A DNA stretch of 64,000 nt from Candidatus Chlorohelix allophototropha. Lineage in GTDB: Bacteria > Chloroflexota > Chloroflexia > Chloroheliales > Chloroheliaceae. Under the pieces are notes generated by a model. It made no database searches and was not told the origin of the DNA. It saw nothing but the letters and a program-made list of their open reading frames with translations. Positions 1 through 64,000 of the stretch are shown in pieces; position 1 is the first letter of the stretch; each line of letters starts with the position of its first letter. The translations under genes were made by a program, and so were the position numbers. Location of the stretch: assembly GCF_030389965.1 (NCBI RefSeq), contig NZ_CP128400.1, positions 1,674,001 to 1,738,000 of the forward strand. The letters are read 5' to 3'.

Positions 1-255
1 AGCTTTGAGGATTACGCGCGTATCTTCGTGCATCAAGTAACCGTTCCTTTTCTGGAGCAGTTTATGGAAGTGTGTAAAGTGCCTGCCGACAAGGTAGTAG
101 TAACCTTGCCCCAATATGGCAATATGGCAGCAGCCTCCTTACCGGTGGGATTTGCACTGGCGGAAAGCCGGGGTGAAGTCAAAAAAGGTGACAAGGTGAT
201 GTTTATCGGGCTGGCAGGTGGTATCAGCGTAGGTCTGATGATGTTCCAGTACTAG
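1..255 (+). CDS. 3-oxoacyl-ACP synthase III (FabH/OleA-like), C-terminal part
   Basis: The reading frame is open from the first base of the window, so the gene starts upstream; only 84 residues are seen. They match the C-terminal half of the thiolase-fold ketoacyl synthase III family. The catalytic His lies in FVHQVTVPFLE and the catalytic Asn in QYGNMAAASLP, followed by the glycine-rich end KGDKVMFIGLAGG. The family condenses an acyl thioester with malonyl-ACP, or two acyl-CoAs in the OleA branch. The stop is 10 bases before an SDR gene on the same strand, so the two are probably one operon. A synthase III next to an NAD-dependent SDR recalls OleA with OleD of olefin synthesis, but the fragment cannot separate FabH from OleA. 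Confidence 0.8.
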   Translation, partial: SFEDYARIFVHQVTVPFLEQFMEVCKVPADKVVVTLPQYGNMAAASLPVGFALAESRGEVKKGDKVMFIGLAGGISVGLMMFQY

Positions 256-265
256 GAAAGACATT

Positions 266-1267
266 TTGAAAACAATTGCTATTACGGGAGTTACCGGCTT
301 TATCGGTAGTAAATTAGCTGAATATTTTGCCGAGCGCGGCTATCGTCTGATCGGTTTTGGTAGGCGCGAACCGCTAAAGCCTGCTTTGTTAGAACGGTAC
401 ATACATTGGGATATTACCGAAGGAGCGTTACAACTGGACGAAGAGGTGGATGTAGTTTTGCATTGCGCGGGCAATGTTTCAGACTGGGATACACATGAGG
501 TAATGTACCGGGTTAATGTGGAAGGTACTCGCAATGTGCTAGAAACTTTCAAGAAAGCCCGCCAATTTGTATATGTCAGTACCGCCAGCGTATATGACCT
601 ACACCATAATAGCAGTTGGCTAACTGAGGATGCGCCTTATCCTCAGCAGTATCTAAACGCTTATGCCACCACCAAGATGGAAGCTGAAATGGCAATCAAG
701 CAGTATGGGCGCACGAACGCGGTAATCGTGCGTCCGCATATCGTTTACGGACCCGGCGATACCAGTATTCTCCCGCGTTTGCTCGAAGCCCGCCGCTTTG
801 GGCGTTTCCTCGTAGTTGGCGATGGTAGCAATTTGCTTTCCATTACTTACATTGAGAATTTTTGCCGGGCAATTGATTTGATTATTCAACGCGATTTTGA
901 GTTTGAAATTTTCAATCTGGCGGACGCTTACACCGGAACTGTCAATGAAATTCTGGCGGCGTTTAAGCAATCGCTGAATTTCAATGAGAAGATGCTACAT
1001 ATAGACAAGCGTCTTGCACTGCTAGGGGGTACAGTCTTGGAAAAGCTTTTCCGGCTACTGCGCCGGAAGCAACCGCCGCTCATTACCCCTTTCGTGGTAG
1101 CGCAGATGGCTTCAGGCTATCGGCTGGATATTTCCAAAGCATGCGCTATGCTAGGCTATTGCCCTGAGTACGATTTCTACCGAGGATTTGAGGAACTAAA
1201 GAAGTGGCTGGATAATTCAAATTCTGCCGATATTCGCCCATTAGCGGAAAATTCTAGGGTGAATTAG
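266..1267 (+). CDS. NAD-dependent epimerase/dehydratase (extended SDR, 3-beta-HSD/OleD-like)
   Basis: A 333-residue extended short-chain dehydrogenase/reductase. The Rossmann motif GVTGFIG is at residues 8-14, and the catalytic Tyr and Lys sit in AYATTK near residue 136. The start is a TTG with AGGAAAG about 8 bases upstream, and no ATG lies closer in frame. Extended SDRs oxidise or reduce sugar nucleotides, sterols or 3-keto acyl chains with NAD(P). It follows a ketoacyl synthase III-type gene by 10 bases, which favours a lipid-type beta-keto substrate, as in OleD, over a nucleotide sugar. That substrate call is inference. It ends 6 bases from the convergent stop of the next gene. Confidence 0.8.
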   Translation: MKTIAITGVTGFIGSKLAEYFAERGYRLIGFGRREPLKPALLERYIHWDITEGALQLDEEVDVVLHCAGNVSDWDTHEVMYRVNVEGTRNVLETFKKARQFVYVSTASVYDLHHNSSWLTEDAPYPQQYLNAYATTKMEAEMAIKQYGRTNAVIVRPHIVYGPGDTSILPRLLEARRFGRFLVVGDGSNLLSITYIENFCRAIDLIIQRDFEFEIFNLADAYTGTVNEILAAFKQSLNFNEKMLHIDKRLALLGGTVLEKLFRLLRRKQPPLITPFVVAQMASGYRLDISKACAMLGYCPEYDFYRGFEELKKWLDNSNSADIRPLAENSRVN

Positions 1268-1273
1268 TACCGC

Positions 1274-3493
1274 TTAAAATTTTAACTGCATACCTCCAAG
1301 CGCAATTGCCAGTTTGCGAGTATCCTTGAAGGGTAGCCCTATGTCTTGGGGTAGTGCGGCTGCCAGCGCACTAGTGAAGTTAAGAGTATTTAGCCCACTT
1401 TTCAGTTTAATGCTGGTGTTGTAAGGGGTAGGACTTTGCGATAGGGGAATGCTTTTTAATGATTCATTGCCTAAGTTAAGCTGAAGTGAATTACCCGGCG
1501 CAAGGCTCCACCCTGTAAAACCAAGTTGGACTTCCGCCTCTTTTTTCGCGTATAGCCTGATATTCAATTGCTTATCCGTCCAGCGATAGACCAGCCCATT
1601 ATCCAGTTTTTGCGCAAGGTAACCCCCGGTTAGGTTGGTAAGCATAACAGAATCTTGCTCATTTGCAGTCGGTACGCGATAAACTAAAGTTTGCCCATCA
1701 TCGAAGATTCTGGCGGATTTCCCAAGCAACGTATCAAGACGCGCTTCTTGTTTCGCGATAGTGACATTGTCAAAAATCCCCTCGTCGCGGTACAGAAAGA
1801 CATAATGGAAGTTGTAAAGCTGAAGTAATCTAACTTCCGGATCAGGGGTATTTTGAAAGATGGCTTCAGGGGGTTGGGGGTTATCACCGAAGAAATAGCC
1901 GATGGGGTCGCTACTGTCGTAAAACTGCACCACTCGGCGCGAGATATAGCCGCTGGTAATTGGTTTATGATGAATGGCTTGAAAGAACATGCGGCGACTA
2001 TCGCGTGAATAGTGTGAGGTAATAGGCAATTCCAGAATCCCATAGCTATTATCCGGTTCAGCTGCAATCTGATCCAAAATCTTCGGGTAATATAACGAAT
2101 TCATTGGAACTGGTAACATTTGCACATCTACCAGCATTGCCACAAGCACAAGAAACGGCAAAGCAGCCCATGTTTTTTTGAGGTTCAAGAAAGAGGTTTG
2201 CTTGAGACGGTTTTGCAACCATACGATGCCCCAACCTGCCATAAGGCTCAAACCGAGCGTGGCAAGGGTGTAGAATCGAATGGGGGCGCGTCCGTTATTT
2301 AGAAATGGGATAATATTGAAAACCTGATAGGGCAGCGGTAACCCGCTATTCAAAGCTTGTTCGGCATCATCGCTGGCAAAGATACGCAAATTAGAGCCTA
2401 GCGAAAGTACCAGCGTAACACCTACCAGCGCAACCCACCACCATGCCCAGCGTGGCGCTACAAGTTTTTTCTTTCCAAATAATGCAAAAACCCCTACGAT
2501 AGCAACTGCCAATAAAACGTAGCCGAGATATAAGCTACCACCGTTTCCACCGGCTATCTTCTGATTGATAAACCACCCCATTAATGGTGCAGCATTTAGC
2601 ACTGCCTCTACATCATGTGCCGGGTCAACTATGGTTATATCGGGGTCATTCTTAGTTCCAAATGTCCCTACCAATACGGGAGCAATCAAAAACAGTGTGG
2701 CAACTATGGTAATACCTACCCTAATGGTAAGTTCGAGCCAACTATAAACCTGCTCTTTATTTTTAGATATTATTCTTGCCACCAGCAAGAATAAATATAA
2801 GCTTCCTGCATACAAGCCTACCATCATAAAACTGTACCAATCGGTGTAAAAGGTTAGGCTTATGAATAATATGGCTAACGCTATATTTAGGCTACTTTTC
2901 TCATTGGGTTGGTCGGGCGATTTTACCAGCGCTTTGTGCAGAAACAAAATGCTCAATACCACCCACTGCCCCCAGCAAACTCTTTCCTGACCGATTAAGA
3001 TAATTGAAAGATTAAAGGGAGAAAAAGCATAGAAAGCGCCTACTACAAAGGCTGCACCGCGAGACCCATAAGGCATAAAGTAGCGTGCCAGCGCATAAAC
3101 CGACGACCCGGTTGCTATATAACCTATAAACAGTAATAGGTTATAGCTTCCGGCGTAACCCAGAACCGGGCTTATCAAACCACCGAGCAAGCTCAAGGAA
3201 GGTTGCAAAGTATGATAAAACAGCGGCAGGGGGTTGTTTGCATTACGGTACGGGTAAAACAGGGCATCGGTAAAGTAAGGATTGGTAAAATGCTCTACTA
3301 CACTGGTGCGCATCCACCAAAAATTCCAGATATCCTGTAAGCCGTCCGGGATACCACGCGGTATAGAGGTGAAAAAATTCGGTAGCAATGGCAATGTAAA
3401 AAAAATGGTTAATAATAAATAACCAAGCGGGACAATATACCATGACCAATCTTTGGAAAAGTTTTGGGGCTTAGCAACCGGGGTTTGTGTCAA
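1274..3493 (-). CDS. Polytopic membrane protein, possible GT-C-type glycosyltransferase
   Basis: A 739-residue integral membrane protein. About the first 450 residues hold ten or more hydrophobic helices, and the last 280 form a mostly soluble C-terminal domain, presumably outside the membrane. The first extracytoplasmic loop contains GIPDGLQDIWNFWWMR, with acidic and Trp residues placed as in GT-C glycosyltransferases that use polyprenyl-linked sugars. I do not see a diagnostic family motif, so the enzymatic role is only suggested. The start is a TTG without a strong ribosome site, and the true start may lie a few codons inside. It is convergent with the SDR gene, and its upstream side is a long gene-free stretch. 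Confidence 0.6.
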   Translation of the reverse strand: MTQTPVAKPQNFSKDWSWYIVPLGYLLLTIFFTLPLLPNFFTSIPRGIPDGLQDIWNFWWMRTSVVEHFTNPYFTDALFYPYRNANNPLPLFYHTLQPSLSLLGGLISPVLGYAGSYNLLLFIGYIATGSSVYALARYFMPYGSRGAAFVVGAFYAFSPFNLSIILIGQERVCWGQWVVLSILFLHKALVKSPDQPNEKSSLNIALAILFISLTFYTDWYSFMMVGLYAGSLYLFLLVARIISKNKEQVYSWLELTIRVGITIVATLFLIAPVLVGTFGTKNDPDITIVDPAHDVEAVLNAAPLMGWFINQKIAGGNGGSLYLGYVLLAVAIVGVFALFGKKKLVAPRWAWWWVALVGVTLVLSLGSNLRIFASDDAEQALNSGLPLPYQVFNIIPFLNNGRAPIRFYTLATLGLSLMAGWGIVWLQNRLKQTSFLNLKKTWAALPFLVLVAMLVDVQMLPVPMNSLYYPKILDQIAAEPDNSYGILELPITSHYSRDSRRMFFQAIHHKPITSGYISRRVVQFYDSSDPIGYFFGDNPQPPEAIFQNTPDPEVRLLQLYNFHYVFLYRDEGIFDNVTIAKQEARLDTLLGKSARIFDDGQTLVYRVPTANEQDSVMLTNLTGGYLAQKLDNGLVYRWTDKQLNIRLYAKKEAEVQLGFTGWSLAPGNSLQLNLGNESLKSIPLSQSPTPYNTSIKLKSGLNTLNFTSALAAALPQDIGLPFKDTRKLAIALGGMQLKF

Positions 3494-4066
3494 GTCAGAT
3501 TTTACCTGCGACCAAAAACATCTATTGAGTATTAAGGATTGACATTACCAAAGCAAAGTTAATTTTAACTATACTACCTATCCCTGTCAATTTTCGATTG
3601 TATTGAGAACCTTTTAAAAGAGGGTCAAACATAAAAATAAGCTGGAAGAGTGCCTCAAAGCATTTCTACCATGCAACATTGCTCTCTAATCCATCACTAA
3701 AGTAGTGATAGGACGTGGCGAGTAACGATCCGATAACTTAGTTCGAAGCTGAGCACGTCTTCCAAGATATTCTGCACCACTTCAACTCCCACACTTTTTA
3801 CACTGGCACACTTTTTAGAGCTTGCATGTAAAAACTGAACTTAATCTAAGTGTAAATAATTAGAATTATTCTCATTAATATTTAAACCACAACTTAATCG
3901 GTTGTAAACACATAAAAGTATTAAAACCTGCCTATGCTAATAATATTCACCTCATTTTTACTTACGTACACCTATCCTTTAATAAATTACACCTATGCTT
4001 AAATTATAACAATGGGAATTTCCTGATCAGGTAAGTATTAAAAGCCTGAAAGAAAGGAGAAGCGCC
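3494..4066. other. Gene-free AT-rich region with stem-loops
   Basis: No credible coding frame. The left half holds two adjacent inverted repeats: ATCACTA / TAGTGAT at 3693-3709, with a 3-base loop, and GACGTG / CACGTC at 3712-3717 and 3754-3759, enclosing an inner CTTAG / CTGAG pair. These may mark a small RNA or leader. The right half is very AT-rich and ends with AAAGGAG before the downstream universal stress gene, so the promoters of both flanking genes should lie here. Confidence 0.4.
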
Positions 4067-4486
4067 ATGAGCACCTTAAATATGCAAGATGCTGAAGTAG
4101 AAAGAAGTAAACCGCAAACGTCGCCCGCTTTGAGAAAAATCCACACTACATTGCTGGCAACAGACGGGACTGTACATGCTGAAAGAGCATTATTGAATAC
4201 CATACACCTTGTTCAGCATAGCGGTGGAAATTTGATCATAGTCTATTATGCCGACCCTAATGATACCGCTTTATTCGGTGCAATGGGCTGTACTAGCTCG
4301 GAAGCTTGGGAACAGCAAGGTAAGTTAGTGCTTGAGCAACTGGAAAAGAAGGCTAGAGACGCGGGTTTGACTGAGGTTTCGGTGCTACTTGAGCCTTATA
4401 AAGGGGAAGAGGGATTGAGCCTATTAGCTACTAAAGTTCAGGCGGACGTAGTTGTAATGGCATCTCATCTCTTTTGTTTGGGTTAA
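4067..4486 (+). CDS. UspA-family universal stress protein lacking the C-terminal nucleotide-binding loop
   Basis: A 139-residue protein with a good ribosome site (AAAGGAG) before the ATG. After a 24-residue extension it follows the Usp fold: first strand TTLLATDGT with the Asp that contacts nucleotide, then the ERAL helix, NLIIVYYAD, and the fourth strand DVVVMASH. Usp proteins normally continue with a G-2X-G-9X-G(S/T) loop that binds ATP phosphates and a last beta strand. Here the frame stops right after VVVMASHLFCLG, so that element is missing. The next bases in all three frames do not restore it. It is therefore either a C-terminally truncated, possibly non-ATP-binding Usp or a decaying gene. 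The next gene, a histidine kinase, follows after about 110 bases. Confidence 0.7.
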   Translation: MSTLNMQDAEVERSKPQTSPALRKIHTTLLATDGTVHAERALLNTIHLVQHSGGNLIIVYYADPNDTALFGAMGCTSSEAWEQQGKLVLEQLEKKARDAGLTEVSVLLEPYKGEEGLSLLATKVQADVVVMASHLFCLG

Positions 4487-4598
4487 GTAGAGACTTATCA
4501 CCGTATTTTACTAAATTTTTACCAAATTTAACCTATCCTTATACCTATTGGGGTAAAAATATTAAATGGTGTACTGGGTGGAAGGTAGATTATAGGCT

Positions 4599-5861
4599 AT
4601 GAGGTACACTAGACTTGCACGTAGGCAAAGAACGCAAAATGATGGAGACGAGGTCTATAGCTCGCTAATGTCTAACGAGAACGCGCTTGAAAAATCGGAA
4701 TCCTTACTTGGATTTCTGGAATTCATGGCAGAAGGTGTCATGATATTAGATAGCTCTAGAATTATCAGAGCGATAAATTCATCGATGGAGCGAATGTTTG
4801 GCTGGAGTGAGGCTGACCTAGTAGGTAAGTTATGCCTTGATATATTCGGCTGTCAGCATCCAGATAGCTCTACTTCACTATGTGTAAATCTATGCCCTTT
4901 GATGACGATGCGTGCCTTATTGGATCGGCTGCATCCCATCAATTACTATGAAATTTCTATGCTAACGAAAAGCGGTGAAAGGCGTGAAGTCAGTGCCAGT
5001 TTTGCGCCGCTATCATTGCCTTTTTTGACCCAAACAAATGCTGAAATTAGGGATTCACAAGAAAAGTTACCACTAACACTACCAAACAAAGTACCAGCAT
5101 ATAGTATAATTGTACTTAGGGATGTAACCGATTTAAAGCGGCAAGATCGGATTAAGTCACAGTTTATAGCCACAGCTTCGCACCAACTACGTACTCCTCT
5201 TTCCAGTATCAAAACCTCAATTGGTTTGTTGCTGGCAAGTGTAGGTGAAGATTTTAGTGATCCATTGCGCCGCTTGTTAATGAATATACAGGTAAGTTCA
5301 ATGCGAATGGAGCGTTTGGTAAACGATATGATCGAGCTTACCAATCTCCAGAGCGGGCGAGTTAAGATGCAGCGCAACCATATCGAGGTACGTGATCTGG
5401 TTGATAAAGCAGTTAATTTGATTCGAGCTAATCTCGAATACAAAAAACAAATTCTTAAGCTTGATTTACCTACTGATCCGGTCTATCTTGATACCGATTA
5501 CGGGCGTATAAGTCAGGTACTTGGTCATTTGCTTTCTAATGCCAGTAAGTTTAGCGCATCCGGTGGTGAGATTGCATTACAGGTTTATCCAGTAGCACAT
5601 GATGGGCAGGCTACATTCCTACAAAGAGAAGCTGTTTTCTGCGTGAGAGATAGTGGTATCGGTATTTCTGTACAAGAACAAAATATGATTTTTGAAAAAT
5701 TTTACCAAAGTCAGGTCGCGGAAAACTCAAATGAAGTTGGTGGAGGTTTGGGCTTGCCGATGGCAAAAGCTCTGGTAGAATTAAATGGGGGTCGGCTCTG
5801 GTTTGAGAGTGAGCCGGGCAAAGGGAGTAAGTTTTATTTTGCGCTCCCTTCCAGTGGATAA
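4599..5861 (+). CDS. PAS-domain sensor histidine kinase
   Basis: 420 residues with no membrane segment, so a cytoplasmic sensor kinase. A PAS domain spans about residues 35-175. It contains a Cys-rich insertion (GCQHPDSSTSLCVNLCP, about 84-100) that could hold a metal or respond to redox. HisKA follows, with the phospho-acceptor His195 in TASHQLRTPLSSIK. The HATPase_c domain has an N-box (LLSNASKF), G1 (DSGIGI) and G2 (GGGLGLPMAK). The ATG at 4599 has GGAAGG about 13 bases upstream; an ATG 23 codons later is an alternative start. The stop lies 29 bases before an OmpR-type regulator gene, its likely partner. Together they form a two-component system whose signal is unknown. Confidence 0.9.
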   Translation: MRYTRLARRQRTQNDGDEVYSSLMSNENALEKSESLLGFLEFMAEGVMILDSSRIIRAINSSMERMFGWSEADLVGKLCLDIFGCQHPDSSTSLCVNLCPLMTMRALLDRLHPINYYEISMLTKSGERREVSASFAPLSLPFLTQTNAEIRDSQEKLPLTLPNKVPAYSIIVLRDVTDLKRQDRIKSQFIATASHQLRTPLSSIKTSIGLLLASVGEDFSDPLRRLLMNIQVSSMRMERLVNDMIELTNLQSGRVKMQRNHIEVRDLVDKAVNLIRANLEYKKQILKLDLPTDPVYLDTDYGRISQVLGHLLSNASKFSASGGEIALQVYPVAHDGQATFLQREAVFCVRDSGIGISVQEQNMIFEKFYQSQVAENSNEVGGGLGLPMAKALVELNGGRLWFESEPGKGSKFYFALPSSG

Positions 5862-5890
5862 GCTAAGAGAATATCTGGCAAGGATAAACT

Positions 5891-6589
5891 ATGAAGATTC
5901 TGGTCGTTGACGACGATAAAAATATAGTTGAAGCTATTACAATCGGTTTCCAACTACAATGGCAAGAAGTGGAAGTATTAACAGCCCCGGACGGTGAGAA
6001 GGGGCTAGATATGTTTTACGAAAATAACCCCGATATAATTCTCCTCGACGTGATGATGCCCCATAAGGATGGTTTTACTGCCCTCAAGGAAATTCGCCGC
6101 ACCAGCGATGTTCCTATAATCATGCTAACTGCGCGTGGTGATGAACTCGATAAGGTTAAAGGGTTGGAACTTGGCTCGGATGATTATCTCACCAAGCCGT
6201 TTTCTCATCTAGAACTCTTTGCCCGCATTAAAGCTGTTTTGCGACGTGCCGAAATGCCGCCGCCTATGAATGCCATGCCTTCATTTGTAAGTGGCGATAT
6301 ATCAATTAACTTTGAGAATCGTGAAGTGCTGAAGAAGGCTATACCGATTAAAATGACTCCTACCGAATACAGCCTATTGTTTCTTTTGGCACGAAACGCC
6401 GGGCGCGTAGTGCCGTTTGAAACTTTACTGGATAAGGTCTGGGGTCCTGAGTATAGAGAGCAATTGGATTATCTCAAAACATATCTAAGCCGCCTGCGCA
6501 AGAAATTGGAAGATGATCCCGAAAATCCCCGTTATCTGATCACCGAGCGCGGCTTAGGCTATCGCTTTGTAAAGATTGGCGGAAAATAA
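5891..6589 (+). CDS. OmpR/PhoB-family response regulator
   Basis: 232 residues, the usual length. An N-terminal receiver has the acidic pair in VVDDD, the phospho-acceptor Asp53 in ILLDVMMP, a Thr in MLTARG and a Lys in LTKPF. A winged-helix DNA-binding domain follows from about residue 130, with TPTEYSLLFLLARNAGRVV and the recognition-helix region YLKTYLSRLRKKLE, ending GLGYRF. It is co-directional with the preceding kinase and closed by a clear intrinsic terminator 15 bases after the stop, so kinase and regulator form a two-gene operon. It would act as a transcription factor after phosphotransfer. Targets cannot be read from the sequence. Confidence 0.93.
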   Translation: MKILVVDDDKNIVEAITIGFQLQWQEVEVLTAPDGEKGLDMFYENNPDIILLDVMMPHKDGFTALKEIRRTSDVPIIMLTARGDELDKVKGLELGSDDYLTKPFSHLELFARIKAVLRRAEMPPPMNAMPSFVSGDISINFENREVLKKAIPIKMTPTEYSLLFLLARNAGRVVPFETLLDKVWGPEYREQLDYLKTYLSRLRKKLEDDPENPRYLITERGLGYRFVKIGGK

Positions 6590-6603
6590 GTTTTTCAACT
6601 TCA

Positions 6604-6632
6604 GGGCGAACTGTAATTGTTCGCCTTTTTTT
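6604..6632 (+). terminator. Intrinsic terminator of the kinase/regulator operon
   Basis: A perfect 7-bp stem GGCGAAC / GTTCGCC with a 7-base loop is followed by seven T residues. The next ATG begins 3 bases after the T run. Confidence 0.9.
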
Positions 6633-6635
6633 GTT

Positions 6636-7121
6636 ATGATGATAGATCAACTCTGGCGCTCAATTCAAAAGCCTGACACACCTACCGAATTCTGGGATAA
6701 AGCGACTACTCCCTTGCTTCCTTCCGTATGGTTACCTGTACCCGGTATGATCTGGGTTTCGTATGTCTATGCCGCGGGAAGGGATTTTAGAAAATTGGCT
6801 GATGGCGCATACATTGCAAAACCTTGGGCAAAGCTCGAATATCACCCCGGTAGATCTGAGCCTGAAGTAGTAGTTTTATCAAATAAACTTGAGCAAGCAG
6901 CTATTCAGGGAGTACGTCCCCTTAAACCAGATGAGGTGGAAATATATCAACAATACGCCGCTATTACAGAAAAAATTCTAGCCAACGAGCCGGCTATAGT
7001 AGCGAGTTTGCCAAATTTAATACGCAATTACTACCGCTTATGGAGAAATTGTAACGGAGTAATTGCGTATCAAGTGAAGCCCTATCATTCAGATTTTTTT
7101 AAGTGGTTAGACGAATATTAG
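6636..7121 (+). CDS. Conserved-looking protein of unknown function
   Basis: I take the start as the ATG at 6636 (MMIDQLWRSIQ), giving 161 residues. The same frame is open back into the regulator gene, but that part runs through the terminator hairpin and reads as unrelated sequence. The product looks soluble and rich in Trp, Tyr and Pro, with no motif I recognise. Its composition is protein-like (PSVWLPVPGMIWVSYVY, NLIRNYYRLWRN). There is no ribosome site between the terminator T run and the ATG, so transcripts may be leaderless or arise by read-through. It overlaps the convergent obgE stop by 4 bases. Coding status is likely; function is unknown. Confidence 0.55.
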   Translation: MMIDQLWRSIQKPDTPTEFWDKATTPLLPSVWLPVPGMIWVSYVYAAGRDFRKLADGAYIAKPWAKLEYHPGRSEPEVVVLSNKLEQAAIQGVRPLKPDEVEIYQQYAAITEKILANEPAIVASLPNLIRNYYRLWRNCNGVIAYQVKPYHSDFFKWLDEY

Positions 7122-8431
7122 CGATTATCTTCCCAGTATAATTCCTTCTCTCCGAATTTAACTAAGTCACCGCCCTTAACGCCTTCGCGATCTAGCGCCC
7201 GACTGATACCCATGCGATCAAGCACTAACTGTAAGCGCTCTAACGCTTCCCAATTTTCCATTGGGGTCATGGCAACAATCCGCTCAATGCGCTTACCGCG
7301 TACTCGGTACTCACCCGGAGCTTCGACAATAACGGTAAAAGCATCATCATCTAGAGTAGCAGGTGTTAGAACTGGTATTTCACCTTCCCTTGAAGCTGCC
7401 AATACGGTAGCAGACGGCAATTCCTTAACGGCTTGCGCTATCTGCAAAATCAATTCTTTAGTACCCTGCCGCCCGGCTGCGGATATGATTTGCGGCTCTA
7501 TATCTTTTTGGCGGAAATACTCTTTCAAGCGTGCTAGATTCTCTTGCGTTTCCGGTATATCAACTTTGTTGATAACTACTATCTGGGGCTTAGCGGCTAG
7601 TTCGGGGCTATAATCCGCTAGTTCTTTGTTTATCTGCTCGTAATCGTTTATAGGATCGCGCCCGGAATACCCGCTGCCGTCCAGTATATGCACCAGAAGG
7701 CGAGTACGTTCGATATGCCTGAGAAATTCATGCCCAAGCCCTACTCCCTTGGACGCGCCCTCGATCAAGCCGGGGATGTCTGCCACTACATAGGTATAAT
7801 CATTGTCGATAATTACTACACCAAGATTTGGTTCTAGAGTGGTAAAGGGATAATCGGCAATTTTGGGGGTAGCAGCGGTAATAGCAGAAAGCAAGGTGCT
7901 TTTACCGGCGTTGGGGAAACCCACCAACCCAACATCGGCAAGAATCTTTAGTTCCAGTCGCAACCAGCGCGCTTCGCCCGGCTCGCCGTTTTGCGCCATT
8001 CGCGGCGCTTGATGGGTACTGGTTTTGTAGTGGGTATTGCCCAGACCACCGCGCCCCGCCCGCGCTACCATAATAGTCTGACCGGGTTCTGTGAGGTCAC
8101 CTTGTAAAACAGGTCGTTCTGGATGGTCAGGGTCGGGTTCGGTATAGAAAATAGTGCCGGGCGGAACTTTGATATAAAGGTCATACCCTGCCGAACCGTG
8201 CATTTGCCGTTTTCTACCGTTGCCGCCGCTTTGCGCTTTATAGTGCTGTTTGTATTTGAACGGCAAAAGGGTGTTCAGGGAAGTATCTACCTTCAGGTAA
8301 ATTGAACCTCCACGCCCTCCATCACCGCCATCGGGACCGCCAAACGGCACGAATTTTTCACGCCGCATAGAAGCCGAACCATTTCCGCCATCACCGGCTT
8401 TTAAATGGATTTTAGCTTTATCATAAAACAT
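7118..8431 (-). CDS. obgE: GTPase ObgE/CgtA
   Basis: 437 residues with the three domains of Obg. A glycine-rich N-terminal Obg fold (about 1-158) contains GDGGNGSASMRREK and repeated GG turns. The G domain (about 159-330) has the P-loop GFPNAGKST, switch II DIPGLIEGAS, and NKVD for guanine binding. An OCT domain forms the last 75 residues, as in Gram-positive and Chloroflexota Obg. The protein is an essential GTPase tied to late 50S ribosome assembly and stress signalling. It sits 48 bases downstream of the primary sigma factor gene on the same strand, so the two are probably co-transcribed. Confidence 0.97.
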   Translation of the reverse strand: MFYDKAKIHLKAGDGGNGSASMRREKFVPFGGPDGGDGGRGGSIYLKVDTSLNTLLPFKYKQHYKAQSGGNGRKRQMHGSAGYDLYIKVPPGTIFYTEPDPDHPERPVLQGDLTEPGQTIMVARAGRGGLGNTHYKTSTHQAPRMAQNGEPGEARWLRLELKILADVGLVGFPNAGKSTLLSAITAATPKIADYPFTTLEPNLGVVIIDNDYTYVVADIPGLIEGASKGVGLGHEFLRHIERTRLLVHILDGSGYSGRDPINDYEQINKELADYSPELAAKPQIVVINKVDIPETQENLARLKEYFRQKDIEPQIISAAGRQGTKELILQIAQAVKELPSATVLAASREGEIPVLTPATLDDDAFTVIVEAPGEYRVRGKRIERIVAMTPMENWEALERLQLVLDRMGISRALDREGVKGGDLVKFGEKELYWEDNR

Positions 8432-8479
8432 ATTTTATTGATCCTGCCTAGCCGTAGCTTTTTGATTCCTCCACCGGAT

Positions 8480-9616
8480 TTAGCTCTGGTCGTCAAGGAA
8501 GGCGCGCAGGACTTTGCCGATACGGGGGTGGCGCAACTTGCGCAATACTTTCGCCTCAATCTGGCGAATTCGTTCGCGAGTAATACCAAACTCACGGGCG
8601 ACCTCTTCAAGGGTGCGTGGTCTGCCACCCTCGTCCAGTCCGTAGCGCAATTTAATAATTTGCTGTTCGCGAGGGGTAAGTTTTTCCAGCGCTTCTTGCA
8701 CTGCTGCCTTCATCGCTTCTACGCCAGCCTGTGCAACTGGATCCATGCTGTTAGGGTCTTCGATAAAATCTCCCAGAGAAGTGCCTTCGCCCTCATCGCC
8801 CACCGGTGTTTCCAATGAGACAGCTTCCTGACTGGCAGCCAATAGCCTCTCAAGCCTTACCAGCGGCATTTCAAGGTCTTTTGCCAGTTCTTCAAGGCTC
8901 GGTTCACGGTTCAGGCGAGAAACGAGATCACGTCGCACCCTTTGTACTCTGGCGAGTTGTTCATTTAGGTGAGCCGGTAAGCGAATTAGCCGTCCTTGAT
9001 CGGCTATGGCACGTGTTACCGATTGGCGAATCCACCAAGTGGCATAAGTAGAGAATTTATATCCTAGCTTATAATCATATTTGTCGATGGCGCGCATCAA
9101 TCCGATGTTGCCTTCTTGTATAAGGTCAAGTAAGGTTAAGCCGCCTGCACGGTTACTATACTTGCGTGCAATACTAACCACCAAGCGCAAGTTTGCTTCC
9201 ATTAGGTGGTTACGGGCTTCCTCACGAGTACGCTCATCGCCCTCCGCCAAACGTTTAGCCAGTTCAATTTCTTGTTCGTAGGTGAGTAAAGCTACCCTGC
9301 CTATTTCGCGGAGGTAGCTGGCTACACTATCGTCACTGTAATAATCATGATCATGATCATAGGCAACAGAATGTCGAACAACTGGAGTAGCTACGTTATC
9401 GACAGGAGTAAGACTTTCTCCTAGAGCGTCTTTCTCAAGTTCCTCAACTTCTGCCAGCATAGCGCCGGTAGGCTCGTCAAGCGAGCCTTCAAGTTCGTCT
9501 GTTTCTTCGGTTTCTTCTGATGAGTTCCCGTTTAGCAATGTTTCCTCGCCGAGATGTACGGCCTGAGCTTTACTATTTATGTAACTGCTGGTATTTGATG
9601 CCTTTTGTCCCATCAT
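8480..9616 (-). CDS. sigA: Primary RNA polymerase sigma factor (RpoD/SigA)
   Basis: About 378 residues. An acidic, poorly conserved N-terminus of about 95 residues is followed by region 1.2 ([19 protein letters not shown]). Region 2 contains [19 protein letters not shown] and the -10 reading and melting segment [19 protein letters not shown]. Region 3 follows, then region 4 with the helix-turn-helix [20 protein letters not shown]. These are hallmarks of a group 1 or group 2 sigma. I place the start at the ATG pair at 9616/9613, because GAGGAA lies directly before it; a frame seven codons longer has no ribosome site. Linkage to obgE suits a housekeeping factor. A group 2 paralogue cannot be fully excluded. 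Confidence 0.95.
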
Positions 9617-9780
9617 ATTTCCTCGATAATGGCACAAGACCCCTCATACATACATTCTGGGTGACAAATCACCATTTTCCCTAGCTACTAATTATATTAC
9701 TTTTACTCTTTTTTTGCTGATGGTTGTTCATTTTTGAGTATTCTAACACATCACGCAATAAATCTCATCTTAGATTGGAG

Positions 9781-10599
9781 CTAGTGTGCTGTAATTGCGG
9801 CATAAGCAATTTTTACAATTACGCTGGCTGAACCGCTATTATCACCTAAAAAAAGAAAATTCGATTGATTGTAAGGGAATCCAAAATTGCTATAATCTCG
9901 CAATTTATTGGTGAGCAGAACTTTGCTGTCGGTTGAAAGCGTATAGGTAGCGCCTTTAATTGTAAGCTCATAGCTGGTCAGCGCAGCCGTAGTATTGAAA
10001 TCCACGCTTTCCCCATGGGTGAATAATGTTCCATTGTTAGTACTTGGCTGTGCTGGTCCGTCATTTTGTGCCCAAATCTGGTTTGTCCAAAAGGCAAGTT
10101 CAATTCCTTTTTTATCTTTGCTTAATAGCGAAACGCTGAAACCTGCCCGGTCGGATATTCCATCTTTGTTACGGTCGCCATATTTGTGTTCTTCTCTAAC
10201 AATCTGAATTTTGAAACTTAGGGTAAAGCCTTTTTCTTGGTAGAGAATCGGCATCAGATTGGGTTTGGCAAAATATCCGGTGAGGTCGTTAGCTGATTGT
10301 TGAGTATCAAGGGTTGTAACACCAGCTTTATAAGACTGAGTTGAACTAGAACCTACCATCGGCATAATCAACATCTTAAAACCTTGTGTATCAGGAGTCC
10401 CCTTATCAAGCGCACCATCGTAGAGTACCACCAAATCGCTTTGGGGAATTGGGGTAGCTGTTATTGAAGCTGTAGAGATTAAGGGAGTGGGAGTATCCGG
10501 TTTTAATGTTGGCGTGGGAGTCGGCATCTCGTTACAGGCAGCCAGAAAAATAGCCACCAATAAGGTTAAAATCACAACTTTACTTCTGGATGCCCTCAT
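9781..10599 (-). CDS. Secreted lipoprotein with a lectin-like (choice-of-anchor-type) domain
   Basis: 272 residues. A signal peptide with hydrophobic core VVILTLLVAIFLAAC ends in a lipobox (LAAC), so the mature protein should be lipid-anchored at Cys22 outside the membrane. A Thr/Pro-rich linker (PTPTPTLKPDTPTP) follows. The rest is a beta-rich domain that looks like a concanavalin/LamG-type jelly roll. It contains GDRNKDGISDRAGFS, a Ca-binding-like Asp/Asn loop, and ELAFWTNQIWAQNDGP, which resembles small extracellular choice-of-anchor domains. No catalytic residues are evident. A role in binding surface glycans is possible but inferred. It is a single gene between the sigA promoter region and the lysX terminator. 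Confidence 0.6.
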   Translation of the reverse strand: MRASRSKVVILTLLVAIFLAACNEMPTPTPTLKPDTPTPLISTASITATPIPQSDLVVLYDGALDKGTPDTQGFKMLIMPMVGSSSTQSYKAGVTTLDTQQSANDLTGYFAKPNLMPILYQEKGFTLSFKIQIVREEHKYGDRNKDGISDRAGFSVSLLSKDKKGIELAFWTNQIWAQNDGPAQPSTNNGTLFTHGESVDFNTTAALTSYELTIKGATYTLSTDSKVLLTNKLRDYSNFGFPYNQSNFLFLGDNSGSASVIVKIAYAAITAH

Positions 10600-10660
10600 T
10601 ATAAATCTTTACGAAATACTACATTACTTCTTTTCAAGCAAAAGCGCATTTTTACAGATT

Positions 10661-10695
10661 GTCCGAACACCAGAATATAACTCCGGTGTTCGGAC
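10661..10695 (-). terminator. Strong hairpin downstream of lysX
   Basis: A perfect 11-bp inverted repeat (GTCCGAACACC / GGTGTTCGGAC) with a 13-base loop starts 8 bases after the lysX stop. The minus strand continues into a mixed A/T stretch, not a clean T run. It is most likely the end of the homocitrate synthase-lysX transcript; an operator role is less likely. Confidence 0.65.
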
Positions 10696-10702
10696 GCAAT
10701 GC

Positions 10703-11551
10703 TTATATCTGTGCGAGGGCATACTGAATGATGAGCGGTGCAAGTTCTTTTGCTAAACCTAGCGAACTGAACTCGATAGTATAATCAACCTCGATTGCTT
10801 TGAGGCTATCACCATCTTCAATCAGGTCAACCGCCAATACGCCACCACCAACCGCCTTGGCAGCCGCAAGCGCTACTTCCACTATTTGTGGCGTGAGCGG
10901 GCAATCAATTACGGTCAAATTTTTGTCACCACTGCTGGTAGCGCGGTTGGCAATCATATAAATTGCTTTGACGACTTGATTGCCAATGACAAAAGCGCGA
11001 ATATCTCTTCCGGGGCGATTCTGGAGATATTCCTGTAAATAGTAAATGGCATGGTCGTACTGTCCAAGCTGATCTTTGTATTCCAGCACAGCTTTAGCAG
11101 CATCATAATCGTTCAGCCGCGCCACCAATGAGCCTTTATCCCCGGTGATGGGCTTAAGCATAACCGGGAAGCTTAACTCATTAATGCTGGTCATTGCGCT
11201 TTCTAGGTTAAAAGATATTTGGGTGCGCGGAGTAGGCACATTATTTTCCACAAAAGCAATAGTAGTGAGCAATTTGTCGCCACAGGTTCGCGCTACCTCA
11301 TAGCTATTAACCGTTTTGATTCCGGCTCTTTCAAGCAGTATAAGGCTGTATAATGCTACAAAGTGGTCGATGGTGCGTTCAATAACCACTTCGGCATCGC
11401 CCGGTACAATAACCTTACCTTCTTGCATATCAAATACTATTTCGGAAGTATTTATTAGGATCGGCTCAACTCCGAGTTTGCGCGCCGCCTCAATCAGAGC
11501 GTTTTCGTCTTCGCGCAGTTCCGTGTAGAGAATGCCAAGCTTTTTCCCCAT
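10703..11551 (-). CDS. lysX: LysX/RimK-type ATP-grasp ligase (alpha-aminoadipate-LysW ligase)
   Basis: 282 residues, the usual length of LysX. An N-terminal RimK-like domain (KLGILYTELREDENALIEAARK) precedes an ATP-grasp fold with MLKPITGDKGSLVARL, an ATP-binding lysine region YYLQEYLQNRPGRDIRAFVIG, and a metal-binding acidic end (AIEVDYTIEF). LysX joins the alpha-amino group of 2-aminoadipate to the carrier protein LysW in the AAA lysine pathway; the related ArgX acts on glutamate. The homocitrate synthase gene lies directly upstream with one base between stop and start, so the two are translationally coupled. That pairing argues for lysine synthesis through 2-aminoadipate. No lysW, lysZ or lysY is seen in this window. 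Confidence 0.85.
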   Translation of the reverse strand: MGKKLGILYTELREDENALIEAARKLGVEPILINTSEIVFDMQEGKVIVPGDAEVVIERTIDHFVALYSLILLERAGIKTVNSYEVARTCGDKLLTTIAFVENNVPTPRTQISFNLESAMTSINELSFPVMLKPITGDKGSLVARLNDYDAAKAVLEYKDQLGQYDHAIYYLQEYLQNRPGRDIRAFVIGNQVVKAIYMIANRATSSGDKNLTVIDCPLTPQIVEVALAAAKAVGGGVLAVDLIEDGDSLKAIEVDYTIEFSSLGLAKELAPLIIQYALAQI

Positions 11552-11552
11552 A

Positions 11553-12764
11553 TTAGTCTTCCTTCCCGGCGCTAGACGGTTTATGACTCTTAATAATCAG
11601 GTCAACGTTTTCCAATGAAATAGGCTCAAGCCCTGCCGCGTGCCGCACTTTTTCAGTGATGATAGCAATGTCGGCATCTTCCAGTTCCAGTTCTAATTCA
11701 CGGACACGGGCGGCGATAGCATGTTTACCGGTAATGCGGCTGGCAATATCGAGGGTACGGCGGATACCGAAATCTTCGGGTCGCAGCACTTCGTAAGCCT
11801 GACTGTCCTGCAAAATCGCTTTAGTGTGGATTCCGGCTTTATGAGTAAAAGCATTCGGGGCAGTGATCGGCATATCATGCGGAATAGGTACGCCCAGTAT
11901 GGTCGCTACCATTTTATCCAACTTGGGCAATTCCACCAGATTATATTGCTTGACCAATTCCCGATCGAGTGAATAGAGACGCGATACCAATCCGCTCAAG
12001 GAGCAGATACCGTTGCGTTCGCCTATACCCATAACCGTAACGTTGATACAGTGTGCGCCGGCTTCCATCGCCGCAAGGGCGTTTGCCACCCCACACCCGG
12101 TATCGTTATGCCCGTGAAACTCAACTTTGAATCGGAAGCGTTTGGTAAATTCCAATATGCGGTCGTACACTTCAAACGGGGTTGCCCCTCCCACAGTATC
12201 CGGGAAATCCACCTGATCTACGCCAGCTTCATCCAGCGCAGCGCAAATGTAAAGAAGGTCTTTGAGGTCGGTGCGGAAGGCATCTTCTGCGCCAAAGCGC
12301 GCGAAACGCCCCTTACTATGTACATACTCTACCATATTACAGGCGAGTTTTGAAACTTCCTCAACACTTTTGCCGTGGCTGGCTTTCTGAAGGAACTTAC
12401 TGGTACCCATGAAAAGGTTGATACCATAAGCGCCGGTTTCGAGCGCCATATCCACATCTTCCTGATTGACGCGACAATGCACCAGCACCTTGCTGTTCGA
12501 ATTTCTCTTTTTAAGCTGGCTTACCATAGTAGTAAGCTCTTCTAATGCATTCGGATAACTGACGGGCGAACCTACTTCAATGTAGTCAACACCAAACCGC
12601 GCCAATGCGGTGGCAATTTCGATTTTCTGTGGGAAAGAAAAATGGGCGCGGCTGAATTGCTCGCCCTCGCGTAACGTGGTATCTAGAATCTCCACGCTTT
12701 TGATATTCGTGCGGCGCGGGGTTATGCCGTTCGCCGCCGCGTTTTGTGGTTCGGTGTCCTCCAT
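11553..12764 (-). CDS. Homocitrate synthase
   Basis: About 403 residues of the DRE-TIM metallolyase family. The N-terminal barrel has DTTLREGEQFS (metal-binding Asp and catalytic Arg), the helix IEVGSPVSYP, the metal-binding FHGHNDTGCG, and GIGERNG. The overall pattern, including GTSKFLQKASHG and FTHKAGIHTKAIL, follows the Thermus-type homocitrate synthase more closely than isopropylmalate or citramalate synthase. The reaction is acetyl-CoA plus 2-oxoglutarate to homocitrate, the first step of the AAA lysine pathway. The ATG at 12764 has GAGGAG just upstream; a TTG four codons earlier overlaps that site and is unlikely. It lacks the long LeuA allosteric domain. It heads an operon with lysX. 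Confidence 0.88.
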   Translation of the reverse strand: MEDTEPQNAAANGITPRRTNIKSVEILDTTLREGEQFSRAHFSFPQKIEIATALARFGVDYIEVGSPVSYPNALEELTTMVSQLKKRNSNSKVLVHCRVNQEDVDMALETGAYGINLFMGTSKFLQKASHGKSVEEVSKLACNMVEYVHSKGRFARFGAEDAFRTDLKDLLYICAALDEAGVDQVDFPDTVGGATPFEVYDRILEFTKRFRFKVEFHGHNDTGCGVANALAAMEAGAHCINVTVMGIGERNGICSLSGLVSRLYSLDRELVKQYNLVELPKLDKMVATILGVPIPHDMPITAPNAFTHKAGIHTKAILQDSQAYEVLRPEDFGIRRTLDIASRITGKHAIAARVRELELELEDADIAIITEKVRHAAGLEPISLENVDLIIKSHKPSSAGKED

Positions 12765-12867
12765 GATACTCCTCAAAATAGGCGTTTTTCTGATAAAGTG
12801 GGCAAAAGCCTTGGGTGGCTAGAATACACTAATCCCCGCCGAGTCGCAACAGTAAGGGTAATGTAAT

Positions 12868-13012
12868 CAGGGCAGTTGCAAGGTCGGAAGGGGGTACAGG
12901 TGGAACGCCTGTCGGGGTCGCAAGCGGTGTCCCCTTGAACTCACTCATTCTCCTCCTCCTCCGGTCAGTGCAGCAGGTTACTACCTTAAAAAGGGTTCTT
13001 GCAACAGCCCTG
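12868..13012. mobile_element. Non-autonomous element (MITE-like), copy A
   Basis: 145 bp without coding capacity. The left end is CAGGGCAGTTGCAAG, and the right end read in reverse is CAGGGCTGTTGCAAG, so 14 of 15 bases match. The element is flanked by identical 10-bp direct repeats (GTAATGTAAT at 12858-12867 and 13013-13022), the footprint of an insertion. The interior aligns along its length with the element at 45031. A further half-end (GGGTTGTTGCAAAAA) follows at about 13028-13042. Confidence 0.85.
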
Positions 13013-13102
13013 GTAATGTAATGTACAAGGGTTGTTGCAAAAAAGAAATTGCGCCCTATAAAACGGTTCTCATAGGGGTTAGGGCTTGAGGTGATTGCGG
13101 AA

Positions 13103-13122
13103 GGGCGCATGGGGATGCGCCC
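13103..13122. repeat. REP-like palindrome
   Basis: GGGCGCAT / ATGCGCCC with a 4-base loop, followed by CTCGTT. A closely similar palindrome followed by GCGTT lies at 37496-37515, so it is a dispersed intergenic repeat. It sits 37 bases after the ABC permease stop and could also act as a transcript end. Confidence 0.6.
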
Positions 13123-13158
13123 TCGTTAGATAGGTTTAATTATCGGAGTACTGTTCTC

Positions 13159-14817
13159 TTAATTGAGAATATCCCTTTTCCAGAAACGGAAGGTTGCAAT
13201 AGCTACAAATCCGACACAAATAGCCAGTAGCAAGCTTTGCACCGTCCAATCAATTCCGGTAATAATCGGTCGTCCGTATTGGCGGAAGATGGACAATTGC
13301 ACCACCCAATTAGGCAATTTGAAAAGATCAGATAGTAAATCGGCTAGGAAGCTCAGCAGGATCAGACCGCTCAAAATTCCAACCGCTACCACCGCTTTGA
13401 AAGCTGACAGCAAGTAGCCTGCCCCCGCTACCACTGCGCAAATTACCCATAAGCCGAAGAAAGCGCCTGCCGCTTTGCCAAAATCTACCGGAACATTGCT
13501 CACCAACGCAACAACCCAGAAAATTACCGCTTGTATCAATACATAGATGGTTGAGGCTACCAGCGTTGCCCCGAATCGCTCTAGCAGCAGGCGCGGACGC
13601 GATTCCGGTGTACTTAGCAACAACTCCAGATGCCCATCGTTTTCCTCGCCCGACCAGAGTGCAACTTGTGTGATGGCATAAATCGCTGCCAGCACCGAAA
13701 GTATCAGGAAAAGCGATATTGCCAAAATTCCTTCATTAGTTAGCTCAACGTTAAAACCAATATTCTGAAGTAAATCCGAATTTTTAAGAAGGTCGGCAAA
13801 TATCTGACGATAGGTGTCGGTAGCAGGTACAATCAACAAGATGTAAGCGGTTATCGACAAACCCCAAATTATTGTGCCCGGCAGCAATTCCCCCAGCATA
13901 AAGGTAAAATTATTGCGCAACCAAGGTGAACCAGTGGTAGTGGTGTTCTGATATCTTTCTGACTTAACCGCAGCCCGGTTTTTGAAAAGCTCAAAATATG
14001 CGCCGTGATCTCGCTTGATATAGGTTAACACTGCCGGAACGAGTATCACAAGGTTTAGCCCTATCAATACCGCTAAAGATACCGCGCTTGTGCCCACGCT
14101 TCGCGCCAGCGGCTTGCTCTCATCATAATAATAGAAGGGTGAAATGTATTTTAACCATTCAAAGTTGGGTAACTGGTAAGCGATGTTTTTTATGAAGTAG
14201 GTGAATGCCATGATACCGATTACCCAGCTTGAGGCAGCTTTGCGGGACATAAAATTACCCAACAGCAACCCAAGTGTCCCGAATAGCATAGCGGTTATTC
14301 CCACGTTGAGTGCGGTCAGCATTGCAGTAGCAGCGGTAACCCCTGAGTTCGTCAGAGATGCGCCACCCGCTAACATCCCGAAGCCCCATATCGCTACGAT
14401 AATAAACAGCGATACCAGCATACCGCACCACTTCTGGAGTATGACCGAGATGCGCTTTTTAGGGGTAGAGAGCAACACATCTAAAGAACCACGTTCCTCT
14501 TCGCCTCGGATAATAATTGTGCCCATCAGCAGCATAAAGAAACCCAGTAGCAGCGGAACCATGTAGAGGTATTTAGAATGGGCATAGCCACCTGCGGTAT
14601 CTATATCTACGGCTTTGCCTGAGAAAATCATGAGAGAATTGAAGGCTTTGTAACCTTCATCTATCAATTTAGCTTTGTTAGGTCCTTCCGGGAACACGCT
14701 GTCATAAGCCTTTATCACGCCGAGCATTAGCAACCCACCGAGTATGCCCCAAATCAGGATTGCTCGAATATTATCTCGGATAGTTTTCAGGAAAATATTT
14801 CGTAACATCTTTCCCAC
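13159..14817 (-). CDS. ABC-2-type exporter permease (polyketide-antibiotic-exporter-like)
   Basis: 552 residues with about twelve hydrophobic segments in two similar halves, each with a long extracytoplasmic part. Both halves carry the ABC-2 cytoplasmic coupling pattern: RGEEERGSLDVLLSTPKKR near residue 104 and SGEENDGHLELLLSTPESR in the second half. This marks an internal duplication, as in the family often named putative exporters of polyketide antibiotics. It forms the membrane part of an ABC exporter with the ATPase encoded 3 bases upstream. Substrate is not readable; such systems often export peptides, lipids or drugs. It is the last gene of a three-gene operon under a GbsR-type regulator. 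Confidence 0.85.
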   Translation of the reverse strand: MGKMLRNIFLKTIRDNIRAILIWGILGGLLMLGVIKAYDSVFPEGPNKAKLIDEGYKAFNSLMIFSGKAVDIDTAGGYAHSKYLYMVPLLLGFFMLLMGTIIIRGEEERGSLDVLLSTPKKRISVILQKWCGMLVSLFIIVAIWGFGMLAGGASLTNSGVTAATAMLTALNVGITAMLFGTLGLLLGNFMSRKAASSWVIGIMAFTYFIKNIAYQLPNFEWLKYISPFYYYDESKPLARSVGTSAVSLAVLIGLNLVILVPAVLTYIKRDHGAYFELFKNRAAVKSERYQNTTTTGSPWLRNNFTFMLGELLPGTIIWGLSITAYILLIVPATDTYRQIFADLLKNSDLLQNIGFNVELTNEGILAISLFLILSVLAAIYAITQVALWSGEENDGHLELLLSTPESRPRLLLERFGATLVASTIYVLIQAVIFWVVALVSNVPVDFGKAAGAFFGLWVICAVVAGAGYLLSAFKAVVAVGILSGLILLSFLADLLSDLFKLPNWVVQLSIFRQYGRPIITGIDWTVQSLLLAICVGFVAIATFRFWKRDILN

Positions 14818-14820
14818 CTC

Positions 14821-15786
14821 CTATTTCTGCTCGCGATAATATTCGAGGAAGGATTCTTCTAGCGAAGGCTCACGACTGACAAAGTTTACTACGGTATAGC
14901 CCGACACCACCTTTAAAATTTTGTCCAAGGATTCGGGGCGTACCACACAACGTACAGTCTGACGATGGTCGTTGGGCGCTACCTCAAAATGGCTCACGCC
15001 CGGTATCGCGCTCAATTCTTCAAGCGGCACTTGCCCGTTAAAGGTGATTTCAAGGCTATGGGATTTGATATCGGTCAGTTCGCTGATCATCCCTATTTTT
15101 ACCAACTTGCCCTCGCGAATGATGGCTACCCGATCACAGACTTTTTCCACCTCGCTCATAATGTGGGAACTGAAGAAGATGGTAGAGCCGTTCGCTTTTG
15201 CCTCTTGGATGAGCTTGTAAAATTCTTGCTGATTGAGCGGGTCAAGCCCGCTGGTGGGTTCGTCCAACACTAGCAACCGGGGTTTGTGCATCAACGCTTG
15301 GATAACCCCTACTTTTTGTTTGTTGCCGCGCGAATATTGTTTGAACTTTTTACTCATATCGAGGTCAAGGCGTTGCGCCAGTTCTTGTACATATTTCCAA
15401 TCCACCCCACCGCGCAAATTGGCGAAATATTCGAGCGTCTTTGCGCCAGTAAGGTTGCTATACATTGTAAACTCGCCCGGCAAGTAGCCGATATGTTTGC
15501 GGATTTCTACCGTATCGTTTTGGCAATCCAGACCAAAGATGCTAGCTTTTCCGGTGGTAGGGTAAATAAGGTTCAAAAGTAAACGGATGGTGGTGGTTTT
15601 ACCCGCGCCGTTTGGTCCGAGAAAACCAAAAATTTCACCCTGATCAACCCTTAAATCGAGTTCGATGATGCCCCGGCTCGACCCGTAGTTTTTGGTCAAT
15701 TTGTTGGTTTCGAGGGCGTACTTGCTTTCCTTTATATTTATATCTACCCGACTCTCCGCCTTCTGTGCTGAAATACTATTTACCAT
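14821..15786 (-). CDS. ABC exporter ATP-binding protein
   Basis: 321 residues. A nucleotide-binding domain comes first, with Walker A GPNGAGKTT, Q-loop region YLPGEF, a variant signature YSRGNKQKVG, Walker B LLVLDEPTSGLD and H-loop SSH. A C-terminal extension of about 90 residues is typical of CcmA/NatA-type drug and antibiotic exporters. The signature SRGNKQ in place of LSGGQ is common in this subfamily. It powers the permease encoded next (3 bases between genes) and follows the regulator gene by about 18 bases. The start ATG at 15786 has AGAAGGG upstream. Confidence 0.92.
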   Translation of the reverse strand: MVNSISAQKAESRVDINIKESKYALETNKLTKNYGSSRGIIELDLRVDQGEIFGFLGPNGAGKTTTIRLLLNLIYPTTGKASIFGLDCQNDTVEIRKHIGYLPGEFTMYSNLTGAKTLEYFANLRGGVDWKYVQELAQRLDLDMSKKFKQYSRGNKQKVGVIQALMHKPRLLVLDEPTSGLDPLNQQEFYKLIQEAKANGSTIFFSSHIMSEVEKVCDRVAIIREGKLVKIGMISELTDIKSHSLEITFNGQVPLEELSAIPGVSHFEVAPNDHRQTVRCVVRPESLDKILKVVSGYTVVNFVSREPSLEESFLEYYREQK

Positions 15787-15804
15787 GTATTTATCCCTTC
15801 TATT

Positions 15805-16329
15805 TCACATTTCATTATTCTGATTTAAAGCAGCTTTATGCTTATGCCAAGCGTCTTCAAAGCCATTAAGCCACGCTTGCAAAAAGTTACTTAATTCTTC
15901 CATTTCGCGCAACCGCGCCTGAGCAGGGATATTGTCTACTGGAATGACTTTCAAGCCAGAGCGTGCTATCGCCTGAAGTCCCCTGACTTTTTCTCCAACC
16001 TCCATAAAGAGGTATTCCCACGTACCCGGCGCAATTTCAAAATATTCGCGTCTTTCGCCCTTTAAGCGGCGCGGCGCTGTCTGTACCATTTTGACGGTTT
16101 GTGCCATTTGCAGGTTGGTACTAACACTAGAGCGACTTATTTTCAAAGCTTCGGCAATCTCTTCTGCATTCAAAGCCTTTTCCGATGCCTGTAACAAACC
16201 TATGATGCGTCCTAATATCTTTAATCCTCCCCACCTTTCAAAGAAACTGCCCACTTCTTCGGCATAGCGTAGTATTGACTCATCATGTTGAGAGACTATG
16301 GGGTTATCCATCACCTTATCGCTGCTCAT
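15805..16329 (-). CDS. GbsR/MarR-type winged-helix transcriptional regulator
   Basis: 174 residues. A winged-helix DNA-binding domain spans about residues 35-100 (ILGRIIGLLQASEKALNAEE, IAEALKISRSSVSTNLQMAQ), and the wing contains RRLKGERREYFE. The C-terminal third is helical and probably dimerises. This fits the GbsR branch of MarR-like proteins, which often repress neighbouring transporter genes. I place the start at the ATG at 16329 because AAGGAGG lies 4 bases before it; the longer frame lacks a site. It is the first gene of the operon with the ABC exporter and most likely controls it, perhaps also itself. Confidence 0.85.
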   Translation of the reverse strand: MSSDKVMDNPIVSQHDESILRYAEEVGSFFERWGGLKILGRIIGLLQASEKALNAEEIAEALKISRSSVSTNLQMAQTVKMVQTAPRRLKGERREYFEIAPGTWEYLFMEVGEKVRGLQAIARSGLKVIPVDNIPAQARLREMEELSNFLQAWLNGFEDAWHKHKAALNQNNEM

Positions 16330-16898
16330 AAGCCTCCTTAGCCCGACTATTAACACAGAAAATGCTTCTTAAATTGTTATAACTCTTTTTGTAATTATTG
16401 TAAATACTGAAATTTCAAAATACTCCGAAAGTCTTACTCAAGCATGGTCGAAAGAAAGCGTTCAAGTACTGTCCTTTCTTCAATTAGGACATTACAAATC
16501 TGGGCAAGTTATGGCAACACTTCTTAACCCTTTGGTTTATCTAAACATCAAATCCGTGATAAAATGAGGTGAAATATTTAATTGATTGTTCGTTTTGGTA
16601 AATAGTTTGACCATTTTATCTCTACTTGTTTTAACCCCGAATTTCCGTAAGTATTATCCAGAGGCAAAAATTTGGAACAGTTTGAGGGGAATCCAGCGCA
16701 CCCGTTAACCTCAGAGAAAAATCCTGATAATTTACTAGGGGTAGGACTCTTTGGGCTGACAGAATTTAGCTGAGGCACGAAAAAGGTTCGCTAGTGGCAA
16801 CCGCTTTTTCTGGATTGCTGGAAAAGAAATGGACGGACACGAAAGTTTCAAATAATCTACGCTTAAATATCGGGAAATCTTCAGAAAAGGTATGTTAA
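16330..16898. other. Gene-free intergenic region
   Basis: About 570 bases between divergent genes. The short frames do not look coding. It must hold the promoter of the regulator-exporter operon and that of the NTF2-like gene. A small hairpin (TGTCCT / AGGACA, about 16467-16488) is the only structure I noticed. Confidence 0.4.
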
Positions 16899-17321
16899 AT
16901 GGATATAATAGAAAACGCCACCCGGTTATTAGCCGCTTTTGAAAACAAGGATTTGCAAACTATCTTGGCTGCCTTTGCGGAAGATGGTATTTTGATTGAC
17001 CCGCATTACCCTCAAGTGGAAATGAGGGGAAAAGCTGCCATTGAGCGCGGCATCAAATGGGGCTTGGGGAGTCTGGAAAAGCCCGGTTTCAAAATCCTTC
17101 GCCATTGGGTAAACGGAGAGAGCGCAACCTTTGAAGTAGCCACCCATCACATCATCCGAGGACCAATAAAAGCCAACTTTTCCCAAATCTTTGTGGTCGA
17201 ATCCCGTAATGGTCTAATTACGAGGTTACAATCCTACCCCAACTATGGTCCGCACGGTATCAGTTCCTTACCGGGCAAAGTAACCGCCTTGGTGTGGCGC
17301 TTGCAGGGTAAACTCAAATAA
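16899..17321 (+). CDS. NTF2-like/SnoaL-fold protein
   Basis: 140 residues of the NTF2-like fold: an N-terminal helix ENATRLLAAFENKDLQTILAA, then FAEDGILIDP, RGKAAIERGI, a beta sheet with ATFEVATHHII, and QIFVVESRNGLITRLQSYPN. These small alpha+beta barrels bind or convert hydrophobic ligands (SnoaL cyclases, ketosteroid isomerases), but most genomic members have no known substrate. I see acidic residues in the pocket but no definite catalytic set. It lies upstream of three stress-type small proteins on the same strand, with a gap of nearly 400 bases, so it is probably a separate transcript. Confidence 0.7.
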   Translation: MDIIENATRLLAAFENKDLQTILAAFAEDGILIDPHYPQVEMRGKAAIERGIKWGLGSLEKPGFKILRHWVNGESATFEVATHHIIRGPIKANFSQIFVVESRNGLITRLQSYPNYGPHGISSLPGKVTALVWRLQGKLK

Positions 17322-17363
17322 CTACTTATCTCATCTAACCCCTAAAACGAATGTTCTCTATAT

Positions 17364-17431
17364 GTGTGGTAACAAACAGACGACCTTGTTTATTTAGTTT
17401 ATCATGTTATCAAACAAGGTCTTACCCACAC
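17364..17431. repeat. Long imperfect inverted repeat
   Basis: Outer arms GTGTGG (17364-17369) and CCACAC (17426-17431), and inner arms GACCTTGTTT (17382-17391) and AAACAAGGTC (17412-17421), enclose a 20-base AT-rich loop. It lies 43 bases after the NTF2-like stop. It could be a transcript end or an RNA structure in the leader of the next gene. The gene-free stretch 17322-17716 holds nothing else I can support. Confidence 0.6.
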
Positions 17432-17716
17432 TCTCAACTGCTTAATTTTAGTTCTCATTTCTAAGAAATAACTATTAAGCATGATAAGACTCTCCCGCAA
17501 CCTTGAAATAACCAAATAACAAAAAATTCTGCCTACGTTCCAAATCTGCCAAATAAAGATACCAAAGAATAAAGCTAGCATTTGACCCACGGAGGTTATT
17601 GTTAGGTTACTTTACGACTTGTTTATAGAGCTTTCGAAGCAACAGACTTTAACTTGACTACTCTTGTGAAAATTGGAGAGTTAAAAATTCATTATTTATG
17701 ATTAAGGAGAACCAAT

Positions 17717-17992
17717 ATGAGTATTATTGCGTGGTTAGTAGTCGGACTGGTGGCTGGCTGGATTGCCAATATGATAATGAGTAGCGGACGGGGTGGATTG
17801 ATCACCGACTTGGTAATTGGGATTTTAGGCGCTATCGTAGGCGGTTTCTTACTAGGGTTAGTTACCAAAACTGATTACACTACTGGTATTAATGTTCCAA
17901 CTATCCTCGTAGCCATCGGAGGAGCAATTGTCCTGTTGGCGCTGTACCGACTGGCTACCGGTCGTAGAATTTTAAGGAACGGTCGTTACTAA
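17717..17992 (+). CDS. GlsB/YeaQ/YmgE-family small membrane protein
   Basis: 91 residues with three hydrophobic helices. The family pattern is clear: IIAWLVVGLVAGWIANMIM, a glycine-rich turn (SSGRGGLITDLVIGILGAIVGG), a final helix and a basic C-terminus. Members of this transglycosylase-associated family are small inner-membrane proteins induced by stress. Their biochemical role is not established. The ATG has AAGGAGA upstream. A second protein of the same type follows after about 70 bases, then a CsbD protein. The trio looks like one general-stress module. Confidence 0.85.
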   Translation: MSIIAWLVVGLVAGWIANMIMSSGRGGLITDLVIGILGAIVGGFLLGLVTKTDYTTGINVPTILVAIGGAIVLLALYRLATGRRILRNGRY

Positions 17993-18061
17993 AAGGGAAC
18001 GGGACTATGGGTTTAGCCCACGTTAGGATTGATAAGCCTGTAGTTGTAAGGAATAAACGGA

Positions 18062-18370
18062 ATGAATGTAAATATTAACTTCACGCTACCTGATTTACCG
18101 CAATTGATTGTCTACTTGGTATTAGGCATCTTGGTAGCGGTGCTGGTAGGTGGACTAGCCCAAATGCGGTCGGGATTAGGCTATCTGATTACCGTGCTGG
18201 TAGCCGCGCTAGGAGCTTGGTTCTTCGCCAATATCTTACGATTGGAGATACTTGGCTCTCCCAACCTAGCAGGGGTTCCGCTGGTCGAAGCTTTCATAGG
18301 GGCTTTAATTGTGAGCCTAGTGGCAGTAATGGCTTTCCGCCGCCGAGGTCGAGTAGTTCTACAAAGTTAG
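18062..18370 (+). CDS. Small GlsB-like membrane protein
   Basis: 102 residues with three predicted membrane helices: LPQLIVYLVLGILVAVLVGG, then GYLITVLVAALGAWFFANIL, then EAFIGALIVSLVAVMAF, with a basic tail RRRGRVV. The Gly-rich helices and helix order match the GlsB/YeaQ type, although the signature turn is weaker than in the gene upstream. It probably arose by duplication and belongs to the same stress module. AAGGAATAAACGG precedes the ATG. Exact function is unknown. Confidence 0.7.
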   Translation: MNVNINFTLPDLPQLIVYLVLGILVAVLVGGLAQMRSGLGYLITVLVAALGAWFFANILRLEILGSPNLAGVPLVEAFIGALIVSLVAVMAFRRRGRVVLQS

Positions 18371-18466
18371 AGTTTGAGTAAAACTTAACTGCAATAGAAA
18401 AGTCACCTGTGTTTTTGACAATGACCTAAAGTTTTCTAAAAACATTATTGATGGAGGATTTTAATA

Positions 18467-18688
18467 ATGAAAGATAGCAATAACGATCGTGCTAAAGGTA
18501 AAGTAAAAGAACTTGGTGGCAGAATTCAAAGTAAGCTTGGCGAAATGCTAGGTAATGATGACATGCAAGCCAAGGGGGAAGCTAAAATTATTGAAGGTAA
18601 GGCTCAAAATGCGTTTGGAAAAGGTAGAGATGTGGTTAAAGAGAAGATGGATTCTATAGCCAACCACCTTTACGCTAATAAGCCTTAG
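18467..18688 (+). CDS. CsbD-family stress protein
   Basis: 73 residues, highly charged and helical. It carries the CsbD pattern: DRAKGKVKELGGRIQSKLG, then DDMQAKGEAKIIEGKAQ, then GKGRDVVKE. CsbD-like proteins are small, abundant general-stress proteins of unknown biochemical role, sigma-B-controlled in Bacillus. GGAGGATTTTAATA precedes the ATG, a strong ribosome site. It sits about 100 bases after the second GlsB-like gene, so one stress-controlled transcript is plausible. The inverted repeat at 18770-18809 lies about 80 bases after its stop. Confidence 0.88.
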   Translation: MKDSNNDRAKGKVKELGGRIQSKLGEMLGNDDMQAKGEAKIIEGKAQNAFGKGRDVVKEKMDSIANHLYANKP

Positions 18689-18769
18689 TAATTTATCCCG
18701 TTTATCAGGGACGAGAACACTCTGATACAAACGGTATGTTGATTAACCCATCAATAAATTGTTCGCCTA

Positions 18770-18809
18770 GCAGGTCAAGCAGCATCTACAACGAAGTTGC
18801 TTGACCTGC
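18770..18809. repeat. 12-bp perfect inverted repeat
   Basis: GCAGGTCAAGCA (18770-18781) and TGCTTGACCTGC (18798-18809) with a 16-base spacer, downstream of the CsbD gene. No T run follows on the plus strand, so it is not a standard terminator. It may be an mRNA 3' structure or an operator. Confidence 0.6.
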
Positions 18810-18818
18810 CCTATGTAA

Positions 18819-18920
18819 GGATTCATAGATGATTTGGGTAATCCAAAACTGCCAGAGCATGGCGCAGGCGGACATAATGCTTTAGTGGATGCTCGGCGTG
18901 CATATAATAATAGCCATATC
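18819..18920 (+). pseudogene. Possible remnant of a 3'-5' exoribonuclease-like gene
   Basis: The frame reads FIDDLGNPKLPEHGAGG then HNALVDARRAYNN. This resembles the C-terminal ExoIII motif (H-x-A-x-x-D-A) of DEDD-family 3'-5' exonucleases and their usual final helix. An in-frame stop lies directly upstream at 18816. The rest of the domain, including its acidic motifs, is absent from the flanking sequence. If the match is real, it is a decayed fragment. The frame continues to 19055 but loses any resemblance. Confidence 0.4.
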
Positions 18921-18945
18921 ACATTGATGAGTAGGGTTTTGGAGA

Positions 18946-18971
18946 GAGTCGGTCTAACCACCGACTCTTTT
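18946..18971 (+). terminator. Intrinsic terminator
   Basis: A perfect 8-bp stem GAGTCGGT / ACCGACTC with a 6-base loop and TTTT. It is closely related in sequence to the hairpins at 19396 and 22245. No intact gene lies directly upstream; it follows the exonuclease-like remnant and may be that gene's original terminator. Confidence 0.75.
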
Positions 18972-19155
18972 CATTCCACTCATAGAGATATTAATATAGA
19001 GAGATTTAATAATAGTTATATATTTATTCTATACCAAAACATACCAAGTTTATAACTTTCTATTACTATATTCGAAACTATAATATGAATAATGGCGCTA
19101 TAAAAGTATCGTCCTCACGGCTATAATCAGGGAGAGTTCTGTTAAAAGGAAACAC

Positions 19156-19383
19156 ATGAAAAACGATATGTACTCAACTCAGAATACAAACAACAAAGCC
19201 AGTTTCGGAGAGAAATATCTCGCTGGTGTGTTACCGCCCGATGCGGGTCAGCGGTTAGGGTTAGATAACCGCTCTTTTGCAGCACTGCTCCGCTGCCCAC
19301 TACCGAACAATCGTGAGGGCTGGAAGCATATAGCGAAGTCATTTGGAGTGAGTGCCGAGAGGCTGGTGAAATTGGCGCAGTAA
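19156..19383 (+). CDS. Small protein of unknown function (75 aa)
   Basis: I do not recognise a family. The case for coding is a good ribosome site (AAAAGGA, 5 bases before ATG), a clean frame, and an intrinsic terminator 13 bases after the stop, which together make a complete small transcription unit. The N-terminus is polar (MKNDMYSTQNTNNKASFGEK). The C-terminal half (SFAALLRCP, then REGWKHIAKSFGVSAERLVKLAQ) looks like a short helical bundle, vaguely like a helix-turn-helix or death-fold segment. It lies between the stress module and the receiver/kinase cluster. Confidence 0.5.
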   Translation: MKNDMYSTQNTNNKASFGEKYLAGVLPPDAGQRLGLDNRSFAALLRCPLPNNREGWKHIAKSFGVSAERLVKLAQ

Positions 19384-19395
19384 CGTTGTTTTGGA

Positions 19396-19425
19396 GAGAG
19401 CCGGAGGGTTAGCCCGGCTCTTTTC
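19396..19425 (+). terminator. Intrinsic terminator after the 75-aa gene
   Basis: GAGCCGG / CCGGCTC, a 7-bp stem with a 9-base loop, followed by TTTT. It begins 13 bases after the stop codon. Confidence 0.85.
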
Positions 19426-19544
19426 GTTATCTTTCTTCCTGCCCCTCGTCTTTTGCCACCAGTATGTCCTAACGTGGCGGGGTCGGGATTTTTTGTAAAG
19501 ATGAAAGAGCAGGATGAGCTACACACCCGACTCTTTGTTTTGTA

Positions 19545-19931
19545 CTAATGGATATAATAGGAAGTGTCAGGAGGATATTCTCTATTCAAGGGTGGAAAAT
19601 ACTCCCTCAACTTAGATAATATATACGGTTTGGTAAGAGTTCCTTTAAGCTTGATACTTGAAGTATCTAGTAACTCATTCTCATAATTCGTAAAAATTAC
19701 AAACTCAGCCGTTTCCATGTTTGGAAGTGATTGAATCTTCTTACAAGTAGCAAGGCAGGACACGGAGTCAAGAATATTATCTATAACTAAAGCCTGCGGT
19801 TTGTAAGCATTTGCCCTCATATAACCTTCAGCATAACTACGGGCTTCAACCACTTTGTAGCCGTTCATTTCAAAAAATGTACAGACTAGTTTTCTCAAAA
19901 GAAAATCTTCATTAATAACAAGAACTACCAT
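19545..19931 (-). CDS. Stand-alone receiver-domain protein (paralogue 1)
   Basis: 128 residues: one CheY-like receiver domain and no output domain. The usual double-Asp is changed to NED (MVVLVINED). The phospho-acceptor Asp is kept in ALVIDNILDS, the switch Thr in VIFTNYE and the Lys in LTKPYIL. I set the start at 19931 because AAAGGAAT lies before that ATG and the paralogue at 22322 begins at the same point; the longer frame reads into the leader. The two paralogues share GYxVVEA, CxKxxQSxPxMET and TKPxIL. With the hybrid kinase between them it may form a phosphorelay. A conserved structured leader precedes it. Confidence 0.8.
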   Translation of the reverse strand: MVVLVINEDFLLRKLVCTFFEMNGYKVVEARSYAEGYMRANAYKPQALVIDNILDSVSCLATCKKIQSLPNMETAEFVIFTNYENELLDTSSIKLKGTLTKPYILSKLREYFPPLNREYPPDTSYYIH

Positions 19932-19960
19932 GCTGCTAATTCCTTTATGGCAAAATTTGC

Positions 19961-20083
19961 ATAAAAATATGGGGGGGGGGTGAGTTAGCACCGCCCCCTG
20001 ATTGAATATTGTGGCTTTAAACTTACCTATCGCGCCGTTGCGATAGGGCAAATAATGCAATCTGCTGCGACGATGCAGTAGGT
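19961..20083 (-). promoter_or_regulatory. Conserved structured leader of receiver gene 1 (candidate RNA attenuator)
   Basis: In gene direction three elements occur. The first is a CTGCA-type hairpin near 20078-20061. The second is CCTATCGC / GCGATAGG at 20026-20047, followed by the conserved GTAAGTTTA and GCCACAAT. The third is a GC-rich hairpin with loop GCTAAC at about 19971-20000, followed by a T-rich run. The same elements in the same order precede the second receiver gene at 22705-22825. This copy carries a run of ten C on the coding strand (19971-19980). Hairpin plus T-rich tail resembles an intrinsic terminator within a leader. The gene-free rest (20084-20559) shows no further feature. 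Confidence 0.6.
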
Positions 20084-20559
20084 CGAATCAAGATATGTCC
20101 AAAAAACTGGGGCGAAACACAAAAGTTAGATGTATTATTAGGAGGATACGCTCTAAACGTTTATACTATGTTATAAGTTAAGTATAACTAATAAGCCGCT
20201 ATTATTCTAGCTGAATATAACTTAAATTAATATTCTTTTATTGTTATACAAAAAAAGGAATCGGAAAAATCAAAATCGCCAACCCGTTGGTTATTACAGT
20301 GAGGCGGTTTTGAATTAGAAACTTAGCCTCTGTATGAGCGATTCAGAAACAACCAAAGGGATACAATATAAGCTATAGGCATGCTATAATTTAAATGTAT
20401 AAATAATTGGTTGCTTTACATTTCTAGCCTTCGATTCGCACCCTTTCTAACTCTTAAACTTATTTATAAGCCGTTTTAGCTGCAAGCATTGTGGTTACTC
20501 CACCTATTTTTACAGACCATTGATATTGTGTGCAAAGGCAGGAAAAAGGTGGCATCTAT

Positions 20560-22212
20560 ATGGATTACGATATTTCTAACCAGCAACTTCATAAGGAACT
20601 AGAACGGTTGCAGCAGCGCATTACCGCACTGGAAAAGGACGCGGATATACGCAAAGCCTACGTAAAGTTGTTGCTCAAAGAAAAAGAGCTGCTGGCTATA
20701 ACTTTACGTAGCATCGGTGACGGGGTGATTACCACCGATACGCAAGGGTTAGTAGTGATGATGAATCCGGTTGCCGAAACCCTTACAGGCTGGAACATTG
20801 CCGAGGCACAAAACAAGCCGCTACGAGAAGTATTCCATATTATCAGTGAGAAAACAGGCAAAGAGGTGGAGAACCCGGTTCAAAAGGTGTTGGATACCGG
20901 ACTTATCAGGGGCTTGGCTAATAGCACCCTTTTGATTAGTCAAGAAGGTAATTCACGGGTCATCGCTGATAGCGCCGCGCCGATTATTGATACGATTACC
21001 GGTCAAATATTGGGGGTAGTGCTGGTCTTTCGAGATGTTACCCACGAACGTAAACTGGAATTAGAAGTAGCCCGCGCCGAAAAGCTAGAGAGTGTGGGAA
21101 TACTGGCTGGCGGTATTGCCCACGATTTTAACAATGTTTTGACCTCGATAGCCGGAAATATCTGGCTGGCTAAGCTGGCATCCAAAGACCAGAAATCGCT
21201 TGAAGTAGAGGACTTGCTGGCAGAAGCCGAAAGCCAAACTTTCCGAGCTAAGGAATTAACCCACCAGTTGCTAACCTTTTCCAAAGGGGGCGCACCCATC
21301 AAAAAAATTTCGTCGCTACAGGAGTTGGTGCGAGAAACAGCTATTTTTGCCTTGCACGGGTCGAATGTACGCTGTGTCTTTGCCTTACCGGAGGATTTGT
21401 GGGTAGTGAATATTGATACCACTCAGATAAGCCAAGTAATAAATAACCTGATTATCAATGCCGACCAAGCAATGCCGGAAGGTGGCATTATTACGATTAC
21501 CGCTGAGAATGTGCTGGCGAACAGTGTCGTTAGGCAGGATGAGCCAATGCTATTAAAAACGGTTGATTACGTGAAGGTCTCAATCCAAGACGGGGGTATC
21601 GGTATCAGTCAGGAAGCTTTAACTAAAATATTCGAACCATACTTTACTACCAAGTCCAGCGGAAGCGGTTTGGGACTGGCGACCTCTTTTTCGATTATCA
21701 GTAAGCACAAGGGTTTTCTGGGGGTGACTTCAGAACTTGGCAAAGGCGCTACTTTCTTCCTGTATTTGCCAGCCCTTTCTGGAGAAGTGGTTGCACCTCT
21801 TGAGAAAGAAGTTGGGAAAAAGCTGGTTTCGATGTATGGAGGCAAAGTTCTGATTGTAGATGACCAGAATGATATTCTCGTATTATTGAAACGAGTGCTT
21901 GGTCTTGTGGGGTATGAGGTTATAACCGCCCTTGATGGGGCAGTGGGAATTGAACTTTACCGGGAGGCGTTAGAGAGCGCTAATCCTTTCCAAGCGGTGA
22001 TATTGGATTTAACCATACCGGGTGGGATGGGCGGCAAGGAAACCATCCAACGCTTATTAGCGCTAGACCCTCAAGTAAAAGCAATAGTTACGAGCGGTTA
22101 TTCGGATGACCCGATTTTGAGCAATTTTGAGGCATATGGGTTTAAGGGTGCGCTGGGTAAGCCTTTCAAGTTTTTGGAACTGCGCGAGAAGTTGGACGCA
22201 ATGCTGGCATAA
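20560..22212 (+). CDS. PAS hybrid histidine kinase with C-terminal receiver
   Basis: About 550 residues, soluble. A short coiled coil (QQLHKELERLQQRITALEKD) leads into a PAS domain (about 50-165: ITLRSIGDGVITTDTQGLVVMMNP, then VVLVFRDVTHERKLE). An NtrB-like HisKA follows, with the phospho-acceptor His in GGIAHDFNNVLTSI. The HATPase domain has NNLIINADQAMPEGG, GGIGIS and SGLGLATSFSI. The C-terminal receiver has KVLIVDDQND, the acceptor Asp in VILDLTIPGG and GKPFKF. I start at the ATG at 20560, which has AAAAAGGTGG upstream; a GTG ten codons earlier is possible. It lies between two stand-alone receivers on the opposite strand, its plausible phosphorelay partners. Confidence 0.9.
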   Translation: MDYDISNQQLHKELERLQQRITALEKDADIRKAYVKLLLKEKELLAITLRSIGDGVITTDTQGLVVMMNPVAETLTGWNIAEAQNKPLREVFHIISEKTGKEVENPVQKVLDTGLIRGLANSTLLISQEGNSRVIADSAAPIIDTITGQILGVVLVFRDVTHERKLELEVARAEKLESVGILAGGIAHDFNNVLTSIAGNIWLAKLASKDQKSLEVEDLLAEAESQTFRAKELTHQLLTFSKGGAPIKKISSLQELVRETAIFALHGSNVRCVFALPEDLWVVNIDTTQISQVINNLIINADQAMPEGGIITITAENVLANSVVRQDEPMLLKTVDYVKVSIQDGGIGISQEALTKIFEPYFTTKSSGSGLGLATSFSIISKHKGFLGVTSELGKGATFFLYLPALSGEVVAPLEKEVGKKLVSMYGGKVLIVDDQNDILVLLKRVLGLVGYEVITALDGAVGIELYREALESANPFQAVILDLTIPGGMGGKETIQRLLALDPQVKAIVTSGYSDDPILSNFEAYGFKGALGKPFKFLELREKLDAMLA

Positions 22213-22244
22213 TATATTTCTTTATAGTGCAACCTATAAAAGAT

Positions 22245-22276
22245 GAAAGAGCCGGGTGGGTGTACCCGACTCTTTG
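22245..22276 (+). terminator. Intrinsic terminator of the hybrid kinase gene
   Basis: GAGCCGGGT / ACCCGACTC, a 9-bp stem with one mismatch, then TTT. It is close in sequence to the terminators at 18946 and 19396. Confidence 0.75.
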
Positions 22277-22321
22277 CCTGTACTGCTCGCTGAAGGGGGA
22301 GGTGTTAGGAGGGGGTATGTT

Positions 22322-22672
22322 CTATTTCAAATCTGGAAAATGCTCTTTCATCTTAGGCAATATGTTGGGCTTGGTAATAGTTGCTTTTAGATTGATACTG
22401 GCGGCAGTTTCAAACTCATCATCATAGTCAGTAAAAACTACAAACCCCGTCGTTTCCATACCGGGAATTGACTGCATAGTCTTACAAACATTAAGGCAAG
22501 AGATTGAGTCAATAAGGTTATCCACTGCCACAAGCTGTGGTTTGTACTTAATTGATTGTAAATAGCCTTCTTCACATGTAGCTGCTTCAACCACACTATA
22601 GCCACGCAGTTCAAGGAATCTACTCAATGATTTTCTAAAAACATCACTTTCATTTATAACTAAAACTACCAT
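22322..22672 (-). CDS. Stand-alone receiver-domain protein (paralogue 2)
   Basis: 116 residues, a single CheY-like receiver. It begins MVVLVINESDVFRK, with NES in place of the normal double Asp, which may weaken Mg binding. The acceptor Asp position reads LVAVDNLIDS, the switch Thr is in FVVFTDYDDE and the Lys is in ITKPNIL. It matches the protein encoded at 19545 along its length. AAAGGGAA precedes the ATG. There is no output domain, so it may be a phosphate shuttle or sink, or act by protein contact. The same structured leader precedes it. Confidence 0.8.
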   Translation of the reverse strand: MVVLVINESDVFRKSLSRFLELRGYSVVEAATCEEGYLQSIKYKPQLVAVDNLIDSISCLNVCKTMQSIPGMETTGFVVFTDYDDEFETAASINLKATITKPNILPKMKEHFPDLK

Positions 22673-22704
22673 GTCACCTATTCCCTTTGTGATAAAATTG
22701 AGTA

Positions 22705-22825
22705 CAAGAAAATAATGGGGTGGTGGGTTAGCGCCACCCCTGACTGAGGATTGTGGCGGTAAACTTACCTATCGCGCCATTGAGATAGGCAGTAAAATCC
22801 AATCTGCTGCAACGATGCAGTAGGC
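22705..22825 (-). promoter_or_regulatory. Conserved structured leader of receiver gene 2 (candidate RNA attenuator)
   Basis: In gene direction: CTGCA / TGCAG hairpin (loop TCGT), then CCTATC / GATAGG (22768-22789), then GTAAGTTTACCGCCACAAT, then a GC hairpin with GCTAAC in its loop (22717-22740), followed by a T-rich run. In this copy CGCCAC can also pair with GTGGCG, which would break the last hairpin, as expected of an antiterminator. Unpaired blocks are better conserved between the copies than stems. Between it and the tRNA promoter (22826-23277) I see no gene. Confidence 0.6.
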
Positions 22826-23277
22826 TGAAAATAAGGTGTATTTAATAAACTAGGGTGTATAAACTAAAGTAGTACGTAGTATAGCAAAATGCTGTAACTA
22901 GTTTCTCTATGTCAGAAAATTTTATTGATTGAGCCTAGAATTGGGCTTTACCGCACATTATTCCCATGCCTCTATCCTCCTTATTTCTAAACTGTACAGA
23001 ATAAAAGAGACGAAACATAGTCACCGTTGCTATCTTATAAATATATTTTAAGATACTTAGCAATAAATAAAGGTAAAAGAGCGTTTAAATATTGTTAAAA
23101 ATGTAACGAATTTGCAGAGTGAGCACTACCCCTAACTTTTCAGGGTGTTGCTGTTCTAAGAAAATTGGAAAGAGCCGGACGAATAAAGTATCCCCACCGC
23201 AAGCGACAGGGAATTCACCCATAGAGATGAAAAATAAGGTAGAAACGATATTGACATGGCACGAACTTGGACTCAAT

Positions 23278-23306
23278 TTGACAACAGGCTGAGTTCGTGA
23301 TAATTT
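23278..23306 (+). promoter_or_regulatory. Sigma-70-type promoter of tRNA-Gln
   Basis: TTGACA, a 17-base spacer, then TAATTT, placed 19 bases before the mature tRNA. An 8-bp perfect inverted repeat (CACGAACT at 23260-23267, AGTTCGTG at 23292-23299) brackets the -35 box and could be a regulator site. Confidence 0.7.
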
Positions 23307-23324
23307 ATAACTCGCCTAAAATAT

Positions 23325-23395
23325 TGGGGTATCGTCTAACGGTAGGACAGCTGACTCTGAATCAGTAAGTTGGGGTTCGAATCCCTGTACCCCAG
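23325..23395 (+). tRNA. tRNA-Gln (anticodon CUG)
   Basis: 71 bases form a full cloverleaf. The acceptor stem is TGGGGTA / TACCCCA with discriminator G. The anticodon stem is GCTGA / TCAGT (one G-T pair) with loop CTCTGAA, so anticodon CTG. The T arm is GGGGTTCGAATCCC. The U1-A72 pair at the acceptor end is typical of bacterial tRNA-Gln. CCA is not encoded. No integrase or att-like repeat is next to it. Confidence 0.95.
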
Positions 23396-23511
23396 TCTAA
23401 ATTGGCAGTCTGAGTTCATTATTCCTCGACACTTCCTAGCCCCCTAACGGTAATATTTTCTTTCTACAGTCCGTTACACCACCTTTGAGATACCAGCATA
23501 AAACCTAGCCC

Positions 23512-24765
23512 TCAGTTGAGCGCAGTCGGGCTGTCCTGAATCTTACGGACAGGAGAAAAGAACACCCATAGGAAAGGCACAAGCATACCAATTGCACCGA
23601 CCAACATAGTAGCCCTCAAACCAAGCGTGCTACCCAATAAACCTCCTACAAAAGCGCCTATTGGTATGACCCCTCCTGCTAAAAACCGCATACTCGCGTT
23701 CACCCGCCCCTGTAACCGATTGGGGGTAATGGCTTGCCGCACGCTTATTTGGCTGACATGATAAATAGGATTGACCAAACCATAGAGAAAGCGACTTGCT
23801 ATTAGCAATGGAATCGCTAGGGTAAGTGGGTTAGTTGCCAATGGAATTAGTAGCGAACTGATACCGCCGATGAGCGTAGTAGCTACAATAGTAAATCCGA
23901 ACCCAAACCGGCGAGTTACGCGCTCCGCTAACACTGCGCCGATCAAACCACCCACACTTCCGGCGCTTAGGATAAAACCTAACAAAACAGGCTCGATGTG
24001 TAGTTCGCTTACAACATAAAGAGTGAAAACCGTAAAGATTAGCTGTTGAGAAAAATTGATTGTACTGTTGCATAAAGCGAATGAGACTAAAATACGATTA
24101 GTCAAAATTACCCTTAAACCCTCCCCAATCTGAGACCAAATCTTTATTTTTTGGGTTCGTGGCGGTAGAAGCGGTTCAGGCTGGCGAATCATGCTCAAAC
24201 ACAATGCTGATACCAAGAACGAGGCGGCATCAGCCAATATAGCGAAGGGGGCGGTTAGCAGTTGAACAAGGCTTCCGCCAATCCCCGGTCCAGCTATTTC
24301 AGCCAACGATTGACTGATTTCGAGTTTGCTGTTTCCTTCTACCAGATAGTCGGTCTGGATAAGAGTGGGCAGATAGGATTGATAGGCAATTGCGAAGAAA
24401 ACCGATAACGTACCGATTAGAAAGCTCACTCCATACAAGTATTCCATGCTAAGTAAGCCCCATAGCGATACCAGAGGAATAGAGCTTAGGAGTAAAGCTT
24501 GACCGATTGCGCTGCCGATCATCAAGCGACGGCGCGGCAACTGATCAACCCACACCCCCGCAAATAAACTTACCAGCAGTAAAGGGGCAAATTCGGCAAC
24601 TCCGAGAAAGCCCATCTGTACGGAAGTTGCCTTTAACATCAGTATGGCAGTTAGGGGCAGAGCCAAAAGTGAAATTTGACTCCCCAAAAGCGAAACGGTT
24701 TCACCCGCCCATAGTTTTATAAAGTTCGGATGTCTCCACAGTCCGGTAAATTTCGGTAACATCAA
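23512..24765 (-). CDS. MFS exporter (MFS_3/EntS-like)
   Basis: 417 residues with about twelve membrane helices. The N-terminus (LWRHPNFIKLWAGETVSLLGSQIS) and the loop WVDQLPRRRLMIGS between helices 2 and 3 are typical of the MFS_3 group, which holds enterobactin exporter EntS and many uncharacterised drug or macrolide exporters. Proton-driven efflux of a small molecule is likely; the substrate is unknown. The gene is alone, with the divergent metallophosphoesterase about 330 bases away. A short palindrome about 60 bases before the start (24825-24842) may be a repressor site. Confidence 0.85.
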   Translation of the reverse strand: MMLPKFTGLWRHPNFIKLWAGETVSLLGSQISLLALPLTAILMLKATSVQMGFLGVAEFAPLLLVSLFAGVWVDQLPRRRLMIGSAIGQALLLSSIPLVSLWGLLSMEYLYGVSFLIGTLSVFFAIAYQSYLPTLIQTDYLVEGNSKLEISQSLAEIAGPGIGGSLVQLLTAPFAILADAASFLVSALCLSMIRQPEPLLPPRTQKIKIWSQIGEGLRVILTNRILVSFALCNSTINFSQQLIFTVFTLYVVSELHIEPVLLGFILSAGSVGGLIGAVLAERVTRRFGFGFTIVATTLIGGISSLLIPLATNPLTLAIPLLIASRFLYGLVNPIYHVSQISVRQAITPNRLQGRVNASMRFLAGGVIPIGAFVGGLLGSTLGLRATMLVGAIGMLVPFLWVFFSPVRKIQDSPTALN

Positions 24766-24824
24766 AAACGCTCCCCAAGAAATAATCCAAAGTAAGCAAG
24801 TAATGGTCTTATTGAAGTTAGTGA

Positions 24825-24842
24825 TAGATCGTTTTCGATCTA
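24825..24842. repeat. Palindrome upstream of the MFS gene, candidate operator
   Basis: TAGATCG TTTT CGATCTA, a perfect 7-bp inverted repeat. It lies 60-77 bases before the MFS start codon in the 330-base divergent region 24766-25094, where a repressor could act. I see nothing else definite in that region. Confidence 0.5.
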
Positions 24843-25094
24843 ACTCAATCTGGATTATTAATGAGGAAAAGCATTTTTAACGTAAGAACTTTCTAGATAT
24901 GAATGAACACTGAGGAAAAAGACATTGCCACAGATAAATTATAGGATATGCTGTCAATGTATTTGTAATTTAGTCGATGCCCCGCTTAATCTTGCAAAAG
25001 CTCTGACTATCGTATTAGCAAAGCGCACTTCCACGACCTGTTATACTTATAAAGGCGATAAAAACATTAGCGCAAGGATATAGATTGCTGGTAT

Positions 25095-25991
25095 ATGTTC
25101 ATCAAAATCGAGAATGATCACTCTAACGTCAAAGTAACTCTGAAGTTGAACAAAGCCTTTGCTGCTCTAAGCGCCCTTTCTGGAGTAAGCGCGTTATTCT
25201 ACGCCCGTATGTTTGAGCGTAAATGGCTTGAAGTAACCAGCCACCGAGTCGAAGTCCATAATTTACCGACAGCATGGCAGGGCTTTCGCTTTGCGTGGAT
25301 GAGTGATTTGCATCTGGGCTATAAACCTTCCTATGAGCCGGTTAGCGCCACCTTTGAGCGTGTCATTGCCGCTAAGCCCGATTTGATTCTTCTAGGTGGA
25401 GATTACATGGATCGGGGAAAATGGAAGCCTGTCTGTGACGAACTTTTTGGTAAATTGGCAGCAACCGGGATTCCAATTGTGGGTATCTGGGGCAATCACG
25501 ATTATTTTGGCAACCGCCGCGACCCTGATAAGAATCTAGAACATTTCGAGCGTTTGGGCATCCGTATTCTGGTTAACGAGGCTCTTTGCATAGAACAGCA
25601 AGGTATTCCGCAATATTTTATCGGTCTGGACGATAGCATAAAGGGCGTACCAGACCCCAAAGGGGCAAAAAAGCGTCTCCCCAATGGGATAAAGCCGCTC
25701 GTAACGCTGTTGCACAATCCTAATTACATCCGACGCTTGCCCGAAAACTACTCCGAGGTTGTTTTGTCCGGGCATACCCATGGCGGACAGCTTAACCCCC
25801 TACCACTACACCGTAACCTGAACTGGCTGCGCTACTCTACCGGCAAACACCACTCGCTGTACCCCACCGGTTGGTACAATGTTAACGGCAATCGCCTGTA
25901 CACCGGCAGAGGCGTGGGAGTGACACATTGGCCCCTACGTTTCGGGTCGCGCCCGGAACTGGCAATATTCGAATTACAACCTTGCAATTGA
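25095..25991 (+). CDS. Metallophosphoesterase (YkuE/YaeI-like)
   Basis: 298 residues. A hydrophobic segment near the N-terminus (about 15-35) may anchor it to the membrane. The five metallophosphoesterase motifs appear in order: DLHLG, GGDYMD, GNHD, LLHNP and SGHTHGGQ. They bind two metal ions and the catalytic His. The family includes YkuE-type phosphodiesterases and UDP-diacylglucosamine hydrolase-like proteins. The Tat motif seen in some relatives is absent. The substrate cannot be assigned. It precedes the large fusion protein by 80 bases on the same strand and may be co-transcribed with it. Confidence 0.88.
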   Translation: MFIKIENDHSNVKVTLKLNKAFAALSALSGVSALFYARMFERKWLEVTSHRVEVHNLPTAWQGFRFAWMSDLHLGYKPSYEPVSATFERVIAAKPDLILLGGDYMDRGKWKPVCDELFGKLAATGIPIVGIWGNHDYFGNRRDPDKNLEHFERLGIRILVNEALCIEQQGIPQYFIGLDDSIKGVPDPKGAKKRLPNGIKPLVTLLHNPNYIRRLPENYSEVVLSGHTHGGQLNPLPLHRNLNWLRYSTGKHHSLYPTGWYNVNGNRLYTGRGVGVTHWPLRFGSRPELAIFELQPCN

Positions 25992-26073
25992 CTTAGCTTT
26001 TACTCCGGGTTATATTTAACTTTACAATAACACTTTGGCAGTTAACCGTAAATAGATAGCTCAAGGGGTTCCA

Positions 26074-29000
26074 ATGGCTACGGTAGCAGGTGTGCCTCGT
26101 CCTGTGCGAATTAGCGGCTACAGCAATGGACTGGGTCGTTTCTTCAAGGTCAAGAGCGGAGAAGGTACTAGCCTTTTATTACTGGGCGGTACTATGCTTG
26201 CCATTGAAGCCGGTTACTGGCTTGGCAGCAACGGGCTGGACGCATTGGTTTTCAGTCAGTACGGTTCCGGGGCGTTACCTTGGCTTTTGATCGGCAAGGG
26301 CTTGCTAGGCTGCCTCTCACTCACCCTTTACAGTTATGGAGTAGGACGGGTTAACCGGGCGTGGCTGTTGGCAGTTACAACCACCATTATTGTAATTGGG
26401 CTGTTTATCGCGCGGCTAGCAATTAATTCTGATCCCCCCGGCGCGGTTCTCTTTCTCATCTGGACTTTGGGATATGTAATTCCCGATTTACTGGGAATAC
26501 AGGCTTGGTCGCTTGCCCGTCAGGTATTCGACAGCCGCCAATCCAAGCGTCTCTTTCCGCTGATAACCGCAGGCGATACCATTGGAATTGTGGTAGGCAA
26601 TTTCCTGACCGCCCCTCTAGCGGGCTTGTTAGGTGTACCAAACCTATTGCTTGGTTGGGCTTTCCTAACCTTCCTCGCTTTTATCATGATGCGCCCGCTA
26701 CAGCGGCTGGTTGATTTACGCGACAAACGCCCCAAAACACGCCAGCAACGCAATGAACAAAACGGAAGCGTATTAGCTCAATTCAGGTTAGGCTACACCA
26801 TCATTCGTTACTATCCTATGATGGGATTGGTCGCCATTACCACTGCGCTCAACGCCTTACTTTACTGGGTGCTGTGGCTACCCTATATCCGAGTTTCTAC
26901 CGAAGCCTTTCCCAACAATCCGGCGGCGTTAGCAGGATTCTTCGGGGCAGTGGCTGGCAGCGCCACAATTGCCTCCTTCCTTTTCAGCCTGCTAGTATTG
27001 AATCGCCTGTTTACCCGCTTCGGAATACGTAACTTTGTAATGGTAACAGCTACAATCAATACCATCGGCTTTATCCTGATAGGTCCTATTCTAAATCTAT
27101 CCTTTGCTGCGGTCATTGCCTTTCGTTTCTTCCAAATCGTTTCGCGCCAGTCGGTCACAACCAGTACCACACAGACGCTCTATAACCTAGTCCCACCCGA
27201 AGCGAGAGATGTCGCCGGAAATTTCAATCAGGCGGTCAGTTTACAAGCAGGGATGGGACTGGCAGGAATTATCCTTTTCCTGACTCCGGCTGTAGGCATT
27301 CCGATTATTCTATTCTTGGCAATAGCTCTCTCTATTTTCTATCTGATTACCAGTTTGCGTATCAGGAATCTTTATAAGCCTTCCTTGGTTCAGCTATTGA
27401 GGGAAGGGCAACAGGAATTTTTCGGACACGAGGATTTAGATGAATCCGGAAACTTCTCCGGGGGTAGCGGCACGGACGAAGCGATAAATGTAGCATTGGT
27501 AGGTTTAAAAGACCCCTATGAAGGTTCGCGCCGCCTTAGCGCCGAATTGCTAGGCAGAATGGCGCGACCGGAGGTAGTGCCTTTTCTGATTACCGCCATC
27601 TCTAACGACAAATCTCCCGATGTCAGGCGTGCTTGTATTGTAGCCCTTAGTCAGCTAAGCGGACAGGACGCTTTCCACTCGATCGCGCAACATCTAGCCG
27701 ACCCAGATGCCGGAGTACGAGCGCAAGCCGCCGCTTCATTGCGCAATACCGGGGCTGAACTTGAGCAAATGAGCCTTTTCTTCCTGCGGCGCGCCTTAAA
27801 CGACCAGAATCCGGTGGTATGCCGCGAGGCTATTTTTACTATCAGCGCCTATGGCTACCATAAAGAGGCGTTGTATGCCCTATGGGAAATGGGGCGACAT
27901 CCCGAAATGCAGGTAAGAGCCGAAGCGGCAATTGCATACGGGGTTATCGGTGAGCAAGAAGACCCGCTCATCCTAAAAGAATTACTCATCTTGCTGCGAG
28001 ATAGCGATTCAATCGTGCGGGCGAAAGCGGCTAGGGCGATTTCCCGTTTCTCTGACCCTAAAGCGGTCAATGCGCTGATTTATACCCTTGAAGATGAAAG
28101 CCCGGCAGTTCGAGAGGAAGCGGCACATTCACTGGCACGTATGCATCAGGTATCCGCTTCTACAATATTGCGTTACCTTGCCATCTCTATAAACGAAAAC
28201 GGGCAACATGCGGCATTGCGTACCCTCACCCTCGCCCGACTCGATTATCTTGACTCCAGCCGTACCCTATTGCCGGAACGTAGCGGCGAAGTCGTGTCGC
28301 AGGATTTGAAAATCGAGCCGCCCGTCAAAAGCGGAAAACTGGTTATAGACGAGATAAAATACCAAAAGCTGGTTGAATACGGCAAGCGTCAACTCGAAAT
28401 TGCGCGGCGTATGTCCGATTATCTGCGCTCTCTCAGCAAGTTAGATATGAATTCTGCGGCATGGCGCACCAACGGGCGACGACCTAAACGTGACCCCGCC
28501 AATCTTGCGCTATTACAAAAGTCGTTGCGGGCACGTTACCAAAGCGCAATTGACCGCTTAATAGCAGTGGTAGGTTTACTTGGTAATGTGGAAGCAATTG
28601 AACTGGCAGGTGAAAATCTGCGTAATCGCGCCGAACGCGATGCCTCGCGAAAACGTGCCGATGCAATCGAAACTTTCGAAAATTTTGGCGACGACTACCT
28701 AACTCCGGCGCTTATTTCCTTACTCGATGAAGATGAACAAGGAGAAGCAGCGTTACCCTCCAAACCGCGAACTCTGGCAGAGACTCTTTATGAAATTTGG
28801 CTGGAAAACGATCGCTGGTTACGGGCTTGCATACTCCATGTAATAGGGCTTTTTAGCCTGAGCAAGCTCAAACCGCTGGTGCTAGAAGCGCTCAAGCTTG
28901 ACCCTACCAAAGAGCAATTAATCTATGAAAGCGCCTTAGAAGCGCAACAAAATCTGAATTTAACTACCGATAACAATAATTCGGAGAATAGTATGCAGAC

Positions 29001-29499
29001 TCTTACATCACTCTCAACCCTATCGCGTATTCTGTTCTTGCAGAAAGTACCGATTTTTTCCAGCCTTAGCCCCGAAGATTTGCGGCGGGTGGCGGTTGTT
29101 AGCGATGAAAGGCTTTATACTCCCGGTGAATTTCTCTGCTACGAGGGCGAGGCGGGCGATGAATTGTACATTATTGTTTCGGGACAAGTCCAAGTATTGG
29201 CGGGATACACCGGCAAAACTGACGAACCGGCGACAAATGTTAAGACCCTTTACACCGCTACAGAAGGCGAAGTGCTAGGGGAAATGGCTATTCTCGAAGA
29301 TATACCGCGCACCGCTACCCTACGCGCCTACAACGCCCCGGTACGTATTCTAGCGCTGGGCGGCATCGAGTTTAAACGTATCCTAAGAGAGCGTCCAGAA
29401 TTGGCAATCGAAATTATCCGAGTGTTGAGCCGTTGGTTGCGCGAAACAAATCGACGATTGCAAAATGCGCCATCATTGGAAGAAGCGCCTGCCAGTTAA
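26074..29499 (+). CDS. Transporter-like membrane domain fused to HEAT repeats and a cyclic-nucleotide-binding domain
   Basis: 1141 residues. Residues 1-440 are about twelve membrane helices in an MFS/nucleotide-translocase-like arrangement (LLLLGGTMLAIEAGYWL to IPIILFLAIALSIFYLI). Residues about 465-710, and again about 800-975, are HEAT-type helical repeats (SPDVRRACIVALSQL, DPDAGVRAQAAASLRNTG, SPAVREEAAHSLARM). Residues about 985-1130 are a Crp-like cNMP-binding domain (FSSLSPEDLRRVAVVSDE, the phosphate-binding region EGEVLGEMAILEDIPRTATLRA). The cassette GEMAIL-xx-PRTAT is well kept, so nucleotide binding is likely. AAGGGG precedes the ATG. Similar fusions of ADP/ATP-translocase-like domains with HEAT repeats exist in other phyla. 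The transported ligand is unknown. Confidence 0.8.
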   Translation: MATVAGVPRPVRISGYSNGLGRFFKVKSGEGTSLLLLGGTMLAIEAGYWLGSNGLDALVFSQYGSGALPWLLIGKGLLGCLSLTLYSYGVGRVNRAWLLAVTTTIIVIGLFIARLAINSDPPGAVLFLIWTLGYVIPDLLGIQAWSLARQVFDSRQSKRLFPLITAGDTIGIVVGNFLTAPLAGLLGVPNLLLGWAFLTFLAFIMMRPLQRLVDLRDKRPKTRQQRNEQNGSVLAQFRLGYTIIRYYPMMGLVAITTALNALLYWVLWLPYIRVSTEAFPNNPAALAGFFGAVAGSATIASFLFSLLVLNRLFTRFGIRNFVMVTATINTIGFILIGPILNLSFAAVIAFRFFQIVSRQSVTTSTTQTLYNLVPPEARDVAGNFNQAVSLQAGMGLAGIILFLTPAVGIPIILFLAIALSIFYLITSLRIRNLYKPSLVQLLREGQQEFFGHEDLDESGNFSGGSGTDEAINVALVGLKDPYEGSRRLSAELLGRMARPEVVPFLITAISNDKSPDVRRACIVALSQLSGQDAFHSIAQHLADPDAGVRAQAAASLRNTGAELEQMSLFFLRRALNDQNPVVCREAIFTISAYGYHKEALYALWEMGRHPEMQVRAEAAIAYGVIGEQEDPLILKELLILLRDSDSIVRAKAARAISRFSDPKAVNALIYTLEDESPAVREEAAHSLARMHQVSASTILRYLAISINENGQHAALRTLTLARLDYLDSSRTLLPERSGEVVSQDLKIEPPVKSGKLVIDEIKYQKLVEYGKRQLEIARRMSDYLRSLSKLDMNSAAWRTNGRRPKRDPANLALLQKSLRARYQSAIDRLIAVVGLLGNVEAIELAGENLRNRAERDASRKRADAIETFENFGDDYLTPALISLLDEDEQGEAALPSKPRTLAETLYEIWLENDRWLRACILHVIGLFSLSKLKPLVLEALKLDPTKEQLIYESALEAQQNLNLTTDNNNSENSMQTLTSLSTLSRILFLQKVPIFSSLSPEDLRRVAVVSDERLYTPGEFLCYEGEAGDELYIIVSGQVQVLAGYTGKTDEPATNVKTLYTATEGEVLGEMAILEDIPRTATLRAYNAPVRILALGGIEFKRILRERPELAIEIIRVLSRWLRETNRRLQNAPSLEEAPAS

Positions 29500-29508
29500 A
29501 AAAGGAAA

Positions 29509-31272
29509 TTATTCGCGGATATAGCGCGGCAGCTTTACAAAAAAGCTGGTTCCAACGCCTACTTCACTCTCAACCCAGATAGTACCGCCATGTAATTCCA
29601 CCAGCGAACGGGCAATGGATAGCCCTAGTCCGGTACCGCTGGTAGTATCGTTCTGTTCATGAATAGGGCGACGGTAGAAACGGTCAAATATATGCAGCAT
29701 TTCTTCTTCAGGGATGCCATTGCCGCTATCTTTGACCTCAATAGTAATCCACTTTTCTTCTACTAATATTCCTACTGTTACCTTACCGCCATTTGAAGTG
29801 TATTTTATAGCGTTGGTAAGTAAATTTACCATAACTTGCTCAAGGCGGCGGCGATCAGCCATTACCCAGTATTCCTGATAAGGTTTTTCAAGGCTGAATT
29901 TTTGAGAGCGTTCGTCAAAGAGCGGAGTCAAAGTATGGGCGGTTGCCGCCACCGCTTCTACCACTTCCAACGGTTCCACCCGCAAGCGAATACTCCCCTG
30001 TTCAAGGCGAGTAGCATCGAGCAAGTCGCTGAGCAAGTTATTCAAGCGTTCGCTGTTACGGCGAATATTCGCAACCAAACGCAAAAGAGCAGGAGATAAA
30101 TCAGGAGGCAAGCTGGTTTCAAGCAACCCTGCGCTCATCTTGATTGCCGCCAACGGGGCGCGCAGGTCGTGCGCCGTCATAGAAAGGAATCTTTCCTTCT
30201 CGCGGTATAGCTGCGCTTTTTCTAGAGCCAGCCCGGCTTTGGTGGCAAAAGTTTCCAGCAACATTTTATCTTCAAGAGTAAAACGGCGCGCGGTAGCGGA
30301 ATATACTTCCAGTACACCGTTGATTTTACTGTATTGCCGGATAGGCGCAATCAGCATAGCACTGGGCTTTACGCCATCGAGAAAAGGTTGAATGTGTTCG
30401 AGATCGGCTTTTTCATGCAAACTGATTGTCTCGTTCGCCTTTAGCAACTTGGCAGCAGGCGAATTTTCCGATGCTTGAAAAGTATGAATACAGGTTTCGG
30501 GGTTCAAACCAACTTGCGCTTTTAAACTGAAGCGATTGTGTTTTTCTTCAAATACATAAAGCGCAGCGGCGGGTAATTCCAGTAAAAGGCAAGCCGCTTG
30601 TGTAATTTGCCCGAAAAGTTCCTCTGGGTCAATGGTGCGGTTAAGTACATCTGCCATCTCTGCCAACATTTCGGCACGCTTGTGCGCCCTCTCAACCTTG
30701 TTGTACAGTCGGGCATTGATCATAGCTACGGCTGCCTGTCGCGCAAACAAAGTCAACCACCATTCATCTTCGGGGGTAAACTCATTGGCATCCCGCTTAT
30801 CGGTCATATAAAGGTCGCCGACTATCTTATCATTAATAGAAACAGGCACACCCAACAAACTGGTCATTACAGGGTGGTTGGGAGGAAAACCGCTCCGGCG
30901 AGGGTCTGTTGCTATATCGCGCACTCGAATAGCTTTGCCCTGCTTGATCAACACACCCAACAAGCCATGCCCTCGCGGAGGCTGCCCTATTTGTTCCCGG
31001 TCTTGTGGGGAAATTCCGCTGGTAATAAACGAGGTAATAATACCCTGCTCATTGACGATTCCCAAAGCGGCATATTGGGCATTGGCAAATTCACGGGCTG
31101 TATCAGCAATGCGCTGTAAGACCGTGGTAAGATCCAATTCGCTGGATATAGCAAGTGAAGCATGAGCCAACGCCTGCAAACGCTGAATTAAACCGAAATT
31201 AGAAGATTCTCCAGTAGGGTTTTCAATGGGAAAATACCCTTTTTGTTCATAGGGACCACTACTCAAAGCCAA
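29509..31272 (-). CDS. GAF-domain sensor histidine kinase
   Basis: 587 residues without membrane helices. GAF 1 spans about 30-190 (LDLTTVLQRIADTAREFANAQYAALGI). GAF 2 spans about 205-355 (NRTIDPEELFGQITQAACLLLELPAAALYV). HisKA has the phospho-acceptor His in MTAHDLRAPLAAIK. HATPase_c has NLLTNAIKYT, DSGNGIPEEE and GTGLGLSIARSLVELHGG. The double-GAF input suggests a small-ligand or redox sensor; no chromophore Cys can be assigned with certainty. The start is a TTG with GAGGGG upstream, and a second TTG two codons on is possible. There is no cognate regulator beside it, so it is an orphan kinase. It is convergent with the preceding large fusion gene. Confidence 0.88.
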   Translation of the reverse strand: MALSSGPYEQKGYFPIENPTGESSNFGLIQRLQALAHASLAISSELDLTTVLQRIADTAREFANAQYAALGIVNEQGIITSFITSGISPQDREQIGQPPRGHGLLGVLIKQGKAIRVRDIATDPRRSGFPPNHPVMTSLLGVPVSINDKIVGDLYMTDKRDANEFTPEDEWWLTLFARQAAVAMINARLYNKVERAHKRAEMLAEMADVLNRTIDPEELFGQITQAACLLLELPAAALYVFEEKHNRFSLKAQVGLNPETCIHTFQASENSPAAKLLKANETISLHEKADLEHIQPFLDGVKPSAMLIAPIRQYSKINGVLEVYSATARRFTLEDKMLLETFATKAGLALEKAQLYREKERFLSMTAHDLRAPLAAIKMSAGLLETSLPPDLSPALLRLVANIRRNSERLNNLLSDLLDATRLEQGSIRLRVEPLEVVEAVAATAHTLTPLFDERSQKFSLEKPYQEYWVMADRRRLEQVMVNLLTNAIKYTSNGGKVTVGILVEEKWITIEVKDSGNGIPEEEMLHIFDRFYRRPIHEQNDTTSGTGLGLSIARSLVELHGGTIWVESEVGVGTSFFVKLPRYIRE

Positions 31273-31351
31273 GTACCCCTCTATTTCTAAGGCTTGAGAT
31301 ACGGGTTTATATATTAATTATAAGCATACCAATTGATTCAAAATTGTCAAC

Positions 31352-31464
31352 AAGGAAAGTTAAAATTTTCCTTAACGGATATTTGACAAAAAAAGACTGC
31401 CACAAAAATTGTGACAGTCATTGCTAACTCTGCTCTGCCCGGGTGCGAAAACCGCACCCTTTTT
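31352..31464 (+). ncRNA. Tandem hairpins ending in a terminator, possible small RNA
   Basis: Three inverted repeats follow each other: AAGGAAA / TTTCCTT (31352-31373); GACTG-CACA / TGTG-CAGTC (31395-31419, one mismatch); and GGGTGCG / CGCACCC followed by TTTTT (31441-31464), a textbook terminator on the plus strand. No plus-strand gene lies upstream, so the terminator must serve an unseen transcript. TTGACA at 31383 could be a -35 box, but I see no good -10. Confidence 0.4.
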
Positions 31465-31789
31465 CATCTTCTTATATTGAAAAAAGTAGGAACGGTTTAT
31501 ACCGATCACTACCCAAAACAAGCATAAATAATTTAGGTGAATAAAATGGTATAAAATGGTGTATAAATAATATTTAAAAGATGGGCGGAATCGGTGACTT
31601 GAGGCTAACCCATTGCAAATGCCTAATCATTGTGCTAGGATTTATATATAGATTAAGCAAATAGCAGTTTTTATAGGCATTCCTTCCTCCTATGCAAATT
31701 TCCAGTTGCAACATTGTTTCAATTCTTGCCTGAAGTTCTCTATTTTATACCTATCCGTTTATTTTTAATTAGCATGCATGACTATAAAT

Positions 31790-31922
31790 CAGGGGAGTTG
31801 CAAGAAACGGTTTAAAGTGTAACTCGTTGTGCCCATTGCAAAGAGAAAGGGGAAGGTGAGTTCAAGGGATCATCCAACAAATGTTCCAACTGTAGCCCCT
31901 TTCTGTTTTTGCAACAACCCCA
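31790..31922. mobile_element. Non-autonomous element (MITE-like), copy C
   Basis: 133 bp, in reverse orientation to copies A and B and more diverged. The left end is CAGGGGAGTTGCAAG; the right end read in reverse is TGGGGTTGTTGCAAA. The flanks GACTATAAAT (31780-31789) and GACTATAAAA (31923-31932) match in 9 of 10 bases. The internal block GTGAGTTCAAGGG is shared with the other copies. It lies about 70 bases upstream of the DoxX gene. Confidence 0.75.
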
Positions 31923-31990
31923 GACTATAAAATGTGCTGTTTATCCAGTTGTATCAGCAACATTACATCAGTACAAAGGAGGATTTCTTT

Positions 31991-32635
31991 ATGAGTATGG
32001 AAGCACCCCGCAAAATCGGAAAATTTGGCGCACTGGTGAGTGAGCCACCCATTGCCAGATGGTTGTTCGCCGATACCAGTTCTGCGCCAATCTGGTTGGT
32101 TGTACGAGTTTGGTTGGGCTTGCAATGGTTTTCCTCCGGTTGGGGTAAAGCTATGTTCTGGGATGTGAGCAATGGTCAATACATTGCCAATGGCGGGAAA
32201 GGACTAAAATCATTTTGGGAAAGAATAATCGCTGCTCCGCCCGGCACGCAGGGAGCGGTTATCACCTACGATTGGTACTATGAGTTTATCAAAGGTATGT
32301 ACAACGGCGGGCATTACGAATGGTTCTCTTGGGTTGTCACTTTTGGTGAAATGGCAGTTGGGTTAGGCTTGATCTTCGGTTGCTTGACCGCCGTAGCTGC
32401 CTTCTTTGGAACAGTATTGAACTTTAGCTTCGAGTTAGCCGGTTCTACCTCCACAAACCCAGTTCTTTTCGGTACTGCCATCTTCGTCATTCTAGCATGG
32501 CGCACTGCCGGTTGGTGGGGATTAGATCGCTTTGTATTACCCGCACTGGGCACTCCTTGGGAACCCGGTTTCCTATTCCGGCGTTCTTCCAAGTCAACCG
32601 GTAGCGGTGTACCCCCTATGACCTCAGCCAAGTAA
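31991..32635 (+). CDS. DoxX-family membrane protein
   Basis: 214 residues. After a polar N-terminus there are four to five hydrophobic helices with the DoxX pattern: WLVVRVWLGLQWFSSGWGKA in the first, FSWVVTFGEMAVGLGLIFGC in the middle, and LVLF-type AIFVILAWRTAG near the end. Members range from thiosulfate:quinone oxidoreductase subunits to putative redox-linked membrane proteins. No partner DoxA is present, so no reaction is assigned. The start is set by a strong AAAGGAGG 8 bases before ATG. The SPW-like membrane gene follows after 20 bases and is probably co-transcribed. A mobile element lies just upstream and may carry or disturb the promoter. Confidence 0.8.
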   Translation: MSMEAPRKIGKFGALVSEPPIARWLFADTSSAPIWLVVRVWLGLQWFSSGWGKAMFWDVSNGQYIANGGKGLKSFWERIIAAPPGTQGAVITYDWYYEFIKGMYNGGHYEWFSWVVTFGEMAVGLGLIFGCLTAVAAFFGTVLNFSFELAGSTSTNPVLFGTAIFVILAWRTAGWWGLDRFVLPALGTPWEPGFLFRRSSKSTGSGVPPMTSAK

Positions 32636-32655
32636 ACCAGAAAGGAGCAATCCCT

Positions 32656-33054
32656 GTGAAGAATAGACCTTTATCCACTCTAAATCTGACTATAACCGGG
32701 CTGTTGGGCGCTGTAAGCGGAGTTTGGCTTATACTTATGCCTTTTATACTGGATTATAACGATGACAAAGCGGGCGGTAGCAATGCACAATTATTGTCTA
32801 TAATTTGTGGTGTCATAATTGTGGTAGTCTCGTTGTTACTGGTCGTAACCGAAAAAAACGAGGGGCTTAAAAATCTCCGCTTTTACGGTGGCGCATTACT
32901 AGTATTTATGGGTATATGGCTAATGGCTGCCCCCTACCTTTTCAACTATTCCAAGTTGAAAAATGAGCTTTGGGGTTTACAAGTTACCGGAGGGCTTATT
33001 GCGCTGGTAGCTGGCTTTGTAATACAGGAAATATATACCCGCAGCAAAGAATAA
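32656..33054 (+). CDS. Four-helix membrane protein with SPW-like repeats
   Basis: 132 residues with a GTG start. Four hydrophobic helices form two similar pairs, each with a Trp-(x)n-Pro turn: GVWLILMPFILDY and GIWLMAAPYLFNYS. This repeated W..xxP[FY] pattern matches the SPW repeat family of small bacterial membrane proteins, whose role is unknown. AAAGGAGC precedes the start. It follows the DoxX-type gene by 20 bases and is closed by a terminator about 30 bases after its stop, so the two form a short operon of membrane proteins. Confidence 0.6.
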   Translation: MKNRPLSTLNLTITGLLGAVSGVWLILMPFILDYNDDKAGGSNAQLLSIICGVIIVVVSLLLVVTEKNEGLKNLRFYGGALLVFMGIWLMAAPYLFNYSKLKNELWGLQVTGGLIALVAGFVIQEIYTRSKE

Positions 33055-33083
33055 GTAAACACAGTTTGACGGTTTAACCGACA

Positions 33084-33120
33084 AGGGATGAGGTAGTTAC
33101 CCTACTCATCCCTTTATTTT
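33084..33120 (+). terminator. Terminator between convergent genes
   Basis: AGGGATGAG / CTCATCCCT, a 9-bp stem extended by TAG / CTA around a bulge, then TTTATTTT. It ends the DoxX/SPW transcript and may also work for the convergent cupin gene. Confidence 0.8.
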
Positions 33121-33433
33121 ACCGTTTCGCTTCAAGGCAAACTACGCCAGTTATTCCCACCTTAGCCCCATGCGATATCCCGGTAGGCAAATCCAAACGG
33201 TCACCTGCTTTTAATTCCAGCGATTCTCCATTCGCCAATTCAAAGGTAATCGAACCTCTCACCACGTATAGCACCTTAAAATAGGGGTGGGCGTGGGTTA
33301 AATAGGTGTCACCGGGATAATTCGACCAACGATAAGATTGCAAACCTTCCTTTGCCATAAGCTCTCGAAGCATTTGCTCATCCGGTATTGTGGGATTATC
33401 CCAGCGTCGAACTACGGGGGTCGAATCTGCCAT
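33119..33433 (-). CDS. Small cupin-domain protein
   Basis: 104 residues of a single cupin barrel. Motif 1 reads TYLTHAHPYFKVLYVVRG, with the metal-binding His-x-His and a downstream residue; motif 2 reads GDRLDLPTGISHG, with the final His. Two metal-binding His positions are clear, so a metal site is likely. I set the start at 33433 because AGGAGG lies 6 bases before that ATG. Cupins of this size are dioxygenases, isomerases or sugar-binding proteins; nothing here selects between them. It stands alone. Confidence 0.78.
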   Translation of the reverse strand: MADSTPVVRRWDNPTIPDEQMLRELMAKEGLQSYRWSNYPGDTYLTHAHPYFKVLYVVRGSITFELANGESLELKAGDRLDLPTGISHGAKVGITGVVCLEAKR

Positions 33434-33557
33434 TTTATACCTCCTGCGCAGGTTTTTTGTTTTCCTGAAGCTAAATTGTATTGCGACTACCTGTTCTATA
33501 GCATATACTATCCCTTTAGTAAATTTCAACTTATCTTTTTGAGTAAAGAGAGATATT

Positions 33558-34064
33558 TTGCTCGTTCTTGAAACTTTACGCCTATCGTTGATTCCCTGTT
33601 CTGCGGGAATGGTGCAGGCGCTATTGTATAAGCGCGAAGAATTTGAACCACTGGTTATGGCAAGGCTGCCGCTAGAATATCCTTCTCCAGAAGTCGCCGA
33701 ATTTCTGCCGTTTCTTCAACAGCAAATTGCCAATCACCCAGAACAAGCGGAATGGGGATTGCGGTTTTTGCGTCACCGCACCGAGTCGATTATTATAGGA
33801 GACGCTGGCTTCAAAGGTGCGCCCGACTTCAGCGGCACAGTTGAAATAGGCTATAGCATTTTGCCACAATACCGTCGTCAGGGCTACGCGCTCGAAGCGG
33901 TCAAAGCGCTGCTAGAATGGGCAACCGCGCTACCTAAAGTACGGCAAGTTGTTGCCGAATGCGAAAACGACAACCTCGCCTCTATTGGGGTGTTGGAAAA
34001 AGCCGGTTTGGTAAGAACCGGAATAATAGATAACCTGATAAAATGGAGACTCAAGGTAAAATAA
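33558..34064 (+). CDS. GNAT-family N-acetyltransferase (RimJ/RimL-like)
   Basis: 168 residues. The fold shows LETLRLSLIPCSAGMVQALL at the start, then IIIGDAGFKGAPDFSGTVEIGYSI. The acetyl-CoA pyrophosphate loop is YRRQGYALEAVKALLEWA (R-x-x-G-x-A), followed by VVAECENDNLASIGVLEKAGL, the classic last strand and helix of RimJ-type GNATs. It transfers acetyl from acetyl-CoA to an amine, perhaps a protein N-terminus or a small molecule. The start is TTG with AGAGAG upstream. The next gene begins 4 bases after its stop, so they share a transcript. Confidence 0.85.
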   Translation: MLVLETLRLSLIPCSAGMVQALLYKREEFEPLVMARLPLEYPSPEVAEFLPFLQQQIANHPEQAEWGLRFLRHRTESIIIGDAGFKGAPDFSGTVEIGYSILPQYRRQGYALEAVKALLEWATALPKVRQVVAECENDNLASIGVLEKAGLVRTGIIDNLIKWRLKVK

Positions 34065-34068
34065 CATT

Positions 34069-35160
34069 ATGTCAACTAAAATCATCAAAGTAACCTACGA
34101 ACCACTCGATATTCCCCTGCTAGAACCATTCACCATTGCGATTGGGCGGCTTGACCATGTGCGCAATGCGCTGATTACAATAGAACTGGAAAACGGCGCA
34201 ATCGGCTACGGTGAAGCTGCTGCCTTAGAGCCTATCAACGGCGAAAACCAAGCCACGATTCTGGCTACCCTGAAAACATATACACCGCTATTGGTTGGAC
34301 GTGACGCGCTGGAATGGCGTACAATTTCCGCCGAGATTCATAACGTTTTCTCTATGCAAAACGCTGCTCGCGCCGGTATCGAAATGGCGCTGCTGGATGC
34401 TGCCACCAAAAGTATGCGGATACCACTTTATAAGTTTCTGGGCGGGGCAAGTAGCCAAGTTGAAACCGACATTAGTATTCCAATTGTCACCCCGGCGCGC
34501 GCCCGTGAACTTGCTGCCGAAATTCAGGCAAGAGGAGTGCGTTTCATCAAAATCAAGGTCGGGGGCGATATTGCCGCAGATGTAGCCCGCATATTGGGCG
34601 TGGTGGAAGGTGGCCCTAAGTTAGGTATCCAACTGGATGCAAATCAAGGCTATAATGCCCCCGGCGCGGTTCAACTACTGAATGAACTTGCACGGCTCGA
34701 TATTCCGGTGCGCCTTTTTGAACAGCCTGTCCCTAAGCACGACTGGAACGGCATGAAGTATGTGACGCAACATACCAGCGTACCCGTTGCCGCCGACGAA
34801 ACGATTTTCAATGCCTATGATGCCATCCGAGTTATAGAAACGGGCGCGGCAACGGTAGTGAATATCAAGCTGATGAAGTCGGGATTGGTGGAAGCGCTGG
34901 ATATTGCCGCCGTTTGTCGCGCTGGAAATATTCAATTGATGATCGGTGGCATGATTGAATCGAAATTGGCAATGTGCTGCTCGGCGCATTTCGCTGCGGG
35001 CTTGGGTGGATTCGACTATATAGATTTGGATACTCCCATGCTGCTGGCAGAAGACCCCTTTGAGGGAGGTTGGAAACAAAGCGGCGGCATTTACGAGCTT
35101 AGCGAGATACGAGCCGGAATCGGTTGCTACCCGGCTGGTCGTCCTTCTGGTTATATTTAG
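34069..35160 (+). CDS. Enolase-superfamily epimerase (dipeptide epimerase-like)
   Basis: 363 residues with the muconate lactonising/L-Ala-D/L-Glu epimerase layout. The N-terminal capping domain holds IPLLEPFTIAIGRLDHVRN. The barrel has the catalytic pair Lys-x-Lys in FIKIKVGG, and metal ligands Asp in IQLDANQGY, Glu in LFEQPVPKHD and Asp in VAADETIF. The second-side Lys is in VNIKLMKSG, the position used for 1,1-proton transfer. Two bases on opposite faces fit a racemase or epimerase. L-Ala-D/L-Glu epimerases help recycle murein peptides, and that is the best guess. It is co-transcribed with the GNAT gene and the helicase-like gene. Confidence 0.85.
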   Translation: MSTKIIKVTYEPLDIPLLEPFTIAIGRLDHVRNALITIELENGAIGYGEAAALEPINGENQATILATLKTYTPLLVGRDALEWRTISAEIHNVFSMQNAARAGIEMALLDAATKSMRIPLYKFLGGASSQVETDISIPIVTPARARELAAEIQARGVRFIKIKVGGDIAADVARILGVVEGGPKLGIQLDANQGYNAPGAVQLLNELARLDIPVRLFEQPVPKHDWNGMKYVTQHTSVPVAADETIFNAYDAIRVIETGAATVVNIKLMKSGLVEALDIAAVCRAGNIQLMIGGMIESKLAMCCSAHFAAGLGGFDYIDLDTPMLLAEDPFEGGWKQSGGIYELSEIRAGIGCYPAGRPSGYI

Positions 35161-35177
35161 AACAAGGATTTAAGAGC

Positions 35178-37355
35178 TTGAAAACGCTGGTTGGATACTT
35201 AAACGAACGCTCACCAATTGAACTGAGAGGTATTGTCGATTTCTGGGAAGTTACCTTAACCACCAAACTTTTCTCAGGAAATACCTTTGAACTGGCAAAG
35301 CAAATGACTAGCGAGTTTATGCAACGCCGCATGCTGGAAAAACTGGGTTTGGAGCAGCAAAGATTGCTACTGACGCTGGTTTCACAGCAAGAACCAGTTT
35401 TGCAGGGTATTGAATTGGCGGCGATGCTCCAACTCCCTCCGGCTGTTGCCGACAAGCTGATAAATGAATTGCGCAATGACGGCTTGATATACCCGGATAC
35501 CATCAGAATTCCTGCAAGCGGTATTGAAAGCATAATGCCGCCTGCACCGCAGCGCAAGAATAGTTGGGGTGATTTTAACCGCCGAAACCAGCCAGAGCTT
35601 TTTCAGACCAAAATCGTATTTACCGTACCGCGAGAACTGAGTCGTTCTCTCAAAAGGCTGATATCTGAAAGGCTGGAAGTCGGTGAGTATAAGGCTTCAA
35701 ATAATCAGATCAAGCTTTCACATCTACCGCTTGTCAGTTTGCTACAGAAAAGCGAAGTGGAAGGTCTGGATATTCTGGCGGAATTGTGGGGCGCGTACAG
35801 TTTGCAGGGCGAGGCAAAAAACCAGCAGTTCTATGAGGAACTTAGCCGCTTGATGAGCGAAGAAGCTACTCAAAAACAGATTCTGGAGGACATGGACAAG
35901 GATACCCGCGAGTTGTTTGCCACTCTCAAGCAAAGTCACACCACTATAGATAAATTGCTGAAAAAGTATGTCAGCTTGAAAAGGTTAAGCCGCACTATCA
36001 AGCCTTTGCTCGACTATCGTCTAGTCTGGGAAGCCTTCGAGGATGGCAAAAGTGTGGTGTGGGTTCCTAACGAAATTGCCCAACCGCGTGTTGCAACCGA
36101 GCAAAGCGGCACGCTTGAACTTCAGACTGTCACCGAACCAACCGAAATGACCAAGTACCCGCCTTACGCTTTCGCTTGGGATCTTTTGACCTTTCTTAAT
36201 TATATTCGACTGAATGAGGTAGAAGTAACCAATGAGGGACGGATACCAAAACGCCATCTGAAAAAGATAGTTGAGCTTTTGTGGCATCCTGAAAACCCTG
36301 ACGCGCTCAACCGCACCGCCCTATTGATAAACCTATGCAATTCTCTTGATTTAGTTGACCGAGAAGCAGATGAGAAAGCGGTGCGGGTAGCGCCTATACT
36401 AAATGAATGGCTTACAGTGGATTTATACGAGCAAACCCGACGCATCTTTAAATTCTGGCTGGAGAATAATTACTTTTCAGAGCCGTTATTTTTCCCCTAC
36501 CATTACGGTAGCCGGGAAAATAAAGTTACCGCTGTAAACGCAATGCTAGGATGGCTACGCGATTGTCAACCGGGCGTATGGTATTCCCTAAAATCGTTGC
36601 TACTGAAAGTAGAGAAAGAACAGCCCTTTTTTATCCGTCCACGCCGCGATTTGCTGAATATTTTCGGCGCGCCCCGATTGCAACTGATGACCCGCCAGTG
36701 GCAAAAAATTGAGGGGGAAATAATCCGTAGCGCCTTTAATATGCTGTTCGAGTGGCTAGGTATTGTGCGAATCTCGCGTGATGCGCAAGATATTCCCGTT
36801 GCTTTCAGCCTAACCGATTTTGGGGCTGAAATTGCCGGGCATCCGCAAGCTGTTAAGCAAGTTTTCCCTGAAACTCCCAAACCGTTATTAGCGTTGGCTA
36901 ACTTTGAAATTATGCTGTTCGTACCCCACAGCCAAACTCTCTGGGAATTGATGCAATTTACCGAACGAAAAAAGCTCGATAGCGTCAGCTTGTACAGCAT
37001 GACCCGCGCTTCGATTTTGAAAGCGGTTGAAAGCGGCAAAAGTGCGGAAGCGATTCAGGAATGGTTAAAAGAAAAAAGCTCGCAGCCACCCGCCCAAAAT
37101 ATTTTGATTTCGATTCAAGATTGGTGCAAAGGCTTCAAAGCGGTGGAGGTGCAACGTACCGTACTGCTTGAAACCGGAAGCGCAGAGGTGCTGGATGAAT
37201 TGCTTGCCAGCAAACAATTTGCCGGGTTCATCACCAGACGACTTTCGCCAACCGCTGCTATCTTGAATATTCCGCCCCTTGAAAGCTATTCACGCAGCGA
37301 CCCCTTAAAAACCTTCAAAACCAAGCTCAAAAATGCGGGATATTCTACCCGCTAG
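35178..37355 (+). CDS. Helicase-C_3 (XPB/Ssl2 N-terminal-like) domain protein
   Basis: About 725 residues, soluble. I see no Walker motifs, so it is not a helicase itself. The N-terminal part (LVGYLNERSPIELRGIVDFW) and winged-helix-like stretches (LLTLVSQQEPVLQGIELAAMLQLP) recur. The C-terminal 170 residues follow the conserved domain found next to XPB-type helicases: ANFEIMLFVPHSQTLWELMQ, YSMTRASILKAVESGKSAE and ILISIQDWCKG. Such proteins are common as lone genes in Actinobacteria and Chloroflexota; their role, perhaps DNA binding, is not known. I choose the TTG at 35178 with AAGGA upstream, because the longer frame overlaps the epimerase gene. Confidence 0.65.
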   Translation: MKTLVGYLNERSPIELRGIVDFWEVTLTTKLFSGNTFELAKQMTSEFMQRRMLEKLGLEQQRLLLTLVSQQEPVLQGIELAAMLQLPPAVADKLINELRNDGLIYPDTIRIPASGIESIMPPAPQRKNSWGDFNRRNQPELFQTKIVFTVPRELSRSLKRLISERLEVGEYKASNNQIKLSHLPLVSLLQKSEVEGLDILAELWGAYSLQGEAKNQQFYEELSRLMSEEATQKQILEDMDKDTRELFATLKQSHTTIDKLLKKYVSLKRLSRTIKPLLDYRLVWEAFEDGKSVVWVPNEIAQPRVATEQSGTLELQTVTEPTEMTKYPPYAFAWDLLTFLNYIRLNEVEVTNEGRIPKRHLKKIVELLWHPENPDALNRTALLINLCNSLDLVDREADEKAVRVAPILNEWLTVDLYEQTRRIFKFWLENNYFSEPLFFPYHYGSRENKVTAVNAMLGWLRDCQPGVWYSLKSLLLKVEKEQPFFIRPRRDLLNIFGAPRLQLMTRQWQKIEGEIIRSAFNMLFEWLGIVRISRDAQDIPVAFSLTDFGAEIAGHPQAVKQVFPETPKPLLALANFEIMLFVPHSQTLWELMQFTERKKLDSVSLYSMTRASILKAVESGKSAEAIQEWLKEKSSQPPAQNILISIQDWCKGFKAVEVQRTVLLETGSAEVLDELLASKQFAGFITRRLSPTAAILNIPPLESYSRSDPLKTFKTKLKNAGYSTR

Positions 37356-37441
37356 CAGAACTTTCGCTTGGAAAAGCCCTCTGAAGGAGACAAGGGGCTT
37401 ATGAACTTTAAGAAATTAATCCGTAAATATGTGAGAAAACC

Positions 37442-37515
37442 GGGCGGTTCGCGAACCGCCCCTACGAACCAAATCTCATGAGAACCGATTTGTAGGGGCG
37501 CATCGCGATGCGCCC
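37442..37515. repeat. Paired REP-like palindromes
   Basis: Two perfect palindromes, GGGCGGTTCGCGAACCGCCC (37442-37461) and GGGCGCATCGCGATGCGCCC (37496-37515), are joined by a 34-base spacer containing CTCATGAGAACCG. The second is a near copy of the palindrome at 13103-13122. They occupy the gene-free region 37356-37678 between convergent genes, which holds nothing else but the htpG terminator. Confidence 0.8.
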
Positions 37516-37626
37516 GCGTTTGATGGTAAAATCTGGTGGATTTACCCCAATCCTCGTTTTGTGGATTTAAATGTTAATCTTCATAAACCCCTTGCCTGAA
37601 ATATTCTTTGAAGCAATAGCCTTGAA

Positions 37627-37655
37627 ATAAAAAAGCGCGGTTTTTACGCCGCGCC
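37627..37655 (-). terminator. Intrinsic terminator of htpG
   Basis: On the minus strand GCGCGG / CCGCGC, a 6-bp all-GC stem with an 8-base loop, is followed by TTTTTT. It starts 24 bases after the htpG stop. Confidence 0.88.
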
Positions 37656-37678
37656 CTCATTATCTCTAATCTGAATCC

Positions 37679-39577
37679 TTACGCCGAAAGAGCTACCAGC
37701 AATTCATTCAAACGATTAACGAAACTTACCGGGTCTTCTAACTGTTCGCCTTCAGCCAATAACGCCTGATCGAACAATACGTGAGTCCAGTTAGCAAAAC
37801 GGGCATCGTCACCCTCAGCTTTAAGCCTTTGCAGAATCGAATGGTTGGGGTTAATCTCGAATACAGGTTTACCACCCGGCAAATCTTTTCCGGCAGCCTT
37901 TAACAGACGGCGCAAGCTAGGGTCAATATCGTTATCGTCCGCCACAATACAAGAGGGTGAACTGGTCAAGCGGTTAGAAACCCGCACTTCCTTAACCTTA
38001 TTCTGTAAAGTATTCTTGATGCGCTCGGTTAATTCTTTGAACTCATCCGCAGATTTTTGGAGTTCTTGCTTTTCCTGCTCGTCCGACATCCCGGCAAGGT
38101 CTGCCACGCCCTTTGAAACAGATTGCAGCGACTTGCCCTTATATTCGTACATGTGCGAAACCATGTAATTATCAACCAAATCGGCGAGCAACAGCACTTC
38201 AACCCCCTTCTTGCGGAAGATTTCCAGCAACGGGCTGTTTTTTGCAGCCGCGAAGGTCTCAGCGGTGATGTAATAAATATCTTCCTGTCCCTCTTTCATC
38301 CGGCTGATATAATCATCCAGCGAAGATTCCTGCTTCTCGCTATCGTTCAGGGTGGTAGAGAAGCGCAGCAAGCGGGCAATATTCTCTTTATTACCAGAAT
38401 CTTCGCCTACGCCCTCTTTTAGCGCCGAGCCAAATTCCTGCCAGAAAGTGGCATACTTTTCCTTGTCATTGTTGGATAAATCCTCAAGGAAACCTAGCAC
38501 CTTCTTTACCGCACCCGCTTTGATGGTTTCTATAACCTTGTTATGTTGCAAAATCTCGCGAGAAACGTTGAGCGGCAAATCGCTTGAGTCAACCACACCC
38601 CGCACGAAACGCAGATAGGAAGGCATTAACTGTTCGGCATCGTCCATTATAAAGACACGCCGTACATACAGCTTAACCCCGTGTCGGCTATCTCGGTTGT
38701 ACAAATCAAAAGGCGCGCGGGAAGGGATATACAGTAGCAAGGTATATTCGTACTTGCCTTCCATGCGGCTGTGAATACGCCCTAATGGGTCGGTAAAATC
38801 ATGCGCTACGTGTTTGTAAAACTCGTTATATTCCTCATCCGTAATCTCGTTGCGAGAACGCGCCCATAATGCGGAAGCCTTGTTTACCGTCTCATCTTCC
38901 GGCTCACCTTCTTCGGTACTCTCGCGTTTCATGACAATCGGCAGGTTGATATGGTCGGAGTATTTGCGGATAATCTGGCGCAAGCTGTAACCGTCCAGCA
39001 ATTCATCTTCTTCGGCGCGTAGGTGCAACACTACATCTGTGCCGCGCAGTTCGCGATTAGTATTCTCAATGGTATATTCGCCGTTGCCGTCCGATTCCCA
39101 ATGCACCCCGTGTTCTGCGCCCAATCCGGCGCGCCGGGTAATAACCGTTACCTTGTCCGCCACAATAAAGGAGGAATAGAAGCCCACCCCAAATTGCCCG
39201 ATTAGGTTAGCATCTTTGCGTTGATCTCCGGTCAACGCTTGGAAAAATTCGCGAGTACCGGATTTAGCAATTGTGCCGATATTATCAATTACTTCCTGAC
39301 GCGACATCCCGATACCATTATCAGATATAGCTATGGTGCGTGCCTCTTTATCATAGCTGATTCGTATTTTTAAATCAGAGTCTGCTTCATAAAGAGCGCT
39401 ATCGGATAATGCCTCAAAGCGCAGTTTATCCACCGCATCAGAAGCATTGGAAATAAGCTCGCGCAGGAAGATTTCTTTATTGCTATAAAGCGAGTGAATC
39501 ATTAAATCGAGAAGTTGTTTTACTTCGGCTTGAAAGCCTAAGGTTTCTTTCTGCGTTTCCACGCTCATATTTTGCAA
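37679..39577 (-). CDS. htpG: Molecular chaperone HtpG (Hsp90)
   Basis: 632 residues, normal for bacterial Hsp90. The N-terminal GHKL ATPase domain has [29 protein letters not shown] and [14 protein letters not shown]. The middle domain carries the catalytic-Arg segment and [18 protein letters not shown]. The C-terminal dimerisation domain ends in LNELLVAL. It is an ATP-driven chaperone that remodels client proteins under stress. AAGGAGG lies 4 bases before a TTG at 39577 and 13 before the ATG at 39568; either may be used. I saw no CIRCE element upstream. It is a single gene. Confidence 0.97.
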
Positions 39578-39687
39578 TTAGCCTCCTTATAGAAATTGTT
39601 TTGGATAGATACTTCTAAGAGTCTTTTTACCTTATTCAGTGTTAGAATAACATAAGCATACCGTTAGAAATGCGTTAGAGCAAATCA

Positions 39688-39719
39688 ACAAAAAGTAGCC
39701 CTCCCAAAAGAGAGGGCTA
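39688..39719 (-). terminator. Intrinsic terminator of the lipoprotein gene
   Basis: On the minus strand TAGCCCTC / GAGGGCTA, an 8-bp stem, is followed by a T run, starting 27 bases after the lipoprotein stop. Confidence 0.8.
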
Positions 39720-39746
39720 ACCGTTTAGAAAAGTATCGGGAAAAGC

Positions 39747-40199
39747 TTATTTGCTTGCTCCGCTGGCGATAATATACACGGTATCCTTTTCGGTTGCGCC
39801 GGCAAAGCCCATCGCGCCCGCGATAGAACCGGGGAAGCCGATCACGCCTGCTGCATTGGTACCTTTCTGGTAGAGCATTGCAAATGCGCCGATCTTGTCC
39901 ATCTCAGTACCGGTAGCGCCTAAATCTGTGCTCTTGTCATCCCAACCGTTCTTCTTAAATCCGTCCGCCAACGAAGTTTTAACCTTCGCAGCATCATCAC
40001 TGGTTTTGAAAGCTTCAATCTTGGCATTCTTAACGTTCGCGCCCATACTGGTTTCCATTTGGGTCTTAAGCGAATCGGGCAACGTTACGGTGCTTGCGCC
40101 ACTATAAGTAGGAACTACGGCAGCTTCATCCCCACAAGCTACCAAGGCAATGGTCATCATGAGCACAACAATAATCATCAAGCCAAGTTTCTTAAACAT
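39747..40199 (-). CDS. Small lipoprotein of unknown function
   Basis: 150 residues. The signal peptide MFKKLGLMIIVVLMMTIALVAC ends in a lipobox (LVAC), giving a lipid-anchored mature protein of about 129 residues. The mature part has alternating strands and helices (STVTLPDSLKTQMETSMGAN, AAKVKTSLADGFKKNGWDD) and a Gly/Ala-rich end containing GVIGFPGSIAGAMGFAGA. I do not recognise the domain. AAAGGAGC precedes the ATG, and a terminator follows the stop, so it is a monocistronic gene. A palindrome lies about 120 bases upstream. Confidence 0.75.
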   Translation of the reverse strand: MFKKLGLMIIVVLMMTIALVACGDEAAVVPTYSGASTVTLPDSLKTQMETSMGANVKNAKIEAFKTSDDAAKVKTSLADGFKKNGWDDKSTDLGATGTEMDKIGAFAMLYQKGTNAAGVIGFPGSIAGAMGFAGATEKDTVYIIASGASK

Positions 40200-40320
40200 T
40201 AAAGGCTCCTTTCAAAAGATACCTAACTTTTGTCACACCCGCACATTACGGGAATCAGAATGTAGAACTAAAACAAGGAAACAACCAGAACTGCTTAGCG
40301 AAGAGAACGAAAGAAAAGTT

Positions 40321-40340
40321 TTGTTAGACCTTTCTAACAA
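40321..40340. repeat. Palindrome in a divergent promoter region
   Basis: TTGTTAGA CCTT TCTAACAA, a perfect 8-bp inverted repeat between the lipoprotein gene and rtcB. It is a possible operator for either. The remainder of 40200-40528 is AT-rich with no gene visible. Confidence 0.45.
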
Positions 40341-40528
40341 TATCGTAATATTAACAGAGTAATATTACAAAAAGTATTACATTCATCACATTTCTCTCAT
40401 AATAATTTAAGTTTTAGCTTGATTTTTAGCATGATGTATATTACAATCATCTAAGCAATCTTTAGCATTTATAGATTGTATTATTATCAAACCAGCGCCG
40501 GGTTAGCTCCGGTAGATTGTGATTTTTT

Positions 40529-41929
40529 ATGTTCGACAAACCGCTAACCGTTTACAATTGGAAAGATTACACTTTACCGCACCCGGACGGTTATATTGAG
40601 TTAAAAACGCCTGACATCGGAGATGTTCCGGTGCGCCTTTTCCTCACTCCAAAATTGCTGGAAGAGGTCGAGCAAGATGTATATAAGCAAATCGTCAATG
40701 CTACGCGCTTTCCGGGCGTAAAGCTGGTAGCCATCACGCCCGATGTGCATGTGGGCTACGGCGTGCCGGTGGGTAGCGTCATTCTCACCGATGACACAGT
40801 CGCGATGGGACCGGTAGGCTATGACATCGGTTGTGGTATGATCAGCGCGCGCTCGGCAGTTGAGGCAGAGAAAGCTACTCCTAAAAAGCGTCTTGAGTTC
40901 AATCGGGCAGTGATGGAACTGGTGGAAATGGGCGCAGGTGGGCATAGCCGCACCAAATTGCGCTATATCTCCGAAACCGAGTTCAACAAATTGGTGAGAG
41001 GTGGCGCGGATTACTACATCACCAAATACGGCGCAAGTTTTGACCGCAGTCGGGCAGAGCGAAACCGCATCCCGGTGGATGACAACTGGCAAATCCCGTG
41101 GGGTGGGCGCGGTCGCCCTGAGCGCGGTTTAACCCAGCTTGGTTCTCTGGGGGGTGGCAACCACTTTATGGAGTTGCAACGCTGCGTAGAAACCGACACG
41201 CTTTTTGTGCAGATACATACCGGTAGTCGGGGCTTCGGGCATGGGCTTGCCACCAACTATTTTGAATTGGCGCGTTCGGACAAACCGGGTAAGGTAAAGC
41301 ATCTCGATTTGGGCTACTTTACCCCCGATTCTCCCAATCACCGCAGCTATATCAATGCGGTGGCGGCAGGGGGAAACTTCGCCATTCTGAACCGTCTCAT
41401 TTTGTTTGAGCAGGTAGCAACTGCTTTCAAGCAAGTCTTTAACGCTGAGTTGGAACTGATTTACGAAATCAGCCACAACTTGGTACAGAAAGAATGGCAT
41501 CCTGAGTTCGGCGAGGGGTGGGTGCATCGCAAAGGGGCAACTCGCGCCTTCCCGGCAGGGCATCCCGGCTTGAAAGGCACAAAATGGGAGAACACCGGAC
41601 ACCCGATTCTCATACCCGGTAGCAACAAGGATTTCAGCTTCATCCTCAAGCCGCTGGAAGGGGCGCATAAAAGCGGCTACTCGGTAAATCATGGGGCGGG
41701 GCGTAGGCTATCGCGTGGCGCTGCCAAGCAAAAGCTACACCAGCCCAAAGTTAATGAGGAGTACCGCAAGGCGGGAATCATCGTGAACGACAACGGCAAT
41801 ATACCGCTTGACGAATCAGAAGCTTGCTACAAGCCTGCCGAGGAAGTAGTAAACGCAGTAGTACAAGCGGGACTGGCGGAAGTTCAATACCGCTTGTTGC
41901 CGCTGGCTTCATTAAAGGGTCTAGATTAG
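40529..41929 (+). CDS. rtcB: RNA-splicing ligase RtcB
   Basis: 466 residues. Conserved RtcB blocks occur in order: TPDVHVGYGVPVGSV; VGYDIGCGMIS, with the metal-binding Asp and Cys; SLGGGNHFMEL, with Asn and His ligands; HTGSRGFGHG; and KGATRAFPAG. Near residue 386 is VNHGAGRRLSR, whose His is the GMP acceptor. RtcB joins RNA 3'-phosphate or 2',3'-cyclic phosphate ends to 5'-OH ends using GTP and Mn, in RNA repair or tRNA splicing. No archease or RtcA gene is adjacent. A strong terminator follows, so it is a single-gene unit. Confidence 0.95.
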   Translation: MFDKPLTVYNWKDYTLPHPDGYIELKTPDIGDVPVRLFLTPKLLEEVEQDVYKQIVNATRFPGVKLVAITPDVHVGYGVPVGSVILTDDTVAMGPVGYDIGCGMISARSAVEAEKATPKKRLEFNRAVMELVEMGAGGHSRTKLRYISETEFNKLVRGGADYYITKYGASFDRSRAERNRIPVDDNWQIPWGGRGRPERGLTQLGSLGGGNHFMELQRCVETDTLFVQIHTGSRGFGHGLATNYFELARSDKPGKVKHLDLGYFTPDSPNHRSYINAVAAGGNFAILNRLILFEQVATAFKQVFNAELELIYEISHNLVQKEWHPEFGEGWVHRKGATRAFPAGHPGLKGTKWENTGHPILIPGSNKDFSFILKPLEGAHKSGYSVNHGAGRRLSRGAAKQKLHQPKVNEEYRKAGIIVNDNGNIPLDESEACYKPAEEVVNAVVQAGLAEVQYRLLPLASLKGLD

Positions 41930-41958
41930 CCGATTTTATTTCACTCTACACAGTTACG

Positions 41959-41986
41959 GGCAGGATTACAATTCCTGCCTTTTTTT
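41959..41986 (+). terminator. Intrinsic terminator of rtcB
   Basis: GGCAGGA / TCCTGCC, a 7-bp stem with a 7-base loop, followed by seven T residues. Confidence 0.93.
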
Positions 41987-42217
41987 GCTCAAAAATTAAA
42001 ACTATCCGGTTGCAACCAAGCTAAAAGCGTATAACTGCTTCTGTTACGGTTTGGGAGGATGACAAAATGGTAAAAGTTTATTCACCTATATAAATATTAA
42101 CAGCCTATTAACAAGATCTTAAAAGCTCTCGCTTACAATAAAAACAACGACAATTGCTCAATGGCGATATAGACACGTAAAGCATACCTTAGCTAGTATC
42201 ATATAAGTGAAGGCATT

Positions 42218-43711
42218 ATGAGTAGTGTAAACCAACCAGAGAATTCTCAGACTCGCCTAAATACCCTGAACCTAGCTTTTAAGGTTCTTAAAACCGGCAA
42301 TCCGGATTCGGGTTTACGACATTTAATTATGGAGCAGTGGAAGCAGGAAGCAAATAAAGCCCTTCTTGAAGGCGATTATGAATTATTAAAATCACTGATA
42401 GTAATGCTGCACGAAGATGTAACTAAATATCCTGAATGGCAAATTTGGCTTGATCATTATACAGCCCGGATGGCATTGCAGCGTGGCGTATATAAAAATG
42501 CTGCTATTTTCTTCAATCGTCAGATAAAAGTTGCAGAATTTTATAATGCAGTTGAAACGGCTATTGAAGCGCAAGTATGGCTGGCTGAAGCTCAGATAGG
42601 TTTAAACCAGCCGCGCCAAGCCGAGTCCCTTTTGATAAAAGTTAGAGAAATTAGCCTAAAACACCAATACTTCCTGCCCTATTTACGCTCGCAGAATCGC
42701 ATGGGGTTGATATACTTTTCTCTAGGAGATCAGGCTTCCTGCCGTCAATTTCTGGAAGTTGAAATTCCTAGAGTGATGGCTTTCGTAAATAAACGCACCT
42801 TGCCCGATCAAGTTACTGCCGAGATTGAGCTAGAAGAAGCCTTCACCGCTTACTGGTTGGGGCGCAGTTACAGCCTTGAACGTAAGTGGTACAAGGCTAT
42901 CAATCTACTGGAGAAGTGCCTGAAAATTTACCGCCAGTATCAAAATCGTGTCGGAATATCCAACGCATTGCTGCAAATAGGCGTTGCTTACTACCTGAAC
43001 GGTGAGATAGATAAAGCGGTAGAGCGGTTTGAAGAGGGCGAGAAGTTGGTCAATTATATGCAGGGGATAGAAGCCGTTAACGATTTGTTATACATGTTAG
43101 CTCAAGCTTATTTAGTACAAGAGCAACCGTGGAAAGCCTATATGACCGGACGCAGGGCGCTTTTAGCCGCTAACCACTTACAGGACAGCGGTTGGATAGC
43201 CCGCTGTTACTTTGTTCTAGGTGAAGCGCAAATTAAGCTAGGCGAAACCGAGAAGGGGCAAGCGAAAAAATTTAAAGCAGCCGAGCTATTTCCTCGTACA
43301 GAACGCAACCCACGCTGGATTGACAGTATTATTGCAATTGGCGATTTCCTTATGTCCCAGAACGACAATAATGATCACTGGGAGCAGGCGCTGGATTTTT
43401 ATCGACTTGCCGGGGAGATAGTCGAAGACAGTCATCGATTTGAATACCTTGCGCCTGCGCTTGGTAAAATGGCACGCGCCTTTTTGAAGAAACCGGGCGA
43501 AGCAGACTTAGATGAGGCAGAACGGCTATACAGGTTGCAGTTACAACTGGCAGGCGATCTTGATTCAAGGGTGCTGCCTGTTGCGCTGGCAGTACAAATA
43601 AGGGTAGAAGCCCTTACCGGAATACAATGTTGTAACTCTCTAAGACTCCGTACCCTCTCTAAGACAATTGCGTTACCCCCGGAATACGCCGAAGTATATC
43701 GAGCGCAATAA
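42218..43711 (+). CDS. TPR-repeat protein
   Basis: 497 residues, soluble, almost entirely helical. Tandem tetratricopeptide repeats are clear from about residue 75: FNRQIKVAEFYNAVETAIEA; YWLGRSYSLERKWYKAINLLEKCLKI; LLQIGVAYYLNGEIDKAVERF; and CYFVLGEAQIKLGETEKGQAKKFKAAELFP. No catalytic or DNA-binding module is attached, unlike the LuxR- or AfsR-type TPR regulators. It probably acts as a protein-protein scaffold. GAAGG precedes the ATG. It is a single gene with no informative neighbours. Confidence 0.75.
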   Translation: MSSVNQPENSQTRLNTLNLAFKVLKTGNPDSGLRHLIMEQWKQEANKALLEGDYELLKSLIVMLHEDVTKYPEWQIWLDHYTARMALQRGVYKNAAIFFNRQIKVAEFYNAVETAIEAQVWLAEAQIGLNQPRQAESLLIKVREISLKHQYFLPYLRSQNRMGLIYFSLGDQASCRQFLEVEIPRVMAFVNKRTLPDQVTAEIELEEAFTAYWLGRSYSLERKWYKAINLLEKCLKIYRQYQNRVGISNALLQIGVAYYLNGEIDKAVERFEEGEKLVNYMQGIEAVNDLLYMLAQAYLVQEQPWKAYMTGRRALLAANHLQDSGWIARCYFVLGEAQIKLGETEKGQAKKFKAAELFPRTERNPRWIDSIIAIGDFLMSQNDNNDHWEQALDFYRLAGEIVEDSHRFEYLAPALGKMARAFLKKPGEADLDEAERLYRLQLQLAGDLDSRVLPVALAVQIRVEALTGIQCCNSLRLRTLSKTIALPPEYAEVYRAQ

Positions 43712-43782
43712 CTGTAATTCCATACCAAAATAGCGCAAACTAGGGGCAAGAAACGAACCCGGTTCTTCTCATTTGCGCCCTT

Positions 43783-44766
43783 CTAAACCCAACCGTTCTT
43801 TTTTGCGCTCTCAAAGACCGCTTCTATCACCTTCATATTTGCAACCGCATCTTCTAGCGGAGTTGGCACAGGGGTGTTATAGAGAATCGCTTGTGAAAAC
43901 AAATCGCCCTGAATAGTGTACTGATCGCAAATATCCAGCATGATTTCCTCAATCTCATCACCACGCTGATGCCACATCTTGCATGGGCGATCGGGCGGGG
44001 CATTAAATGGAATTTCTATTTCCACGCGCCCTTCCGTCCCAAAAATATTAACCCGCTGGTAAGGTGATAACTGAGTTGAACAGGTAAAGGTGGCAGTACC
44101 ATCGCCAAAATCGAGCAGAGCCGAAGCCATCCGGTCAGTTTTCAAGGTGGGATCATACTCCACAATGCCCATAACGCGCGTCGGTTCAGCCCCGAAAATA
44201 AAACGCGACAGTGAAATCCCGTAACAGCCGATGTCCATCATACCGCCGCCGCCAATGTCAGCCTGATTACGAATATTGGTAGGGTCGGTATTATAATAGG
44301 AAAAAACAGTCTGAACGGTGCGCAACTTGCCGATTTTCCCCTCTTGCACCAGTTGGCGGGCGCGTTGCCATTGCGGGTGAAAGCGGTACATAAAGGCTTC
44401 CATCACCTTCAGTTGTGGGTATTGGCGGGAAACATCCAGCAAATGTGCCGCTTCAGCAGATGACAAGGCTATCGGTTTCTCGCATAATACATGTTTGCCC
44501 GCTTCCAACGCTTTGATAGTCCACGGTACGTGCAAGTGATTGGGAAGGGGATTGTAAACCGCTTGAATCGTAGGGTCAGCCAACAACTCTTCATAAGAGC
44601 CGTAGGCTTTGGAAATACCCAAAGCCGCGGCTTCGGCGCGAGCAGTTTCAGCCTTGCGCGAGGCTAAGGCGACAACATCGCTGTAAACTCCCTTTTGCAT
44701 CGCCGGGATTACCTTTTTTGTGCCAATTTTTGCGGCGCTCAATATACCCCATCGTATTTTGCTCAT
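43783..44766 (-). CDS. Gfo/Idh/MocA-family oxidoreductase
   Basis: 327 residues. The N-terminal Rossmann fold (KIRWGILSAAKIGTKKVIPAM) is followed by VYNPLPNHLHVPWTIKALEAGKHVLCEKPIAL. The EKP motif holds the catalytic Lys of this family. The C-terminal alpha/beta domain has the GGGGMMDIGCYGISLSRFIFG segment that shapes the active site. These enzymes oxidise or reduce sugars, inositol or related polyols with NAD(P). The DIGCYG pattern is seen in dihydrodiol and glucose-fructose oxidoreductase-like members; the exact substrate is not determined. It is a single gene with repeats on its upstream side. Confidence 0.88.
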   Translation of the reverse strand: MSKIRWGILSAAKIGTKKVIPAMQKGVYSDVVALASRKAETARAEAAALGISKAYGSYEELLADPTIQAVYNPLPNHLHVPWTIKALEAGKHVLCEKPIALSSAEAAHLLDVSRQYPQLKVMEAFMYRFHPQWQRARQLVQEGKIGKLRTVQTVFSYYNTDPTNIRNQADIGGGGMMDIGCYGISLSRFIFGAEPTRVMGIVEYDPTLKTDRMASALLDFGDGTATFTCSTQLSPYQRVNIFGTEGRVEIEIPFNAPPDRPCKMWHQRGDEIEEIMLDICDQYTIQGDLFSQAILYNTPVPTPLEDAVANMKVIEAVFESAKKNGWV

Positions 44767-44800
44767 GAGTTCTCTCTCATTCTTTTTTTGTAATGTAACT

Positions 44801-44900
44801 ATTCACCCTCCTACCCCCTCAAAGGGGAATAGGAGAGAGGAGTTCAAGGGGACACCCCTTGCCACCCCGCACAGGGGTTGCACCCCTGAGAACCCCGCTC
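44801..44900. repeat. Degenerate relative of the mobile repeat family (copy E)
   Basis: The core block AGTTCAAGGGGACACC, followed by alternating CCCC tracts, matches the interior of copies A, B and D. The typical ends and direct repeats are missing, and the block is flanked by TGTAACT / AGTTACA inverted bases. It lies in the gene-free stretch 44767-45271, between the oxidoreductase gene and copy B. Confidence 0.55.
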
Positions 44901-45030
44901 GGATTCCGTTAGTTACATAGGTCTATTTTCTATCTGCCTGAATTGTTACTTTGTAATTATTTCTGTGGGTAACTACGCATTAATATTAGCACAAAACCGA
45001 GTAATTTAGCGGGAAAGTCGATGCGGCAAA

Positions 45031-45173
45031 CAGGCGGTTGCAAGTTCGGAAAGGGGGTGCAGGTGGAACGCCTGCCGGGGTCGCAAGGGGTGTCCCCTTG
45101 AACTCACCCCCTCTCCTCCTCTCCGGCGGGAGTAGCAGTTATTGACCTAAAAACGTTTCTTGCAACAGCCCTG
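45031..45173. mobile_element. Non-autonomous element (MITE-like), copy B
   Basis: 143 bp, no coding capacity. The left end is CAGGCGGTTGCAAG; the right end read in reverse is CAGGGCTGTTGCAAG. Perfect 10-bp direct repeats ATGCGGCAAA flank it (45021-45030 and 45174-45183), and the match continues four bases further because the element starts with CAGG. The interior is near-identical to copy A, including GGTGGAACGCCTG and GTGTCCCCTTGAACTCA. Confidence 0.88.
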
Positions 45174-45271
45174 ATGCGGCAAACAGGCTTCAGCACATAG
45201 CTAGACCAACAGCATTCAATCTGCTATATTCTGCGCATCTTATCGGTTAAAGAAACACACGGTGGTGATTA

Positions 45272-45901
45272 ATGCCGGAACTTTCAACTATTTTCGTTTT
45301 TATGACAGCCTCGCTCACCCTAAACCTAGTACCGGGACCGGATATGCTCTATGTGATTGCCCGTAGCGTAGGACAAAGCCGCAGGGCTGGTCTGGTATCA
45401 GCATTAGGCATCGGTGGTGGCATTGTCGTACATACCTTACTATTAGCTTGTGGTCTATCCGCCTTGTTAATCTCGATTCCGGTGGCGTTTGAAGTGATCA
45501 AATATGCCGGGGCAGCTTACTTGCTTTATCTTGGAATAAAAACGCTCATCACCAAAGAGAACCTTTCGCTAAACGGCGCGCTACCGCAAGAAAAATTGAG
45601 TAGAATCTTCCGGCAAGGGGTGGTTACTAACGTATTGAACCCAAAAGTGGCTTTATTCTTTCTAGCGTTCCTACCACAATTCACCGACCCAAGTCGGGGC
45701 AATGCCTTCTGGCAAATTCTATTTCTGGGTACGCTATTCAATACCAGCAGCACGATTTTATACTGTGGGGTCGCGTGGGTAGCAGCCGGGGCAAGCTCTT
45801 TTCTGAACACCCGACCCGGCTTCACCAAAGCGCAACGCTGGTTTACCGGAAGCGTATTTATTTTACTAGGGGTGCGTATCGCCTTGAGCGAACGCAGTTA
45901 G
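45272..45901 (+). CDS. LysE/RhtB-family amino acid exporter
   Basis: 209 residues with six hydrophobic helices, the standard length. The N-terminal signature LTLNLVPGPDMLYVIARSVGQSRRAGLVSALGI is typical of RhtB-type exporters, followed by the conserved NPKVALFFLAFLPQF in helix 4. They export amino acids such as threonine, homoserine, leucine or lysine by proton exchange. The substrate here cannot be set by sequence. GGTGGT precedes the ATG. Mobile element copy B ends about 100 bases upstream. It is convergent with the aldehyde dehydrogenase gene. Confidence 0.88.
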   Translation: MPELSTIFVFMTASLTLNLVPGPDMLYVIARSVGQSRRAGLVSALGIGGGIVVHTLLLACGLSALLISIPVAFEVIKYAGAAYLLYLGIKTLITKENLSLNGALPQEKLSRIFRQGVVTNVLNPKVALFFLAFLPQFTDPSRGNAFWQILFLGTLFNTSSTILYCGVAWVAAGASSFLNTRPGFTKAQRWFTGSVFILLGVRIALSERS

Positions 45902-45939
45902 AAAACAAGGGGGAGTGCGGAAAAAGACTCCACACTCCC
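45902..45939 (-). terminator. Hairpin between convergent genes
   Basis: GGGAGTG / CACTCCC (7 bp, 15-base loop) with a T-rich tail (TTGTTTT) on the minus strand. It is a probable terminator for the aldehyde dehydrogenase and perhaps for the exporter. Confidence 0.6.
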
Positions 45940-45946
45940 GCCCGTA

Positions 45947-47452
45947 TTAGTCCATGTCAATCTGAGCGCGTTGCAGTTTGCCGCTGTAATCCACGTAAAC
46001 CGCTTTCCACTCGGTGAAGAAATCAATCGCAGTCCAGGCTGCCTCACGATGCCCGTTTCCAGTTTCGCGCGTACCGCCAAAAGGCAAGTGTGTTTCTGCG
46101 CCGATTGTCCCGGCATTGATATAGAGAATACCGGAAGTAATATCGCGGATTGCGGTGAAAGCGCGATTCACATCGCGAGTGTAAATTGAGGAGGATAGAC
46201 CATATCTGACCGAGTTATTCACCTTGATGGCTTCCTCGAAACTACCCACCGAAATCATCGAAAGCACCGGTCCGAAGATTTCTTCCTGTGCAATCCGCAT
46301 ATTGGGCGTTACTCCCGTAAAAAGCGCGGGACGGTAAAACGAACCTGCTGCCAGTTCCGCTTCTTCTGCCACATATCCGCCCGTTGCTAGTTTTGCCCCT
46401 TCGCCCTGCCCGATTTTTACATACTCATGGACGCTGCTACGCTGTGTCTTATTAATTATGGGACCTACTTCGGTGGTATCCAGCAAGCCATCGCCCAACC
46501 GCAATTTCTCAATACGCGCCACCAAACGCTCGGTCAACTCTTGTTCTACCGCCTTATGCACAATCAGGCGTGAGCAAGCGGTACAACGTTGCCCGGTAGT
46601 CCCATAAGCGCTCCAGATAATACCGTCCATAGCCAAATCTAGGTCGGCATCTTCCATCACCATAATGGCATTTTTCCCGCCAAGTTCAAGTGAAACCCGT
46701 TTTAAGCGGCTGGCAGTTTCAATCAGAACCTTCTTACCAGATTCGGTGCTGCCCGTAAAGCTATAAACCTGAATATCAGGGTGTTGCACCAGCGCGTTGC
46801 CTACTTCCGCACCTGTGCCAAGCACAATATTCAGCACGCCTTCAGGTAGTCCGGCTTCTTCGCATATCTTTACCAGTTCAACCGCCACCAACGGGGTATC
46901 GGTAGCTGGTTTGAAAACCACGGTATTGCCCGTTACCAGCGCCGGGAAAATCTTCCAAGTTGGAATAGCCATCGGGAAGTTCCAAGGCGTAATCACTGCC
47001 ACTATCCCAATGGGGTCGCGTACCGCCATCTGAAATTTGTTGGGCATTTCGCTGGGCGTAGTAACTCCAAACTGGCGGCGACCTTCTCCACCCATGTAGA
47101 AAGCCATATCAATGCCTTCCTGAACATCGCCCCGCGCTTCCACCAGCACTTTGCCCATTTCCTGAGTCATCAGACGCGCGATTTTTTCCTTGCGTTCAGC
47201 CAGCAACGCGCCAATCTTAAAAAGAATTTCACCCCGACGCGGCGCAGGATACTTACTCCAGCTTTCAAAGGCTTTCCGAGCCGCCGCCACCGCTTCCTCG
47301 ACATCTTCCGGGCTGCTGCGAGGCAAAACACCCAATAACTTACCGTTGGCAGGGTTTTGACTTTCAAAGGTTCTGCCGTCCTTAGCCTCTACCCATTTGC
47401 CGCCAATAAAGTTCTTTGCCTTGATTATTTCGGATTCAGCTTTATCTACCAT
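45947..47452 (-). CDS. NAD(P)-dependent aldehyde dehydrogenase
   Basis: 501 residues of the ALDH superfamily. The N-terminal region has FIGGKWVEAKDGRTFESQNP, and the nucleotide-binding region has VITPWNFPMAIPTWKIFPAL. The catalytic Glu is in LELGGKNAIMVMEDAD and the catalytic Cys in GQRCTACSRLIVH. EEIFGPVL and the C-terminal THLPFGGTRETGNGHREAA follow. It oxidises an aldehyde to a carboxylate through a thioester. The pattern fits semialdehyde dehydrogenases (2-oxoglutarate semialdehyde or similar), but the substrate is not certain. GGAGGAAGAT precedes the ATG. A link to the lysine genes at 11 kb would be speculation. Confidence 0.92.
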   Translation of the reverse strand: MVDKAESEIIKAKNFIGGKWVEAKDGRTFESQNPANGKLLGVLPRSSPEDVEEAVAAARKAFESWSKYPAPRRGEILFKIGALLAERKEKIARLMTQEMGKVLVEARGDVQEGIDMAFYMGGEGRRQFGVTTPSEMPNKFQMAVRDPIGIVAVITPWNFPMAIPTWKIFPALVTGNTVVFKPATDTPLVAVELVKICEEAGLPEGVLNIVLGTGAEVGNALVQHPDIQVYSFTGSTESGKKVLIETASRLKRVSLELGGKNAIMVMEDADLDLAMDGIIWSAYGTTGQRCTACSRLIVHKAVEQELTERLVARIEKLRLGDGLLDTTEVGPIINKTQRSSVHEYVKIGQGEGAKLATGGYVAEEAELAAGSFYRPALFTGVTPNMRIAQEEIFGPVLSMISVGSFEEAIKVNNSVRYGLSSSIYTRDVNRAFTAIRDITSGILYINAGTIGAETHLPFGGTRETGNGHREAAWTAIDFFTEWKAVYVDYSGKLQRAQIDMD

Positions 47453-47560
47453 ATCTTCCTCCTGTTTACAAATATTTTCATTTAACGGCTAATTTCAGTA
47501 TAACCTATTTACAAAAAACCATATCCAGAAACGTTATTAGTGATTATCCTGCTGCTTTAT

Positions 47561-47650
47561 GTAGGAGGGAGAGGTGAGGTAGTTCAAGGTGACACCCCTT
47601 GCGACCCCGACAGGCGTTCCACCTGTACCCCCTTCCAAACATACAACCGA
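47561..47650. repeat. Truncated relative of the mobile repeat family (copy D)
   Basis: In reverse orientation this matches the left two-thirds of copy A: GTTCAAGGTGACACC, GCGACCCCGACAGGCGTTCC and ACCTGTACCCCCTTCC are recognisable. The end is worn (CATACAAC in place of CTTGCAAC), and no direct repeats are seen. The remaining gene-free bases between the aldehyde dehydrogenase and livK hold only the livK leader. Confidence 0.65.
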
Positions 47651-47779
47651 GCTATCTCAAAAATCTTTACATTGCCTCTAAGCAGCAAACATGTTAATAT
47701 TCTCGCGTTAACCATTGAACCTACCACAAAGCTGCTGTACCTGATAATAATATTAAGGAATTAAAGTGTATAAGGAGGA

Positions 47780-47828
47780 GCGCTCGTATTCTATTGCGAA
47801 GCGAGCGTCTAGGACAAAGGAGCTTTGT
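47780..47828 (+). promoter_or_regulatory. livK 5' leader with two hairpins, one covering the ribosome site
   Basis: CGCTCG (47781-47786) pairs with CGAGCG (47802-47807). Then ACAAAG (47814-47819) and CTTTGT (47823-47828) pair around GAG. The ribosome-binding sequence AAAGGAG is inside this second hairpin, 9 bases before the livK ATG, so folding would hide it. Confidence 0.5.
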
Positions 47829-47831
47829 ATC

Positions 47832-49151
47832 ATGACTATTAAACGAGGTTTTCTGAAAGTCAGCCTTTTAGCGGCGCTGGTTATGCTGGTGTCGCTAGTG
47901 TTGGCGGCTTGCGGTGACAATACTGCCACCCCTGTCCCGGCTACTACCGCGGCGGCTACCAAAGCTGCCACTACTGCTGCCGGCGCGACTACTGCCGCTG
48001 GCGCTACCACTGCTGCTGCGACCACCGCATCCGGCGCGACTACTGCCGCTGCTACCACTGCCGCTGGAGCGACTACTGCTGCTGCTGCTAGTACCTTGAC
48101 TGGTGATATTCCAATCGGCGCGGTTTGGTCACTAACCGGAGGCGCAGCGATTTACGGACCTTCCCAGAAAAACGCCGCTGATATGGCAGTAGATGAAATC
48201 AACAAGTCCGGCATGCTCGGCACTGCCAAAATCAAGCTGATTACCGAAGATGATCGCTCGGTCAAAGAAGGCGGTATCCCTGCCTTTGACAAACTGATCA
48301 ATCAAGATAAGGTTGTGGCGATTCTCGGACCGACTCTTTCCAGCACTGCGCTTGCTACCAATCCTGTAGCGCAGGATAAGAAAGTGGTTGTATTGGGTGT
48401 TTCCAATACCGCCGGTGGTATCGTAGAAATCGGCAATTACGTCTTCCGCGACAGTCTGCCCGAAGCCTCGGTAATCCCGAACACCGTGAAAGCGACTAAG
48501 GAAAAGCTTGGCTACAAGAATGTAGCGGTAATGTACGGTGATGATGATGCCTTTACCAAATCCGGCTACGATGTTTTCAAAAAGGCGCTGGATGATAATG
48601 GGGTCAAAATCCTGACTACCGAAACCTTCAAGAAGGGCGATACCGATTTCTCGGCGCAGTTGACCAAGATTAAATCGCTCAACCCTGATGCCATCATCGT
48701 ATCGGCTCTGGCAGAAGAAGCCGCCGGTATTATGAGCCAAGGTCGCCAGTTGGGTATTCCCACCACCGTGAAGTTCATCGGCGGCAACGGCTTCAACTCT
48801 GCGCAACTTGCCAAACTGGCAGGCGCAGCGGCTGAAGATGCGATTTCCGGCGCGGCATGGTTCATCAGCAATGATGCCAACGGCAACCAGAACTTCGTAA
48901 AAGCTTACACCGCCAAATACGGAACCGCCCCAGACCAATTCGCAGCACAGGCTTATGCCGGTGTTTATATCCTTGCTACCGCTATCAAAAATACCGGCGC
49001 AGCCAATTCAACCGCGATTCGCGATTCGCTGGCAAAATTGAAGGATATTGATACCATTCTGGGTAAGTTCTCGTTTGACGATACCCGCAACCCGGTTCAC
49101 ACCCCGATCTTGCAAATCGTCAAGAACGGCAAGTTTGAACTGTTCAAATAA
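47832..49151 (+). CDS. livK: Branched-chain amino acid ABC transporter, substrate-binding lipoprotein
   Basis: About 439 residues. A signal peptide (FLKVSLLAALVMLVSLVLAAC) ends in a lipobox. A roughly 55-residue linker made almost only of Ala, Thr and Gly (repeats of TTAAGA) follows, then a type I periplasmic-binding fold: IPIGAVWSLTGGAAIYGPSQ, VDEINKSGML, VVAILGPTLSSTALATNPVA and GIPTTVKFIGGNGFNS. It captures leucine-type amino acids or similar ligands outside the cell for the permease encoded downstream. The ATG at 47832 has AAAGGAG 9 bases before; a frame opening 22 codons earlier gives no signal peptide at the N-terminus. A terminator separates it from livH. Confidence 0.9.
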   Translation: MTIKRGFLKVSLLAALVMLVSLVLAACGDNTATPVPATTAAATKAATTAAGATTAAGATTAAATTASGATTAAATTAAGATTAAAASTLTGDIPIGAVWSLTGGAAIYGPSQKNAADMAVDEINKSGMLGTAKIKLITEDDRSVKEGGIPAFDKLINQDKVVAILGPTLSSTALATNPVAQDKKVVVLGVSNTAGGIVEIGNYVFRDSLPEASVIPNTVKATKEKLGYKNVAVMYGDDDAFTKSGYDVFKKALDDNGVKILTTETFKKGDTDFSAQLTKIKSLNPDAIIVSALAEEAAGIMSQGRQLGIPTTVKFIGGNGFNSAQLAKLAGAAAEDAISGAAWFISNDANGNQNFVKAYTAKYGTAPDQFAAQAYAGVYILATAIKNTGAANSTAIRDSLAKLKDIDTILGKFSFDDTRNPVHTPILQIVKNGKFELFK

Positions 49152-49162
49152 CAATCTTGAGG

Positions 49163-49195
49163 GAGAAGCGCGAAAGTGCGCTTCTCTTCTTTTTC
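49163..49195 (+). terminator. Intra-operon terminator between livK and livH
   Basis: GAGAAGCGC / GCGCTTCTC, a 9-bp stem with a 6-base loop, followed by a T/C-rich run (TTCTTTTT), begins 11 bases after the livK stop. Read-through would give livK more transcript than the membrane and ATPase genes. Confidence 0.85.
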
Positions 49196-49220
49196 TCTAT
49201 AGCACACCACCACAGCTTAA

Positions 49221-50276
49221 ATGGAACAATTACCTCAACAATTGGTGAACGGAATCTGGCAAGGCGCAGCGCTGGCTCTCTTTGCAGTGGGTTATACGCT
49301 GGTTTTCGGTTTGCTGGACATCGTTAACCTTGCTCACGGCGCAACCTACATGTGGGGCGCATTTTTCGGTTTTGTTTGCGTAACCAAGCTCAATTGGTCA
49401 TTGTGGCTTGCTATTCCGGCTGCCATGATCGGGGCGGGGTTACTGGCAATTTTGCTCGACCGCTTGGCATTCAAGCCGCTACGTACTCTTACTCGCGGCG
49501 GGCTGGTTTTGTGGGGCGGCTTTTTAATTTTGCTGCTGGGAATTGTAGGAAAATGGGATGACCCGCTCAAATGGACGCTTATCGGAGCGGGCGCAATAAT
49601 TATGTTGGTCGGGGTAGTGCAAGACTACCTCACGAAAGTCCCCTTGCAAGTACGCCAAGTGCCGCACCTCGCCCCTATGATAGCCTCCATCGGCGCATCC
49701 ATCATTCTCATTAGCCTGTCGCAGGGGATTTTTGGAGCGCAAGTAGCGCGCTTTCCTCCCGGCACCGTTTCGGACGAGCCGATACAATTGGTAAGTGGCG
49801 CAGTAATTGCCCCGGTGCAATTGCTGGTGCTGGTAATCGGTGTAGTGTTGATGCTGGCGTTGAATTTCCTGATAACCCGCACTCAGGTTGGGCGTGCCAT
49901 CCGTGCTATCGCCTTTAACGAACGCACCTCGCGTTTGCTCGGTATCAATGTTGACTTCGTTATCGCCCAAACCTTCTTTTTATCGGGCGCGCTGGCAGGG
50001 GCTGCCGGGGTTTTGTTGGGACTGGCAGTGCGTCGTATTGACGCAACTATGGGCAATGATGTAGAACTCGCAGGGCTTACCGTAATCATCGTGGGCGGGA
50101 TGGGCAGCATTTGGGGCGCAGTTGCCGCAGCATTTCTGGTAGGAATGTTGCGCGTATTGAGTGTTGCGTATCTGGACAGCAGTTTCAGGGATGCCTTTGT
50201 ATTCGGATTGCTAATTCTGGTGTTATTGGTGCGCCCTTCCGGTTTGTTCGGACGGGGCAGCAGCACTCGCGCCTAG
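49221..50276 (+). CDS. livH: Branched-chain amino acid ABC transporter permease LivH, with an insertion
   Basis: 351 residues. The family core is clear: YTLVFGLLDIVNLAHGATYMWGAF at the start, LDRLAFKPLR, then HLAPMIASIGASIILISLSQ, and near the end ERTSRLLGINVDFVIAQTFF and GAAGVLLGLAVRRIDATMGND. Usual LivH proteins have about 290 residues. Here about 58 extra residues (about 88-145) lie between KPLR and HLAPMI and add two hydrophobic helices. It pairs with LivM to form the membrane channel. The gene lies 69 bases after livK, and livM follows after 18 bases. Confidence 0.9.
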   Translation: MEQLPQQLVNGIWQGAALALFAVGYTLVFGLLDIVNLAHGATYMWGAFFGFVCVTKLNWSLWLAIPAAMIGAGLLAILLDRLAFKPLRTLTRGGLVLWGGFLILLLGIVGKWDDPLKWTLIGAGAIIMLVGVVQDYLTKVPLQVRQVPHLAPMIASIGASIILISLSQGIFGAQVARFPPGTVSDEPIQLVSGAVIAPVQLLVLVIGVVLMLALNFLITRTQVGRAIRAIAFNERTSRLLGINVDFVIAQTFFLSGALAGAAGVLLGLAVRRIDATMGNDVELAGLTVIIVGGMGSIWGAVAAAFLVGMLRVLSVAYLDSSFRDAFVFGLLILVLLVRPSGLFGRGSSTRA

Positions 50277-50294
50277 TATCGGGATAATTTTCAA

Positions 50295-51260
50295 ATGCCG
50301 GATTTTATCAGTAACAATATCGCCACCATCAACTTTAGCCTGATAAATATCGCGCTAGGTCTGAGTATTTTTATTACTCTCTTCACCGGAATGCTTTCTC
50401 TGGCTAACGCCGGATTCATGGCAATTGGAGCATACACCGCTGCCGTTATCGCCACTCGTACCGATTTTCCGCTGTTCGGGGGCTTCTTGCTGGCAATTAT
50501 TGTCGCAGTGGTAGTGGCAATAATATTCGGCTTGCTGATAGTGAGGCTACGCGAAATCTTTCTAGCAATCGCTACGCTTGGCTTCGGTGAAATCGTGCGT
50601 ATTTTCTTCCTGAATGGCGACAAAGTGGTGAAAGCCTTTACCGGCGACGAAAATACCAACGTCTTTAACGGCGCAGAAGGAATTACCATCAAATATAAAA
50701 GCCCGCAGGATATACTGGGCTTGCCGGAAACCACTTGGCCCCTGCTACTCTATGTAGCCGTCCTGATTTATTTCATGATTACCTTGCAAAAATCCCGTTT
50801 CGGACGTGTGCTATCTGCAATACGCTTGGATGAATCGGCGGCTTCCACGCTCGGTATCAACGTGGTGCGCTACCGCTTGTTGGCGTTTGTAATCGGCGCT
50901 GGTATTGCGGCAGGCGCAGGCGCACTCAGCACCCCCATTGTGCGCGTTATCGAACCCCGCAATTACGTTTTCGGGCGAGCGGTGGATATACTCGCTTCGG
51001 CGGTGCTAGGCGGTATGACCACTTGGATTGGTCCGGTGCTAGGCGCAATCCTATTGACCGCGCTGCCGGAGATTCTACGCTTCCTGAAAGACCAGCGCGA
51101 AATCGTAAACGGTTTGATAATCATGATCGCCATTATCTACTTACCGCGCGGCATCAGCGACCCGCGCTTCTGGAGCAGTTTGTGGCGCAAGCGCAAAAGC
51201 GGACAAGGTAACGCTGCGGAGGTTGCAACGGAAAAAGAAAAAGAGGTCAAGACCGGATGA
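50295..51260 (+). CDS. livM: Branched-chain amino acid ABC transporter permease LivM
   Basis: 321 residues with eight to ten helices. Typical LivM blocks are GMLSLANAGFMAIGAYTAAV near the N-terminus, LREIFLAIATLGFGEIVRIFF, RFGRVLSAIRLDESAASTLGINVVRYRL (the coupling helix that meets the ATPases), and FGRAVDILASAVLGGMTTWIGPVLGAIL. The charged C-terminal tail (RKRKSGQ...EKEKEVKTG) extends into the cytoplasm. It pairs with LivH. The stop overlaps the livG start by 4 bases (ATGA), so translation is coupled. Confidence 0.93.
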   Translation: MPDFISNNIATINFSLINIALGLSIFITLFTGMLSLANAGFMAIGAYTAAVIATRTDFPLFGGFLLAIIVAVVVAIIFGLLIVRLREIFLAIATLGFGEIVRIFFLNGDKVVKAFTGDENTNVFNGAEGITIKYKSPQDILGLPETTWPLLLYVAVLIYFMITLQKSRFGRVLSAIRLDESAASTLGINVVRYRLLAFVIGAGIAAGAGALSTPIVRVIEPRNYVFGRAVDILASAVLGGMTTWIGPVLGAILLTALPEILRFLKDQREIVNGLIIMIAIIYLPRGISDPRFWSSLWRKRKSGQGNAAEVATEKEKEVKTG

Positions 51261-52036
51261 GCGTTAATAATCCCACGCTATTGCAATTAAACGAGGTGAG
51301 CCGCTTCTTTGGCGGGTTGGCAGCCTTGCGTGAGGTCAGCTTTGAAGTATCGGCGGGGGTAATCTGTGGGCTTATCGGCCCAAACGGCGCGGGCAAAACC
51401 ACACTGCTAAACGTGCTGAGCGGTTTGCAACCTGTATCAAGCGGCACAATTACGCTGGATAACAAAACCTTGACCGGATTGAAGCCCCATCAAATTGCCG
51501 CGCTTGGAATAGGTCGCACCTTTCAGAATATCCGCCTATTCAACGAGCTTTCGGTGTTGGAAAATGTGATGGTAGGGCATCATCTCAAGCAGCGCGGTAG
51601 CCTACTGGAAACAATTTTGCACTTGCCACGCAGCACTCGCGCCGAACGCGCCACGCGCACCGAAGCGCAAGAGCTTTTGCAGCGTCTCAACATGGAATCG
51701 CTGGCGAAGAAATCGGCGGGTGCGCTCTCCTACGGCGATCAACGCCGCGTGGAAATTGCGCGCGCATTGGCGTTAGAACCGCGCGTGCTATTGCTGGACG
51801 AACCTGCTGCCGGGATGAACAGCCACGAAACCGAGCAATTATCCAATTTCTTACTAGAATTAAAAAGTAACGGGCTGACCTTGCTTATCATCGAACACGA
51901 CATGGATTTAATTATGCGGATTAGTAATAAAGTAGTGGTACTCAGTTTCGGACGCAAGCTTGCCGATGGTAGCCCGGAAGAAGTCCGCAACGATCCCAAA
52001 GTTATCGAGGCATATCTGGGCGATGAAGCCGCTTGA
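51257..52036 (+). CDS. livG: Branched-chain amino acid ABC transporter ATPase LivG
   Basis: 259 residues. Walker A GPNGAGKTT; Q-loop region IGRTFQNIRLFNELSVLENVMVG, typical of LivG; a variant signature LSYGDQRRVEIARAL; Walker B LLLDEPAAGMNSHE; and H-loop IIEHDMDLIM. The C-terminal ending (VVLSFGRKLADGSPEEVRNDPKVIEAYLG) is diagnostic of the LivG/LivF pair. It couples ATP hydrolysis to import through LivH-LivM. It overlaps livM by 4 bases and precedes livF by 25. Confidence 0.95.
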   Translation: MSVNNPTLLQLNEVSRFFGGLAALREVSFEVSAGVICGLIGPNGAGKTTLLNVLSGLQPVSSGTITLDNKTLTGLKPHQIAALGIGRTFQNIRLFNELSVLENVMVGHHLKQRGSLLETILHLPRSTRAERATRTEAQELLQRLNMESLAKKSAGALSYGDQRRVEIARALALEPRVLLLDEPAAGMNSHETEQLSNFLLELKSNGLTLLIIEHDMDLIMRISNKVVVLSFGRKLADGSPEEVRNDPKVIEAYLGDEAA

Positions 52037-52061
52037 TTAATTCATACCGGGAAACTCTGTA

Positions 52062-52769
52062 ATGCTAATTGTTGAAAATCTACACACCTATTATGGTTCT
52101 ATCGCTGCACTAAAAGGCATCAGCCTTAAAGTTGCGGAAGGCAGCGTGGTGGCGTTGGTAGGCGCGAACGGCGCAGGAAAATCTACCACCCTAAACTCCA
52201 TCAGTGGGTTACTCCAACCTCGCAGCGGCTATATTCGTTATAAAGAGCGAGATATAACCGGATGGCGAGCCGATTCGGTTGCCGCGCTTGGTCTGGTGCA
52301 AGTGCCGGAAGGTCGGCAAATTCTCTCCCCGCTCTCGGTTGAAGAAAACCTGTTGCTTGGGGCTTATACGCGCCGTGACAGGGGTATAAACCGCGATCTT
52401 GAAGCTATTTTCACCCGCTTTCCGCGCCTTAAAGAGCGGCGCACGCAACTGGCAGGCTTGCTTTCAGGGGGTGAACAGCAAATGCTGGCGATAGGACGCG
52501 CCTTGATGGCAAAACCTCAGCTTTTGATGCTGGACGAACCGAGTTTGGGGTTAGCGCCCCTTATTGTGCAGGAAGTGTTCAGCATCATTTCCGAGCTAAA
52601 AGCGCAAGGTTCTACTATTCTGCTGGTAGAGCAAAACGCCCGCAAAGCCTTACAAGTGGCAGATTACGCCTATGTGCTGGAAAGTGGTCGCGTGGTAAAA
52701 GAAGGCGCGGCTGCCCAACTTCAGGGCGACCCTACCATCGTGGAGGCTTATCTCGGCAAACACTCCTGA
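52062..52769 (+). CDS. livF: Branched-chain amino acid ABC transporter ATPase LivF
   Basis: 235 residues, the usual LivF length. Walker A GANGAGKST; VQVPEGRQILSPLSVEENLLLGAY after the Q-loop; signature LSGGEQQMLAIGRAL; Walker B LLMLDEPSLGLAPLI; H-loop region LLVEQNARKAL; and the end GDPTIVEAYLG. It is the second ATPase of the LivFGHMK importer and the last gene of the operon. About 180 bases without a gene follow. Confidence 0.95.
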   Translation: MLIVENLHTYYGSIAALKGISLKVAEGSVVALVGANGAGKSTTLNSISGLLQPRSGYIRYKERDITGWRADSVAALGLVQVPEGRQILSPLSVEENLLLGAYTRRDRGINRDLEAIFTRFPRLKERRTQLAGLLSGGEQQMLAIGRALMAKPQLLMLDEPSLGLAPLIVQEVFSIISELKAQGSTILLVEQNARKALQVADYAYVLESGRVVKEGAAAQLQGDPTIVEAYLGKHS

Positions 52770-52951
52770 AATTCGTAATGCGTTATGTCAACTAAGATTC
52801 AAGTTAAGTTTTCCATTAAACCATCATAATCGGGTGTATTTTATATTGACCTTTCTGCCATAAAGTATTAAACTAGGCTAACTTTCGGGTCCCCGTGCTT
52901 TTCGGACACTTTTCTATTTCCAAACTGAGCCTAAAAGAATGAGGTAAGAGC

Positions 52952-55228
52952 ATGCCACCCGGCAAGTCAGATTTGCTGCTCGAACAGGGCATTGCCGCTT
53001 TCAAAGCCAAACGCAAAGCAGAAGCCCGCCGCTTGGTTGGTCTTGCCATCTACAAAGACCACACCAACGAAAAAGCATGGCTGTGGCTGGCAGCATTAGT
53101 AGAAGAACCTGAGCGGAAAAAAGAGTGTTTCGAGCGGGTGCTGTCGCTCAACGCTGAGAATCGAATCGCGCGGGTTGGTTTGGAAAAACTTGCCGAGCCG
53201 CCTCAAATCCCTGAGCCTGCGCAAGATTTGCCACAGCCTGAAGCGGGAGTCGAAATCAAGCTTGGCAACACCGGAACTAGCGTTTACCCCACCGCTGAAG
53301 AAGTGATTAACGCCGAATTGCGCGAAATTTCGCCTGAAGAAACCGGATTAGCAGTTATCGAATCAGGCAATGCCCCAGAAGTTCCCGCGCCTGATAAAGA
53401 AACCGCTAGAGTGCAAGGCAAAATCCACAAGGTAAAATCGCTATATGAACCTTACGTGCTAACCGACAACGGGCGTAAGTTGTTAGCGCGTCATATTTAT
53501 AACGGCAGCTTTGCACTTTATAGCGCCGACTCACAATTTAAAGAGCAATCCGACCGTCTGGTAGAAGATAAGCATGAATACTATCGCACCCCCGCCAACC
53601 TGAAGAATATCGCGCTCGATAGTTTTCTTGAACAGGTAGGCAACCTACCTGAAGCCGAAGCGTTAGATTTAATTTTGAGCCTGTGCGACAATTTGTTGGC
53701 ATATTACCCGAAAAAACAGGCTAAATGTTGGTTGGGAACAGGCGCACATGGGATGCACGATATTAAGGTATCGGCAGAGGGCGAGTTAGAACCTGATTTT
53801 GAATTTGTTGACATGCCTGCGACTGAACATGCCCATTTGTTTTTACCACCCGAATATAGCAAGCGTTCGGATAGAGACCAACGCAGCGATGAATTTACCG
53901 TCTGCGCCATCCTTTATTATATGATTACCGCCGATATTGAGGGTCTTACCCAGTATCGCAATCGCGGAAGGGCTTTGTTGTTCGAGCATAACGGGCAACC
54001 CCTTGATCGCAAACTGGTTAAAACGCTCGAAAAAGGGCTTGCGCTTACACCACAACGGCGTTTCCCAACCTTCCAAGCCTTACGCGATGAACTGGCGGTA
54101 GCCCATCGACAGCACTATCCTACCCGGCGTAGCGGGCTATGGAGTGCGGTAGCGGTGCTGGTAGTGGCGCTGGTTTCGGTGGCTATCATCGGACTATCGC
54201 AAAACTGGTGGAGCTTTGGAAACAAAGTCGAGCCTGTTACTACTGCGGCGCTGGCAATCACCACCGAAAAAACCGTGCCACTTATTTCCACCATCGCGCC
54301 TACAGACAGTCCCACCAATACAGCAAATTTACGCCCGACCATTTTACCGAGCGCGGCAGCAGTTGCGCCCGTTACCACTGCTTCTGCCCAAACCCAACCG
54401 GGCAGGCTCTTGCTTCAGCAATTCAGCGCGAAAGAGCCGCTAATAACCTTGTTCTTCAACGCGCTTAATCGTGATAACAAGCCGGTACAAGATATAAAAA
54501 GTCAGGGTTTGCGCCTTTACATGGATGGGCGGGAGATAACCGTTATGAAGCTTGAGCAAACAGACGAGCCGGTAACGGCGCTATTTGCACTCGATACCAG
54601 CGAAAATATGCCTATAACAGTGCTGAACCGTGCCAAAGATAGTATCAACCTGATTAGCGCAAACTTTAATAATAAAAGCCGCTTGGGCTTGCTGCGCTAT
54701 GCCGTCACATCGGAAATCGCGGTAGAGTTGGGGAGCGACCCAACCAAAATCGCCGAATCTTTGAAAAACTACCGCCCGGATGGGGCAAACGCCACTTTCG
54801 ATGCGCTGCTCAATGGGGTAGAACAATTCAAGGGGAGTAGCGGGCGCAAAGCTCTGGTATTGTTTACCGCCGGGGGCGATAACTTCAGCCCGTTAACGCG
54901 CCCCTCATTTATACTAGACCGCTTGCTGGAATATGACGTGAACCTTTATGTGGTCAGCTATCGCCCCACCCCACAGGCTGCCTCTAGTTTGCGCCAAATG
55001 GCTGAAATGTCAGGGGGCTATTATGCGGAGGCGCAGAACGAAAACGAACTTGGCATGGCACAGGAGAGCCTGAAGCAACTCCTGAGCCATCCCTTCAAGC
55101 TAAGTTTTAATCTAGCTGATCAGCCGGATACCAATCCGGTAACTCCCACCGCCGGACAGAAAAGACGGCTAGTTTTGCAATATTTGGTAGATGAAGCGCT
55201 GGTGGTAGCCGCAAAACTGGTGGATTAA
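52952..55228 (+). CDS. TPR-pseudokinase-TM-VWA membrane protein
   Basis: 758 residues. Residues 1-75 form TPR-like helices (EQGIAAFKAKRKAEARRLVG; AWLWLAALVEEPERKKECFERVLSL). About 160-385 resembles the C-lobe of a Ser/Thr protein kinase (FLPPEYSKRSDRDQRSDEFT, VCAILYYMITA, LEKGLALTPQRRFPTFQALRDEL) but lacks a visible glycine loop, VAIK and HRD, so it is probably a pseudokinase. A single membrane helix lies at about 393-415, followed by a Ser/Thr/Pro-rich linker. A von Willebrand A domain fills about 535-720, with the metal site reading DTSEN, not DxSxS. The layout puts the VWA domain outside the cell and the kinase-like domain inside. GAGGTAAGAGC precedes the ATG. Confidence 0.7.
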   Translation: MPPGKSDLLLEQGIAAFKAKRKAEARRLVGLAIYKDHTNEKAWLWLAALVEEPERKKECFERVLSLNAENRIARVGLEKLAEPPQIPEPAQDLPQPEAGVEIKLGNTGTSVYPTAEEVINAELREISPEETGLAVIESGNAPEVPAPDKETARVQGKIHKVKSLYEPYVLTDNGRKLLARHIYNGSFALYSADSQFKEQSDRLVEDKHEYYRTPANLKNIALDSFLEQVGNLPEAEALDLILSLCDNLLAYYPKKQAKCWLGTGAHGMHDIKVSAEGELEPDFEFVDMPATEHAHLFLPPEYSKRSDRDQRSDEFTVCAILYYMITADIEGLTQYRNRGRALLFEHNGQPLDRKLVKTLEKGLALTPQRRFPTFQALRDELAVAHRQHYPTRRSGLWSAVAVLVVALVSVAIIGLSQNWWSFGNKVEPVTTAALAITTEKTVPLISTIAPTDSPTNTANLRPTILPSAAAVAPVTTASAQTQPGRLLLQQFSAKEPLITLFFNALNRDNKPVQDIKSQGLRLYMDGREITVMKLEQTDEPVTALFALDTSENMPITVLNRAKDSINLISANFNNKSRLGLLRYAVTSEIAVELGSDPTKIAESLKNYRPDGANATFDALLNGVEQFKGSSGRKALVLFTAGGDNFSPLTRPSFILDRLLEYDVNLYVVSYRPTPQAASSLRQMAEMSGGYYAEAQNENELGMAQESLKQLLSHPFKLSFNLADQPDTNPVTPTAGQKRRLVLQYLVDEALVVAAKLVD

Positions 55229-55828
55229 TTATAATGGCTTCGCATGTAATAGCCCGAAAAGCTCTTCTCCGGCGCGTTGGTGATGTGAGCGTTTAGGTGG
55301 ATGTAGCCGTTTAATCTCGAATTTAGTTGAGAAAAGCTGTGTAACTTCGTTTGCGCTGGTGCTAAAGGGAGGACCGCCTTCCCGACCATGCGTGTAAAAC
55401 ACCGCTACCAGCATCCCTCCCGGTTTGAGTAGCGAGTGAATAGCATGCACATAATCCTCACGCAATCCGGGATCAATGGCACAGAAACAGGTATGCTCTA
55501 CCGCAAAATCAAAACTGCCCTTGTAAGGGTTGGGCAACTTAAAGATGTCCTGTTGAACAAAGTTTATCTGGTGTGATAACCCCATCTCTTTAGCCCGTTT
55601 CTGGCTGGTGCTTACGGCAGAAGGCGCAAAATCAAAACCCGTTACCTCAAACCCTTTCGCAGCAAAAAATAAAGCATCATGCCCGTTTCCACTGCCGGGC
55701 ACAACGATTTTGCCGAAGCTTGGGGCATCCTGCTCTTGGAGAAATTCCACAAAGGGCGGGGCGGGTTCTCCAATATCCCAACCGGCGCGCCCTTCACGAT
55801 AGCGTTCATCCCAAAATGATGCGTTCAT
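55229..55828 (-). CDS. SAM-dependent methyltransferase (thiopurine methyltransferase-like)
   Basis: 199 residues of a class I methyltransferase. The N-terminus MNASFWDERYREGRAGWDIG matches the TPMT family. Motif I is IVVPGSGNGHDALFFAAKG, the acidic residue of motif II is in VTGFDFAPSAV, and motif IV is VEHTCFCAIDP, a mark of TPMT-like proteins, which methylate thiols, selenium or halides. The natural substrate is unknown. AAGGAAG precedes the ATG. Its stop adjoins the end of the VWA gene, with the two genes convergent and no terminator between. Confidence 0.85.
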   Translation of the reverse strand: MNASFWDERYREGRAGWDIGEPAPPFVEFLQEQDAPSFGKIVVPGSGNGHDALFFAAKGFEVTGFDFAPSAVSTSQKRAKEMGLSHQINFVQQDIFKLPNPYKGSFDFAVEHTCFCAIDPGLREDYVHAIHSLLKPGGMLVAVFYTHGREGGPPFSTSANEVTQLFSTKFEIKRLHPPKRSHHQRAGEELFGLLHAKPL

Positions 55829-56272
55829 AGTTTTATACTTCCTTAAGCAAATTTAACTTTTAGCTCAAACAAACCGAGTCCAAACATAGCCCTTGCCATG
55901 TATTTTTGCCAACTCAGCGTTTACCTTATAAACAGCGGTCAGAACAAGAAAAGTAGCGCGTTGGATGGGGCAGTCGAATAAAGCTTAGTAATAGCAAGTC
56001 GGATATTTGAAGCATAGTTCTTTTATCGGGCAATTTCTCTCTCCAGACCACGTAGGGAAATAATAGCATACAAGTGCGCAGAGTCACATTAATAAAGTAA
56101 TTGCATCACAGTATAAAAATGCAATATTTGTTAAATTTAATATAGTAGTAGTAAAGAGTAAGTAAGGGTATTTTTCCAACAGTGAAGCAAAACCACACCC
56201 CACTATTTCTTCGCTTACTCGCCATTTAAAAGAAATAAGCTGTTGTTCGAACTTCCTGATTGGAGGGGCATT
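55829..56272. other. Gene-free AT-rich region
   Basis: About 440 bases between divergent genes. I see no coding frame, no clear hairpin and no repeat copy. It probably carries the promoters of both flanking genes. Confidence 0.4.
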
Positions 56273-56797
56273 ATGGTCATCGATAATGAAACTGCTACCG
56301 TAACAACTCGCAGATTAATTGCTCTTGGTATTTGTGAATATCATCAGGACAACAAACAGGCAGCCTTCGAACATTTTCAGAAAGCGCTTGAACTTGAACC
56401 GACTAATGAAACCGCGCTAATTTGGTGTGGGCGACTCTCCTGCAACCCGGAAGAAGCTAAAATGTACCTCAATCGGATTTTAAGCCGCAATCCGCAGAAC
56501 ACTATCGCAAAAAGATATTATGAATTGGTGGAAAAAAAAGAGCGCACAAATACTAAACAAGCAACCCTCAAAACCCCGAAAGAGTATTACGACAACGATA
56601 AAGTACAGGTGAAGGTAGCGGAGTATTTGGTCAAACGTGGAGTTCTAAACGAATTAAAAGTGCGGGCGGCTTTACATTACCAAGCTTGTATGCGCCTAGA
56701 AGGTAAAATATACCGCTTGGACGAAATACTATCAGATTTCGGCTATCTCGCCGAAGCACAAATGCTAACCGCCGCACAATCTTTTCTTGATCTTTAG
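56273..56797 (+). CDS. TPR and MshEN-like domain protein
   Basis: 174 residues, soluble. The N-terminal part has a TPR pair (ICEYHQDNKQAAFEHFQKALELEP, then EEAKMYLNRILSRNPQN). The C-terminal 60 residues (VAEYLVKRGVLNELKVRAAL, then YRLDEILSDFGYLAEAQMLTAA) resemble half of the N-terminal domain of type II secretion/pilus ATPases (GspE/MshE), which in MshE binds c-di-GMP. Whether ligand binding is kept cannot be judged. I choose the ATG at 56273 because GGAGGGG lies before it; the frame opens ten codons earlier. No secretion genes are near. Confidence 0.6.
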   Translation: MVIDNETATVTTRRLIALGICEYHQDNKQAAFEHFQKALELEPTNETALIWCGRLSCNPEEAKMYLNRILSRNPQNTIAKRYYELVEKKERTNTKQATLKTPKEYYDNDKVQVKVAEYLVKRGVLNELKVRAALHYQACMRLEGKIYRLDEILSDFGYLAEAQMLTAAQSFLDL

Positions 56798-56819
56798 CAG
56801 TAATCGCAGCGTGTAAATC

Positions 56820-57281
56820 TCACGCAGATCGGTCGTTTAATGCACCTTGATTATAGCCCCCATGCATCAAACATTTGAGATGGGCAGTGGTCAGCCCGGC
56901 GCTTACTAATGTTCCGGTAAGCTGAATACGTTTGCACATAAACTGGCGCAAACTTGTTTCCAAGTCTCGATCGTGCCAAATTATGGACTCAAGAGTTCTA
57001 TAAAATAACCGGAGAATTTTCAGTTCTTCTTCAAGGCAAGCGCCTCTTTTCAGAGAAAATGTGGCAAAGGTAGAATATTCTTTACCGTTCAGGGGCTGGA
57101 AACAACTAAAGGGCAAATAACGCTCGGTCAAGTAGAAAAGCACTTCTTCTGATAAATCTTGAAAATGGGTGTTACCGGATTGTTTTATTGCCTGTGTTGT
57201 TTCTACCAGAATCTGTTCGCGATTTAAATTAATCCAGGCATCCAGTTGGTAGCTACACTCAGCCTCAGTATTATTTTGCAT
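56820..57281 (-). CDS. Protein of unknown function, RsbR-N-like helical domain
   Basis: 153 residues, helical and soluble. It begins with a polar stretch and continues LDAWINLNREQILVETTQAI, LSEEVLFYLTERYLPFSCF, LEEELKILRLFYRTLESIIW. The spacing recalls the helical sensory N-terminal domain of RsbR- or globin-like stressosome proteins, but no firm motif is present. It is alone between a TPR/MshEN gene and guaB. Coding is supported by composition and length; the function is unknown. Confidence 0.5.
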   Translation of the reverse strand: MQNNTEAECSYQLDAWINLNREQILVETTQAIKQSGNTHFQDLSEEVLFYLTERYLPFSCFQPLNGKEYSTFATFSLKRGACLEEELKILRLFYRTLESIIWHDRDLETSLRQFMCKRIQLTGTLVSAGLTTAHLKCLMHGGYNQGALNDRSA

Positions 57282-57481
57282 AAGTCACCCAAGACCAGGA
57301 TAAGTTGTACTGCCTAATTAAAAATAAACAGTTAACAATACTACAGTATTTTATAAATGGGAAAGCAGTGAACATAAACTGATACCAGAAATAATCACAA
57401 GTTGTGATAATTGTAACATGCGAATCATCGTTACAAAATATACAAAGGATTTCAAAACACGTCCTTTTATAGGTCTAAAGC

Positions 57482-57509
57482 ATTAAAATAGACGGGTGGT
57501 TAGCCCGTC
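57482..57509 (-). terminator. Probable terminator of guaB
   Basis: On the minus strand GACGGG / CCCGTC with a 7-base loop is followed by TATTTTAAT. It starts about 40 bases after the guaB stop. Confidence 0.65.
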
Positions 57510-57548
57510 CAATTTATATGCTTTTTACTCTATTATTTGATTCTGAAC

Positions 57549-59036
57549 CTAATCTCGGTATCTCACCTCGTAATTAGGCGCTTCTTTGGTAATAACGACA
57601 TCATGCGGGTGGCTTTCTTTCAAGCTGGCGGAAGTAATTTGCATGAAGCGTGAGTTGGTTTGAAGCTCATTAATAGAACCTGCCCCCACATAGCCCATAC
57701 CACTCCGCAAGCCGCCCATTAACTGGAATACCAGATTGCTCAGAGAACCGCGATATGGCACGCGCCCTTCAATGCCTTCCGGCACAAGCTTAACCGAATC
57801 TTTTATTTCATCCTGATGGTAACGCTCGCGTGCGCCTTCGCCCGCTTTCATCGCCCCCATCGAACCCATCCCGCGATATTCCTTGAAGTGTTCGCCTTGG
57901 AATAAAACCACATCTCCGGGGCTTTCTTCTACCCCTGCGAATAGCGAACCAATCATAACGGTGCTTGCACCCGCCGCTAATGCCTTGGTAATATCGCCAC
58001 TGTATTTCACACCACCATCCGCTATAACCGGAATATTATATTTTGCGCCAACCTCGGCAGCTTCCATAATTGCCGTTACCTGCGGCACGCCCACCCCTGT
58101 TACCACGCGCGTAGTACAGATTGAGCCGGGACCTACCCCGATTCGAACCGCATCCGCACCCGCTTTAATCAGAGCTTCCGTACCATCGCCTGTCGCCACA
58201 TTTCCGGCAATAATCGCCACATTGGGGAATTTCTCTTTAAGCTGGGTTACAGCCCGCTGTACTGCCCGCGCATGCCCATGAGAGCTATCCAACACCAGTA
58301 CATCCACATTGTGGCGTACCAGTTCGCCAGCCCGATCCAGCATATCGCGTCCAACCCCTAACGCCGCGCCACACAGCAACCGACCGATATGGTCTTTGGC
58401 AGCATTGGGATATTTTATCTTTTTCTGAATATCCTTAACGGTAATCAAACCCTTCAAAAAGCCGTGTTCATCCACAATCGGCAACTTCTCGATACGATAC
58501 TGATGCAGGATTTTTTTGGCTTCATCCAGCGTAGTACCCATCGGAGCGGTAATCAACCGTTTATTGGTCATCAATTCCGAAATGGGCTTACTAAAATCTT
58601 CCTCGAAGCGAATATCGCGGTTGGTGAGAATACCTACCAGCAAACCCCTATCATCAGTGATGGGAATACCGCTGATATGGAATTTCTCCATCATCGCTAA
58701 ACCTTCGCTCAAGTTGGTAGTGGGCTTAAGCGTGATAGGGTCGAGAATCATACCCGCCTCACTGCGTTTAACCTTATCCACTTCCTCCGCCTGACGCTCA
58801 ATAGTGAGGTTACGATGGATAACGCCTAGACCACCCTCCTGAGCCAACGCAATAGCCATACGTGCCTCAGTAACAGTATCCATCGGAGAACTAAGCAACG
58901 GGATTTTTAATCTAATATTCTGGGTCAGGTTAGTGGAAACATCCACTGTAGCAGGAATAACTTCCGAATCTGAGGGAATCAAAAGCACATCGTCAAAAGT
59001 TAAACCCGTATAAACAAAACGGTCACTGATTGCCAT
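57549..59036 (-). CDS. guaB: IMP dehydrogenase
   Basis: 495 residues, standard length. The TIM barrel starts FTFDD-like ([18 protein letters not shown]). A CBS pair lies at about 95-210 ([39 protein letters not shown]). Barrel motifs follow: [26 protein letters not shown], and the catalytic loop [11 protein letters not shown] with Cys307. MIGSLFAG, the mobile flap [10 protein letters not shown] and ERYHQ come after. It converts IMP to XMP with NAD, the committed step of GMP synthesis, and acts as a cytoplasmic tetramer. GGATGGAGTA precedes the ATG. It lies downstream of a DinB-type gene but is separated from it by a terminator. Confidence 0.97.
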
Positions 59037-59059
59037 TACTCCATCCTCATATAAATGAA

Positions 59060-59090
59060 TACAAAGAAGCCCCGACTCGCTCGGGGCTTA
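59060..59090 (-). terminator. Intrinsic terminator of the DinB-like gene
   Basis: AAGCCCCGA / TCGGGGCTT, a 9-bp stem with a 5-base loop, followed on the minus strand by CTTTGT. It separates the DinB-like gene from guaB. Confidence 0.85.
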
Positions 59091-59103
59091 CGGTCTTACA
59101 CAC

Positions 59104-59589
59104 TCAATGGGCTATTTTCAAGTTACTACGTATCTGTTCCAAATGTTCCTCAGTTTGGCTTACCAGAGCAGAGGCAACATCCATAACATTGAGATGCCCT
59201 CGTTCTTGATGAAAAGCGCCTTTCAGCCATTGTAAAGGACCTAAGCCCTTGAATAACTCAAGATTGCGTTCTCGATTGGTGTCCCATTCCTGAAGTACTT
59301 CCTCCCAAAGTTGGCGTGAATAACCTTTTTCTTCTGCCAGCTCATCGGGATTAAAGGAACGAAGGAACGGTTCATCATCTTCCACCATACGTACACAACG
59401 ATCATGAAATATTTCATCAACATCGCGCATATGGCAGATAATTTCCTTCACACTCCATTCCTGTGGAGTGGGTTTAAATTCGTAAAGCTTTGGGCTGAGC
59501 CCCTCTATTTCCCGGTTTAGAAGCTGAGTCAGTTCTGAAAGCTTCTTGATAGTTACTTTTGCTTGGGCTATAGTTTCGGACTCGAACAT
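59104..59589 (-). CDS. DinB/YfiT-like four-helix-bundle protein
   Basis: 161 residues. The DinB_2 pattern is seen: a long first helix, then WSVKEIICHMRDVDEIFHDR with a His at the metal position, a middle helix pair, and a C-terminal LVSQTEEHLEQIRSNL with the last His. The first histidine and the final His suit the usual three-His metal site; the third is probably in HQERGHLNVMD. Members include mycothiol- and bacillithiol-dependent transferases and many proteins of unknown role. GGGAGTAGAG precedes the ATG. A terminator ends it before guaB. Confidence 0.78.
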   Translation of the reverse strand: MFESETIAQAKVTIKKLSELTQLLNREIEGLSPKLYEFKPTPQEWSVKEIICHMRDVDEIFHDRCVRMVEDDEPFLRSFNPDELAEEKGYSRQLWEEVLQEWDTNRERNLELFKGLGPLQWLKGAFHQERGHLNVMDVASALVSQTEEHLEQIRSNLKIAH

Positions 59590-59641
59590 AATATCTCTAC
59601 TCCCTGTGTCAGATGCCGGTTTAGTGAATTGATAAGCAGTA

Positions 59642-60262
59642 CTATTTACTAAAAACCGCTTTATAGCGCTCGAAATCCGCAGGAGTATTAAGATTTAAGA
59701 AACTGCGCAAAGCCGGGTCATATTGTTCCAACTCACTGCTTAACACGTACCGGGTAACTATCGAAGCCAGAAAGTCGGACATTTTAAATCTATTTTCGCC
59801 CAGATATTCTTTAACAACCGCTAACACCCTTGCGTTATAAATAGCGCAAAGTGGCTCAGGTAGCCCCTCCGGGTTCAACGGCACCAAAGCGTCCCTCGAT
59901 TTGCCTTCTTCTTCCCATTCAACCAGCGCTTTAAGCAACTCGGTTTGGACAAAAGGCATATCACACGCCAGCAAAAGATATTGTTGTGCCACCAGAGCTT
60001 CTATACCTGCTTCAAGACCCGCCAAAGGACCGCCACCCGGTTGATTATCTACTACTACCTGCAGGCTTGGTTTTAGAAACTCGTATTTTTCGGGCTGGTT
60101 TGTAACAAGCACAATACCGGCGCTTGCTACCGGGCGAGCCGCCTCTACTATCATTTCAAGCAGAGTCAAACCGTCCTTTTCAAACTTCAGCAAGGCTTTG
60201 TCAATGCCCATCCTACGGCTCCGACCACCTGCCAAAATTATAACACCTGTGTTTTTACTCAA
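59642..60262 (-). CDS. mobA: Molybdenum cofactor guanylyltransferase MobA
   Basis: 206 residues. The nucleotidyltransferase signature LAGGRSRRMGIDKALL is at the N-terminus, followed by VVDNQPGGGPLAGLEAGIEA and the metal-binding Asp in LLACDMPFVQTELL, then PLNPEGLPEPLCAIYNARVL. These are the usual MobA blocks. It joins GMP to molybdopterin to make the bis-MGD cofactor or its precursor, used by DMSO-reductase-type enzymes. Other Mo-cofactor genes are not in this window. The start is TTG with GAGGAG upstream; a DinB-like gene follows at 52 bases. Confidence 0.9.
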   Translation of the reverse strand: MSKNTGVIILAGGRSRRMGIDKALLKFEKDGLTLLEMIVEAARPVASAGIVLVTNQPEKYEFLKPSLQVVVDNQPGGGPLAGLEAGIEALVAQQYLLLACDMPFVQTELLKALVEWEEEGKSRDALVPLNPEGLPEPLCAIYNARVLAVVKEYLGENRFKMSDFLASIVTRYVLSSELEQYDPALRSFLNLNTPADFERYKAVFSK

Positions 60263-60459
60263 CTGTACTCCTCATAACGCTGACCTGAGTCCATACTTTA
60301 GGTCATAATTATCAATTTTATGCTACCACAACCTACAATGTATTGCAATCATAATAAAGTTGCGGCTCACCTTAAGCCGTGTTAAGATGTGCTCTGAAAT
60401 TTTAAGACTGCAATATTTTGTATTTTTAATCTTTTTTCTGGACACCATCAATTCCACCT

Positions 60460-61032
60460 ATGGCGCTACCTAAGAATTTATCCATACACCGTAACCATTG
60501 CAATCGCCGTTTAGTCGGCAAGGTAACGGTGGTTTTTGTCTTTTTAGGACCTATACTGGTGCCGCTGTTGTGGAGCAGTGGTGTTCCACTTTTTATGGAT
60601 ATCGCCGATTTTAGTTGGAACATCGGGCAAGCCATTTGCGCACACACCGAGAAAAGCTTTACTATAGGTGGGGAACCGATGATGGTGTGTGCGCGTTGTT
60701 TTGGCGCATGTACAGGCTTACTGGTAACAAGTTTACTTTATTATTACACGGGGCTGTTGCGTGCCCGTTTACCGCGCAACCGCCTGCACCTTGCTACCTT
60801 AATTGCGCTTTTATTTATGCCGTGGCTCATCGATAGCGCTTTGCAACGGCTTGATTTGTGGCAAACCGACATGTGGTTGATGTTCCCAACCGGCTTTCTG
60901 GGTGGAAGCGCGTTGGTTTTTGCGCCTTTCCTGTTCTCGCCCTTGCCCGAAAAAGAGGTGCAAGCCGAGGATAAGCTTGAACCAGATTTCTATCTACCTG
61001 AAGCGGTGCATGAACTTGCCATCGGAAAATAA
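60460..61032 (+). CDS. DUF2085 membrane protein
   Basis: 190 residues with four to five hydrophobic helices. The family motif appears as ICAHTEKSFTIGGEPMMVCARCFGACTG: a His beside a Cys, then the CARC(x)G cluster, which could bind a metal or haem. The rest is membrane helices (LATLIALLFMPWLIDSALQR) and an acidic tail. The family function is unknown. The ribosome site is weak. purL begins 21 bases after its stop on the same strand, so co-transcription is likely. Confidence 0.8.
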   Translation: MALPKNLSIHRNHCNRRLVGKVTVVFVFLGPILVPLLWSSGVPLFMDIADFSWNIGQAICAHTEKSFTIGGEPMMVCARCFGACTGLLVTSLLYYYTGLLRARLPRNRLHLATLIALLFMPWLIDSALQRLDLWQTDMWLMFPTGFLGGSALVFAPFLFSPLPEKEVQAEDKLEPDFYLPEAVHELAIGK

Positions 61033-61053
61033 TTCCTGAGAAGGTGTAAAGAG

Positions 61054-63999
61054 ATGATTTATTGCGTGGCTGTTACGACCCGTCAGAACCACACCGAACT
61101 GGTAAATTACTCCCCAAACGGGCTGGTGATTTCCCGCTCGCGCCTTTACTTGCTTGAGTTTGAAAATGAAATTGAGCGCGAATTGGCGGAAAACGCTGCC
61201 CGGAAGGTGGCAAATACTCTTTTCAGCGACCCGGTAATAGAAGAAGCCAATATCGGTCCGGCAGAAGCTTTGCTAAAAAGCTTGAACGAAACGAGCGAAG
61301 CATTTGCCTTGCTTACCGCCTATCGTCCCGGTGTCACCGATACCACCGGCGAGAGCGTTTTTATCGGCTACCGGGTGCTGGCAGAACATGAAACGGGCTT
61401 GCCGCCGCTTAAGCGTGTGCGCACTGCCGATTTATACCTACTCAAAGAAAATAACCCCGCCTATGTGCGGCAACATCTGATTAACGAATTAATTCAGGAA
61501 AGCGTAGCGCTTACGGGTGATGTCGGTAAATTTCTCGACCATCAGTTCCATTTCGAACATTCCGCAAAAGGGTTAGCGCGTATTATCCCAATTCGTGAGG
61601 TGGAAGAAGCCGAGTTGGAACGAATCTCCCGCGATGGTTTGCTGGCTTTGAGTTTGGCAGAAATGCAAGCGATACAGGCATTTTTCCGGCAAGAACAACG
61701 CGACCCTACCGATGTGGAACTGGAGACGCTGGCGCAAACTTGGAGCGAGCATTGCGTGCATAAGACCTTTAAAGCGCGCGTCACTTACACCGAAACCGAC
61801 CACACCGGAGAAGTAGCTGAAGAACATATAATTGACGGTTTGTTCAAAGAGGGAATTGCTGCGCCCACCCATCAAATGAACAAGAAGTGGATTATCTCCG
61901 CTTTCGTGGATAACGCCGGAATCATCAGCTTTGATCGCCACCACGACTTGAGCTTTAAAGCTGAAACCCATAACCATCCTAGCGCGTTAGAGCCTTTTGG
62001 CGGGGCTAATACCGGGTTAGGGGGGGTAATTCGCGATATTATGGCAGTATCGGCTAAACCTATCGCTAACACCGATGTTTTTTGCTTTGGTATGCCCGAT
62101 ACCGATCCTGCCACCTTACCCACCGATGTCCTTCCCCCACAGCGGGTATTTGATGGAGTGGTAGGCGGCGTGCGCGATTACGGCAACAAGATGGGTATCC
62201 CCACCGTCAACGGCGCAATCCTGTTTGATCTCGGCTATGTAGCTAATCCACTGGTATTTTGCGGCACGGTAGGCATCGCCCCACATGGCAGCCATCCTAG
62301 CAACCTCCAACCGGGCGATCTGGTAGTGGTTGTGGGGGGACGCACCGGGCGCGATGGTATTCATGGAGCAACTTTCAGTTCCATTGAACTGGGTGGCGAG
62401 CAAGTCGCTGCCGAAGCGGGTAGCGTGGTGCAAATCGGCAACCCCATCGTGGAAAAGAAAACTCTCGACCTGATTCTCAAAGCGCGTGACCTTAAGCTCT
62501 ATAGCGCCATCACCGACTGCGGTGGCGGCGGTTTGAGCAGCGCGGTGGGCGAGATGGGCAAAGAGACTGGTGTGCGGGTAGAGCTTGAGAAAATACCGCT
62601 AAAGTACGCCGGGCTGGAGCCATGGGAAATTTGGTTGAGCGAAGCGCAAGAACGCATGTTGCTGGCAATACACCCCGCTAACCTTGATAAATTCATGGAG
62701 TTATGTAAACTTGAGGATGTGGAAGCCACTGTAGTAGGCGAATTTACGAACGACAAGACGTTAACCTTGAACTATGCCGGGAACACTGTCGGTAGCCTAA
62801 AAATGGACTTCCTGCATGATGGCTTGCCTCGGCGCGAGCTTTCGGCACGTTGGCAAAGACGCGCCATCCGCCCACGCAATCTGCGCGCCCACTACGAACA
62901 CCATCGCCCTTATCAAGGCTATGAAAATGTTTTGCTCAAAATCCTAGCCGACCCCAATATCGCCAGCAAAGAGCAGGTTATACGCCTGTACGATCACGAG
63001 GTACAGGGTGGCACAGTAGTTAAGCCCTTGGTGGGGCAAGCAAATGACGGACCAAGCGATGCCGCGGTGATTCGTCCTTTACCGGACTCAAAGCGGGGCG
63101 TTGTTATCTCAAACGGTATTAATCCGCGCTACAGTTTGATTGACCCTTACCACATGGCAGCTTGCGCCATTGATGAAGCAGTACGCAATGCTGTGGCGGT
63201 TGGCGCAGATATAAAGCATATGGCGTTGCTGGATAATTTCTGCTGGGGCAACCCAAACGTACCTGAGCGATTGGGCGAACTGACCCGCGCTGTTATGGCA
63301 TGCCGCGATTACGCGCTTGCTTTTAGTCTGCCTTTTATCAGCGGTAAGGACAGCCTTAACAACGAGTACAAAGACCCGGCGACAGGCAAGCGCATTGCTA
63401 TCCCCGGTACTTTGCTGGTTTCTGCCATCGCTATAATTGAGGATGTGGAGCGAGCAGTTACGATGGACTTAAAGCAGCCCGGAAACCTAATCTACATACT
63501 GGGACGAACACGCCCCGAACTCGGCGCAAGTTATTACAGCAAACTGCACGGCTTGATTGATGGCGAAGTGCCGAAAGTTGAAGCCGGGTCAGCCCTGCGC
63601 AACTTCCGCGCCCTGTCCAAAGCCATCCATGAAGGCTTGGTGAGTAGCTGTCACGACCTCTCCGAAGGTGGGTTGGCAGTTGCGGCGGCAGAAATGGCGA
63701 TTGCGGGCGGTTACGGCATGCGCCTCGACCTGCTACATTTGCCCTATTCCGGGCTAAGGCGCGACCGCACCAATGCCGCAATCTTATTCAGCGAAACGCC
63801 AAGCCGTTTCCTGATAGAAGTTGAGCCTGACAAGAAAGAAGCTTTTGAAGCAGCGATGCACGGGACGATTTTCGCCCGTATTGGGGTTGTACTAGAGGAC
63901 GATGAGTTCTCCATTACAGGGCTTTCCAGCGCTACTATGCTACGCTTGCATATTGGCGCATTAAAAGCAGCCTGGAAAGAACCACTCTTTGCCCGATAA
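61054..63999 (+). CDS. purL: FGAM synthase, PurS-PurL fusion type
   Basis: 981 residues, ending with the stop just inside the window. Small PurL has about 740 residues and large PurL about 1290. Here an N-terminal region of about 170-200 residues (IYCVAVTTRQNHTELVNYSP, then IERELAENAARKVANTLFSDP) resembles the PurS subunit. It is followed by a PurL body with ETHNHPSALEPFGGANTG, GGRTGRDGIHGATFSS, TDCGGGGLSSAVGEM and, in the second half, ALLDNFCWGNP, FISGKDSLNNEY and SSCHDLSEGGLAVA. There is no glutaminase domain, so a separate PurQ must supply ammonia. The enzyme converts FGAR to FGAM with ATP in purine synthesis. GAAGG precedes the ATG. Confidence 0.93.
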   Translation: MIYCVAVTTRQNHTELVNYSPNGLVISRSRLYLLEFENEIERELAENAARKVANTLFSDPVIEEANIGPAEALLKSLNETSEAFALLTAYRPGVTDTTGESVFIGYRVLAEHETGLPPLKRVRTADLYLLKENNPAYVRQHLINELIQESVALTGDVGKFLDHQFHFEHSAKGLARIIPIREVEEAELERISRDGLLALSLAEMQAIQAFFRQEQRDPTDVELETLAQTWSEHCVHKTFKARVTYTETDHTGEVAEEHIIDGLFKEGIAAPTHQMNKKWIISAFVDNAGIISFDRHHDLSFKAETHNHPSALEPFGGANTGLGGVIRDIMAVSAKPIANTDVFCFGMPDTDPATLPTDVLPPQRVFDGVVGGVRDYGNKMGIPTVNGAILFDLGYVANPLVFCGTVGIAPHGSHPSNLQPGDLVVVVGGRTGRDGIHGATFSSIELGGEQVAAEAGSVVQIGNPIVEKKTLDLILKARDLKLYSAITDCGGGGLSSAVGEMGKETGVRVELEKIPLKYAGLEPWEIWLSEAQERMLLAIHPANLDKFMELCKLEDVEATVVGEFTNDKTLTLNYAGNTVGSLKMDFLHDGLPRRELSARWQRRAIRPRNLRAHYEHHRPYQGYENVLLKILADPNIASKEQVIRLYDHEVQGGTVVKPLVGQANDGPSDAAVIRPLPDSKRGVVISNGINPRYSLIDPYHMAACAIDEAVRNAVAVGADIKHMALLDNFCWGNPNVPERLGELTRAVMACRDYALAFSLPFISGKDSLNNEYKDPATGKRIAIPGTLLVSAIAIIEDVERAVTMDLKQPGNLIYILGRTRPELGASYYSKLHGLIDGEVPKVEAGSALRNFRALSKAIHEGLVSSCHDLSEGGLAVAAAEMAIAGGYGMRLDLLHLPYSGLRRDRTNAAILFSETPSRFLIEVEPDKKEAFEAAMHGTIFARIGVVLEDDEFSITGLSSATMLRLHIGALKAAWKEPLFAR

Positions 64000-64000
64000 G

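Follow-up and report, generated by a model that had tools for sequence, protein, structure and literature searches.

A structured leader before seven stand-alone receiver genes of Candidatus Chlorohelix allophototropha, probably an ANTAR-controlled transcription attenuator

Among the features described for ANTAR targets, the signature consists of two hexaloops, each having A1, G4 and a closing C-G pair (PMC3369931; PMC8934654), and EutV no longer exerts control when A1 or G4 is mutated, when one of the stems is disrupted or when the linker is changed in length (PMC3369931). The linker between the two stems is allowed to be 2-25 nt (PMC8164766), and the minimal site has been redefined as one hexaloop (NAR 2022, PMC8934654). 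Overlap of the second hairpin (P2) with the terminator belongs to the attenuation subtype only (about 30% of the published hits in ANTAR-encoding organisms). Most of the actinobacterial ANTAR RNAs have no terminator after them, and the published 'focused' models fail outside their own phylum (PMC8164766). In the literature searched, we found no report of ANTAR antitermination in Chloroflexota or on stand-alone receiver genes. In the present study, we compared with these systems a leader that had been predicted to be an undescribed RNA attenuator. The structured leader of attenuator type, with compensatory changes, was supported, but the word 'undescribed' is probably wrong in kind. Judging from sequence, we consider it probable that the leader is a transcription attenuator under the single ANTAR response regulator of the cell, with a regulon of seven receivers, because it carries the dual A1/G4 hexaloop signature (in full in five of the seven copies) and the genome encodes one ANTAR protein; it is probably not an unknown riboswitch.

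The genome comprises five contigs (6.09 Mb), and the window, which is the whole stretch of 64,000 nucleotides that was analysed, covers positions 1674001-1738000 of contig C2. Leader copy 1 lies in the divergent gap between receiver 1 (minus strand) and a hybrid histidine kinase (plus strand), and receiver 2 is found on the far side of this kinase from the gap. The genes and leader copies are as follows, in window coordinates:

19545-19931, minus strand: receiver 1, a stand-alone REC protein (Pfam PF00072, E 3e-9)
22322-22672, minus strand: receiver 2, a stand-alone REC protein (Pfam PF00072, E 8e-9)
20530-22212, plus strand: hybrid histidine kinase, PAS-HisKA-HATPase-REC, between receivers 1 and 2; contig C1 has a matching module whose kinase is a paralogue of 96% identity
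19964-20083, minus strand: leader copy 1, from P1 to the U-rich tail, upstream of receiver 1 (alignment; match to covariance model R2, 128.6 bits)
22707-22825, minus strand: leader copy 2, upstream of receiver 2 (R2 match, 130.5 bits)

No convincing sigma-70 promoter site was found. When the two receiver-kinase-receiver modules are compared, the hybrid kinase (20530-22212 and L009:2724-4406) is 96% identical, whereas the receivers flanking it are only about 40-67% identical; this points either to a much higher rate of divergence in the receivers or to gene conversion that holds the two kinases together.

The hairpins and unpaired blocks at 19961-20083 of the minus strand were found as the original prediction described them, with the second copy at 22707-22825. 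The leader is indeed shared by the two receiver genes of the window, but its number had been underestimated: a nucleotide search, confirmed by R2 (113-131 bits), revealed seven copies in the genome, and all seven stand directly upstream of a paralogous stand-alone receiver gene (116-131 aa), the placement that had been expected. An eighth receiver paralogue (L047:2110-2520, C1:2823645), adjoining a gene that we take to be phoU-like, has no leader and its upstream region is AT-rich. In the 7-row alignment, 94.6% of the pair cells of the P1, P2 and terminator helices are standard pairs, compared with 39-64% when the helices were slid by 1-3 columns as controls. Two-sided changes are present in P1, P2 and the terminator, at four pairs (alignment columns 8-17, G-C to U-A; 43-52, G-C to A-U; 96-105, C-G to U-A; 97-104, G-C to U-A), and the covariation score of the alignment was reached by none of 500 shuffles. 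The z-scores of the leaders in single-sequence shuffling ranged from -2.3 to -5.5. Among the five main copies, the identity is 80% in the leader, 72% in the receiver coding DNA, 60% from the U-tract to the start codon and 58% at 70-220 nt upstream. The claims that the stems vary while keeping their pairing and that the flanks differ are thus borne out, and the evenly spread identity without compensation that had been named as the mark of simple duplication was not what we found. The leader is structured, real and functionally constrained.

A leader peptide was considered and rejected, as there is no conserved start codon and the frames are broken differently between copies; copies 1 and L002 happen to be open in frame. 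The distance from P1 to the ATG is 151-174 nt; about 100 nt lie between the end of the hexaloop motif and the start codon, and the motif stays clear of the ribosome-binding site.

The expectation of many copies across Chloroflexota failed. A homologous leader was not found in 40 relatives or in 300 other genomes of the phylum, in which the weak matches were plain terminators (E near 0.001-1). Close receiver paralogues are limited to this genome among the 41 searched and ANTAR proteins occur in 33 of these 41, and the leader therefore represents a use of an old regulator that is specific to this lineage. We give only a small chance to the explanation that each receiver was duplicated along with the DNA upstream of it (with gene conversion), the only working part being a plain terminator or an mRNA-stabilising hairpin. 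All copies do lie in one genome beside paralogous genes with no homologue elsewhere in the phylum, and the near-identity of the kinase adjoining two of them indicates that recent exchange occurs; however, conservation is higher in the leader than in the coding DNA or either flank, the two-sided changes extend over P1, P2 and the terminator, and even the most divergent copies (6 and 7) retain P2 and the antiterminator pairing.

For the ANTAR reading, the leader offers two tandem stem-loops, each stem having 3 bp or more, in which 94-96% of the cells are paired. P1 is CUGC-AYCGUY-GCAG, so that a hairpin does exist where a 'CTGCA hairpin' had been proposed, in another form, and P2 is CCUAUCNC-AAYGGC-GNGRUAGG. 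The hairpins of the window copies are:

20061-20082, minus strand: P1 of copy 1, hexaloop AUCGUC (20069-20074) with A1, G4 and C-G closing pair (alignment)
20026-20047, minus strand: P2 of copy 1, 8 bp, hexaloop AACGGC (20034-20039) with A1, G4 and C-G closing pair; the same loop occurs in eut operons
22803-22824, minus strand: P1 of copy 2, hexaloop AUCGUU (22811-22816) (alignment)
22768-22789, minus strand: P2 of copy 2, hexaloop AAUGGC (22776-22781), with one internal mismatch after the closing pair (alignment)

The P2 hexaloop AAYGGC has A1, G4 and the C-G closing pair in 7/7 copies, and the P1 hexaloop AYCGUY has them in 5/7, including both window copies. In the remaining two (L006 and L007, copies 6 and 7) the P1 loop is of 5 nt (UUGGG) without A1/G4, P2 alone qualifies, and P2 is not extended; because of the short P1 loop and the unextended P2, these two copies may not be inducible, may be of a single-hexaloop kind or may have degenerated. 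The gap between P1 and P2 is 15-17 nt for strictly paired stems (about 14 nt when the outer pairs of P1 are counted), inside the 2-25 nt linker range. In the Markov-shuffled window, dual A1/G4 hexaloops whose stems have 4 bp or more arise at a rate of about 0.25 for each 64 kb strand, or one in about 256 kb, and the strict rule found two in the real window, the leader and one inside a coding gene. The latter (12572-12611, minus strand) is within a coding ORF and was judged to be chance. The string CAAYGGCG occurs 11 times in the window, and only the two leader occurrences are borne on hairpins.

In the five main copies, 4-5 nt of the P1 loop are complementary to the P2 loop (hairpins at 20061-20082 and 20026-20047, minus strand, in copy 1); nearly all of the variation keeps G-C or G-U, the exception being the outermost pair in L001, and the minimum-energy fold of L002 uses this pairing of P1 with P2. 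The complementarity may be a kissing contact or chance. We know of no kissing contact between the hexaloops of ANTAR targets.

It is rather unlikely that the A1/G4 hexaloops are coincidental and that the leader is an undescribed attenuator without ANTAR, in which a riboswitch for a small molecule or an ion, or a different RNA-binding protein, works the same terminator and antiterminator. This explanation draws on sequence conservation beyond the helices (GUUUA, GCCACA and, in the terminator loop, CUAAC), on the two copies whose P1 has no ANTAR loop, and on the loop complementarity, which ANTAR targets do not require and which the fold of one copy uses. On the other hand, the conservation outside the helices could be common ancestry of the paralogues, two such hexaloops at the right spacing are rare by chance, the P2 loop is among the commonest of the eut ANTAR loops, and a matching ANTAR protein is present in the genome.

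As a yardstick for the ANTAR reading, EutV homologues were taken with 10 kb flanks, and the dual hexaloops of their operons gave 78 loops. Among the commonest are AAUGGC (9) and AACGGC (4), which are C-G closed and identical to the Chlorohelix P2 loop AAYGGC (13/78 together). Furthermore, CACAACGGCGUG of copy L005 fits the eut P1 consensus CACAAYGGCGUG. The P1 loops of the leaders carry Y at position 2, which is nearly always A in eut loops. With the eut (EutV; Enterococcus, Listeria, Paenibacillus) and nasF/amiE systems the leader shares tandem A1/G4 hexaloop hairpins (both of them in five of the seven copies), C-G closing pairs, a short linker, an intrinsic terminator before the gene and a REC-ANTAR protein in the genome. 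In contrast to them, its P2 does not overlap the terminator, the mutually exclusive pairing being provided by a separate GCCAC/GUGGC helix, and its targets are stand-alone receivers and not nitrogen or ethanolamine genes. A further difference from eut is that the eut-trained model does not find the Chlorohelix leaders. Covariance model R3, built from 23 eut-type duals, gave them no significant score (best 12.5 bits, E 0.1, aligned via P2 only), and in the genome search, in which the matches were chance-like and mostly inside genes, no leader was among the ten best. R3 fails on whole leaders because the eut P2 consensus AAGCAAAGAGGCUU is absent from them; this agrees with the failure of the published 'focused' models outside their phylum, yet it is a negative result.

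The statement that the leader fits no known riboswitch class was correct, as no Rfam family matched it at gathering or relaxed thresholds; its likeness to Rfam riboswitch and leader families lies in leader position and terminator. On the eut loci bearing the motif, Rfam reported a cobalamin riboswitch only and nothing of the ANTAR kind; hence its silence on the Chlorohelix leaders is no evidence against ANTAR. In the EutV loci of Compostibacillus and Virgibacillus (L063:9404-9547, L064:7958-8037), runs of at least three successive hexaloops were observed, which are possibly EutX-like sponge RNAs.

PF03861 matches exactly once in the genome, in a REC-ANTAR protein of 210 aa (C2:1832654, 83.7 bits). 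In the PDB this protein is closest to Rv1626 (1s8n, 213 bits), followed by EutV (142 bits), and it is of the PdtaR/EutV type. When read against the list of EutV RNA-contact residues (PMC8934654), R142, K143, K149, E160, M172 and R175 are kept, K147 is replaced by R and Y164 by F, and R168, N173 and R177 are changed; Rv1626 also differs from EutV, with D for N173 and T for R177. Two HisKA_2 kinases are encoded in the genome, one of PAS type and one of GAF-GAF type, and either could be the ANTAR partner. The closeness to Rv1626 and the fit to the linker and loop rules (PMC8164766) are points of likeness to the actinobacterial (PdtaR/Rv1626) RNAs, from which the leader differs in that most of those targets extend over the ribosome-binding site or into the coding region, and a terminator follows only a few of them.

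Downstream of P2, the window copies contain the following elements:

20011-20016, minus strand: 5' strand of the proposed antiterminator helix of copy 1, GCCAC block, the helix being weakest in this copy (alignment, energies)
19974-19997, minus strand: terminator-like hairpin of copy 1, CUAAC in the loop, whose 5' arm (19989-19994) doubles as the antiterminator 3' strand (alignment)
19961-19973, minus strand: U-rich tail of copy 1 (T count after the stem)
22753-22758, minus strand: antiterminator 5' strand of copy 2, CGCCAC, with its partner GUGGCG at 22732-22737 (alignment)
22717-22740, minus strand: terminator-like hairpin of copy 2 (alignment)

After the GC-rich hairpin (columns 89-112), 7/7 copies have 6 or more T within 8 nt, compared with 4% of background positions. 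The last hairpin had been said to look like a terminator, and the U-tract supports this, although the stem is imperfect, with an internal mismatch in three copies; because of this imperfection, a strict terminator scanner called no terminator in either window copy. In both window copies about 28 nt separate P2 from the start of the terminator, and the two do not overlap. The proposed antiterminator pairs CGCCAC (columns 68-73) with GUGGCG (92-97) in 95% of the cells. In copies 6 and 7 its outer pair is A-U in place of C-G, and column 97 there retains its terminator partner as well; the covariation of this helix alone is not significant (reached by 70 of 500 shuffles). GUGGCG serves as both the terminator 5' arm and the antiterminator 3' strand, so the pairings are mutually exclusive, and together with the GC-rich stem and the U-tract this gives the leader the make-up of an intrinsic terminator/attenuator. 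In addition, the linker can pair with the GCCAC region and lengthen P2 in five copies. The predicted energies are -0.6 (copy 1) to -8.6 kcal/mol for the antiterminator and -11.7 to -17.4 kcal/mol for the terminator; with the antiterminator the weaker one, the switch would have to be kinetic or protein-assisted. In copy 1, the 3' arm of the terminator consists of a ten-G homopolymer at 19971-19980 (read as C10 in the transcript), which is a candidate slippage or sequencing-error site.

An ANTAR target acting on translation or RNA stability, like the actinobacterial ones that overlap the ribosome-binding site, is very improbable here: in its favour are the P2 hairpin, which stays clear of the terminator, and the lack of a terminator after most actinobacterial ANTAR RNAs (PMC8164766), but the GC hairpin and U-tract are present in every copy and the motif does not reach the ribosome-binding site.

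For the attenuator under ANTAR control, the following switch is proposed. By default, the GC hairpin and U-tract would stop transcription before the receiver gene, and in the free RNA the GCCAC block would be tied up in the extended P2 stem while the terminator forms. The ANTAR protein, phosphorylated probably by an orphan HisKA_2 kinase, would bind the P1 and P2 hexaloops during their transcription, and we infer that this binding prevents the P1-P2 linker and the GCCAC block from being drawn into the extended P2 stem. The freed GCCAC would then pair with GUGGC in the terminator 5' arm and lead to read-through, and one ANTAR protein would in this manner switch on seven paralogous stand-alone receivers. 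Against this reading stand the 5-nt P1 loop in L006 and L007, the separation of P2 from the terminator, the failure of R3 to recognise the leaders, the weak antiterminator of copy 1, the non-significant covariation of the antiterminator helix taken alone and the Y at position 2 of the P1 loops; the element is also confined to one genome.

What sets the leader apart from the ANTAR leaders known so far is its phylum, its target genes and the lack of overlap between P2 and the terminator, which a separate GCCAC/GUGGC antiterminator helix appears to connect. We put forward only tentatively, as a possibility, that this is a new architecture, in which hexaloop binding by ANTAR (or P1-P2 kissing) acts at a distance via the separate antiterminator helix and a single ANTAR protein controls a lineage-specific receiver family, one two-component system regulating the parts list of another. 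If the ANTAR reading is true, ANTAR antitermination extends to Chloroflexota and to an arrangement with protein-binding hairpins and terminator not overlapping. The regulon would consist entirely of receivers: in a phototroph of the Chloroflexota that has a type I reaction centre, a single two-component regulator would determine the levels of seven others, and the lone ANTAR protein of the genome gains a concrete, testable target set. It would also suggest that Rfam is without a model for this class.

Receivers 1 and 2 and the five others retain the phospho-acceptor D51, T81 and K101, and in the same seven the usual acidic D-D pair is replaced by N plus E/D/G/N; from these residues, the leader-borne receivers are possibly atypical or weakly phosphorylated. 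At L008:1442-4421, two leader-receiver copies lie in tandem and adjoin a rubrerythrin-family gene, which presumably resembles AcsF of bacteriochlorophyll synthesis, hinting at a link of the leaders to phototrophy. Finally, genes for PF04226 (transglycosylase-associated) small membrane proteins are located near receiver copies in both parts of C2 (17717-17992 and L010:2450-2782).
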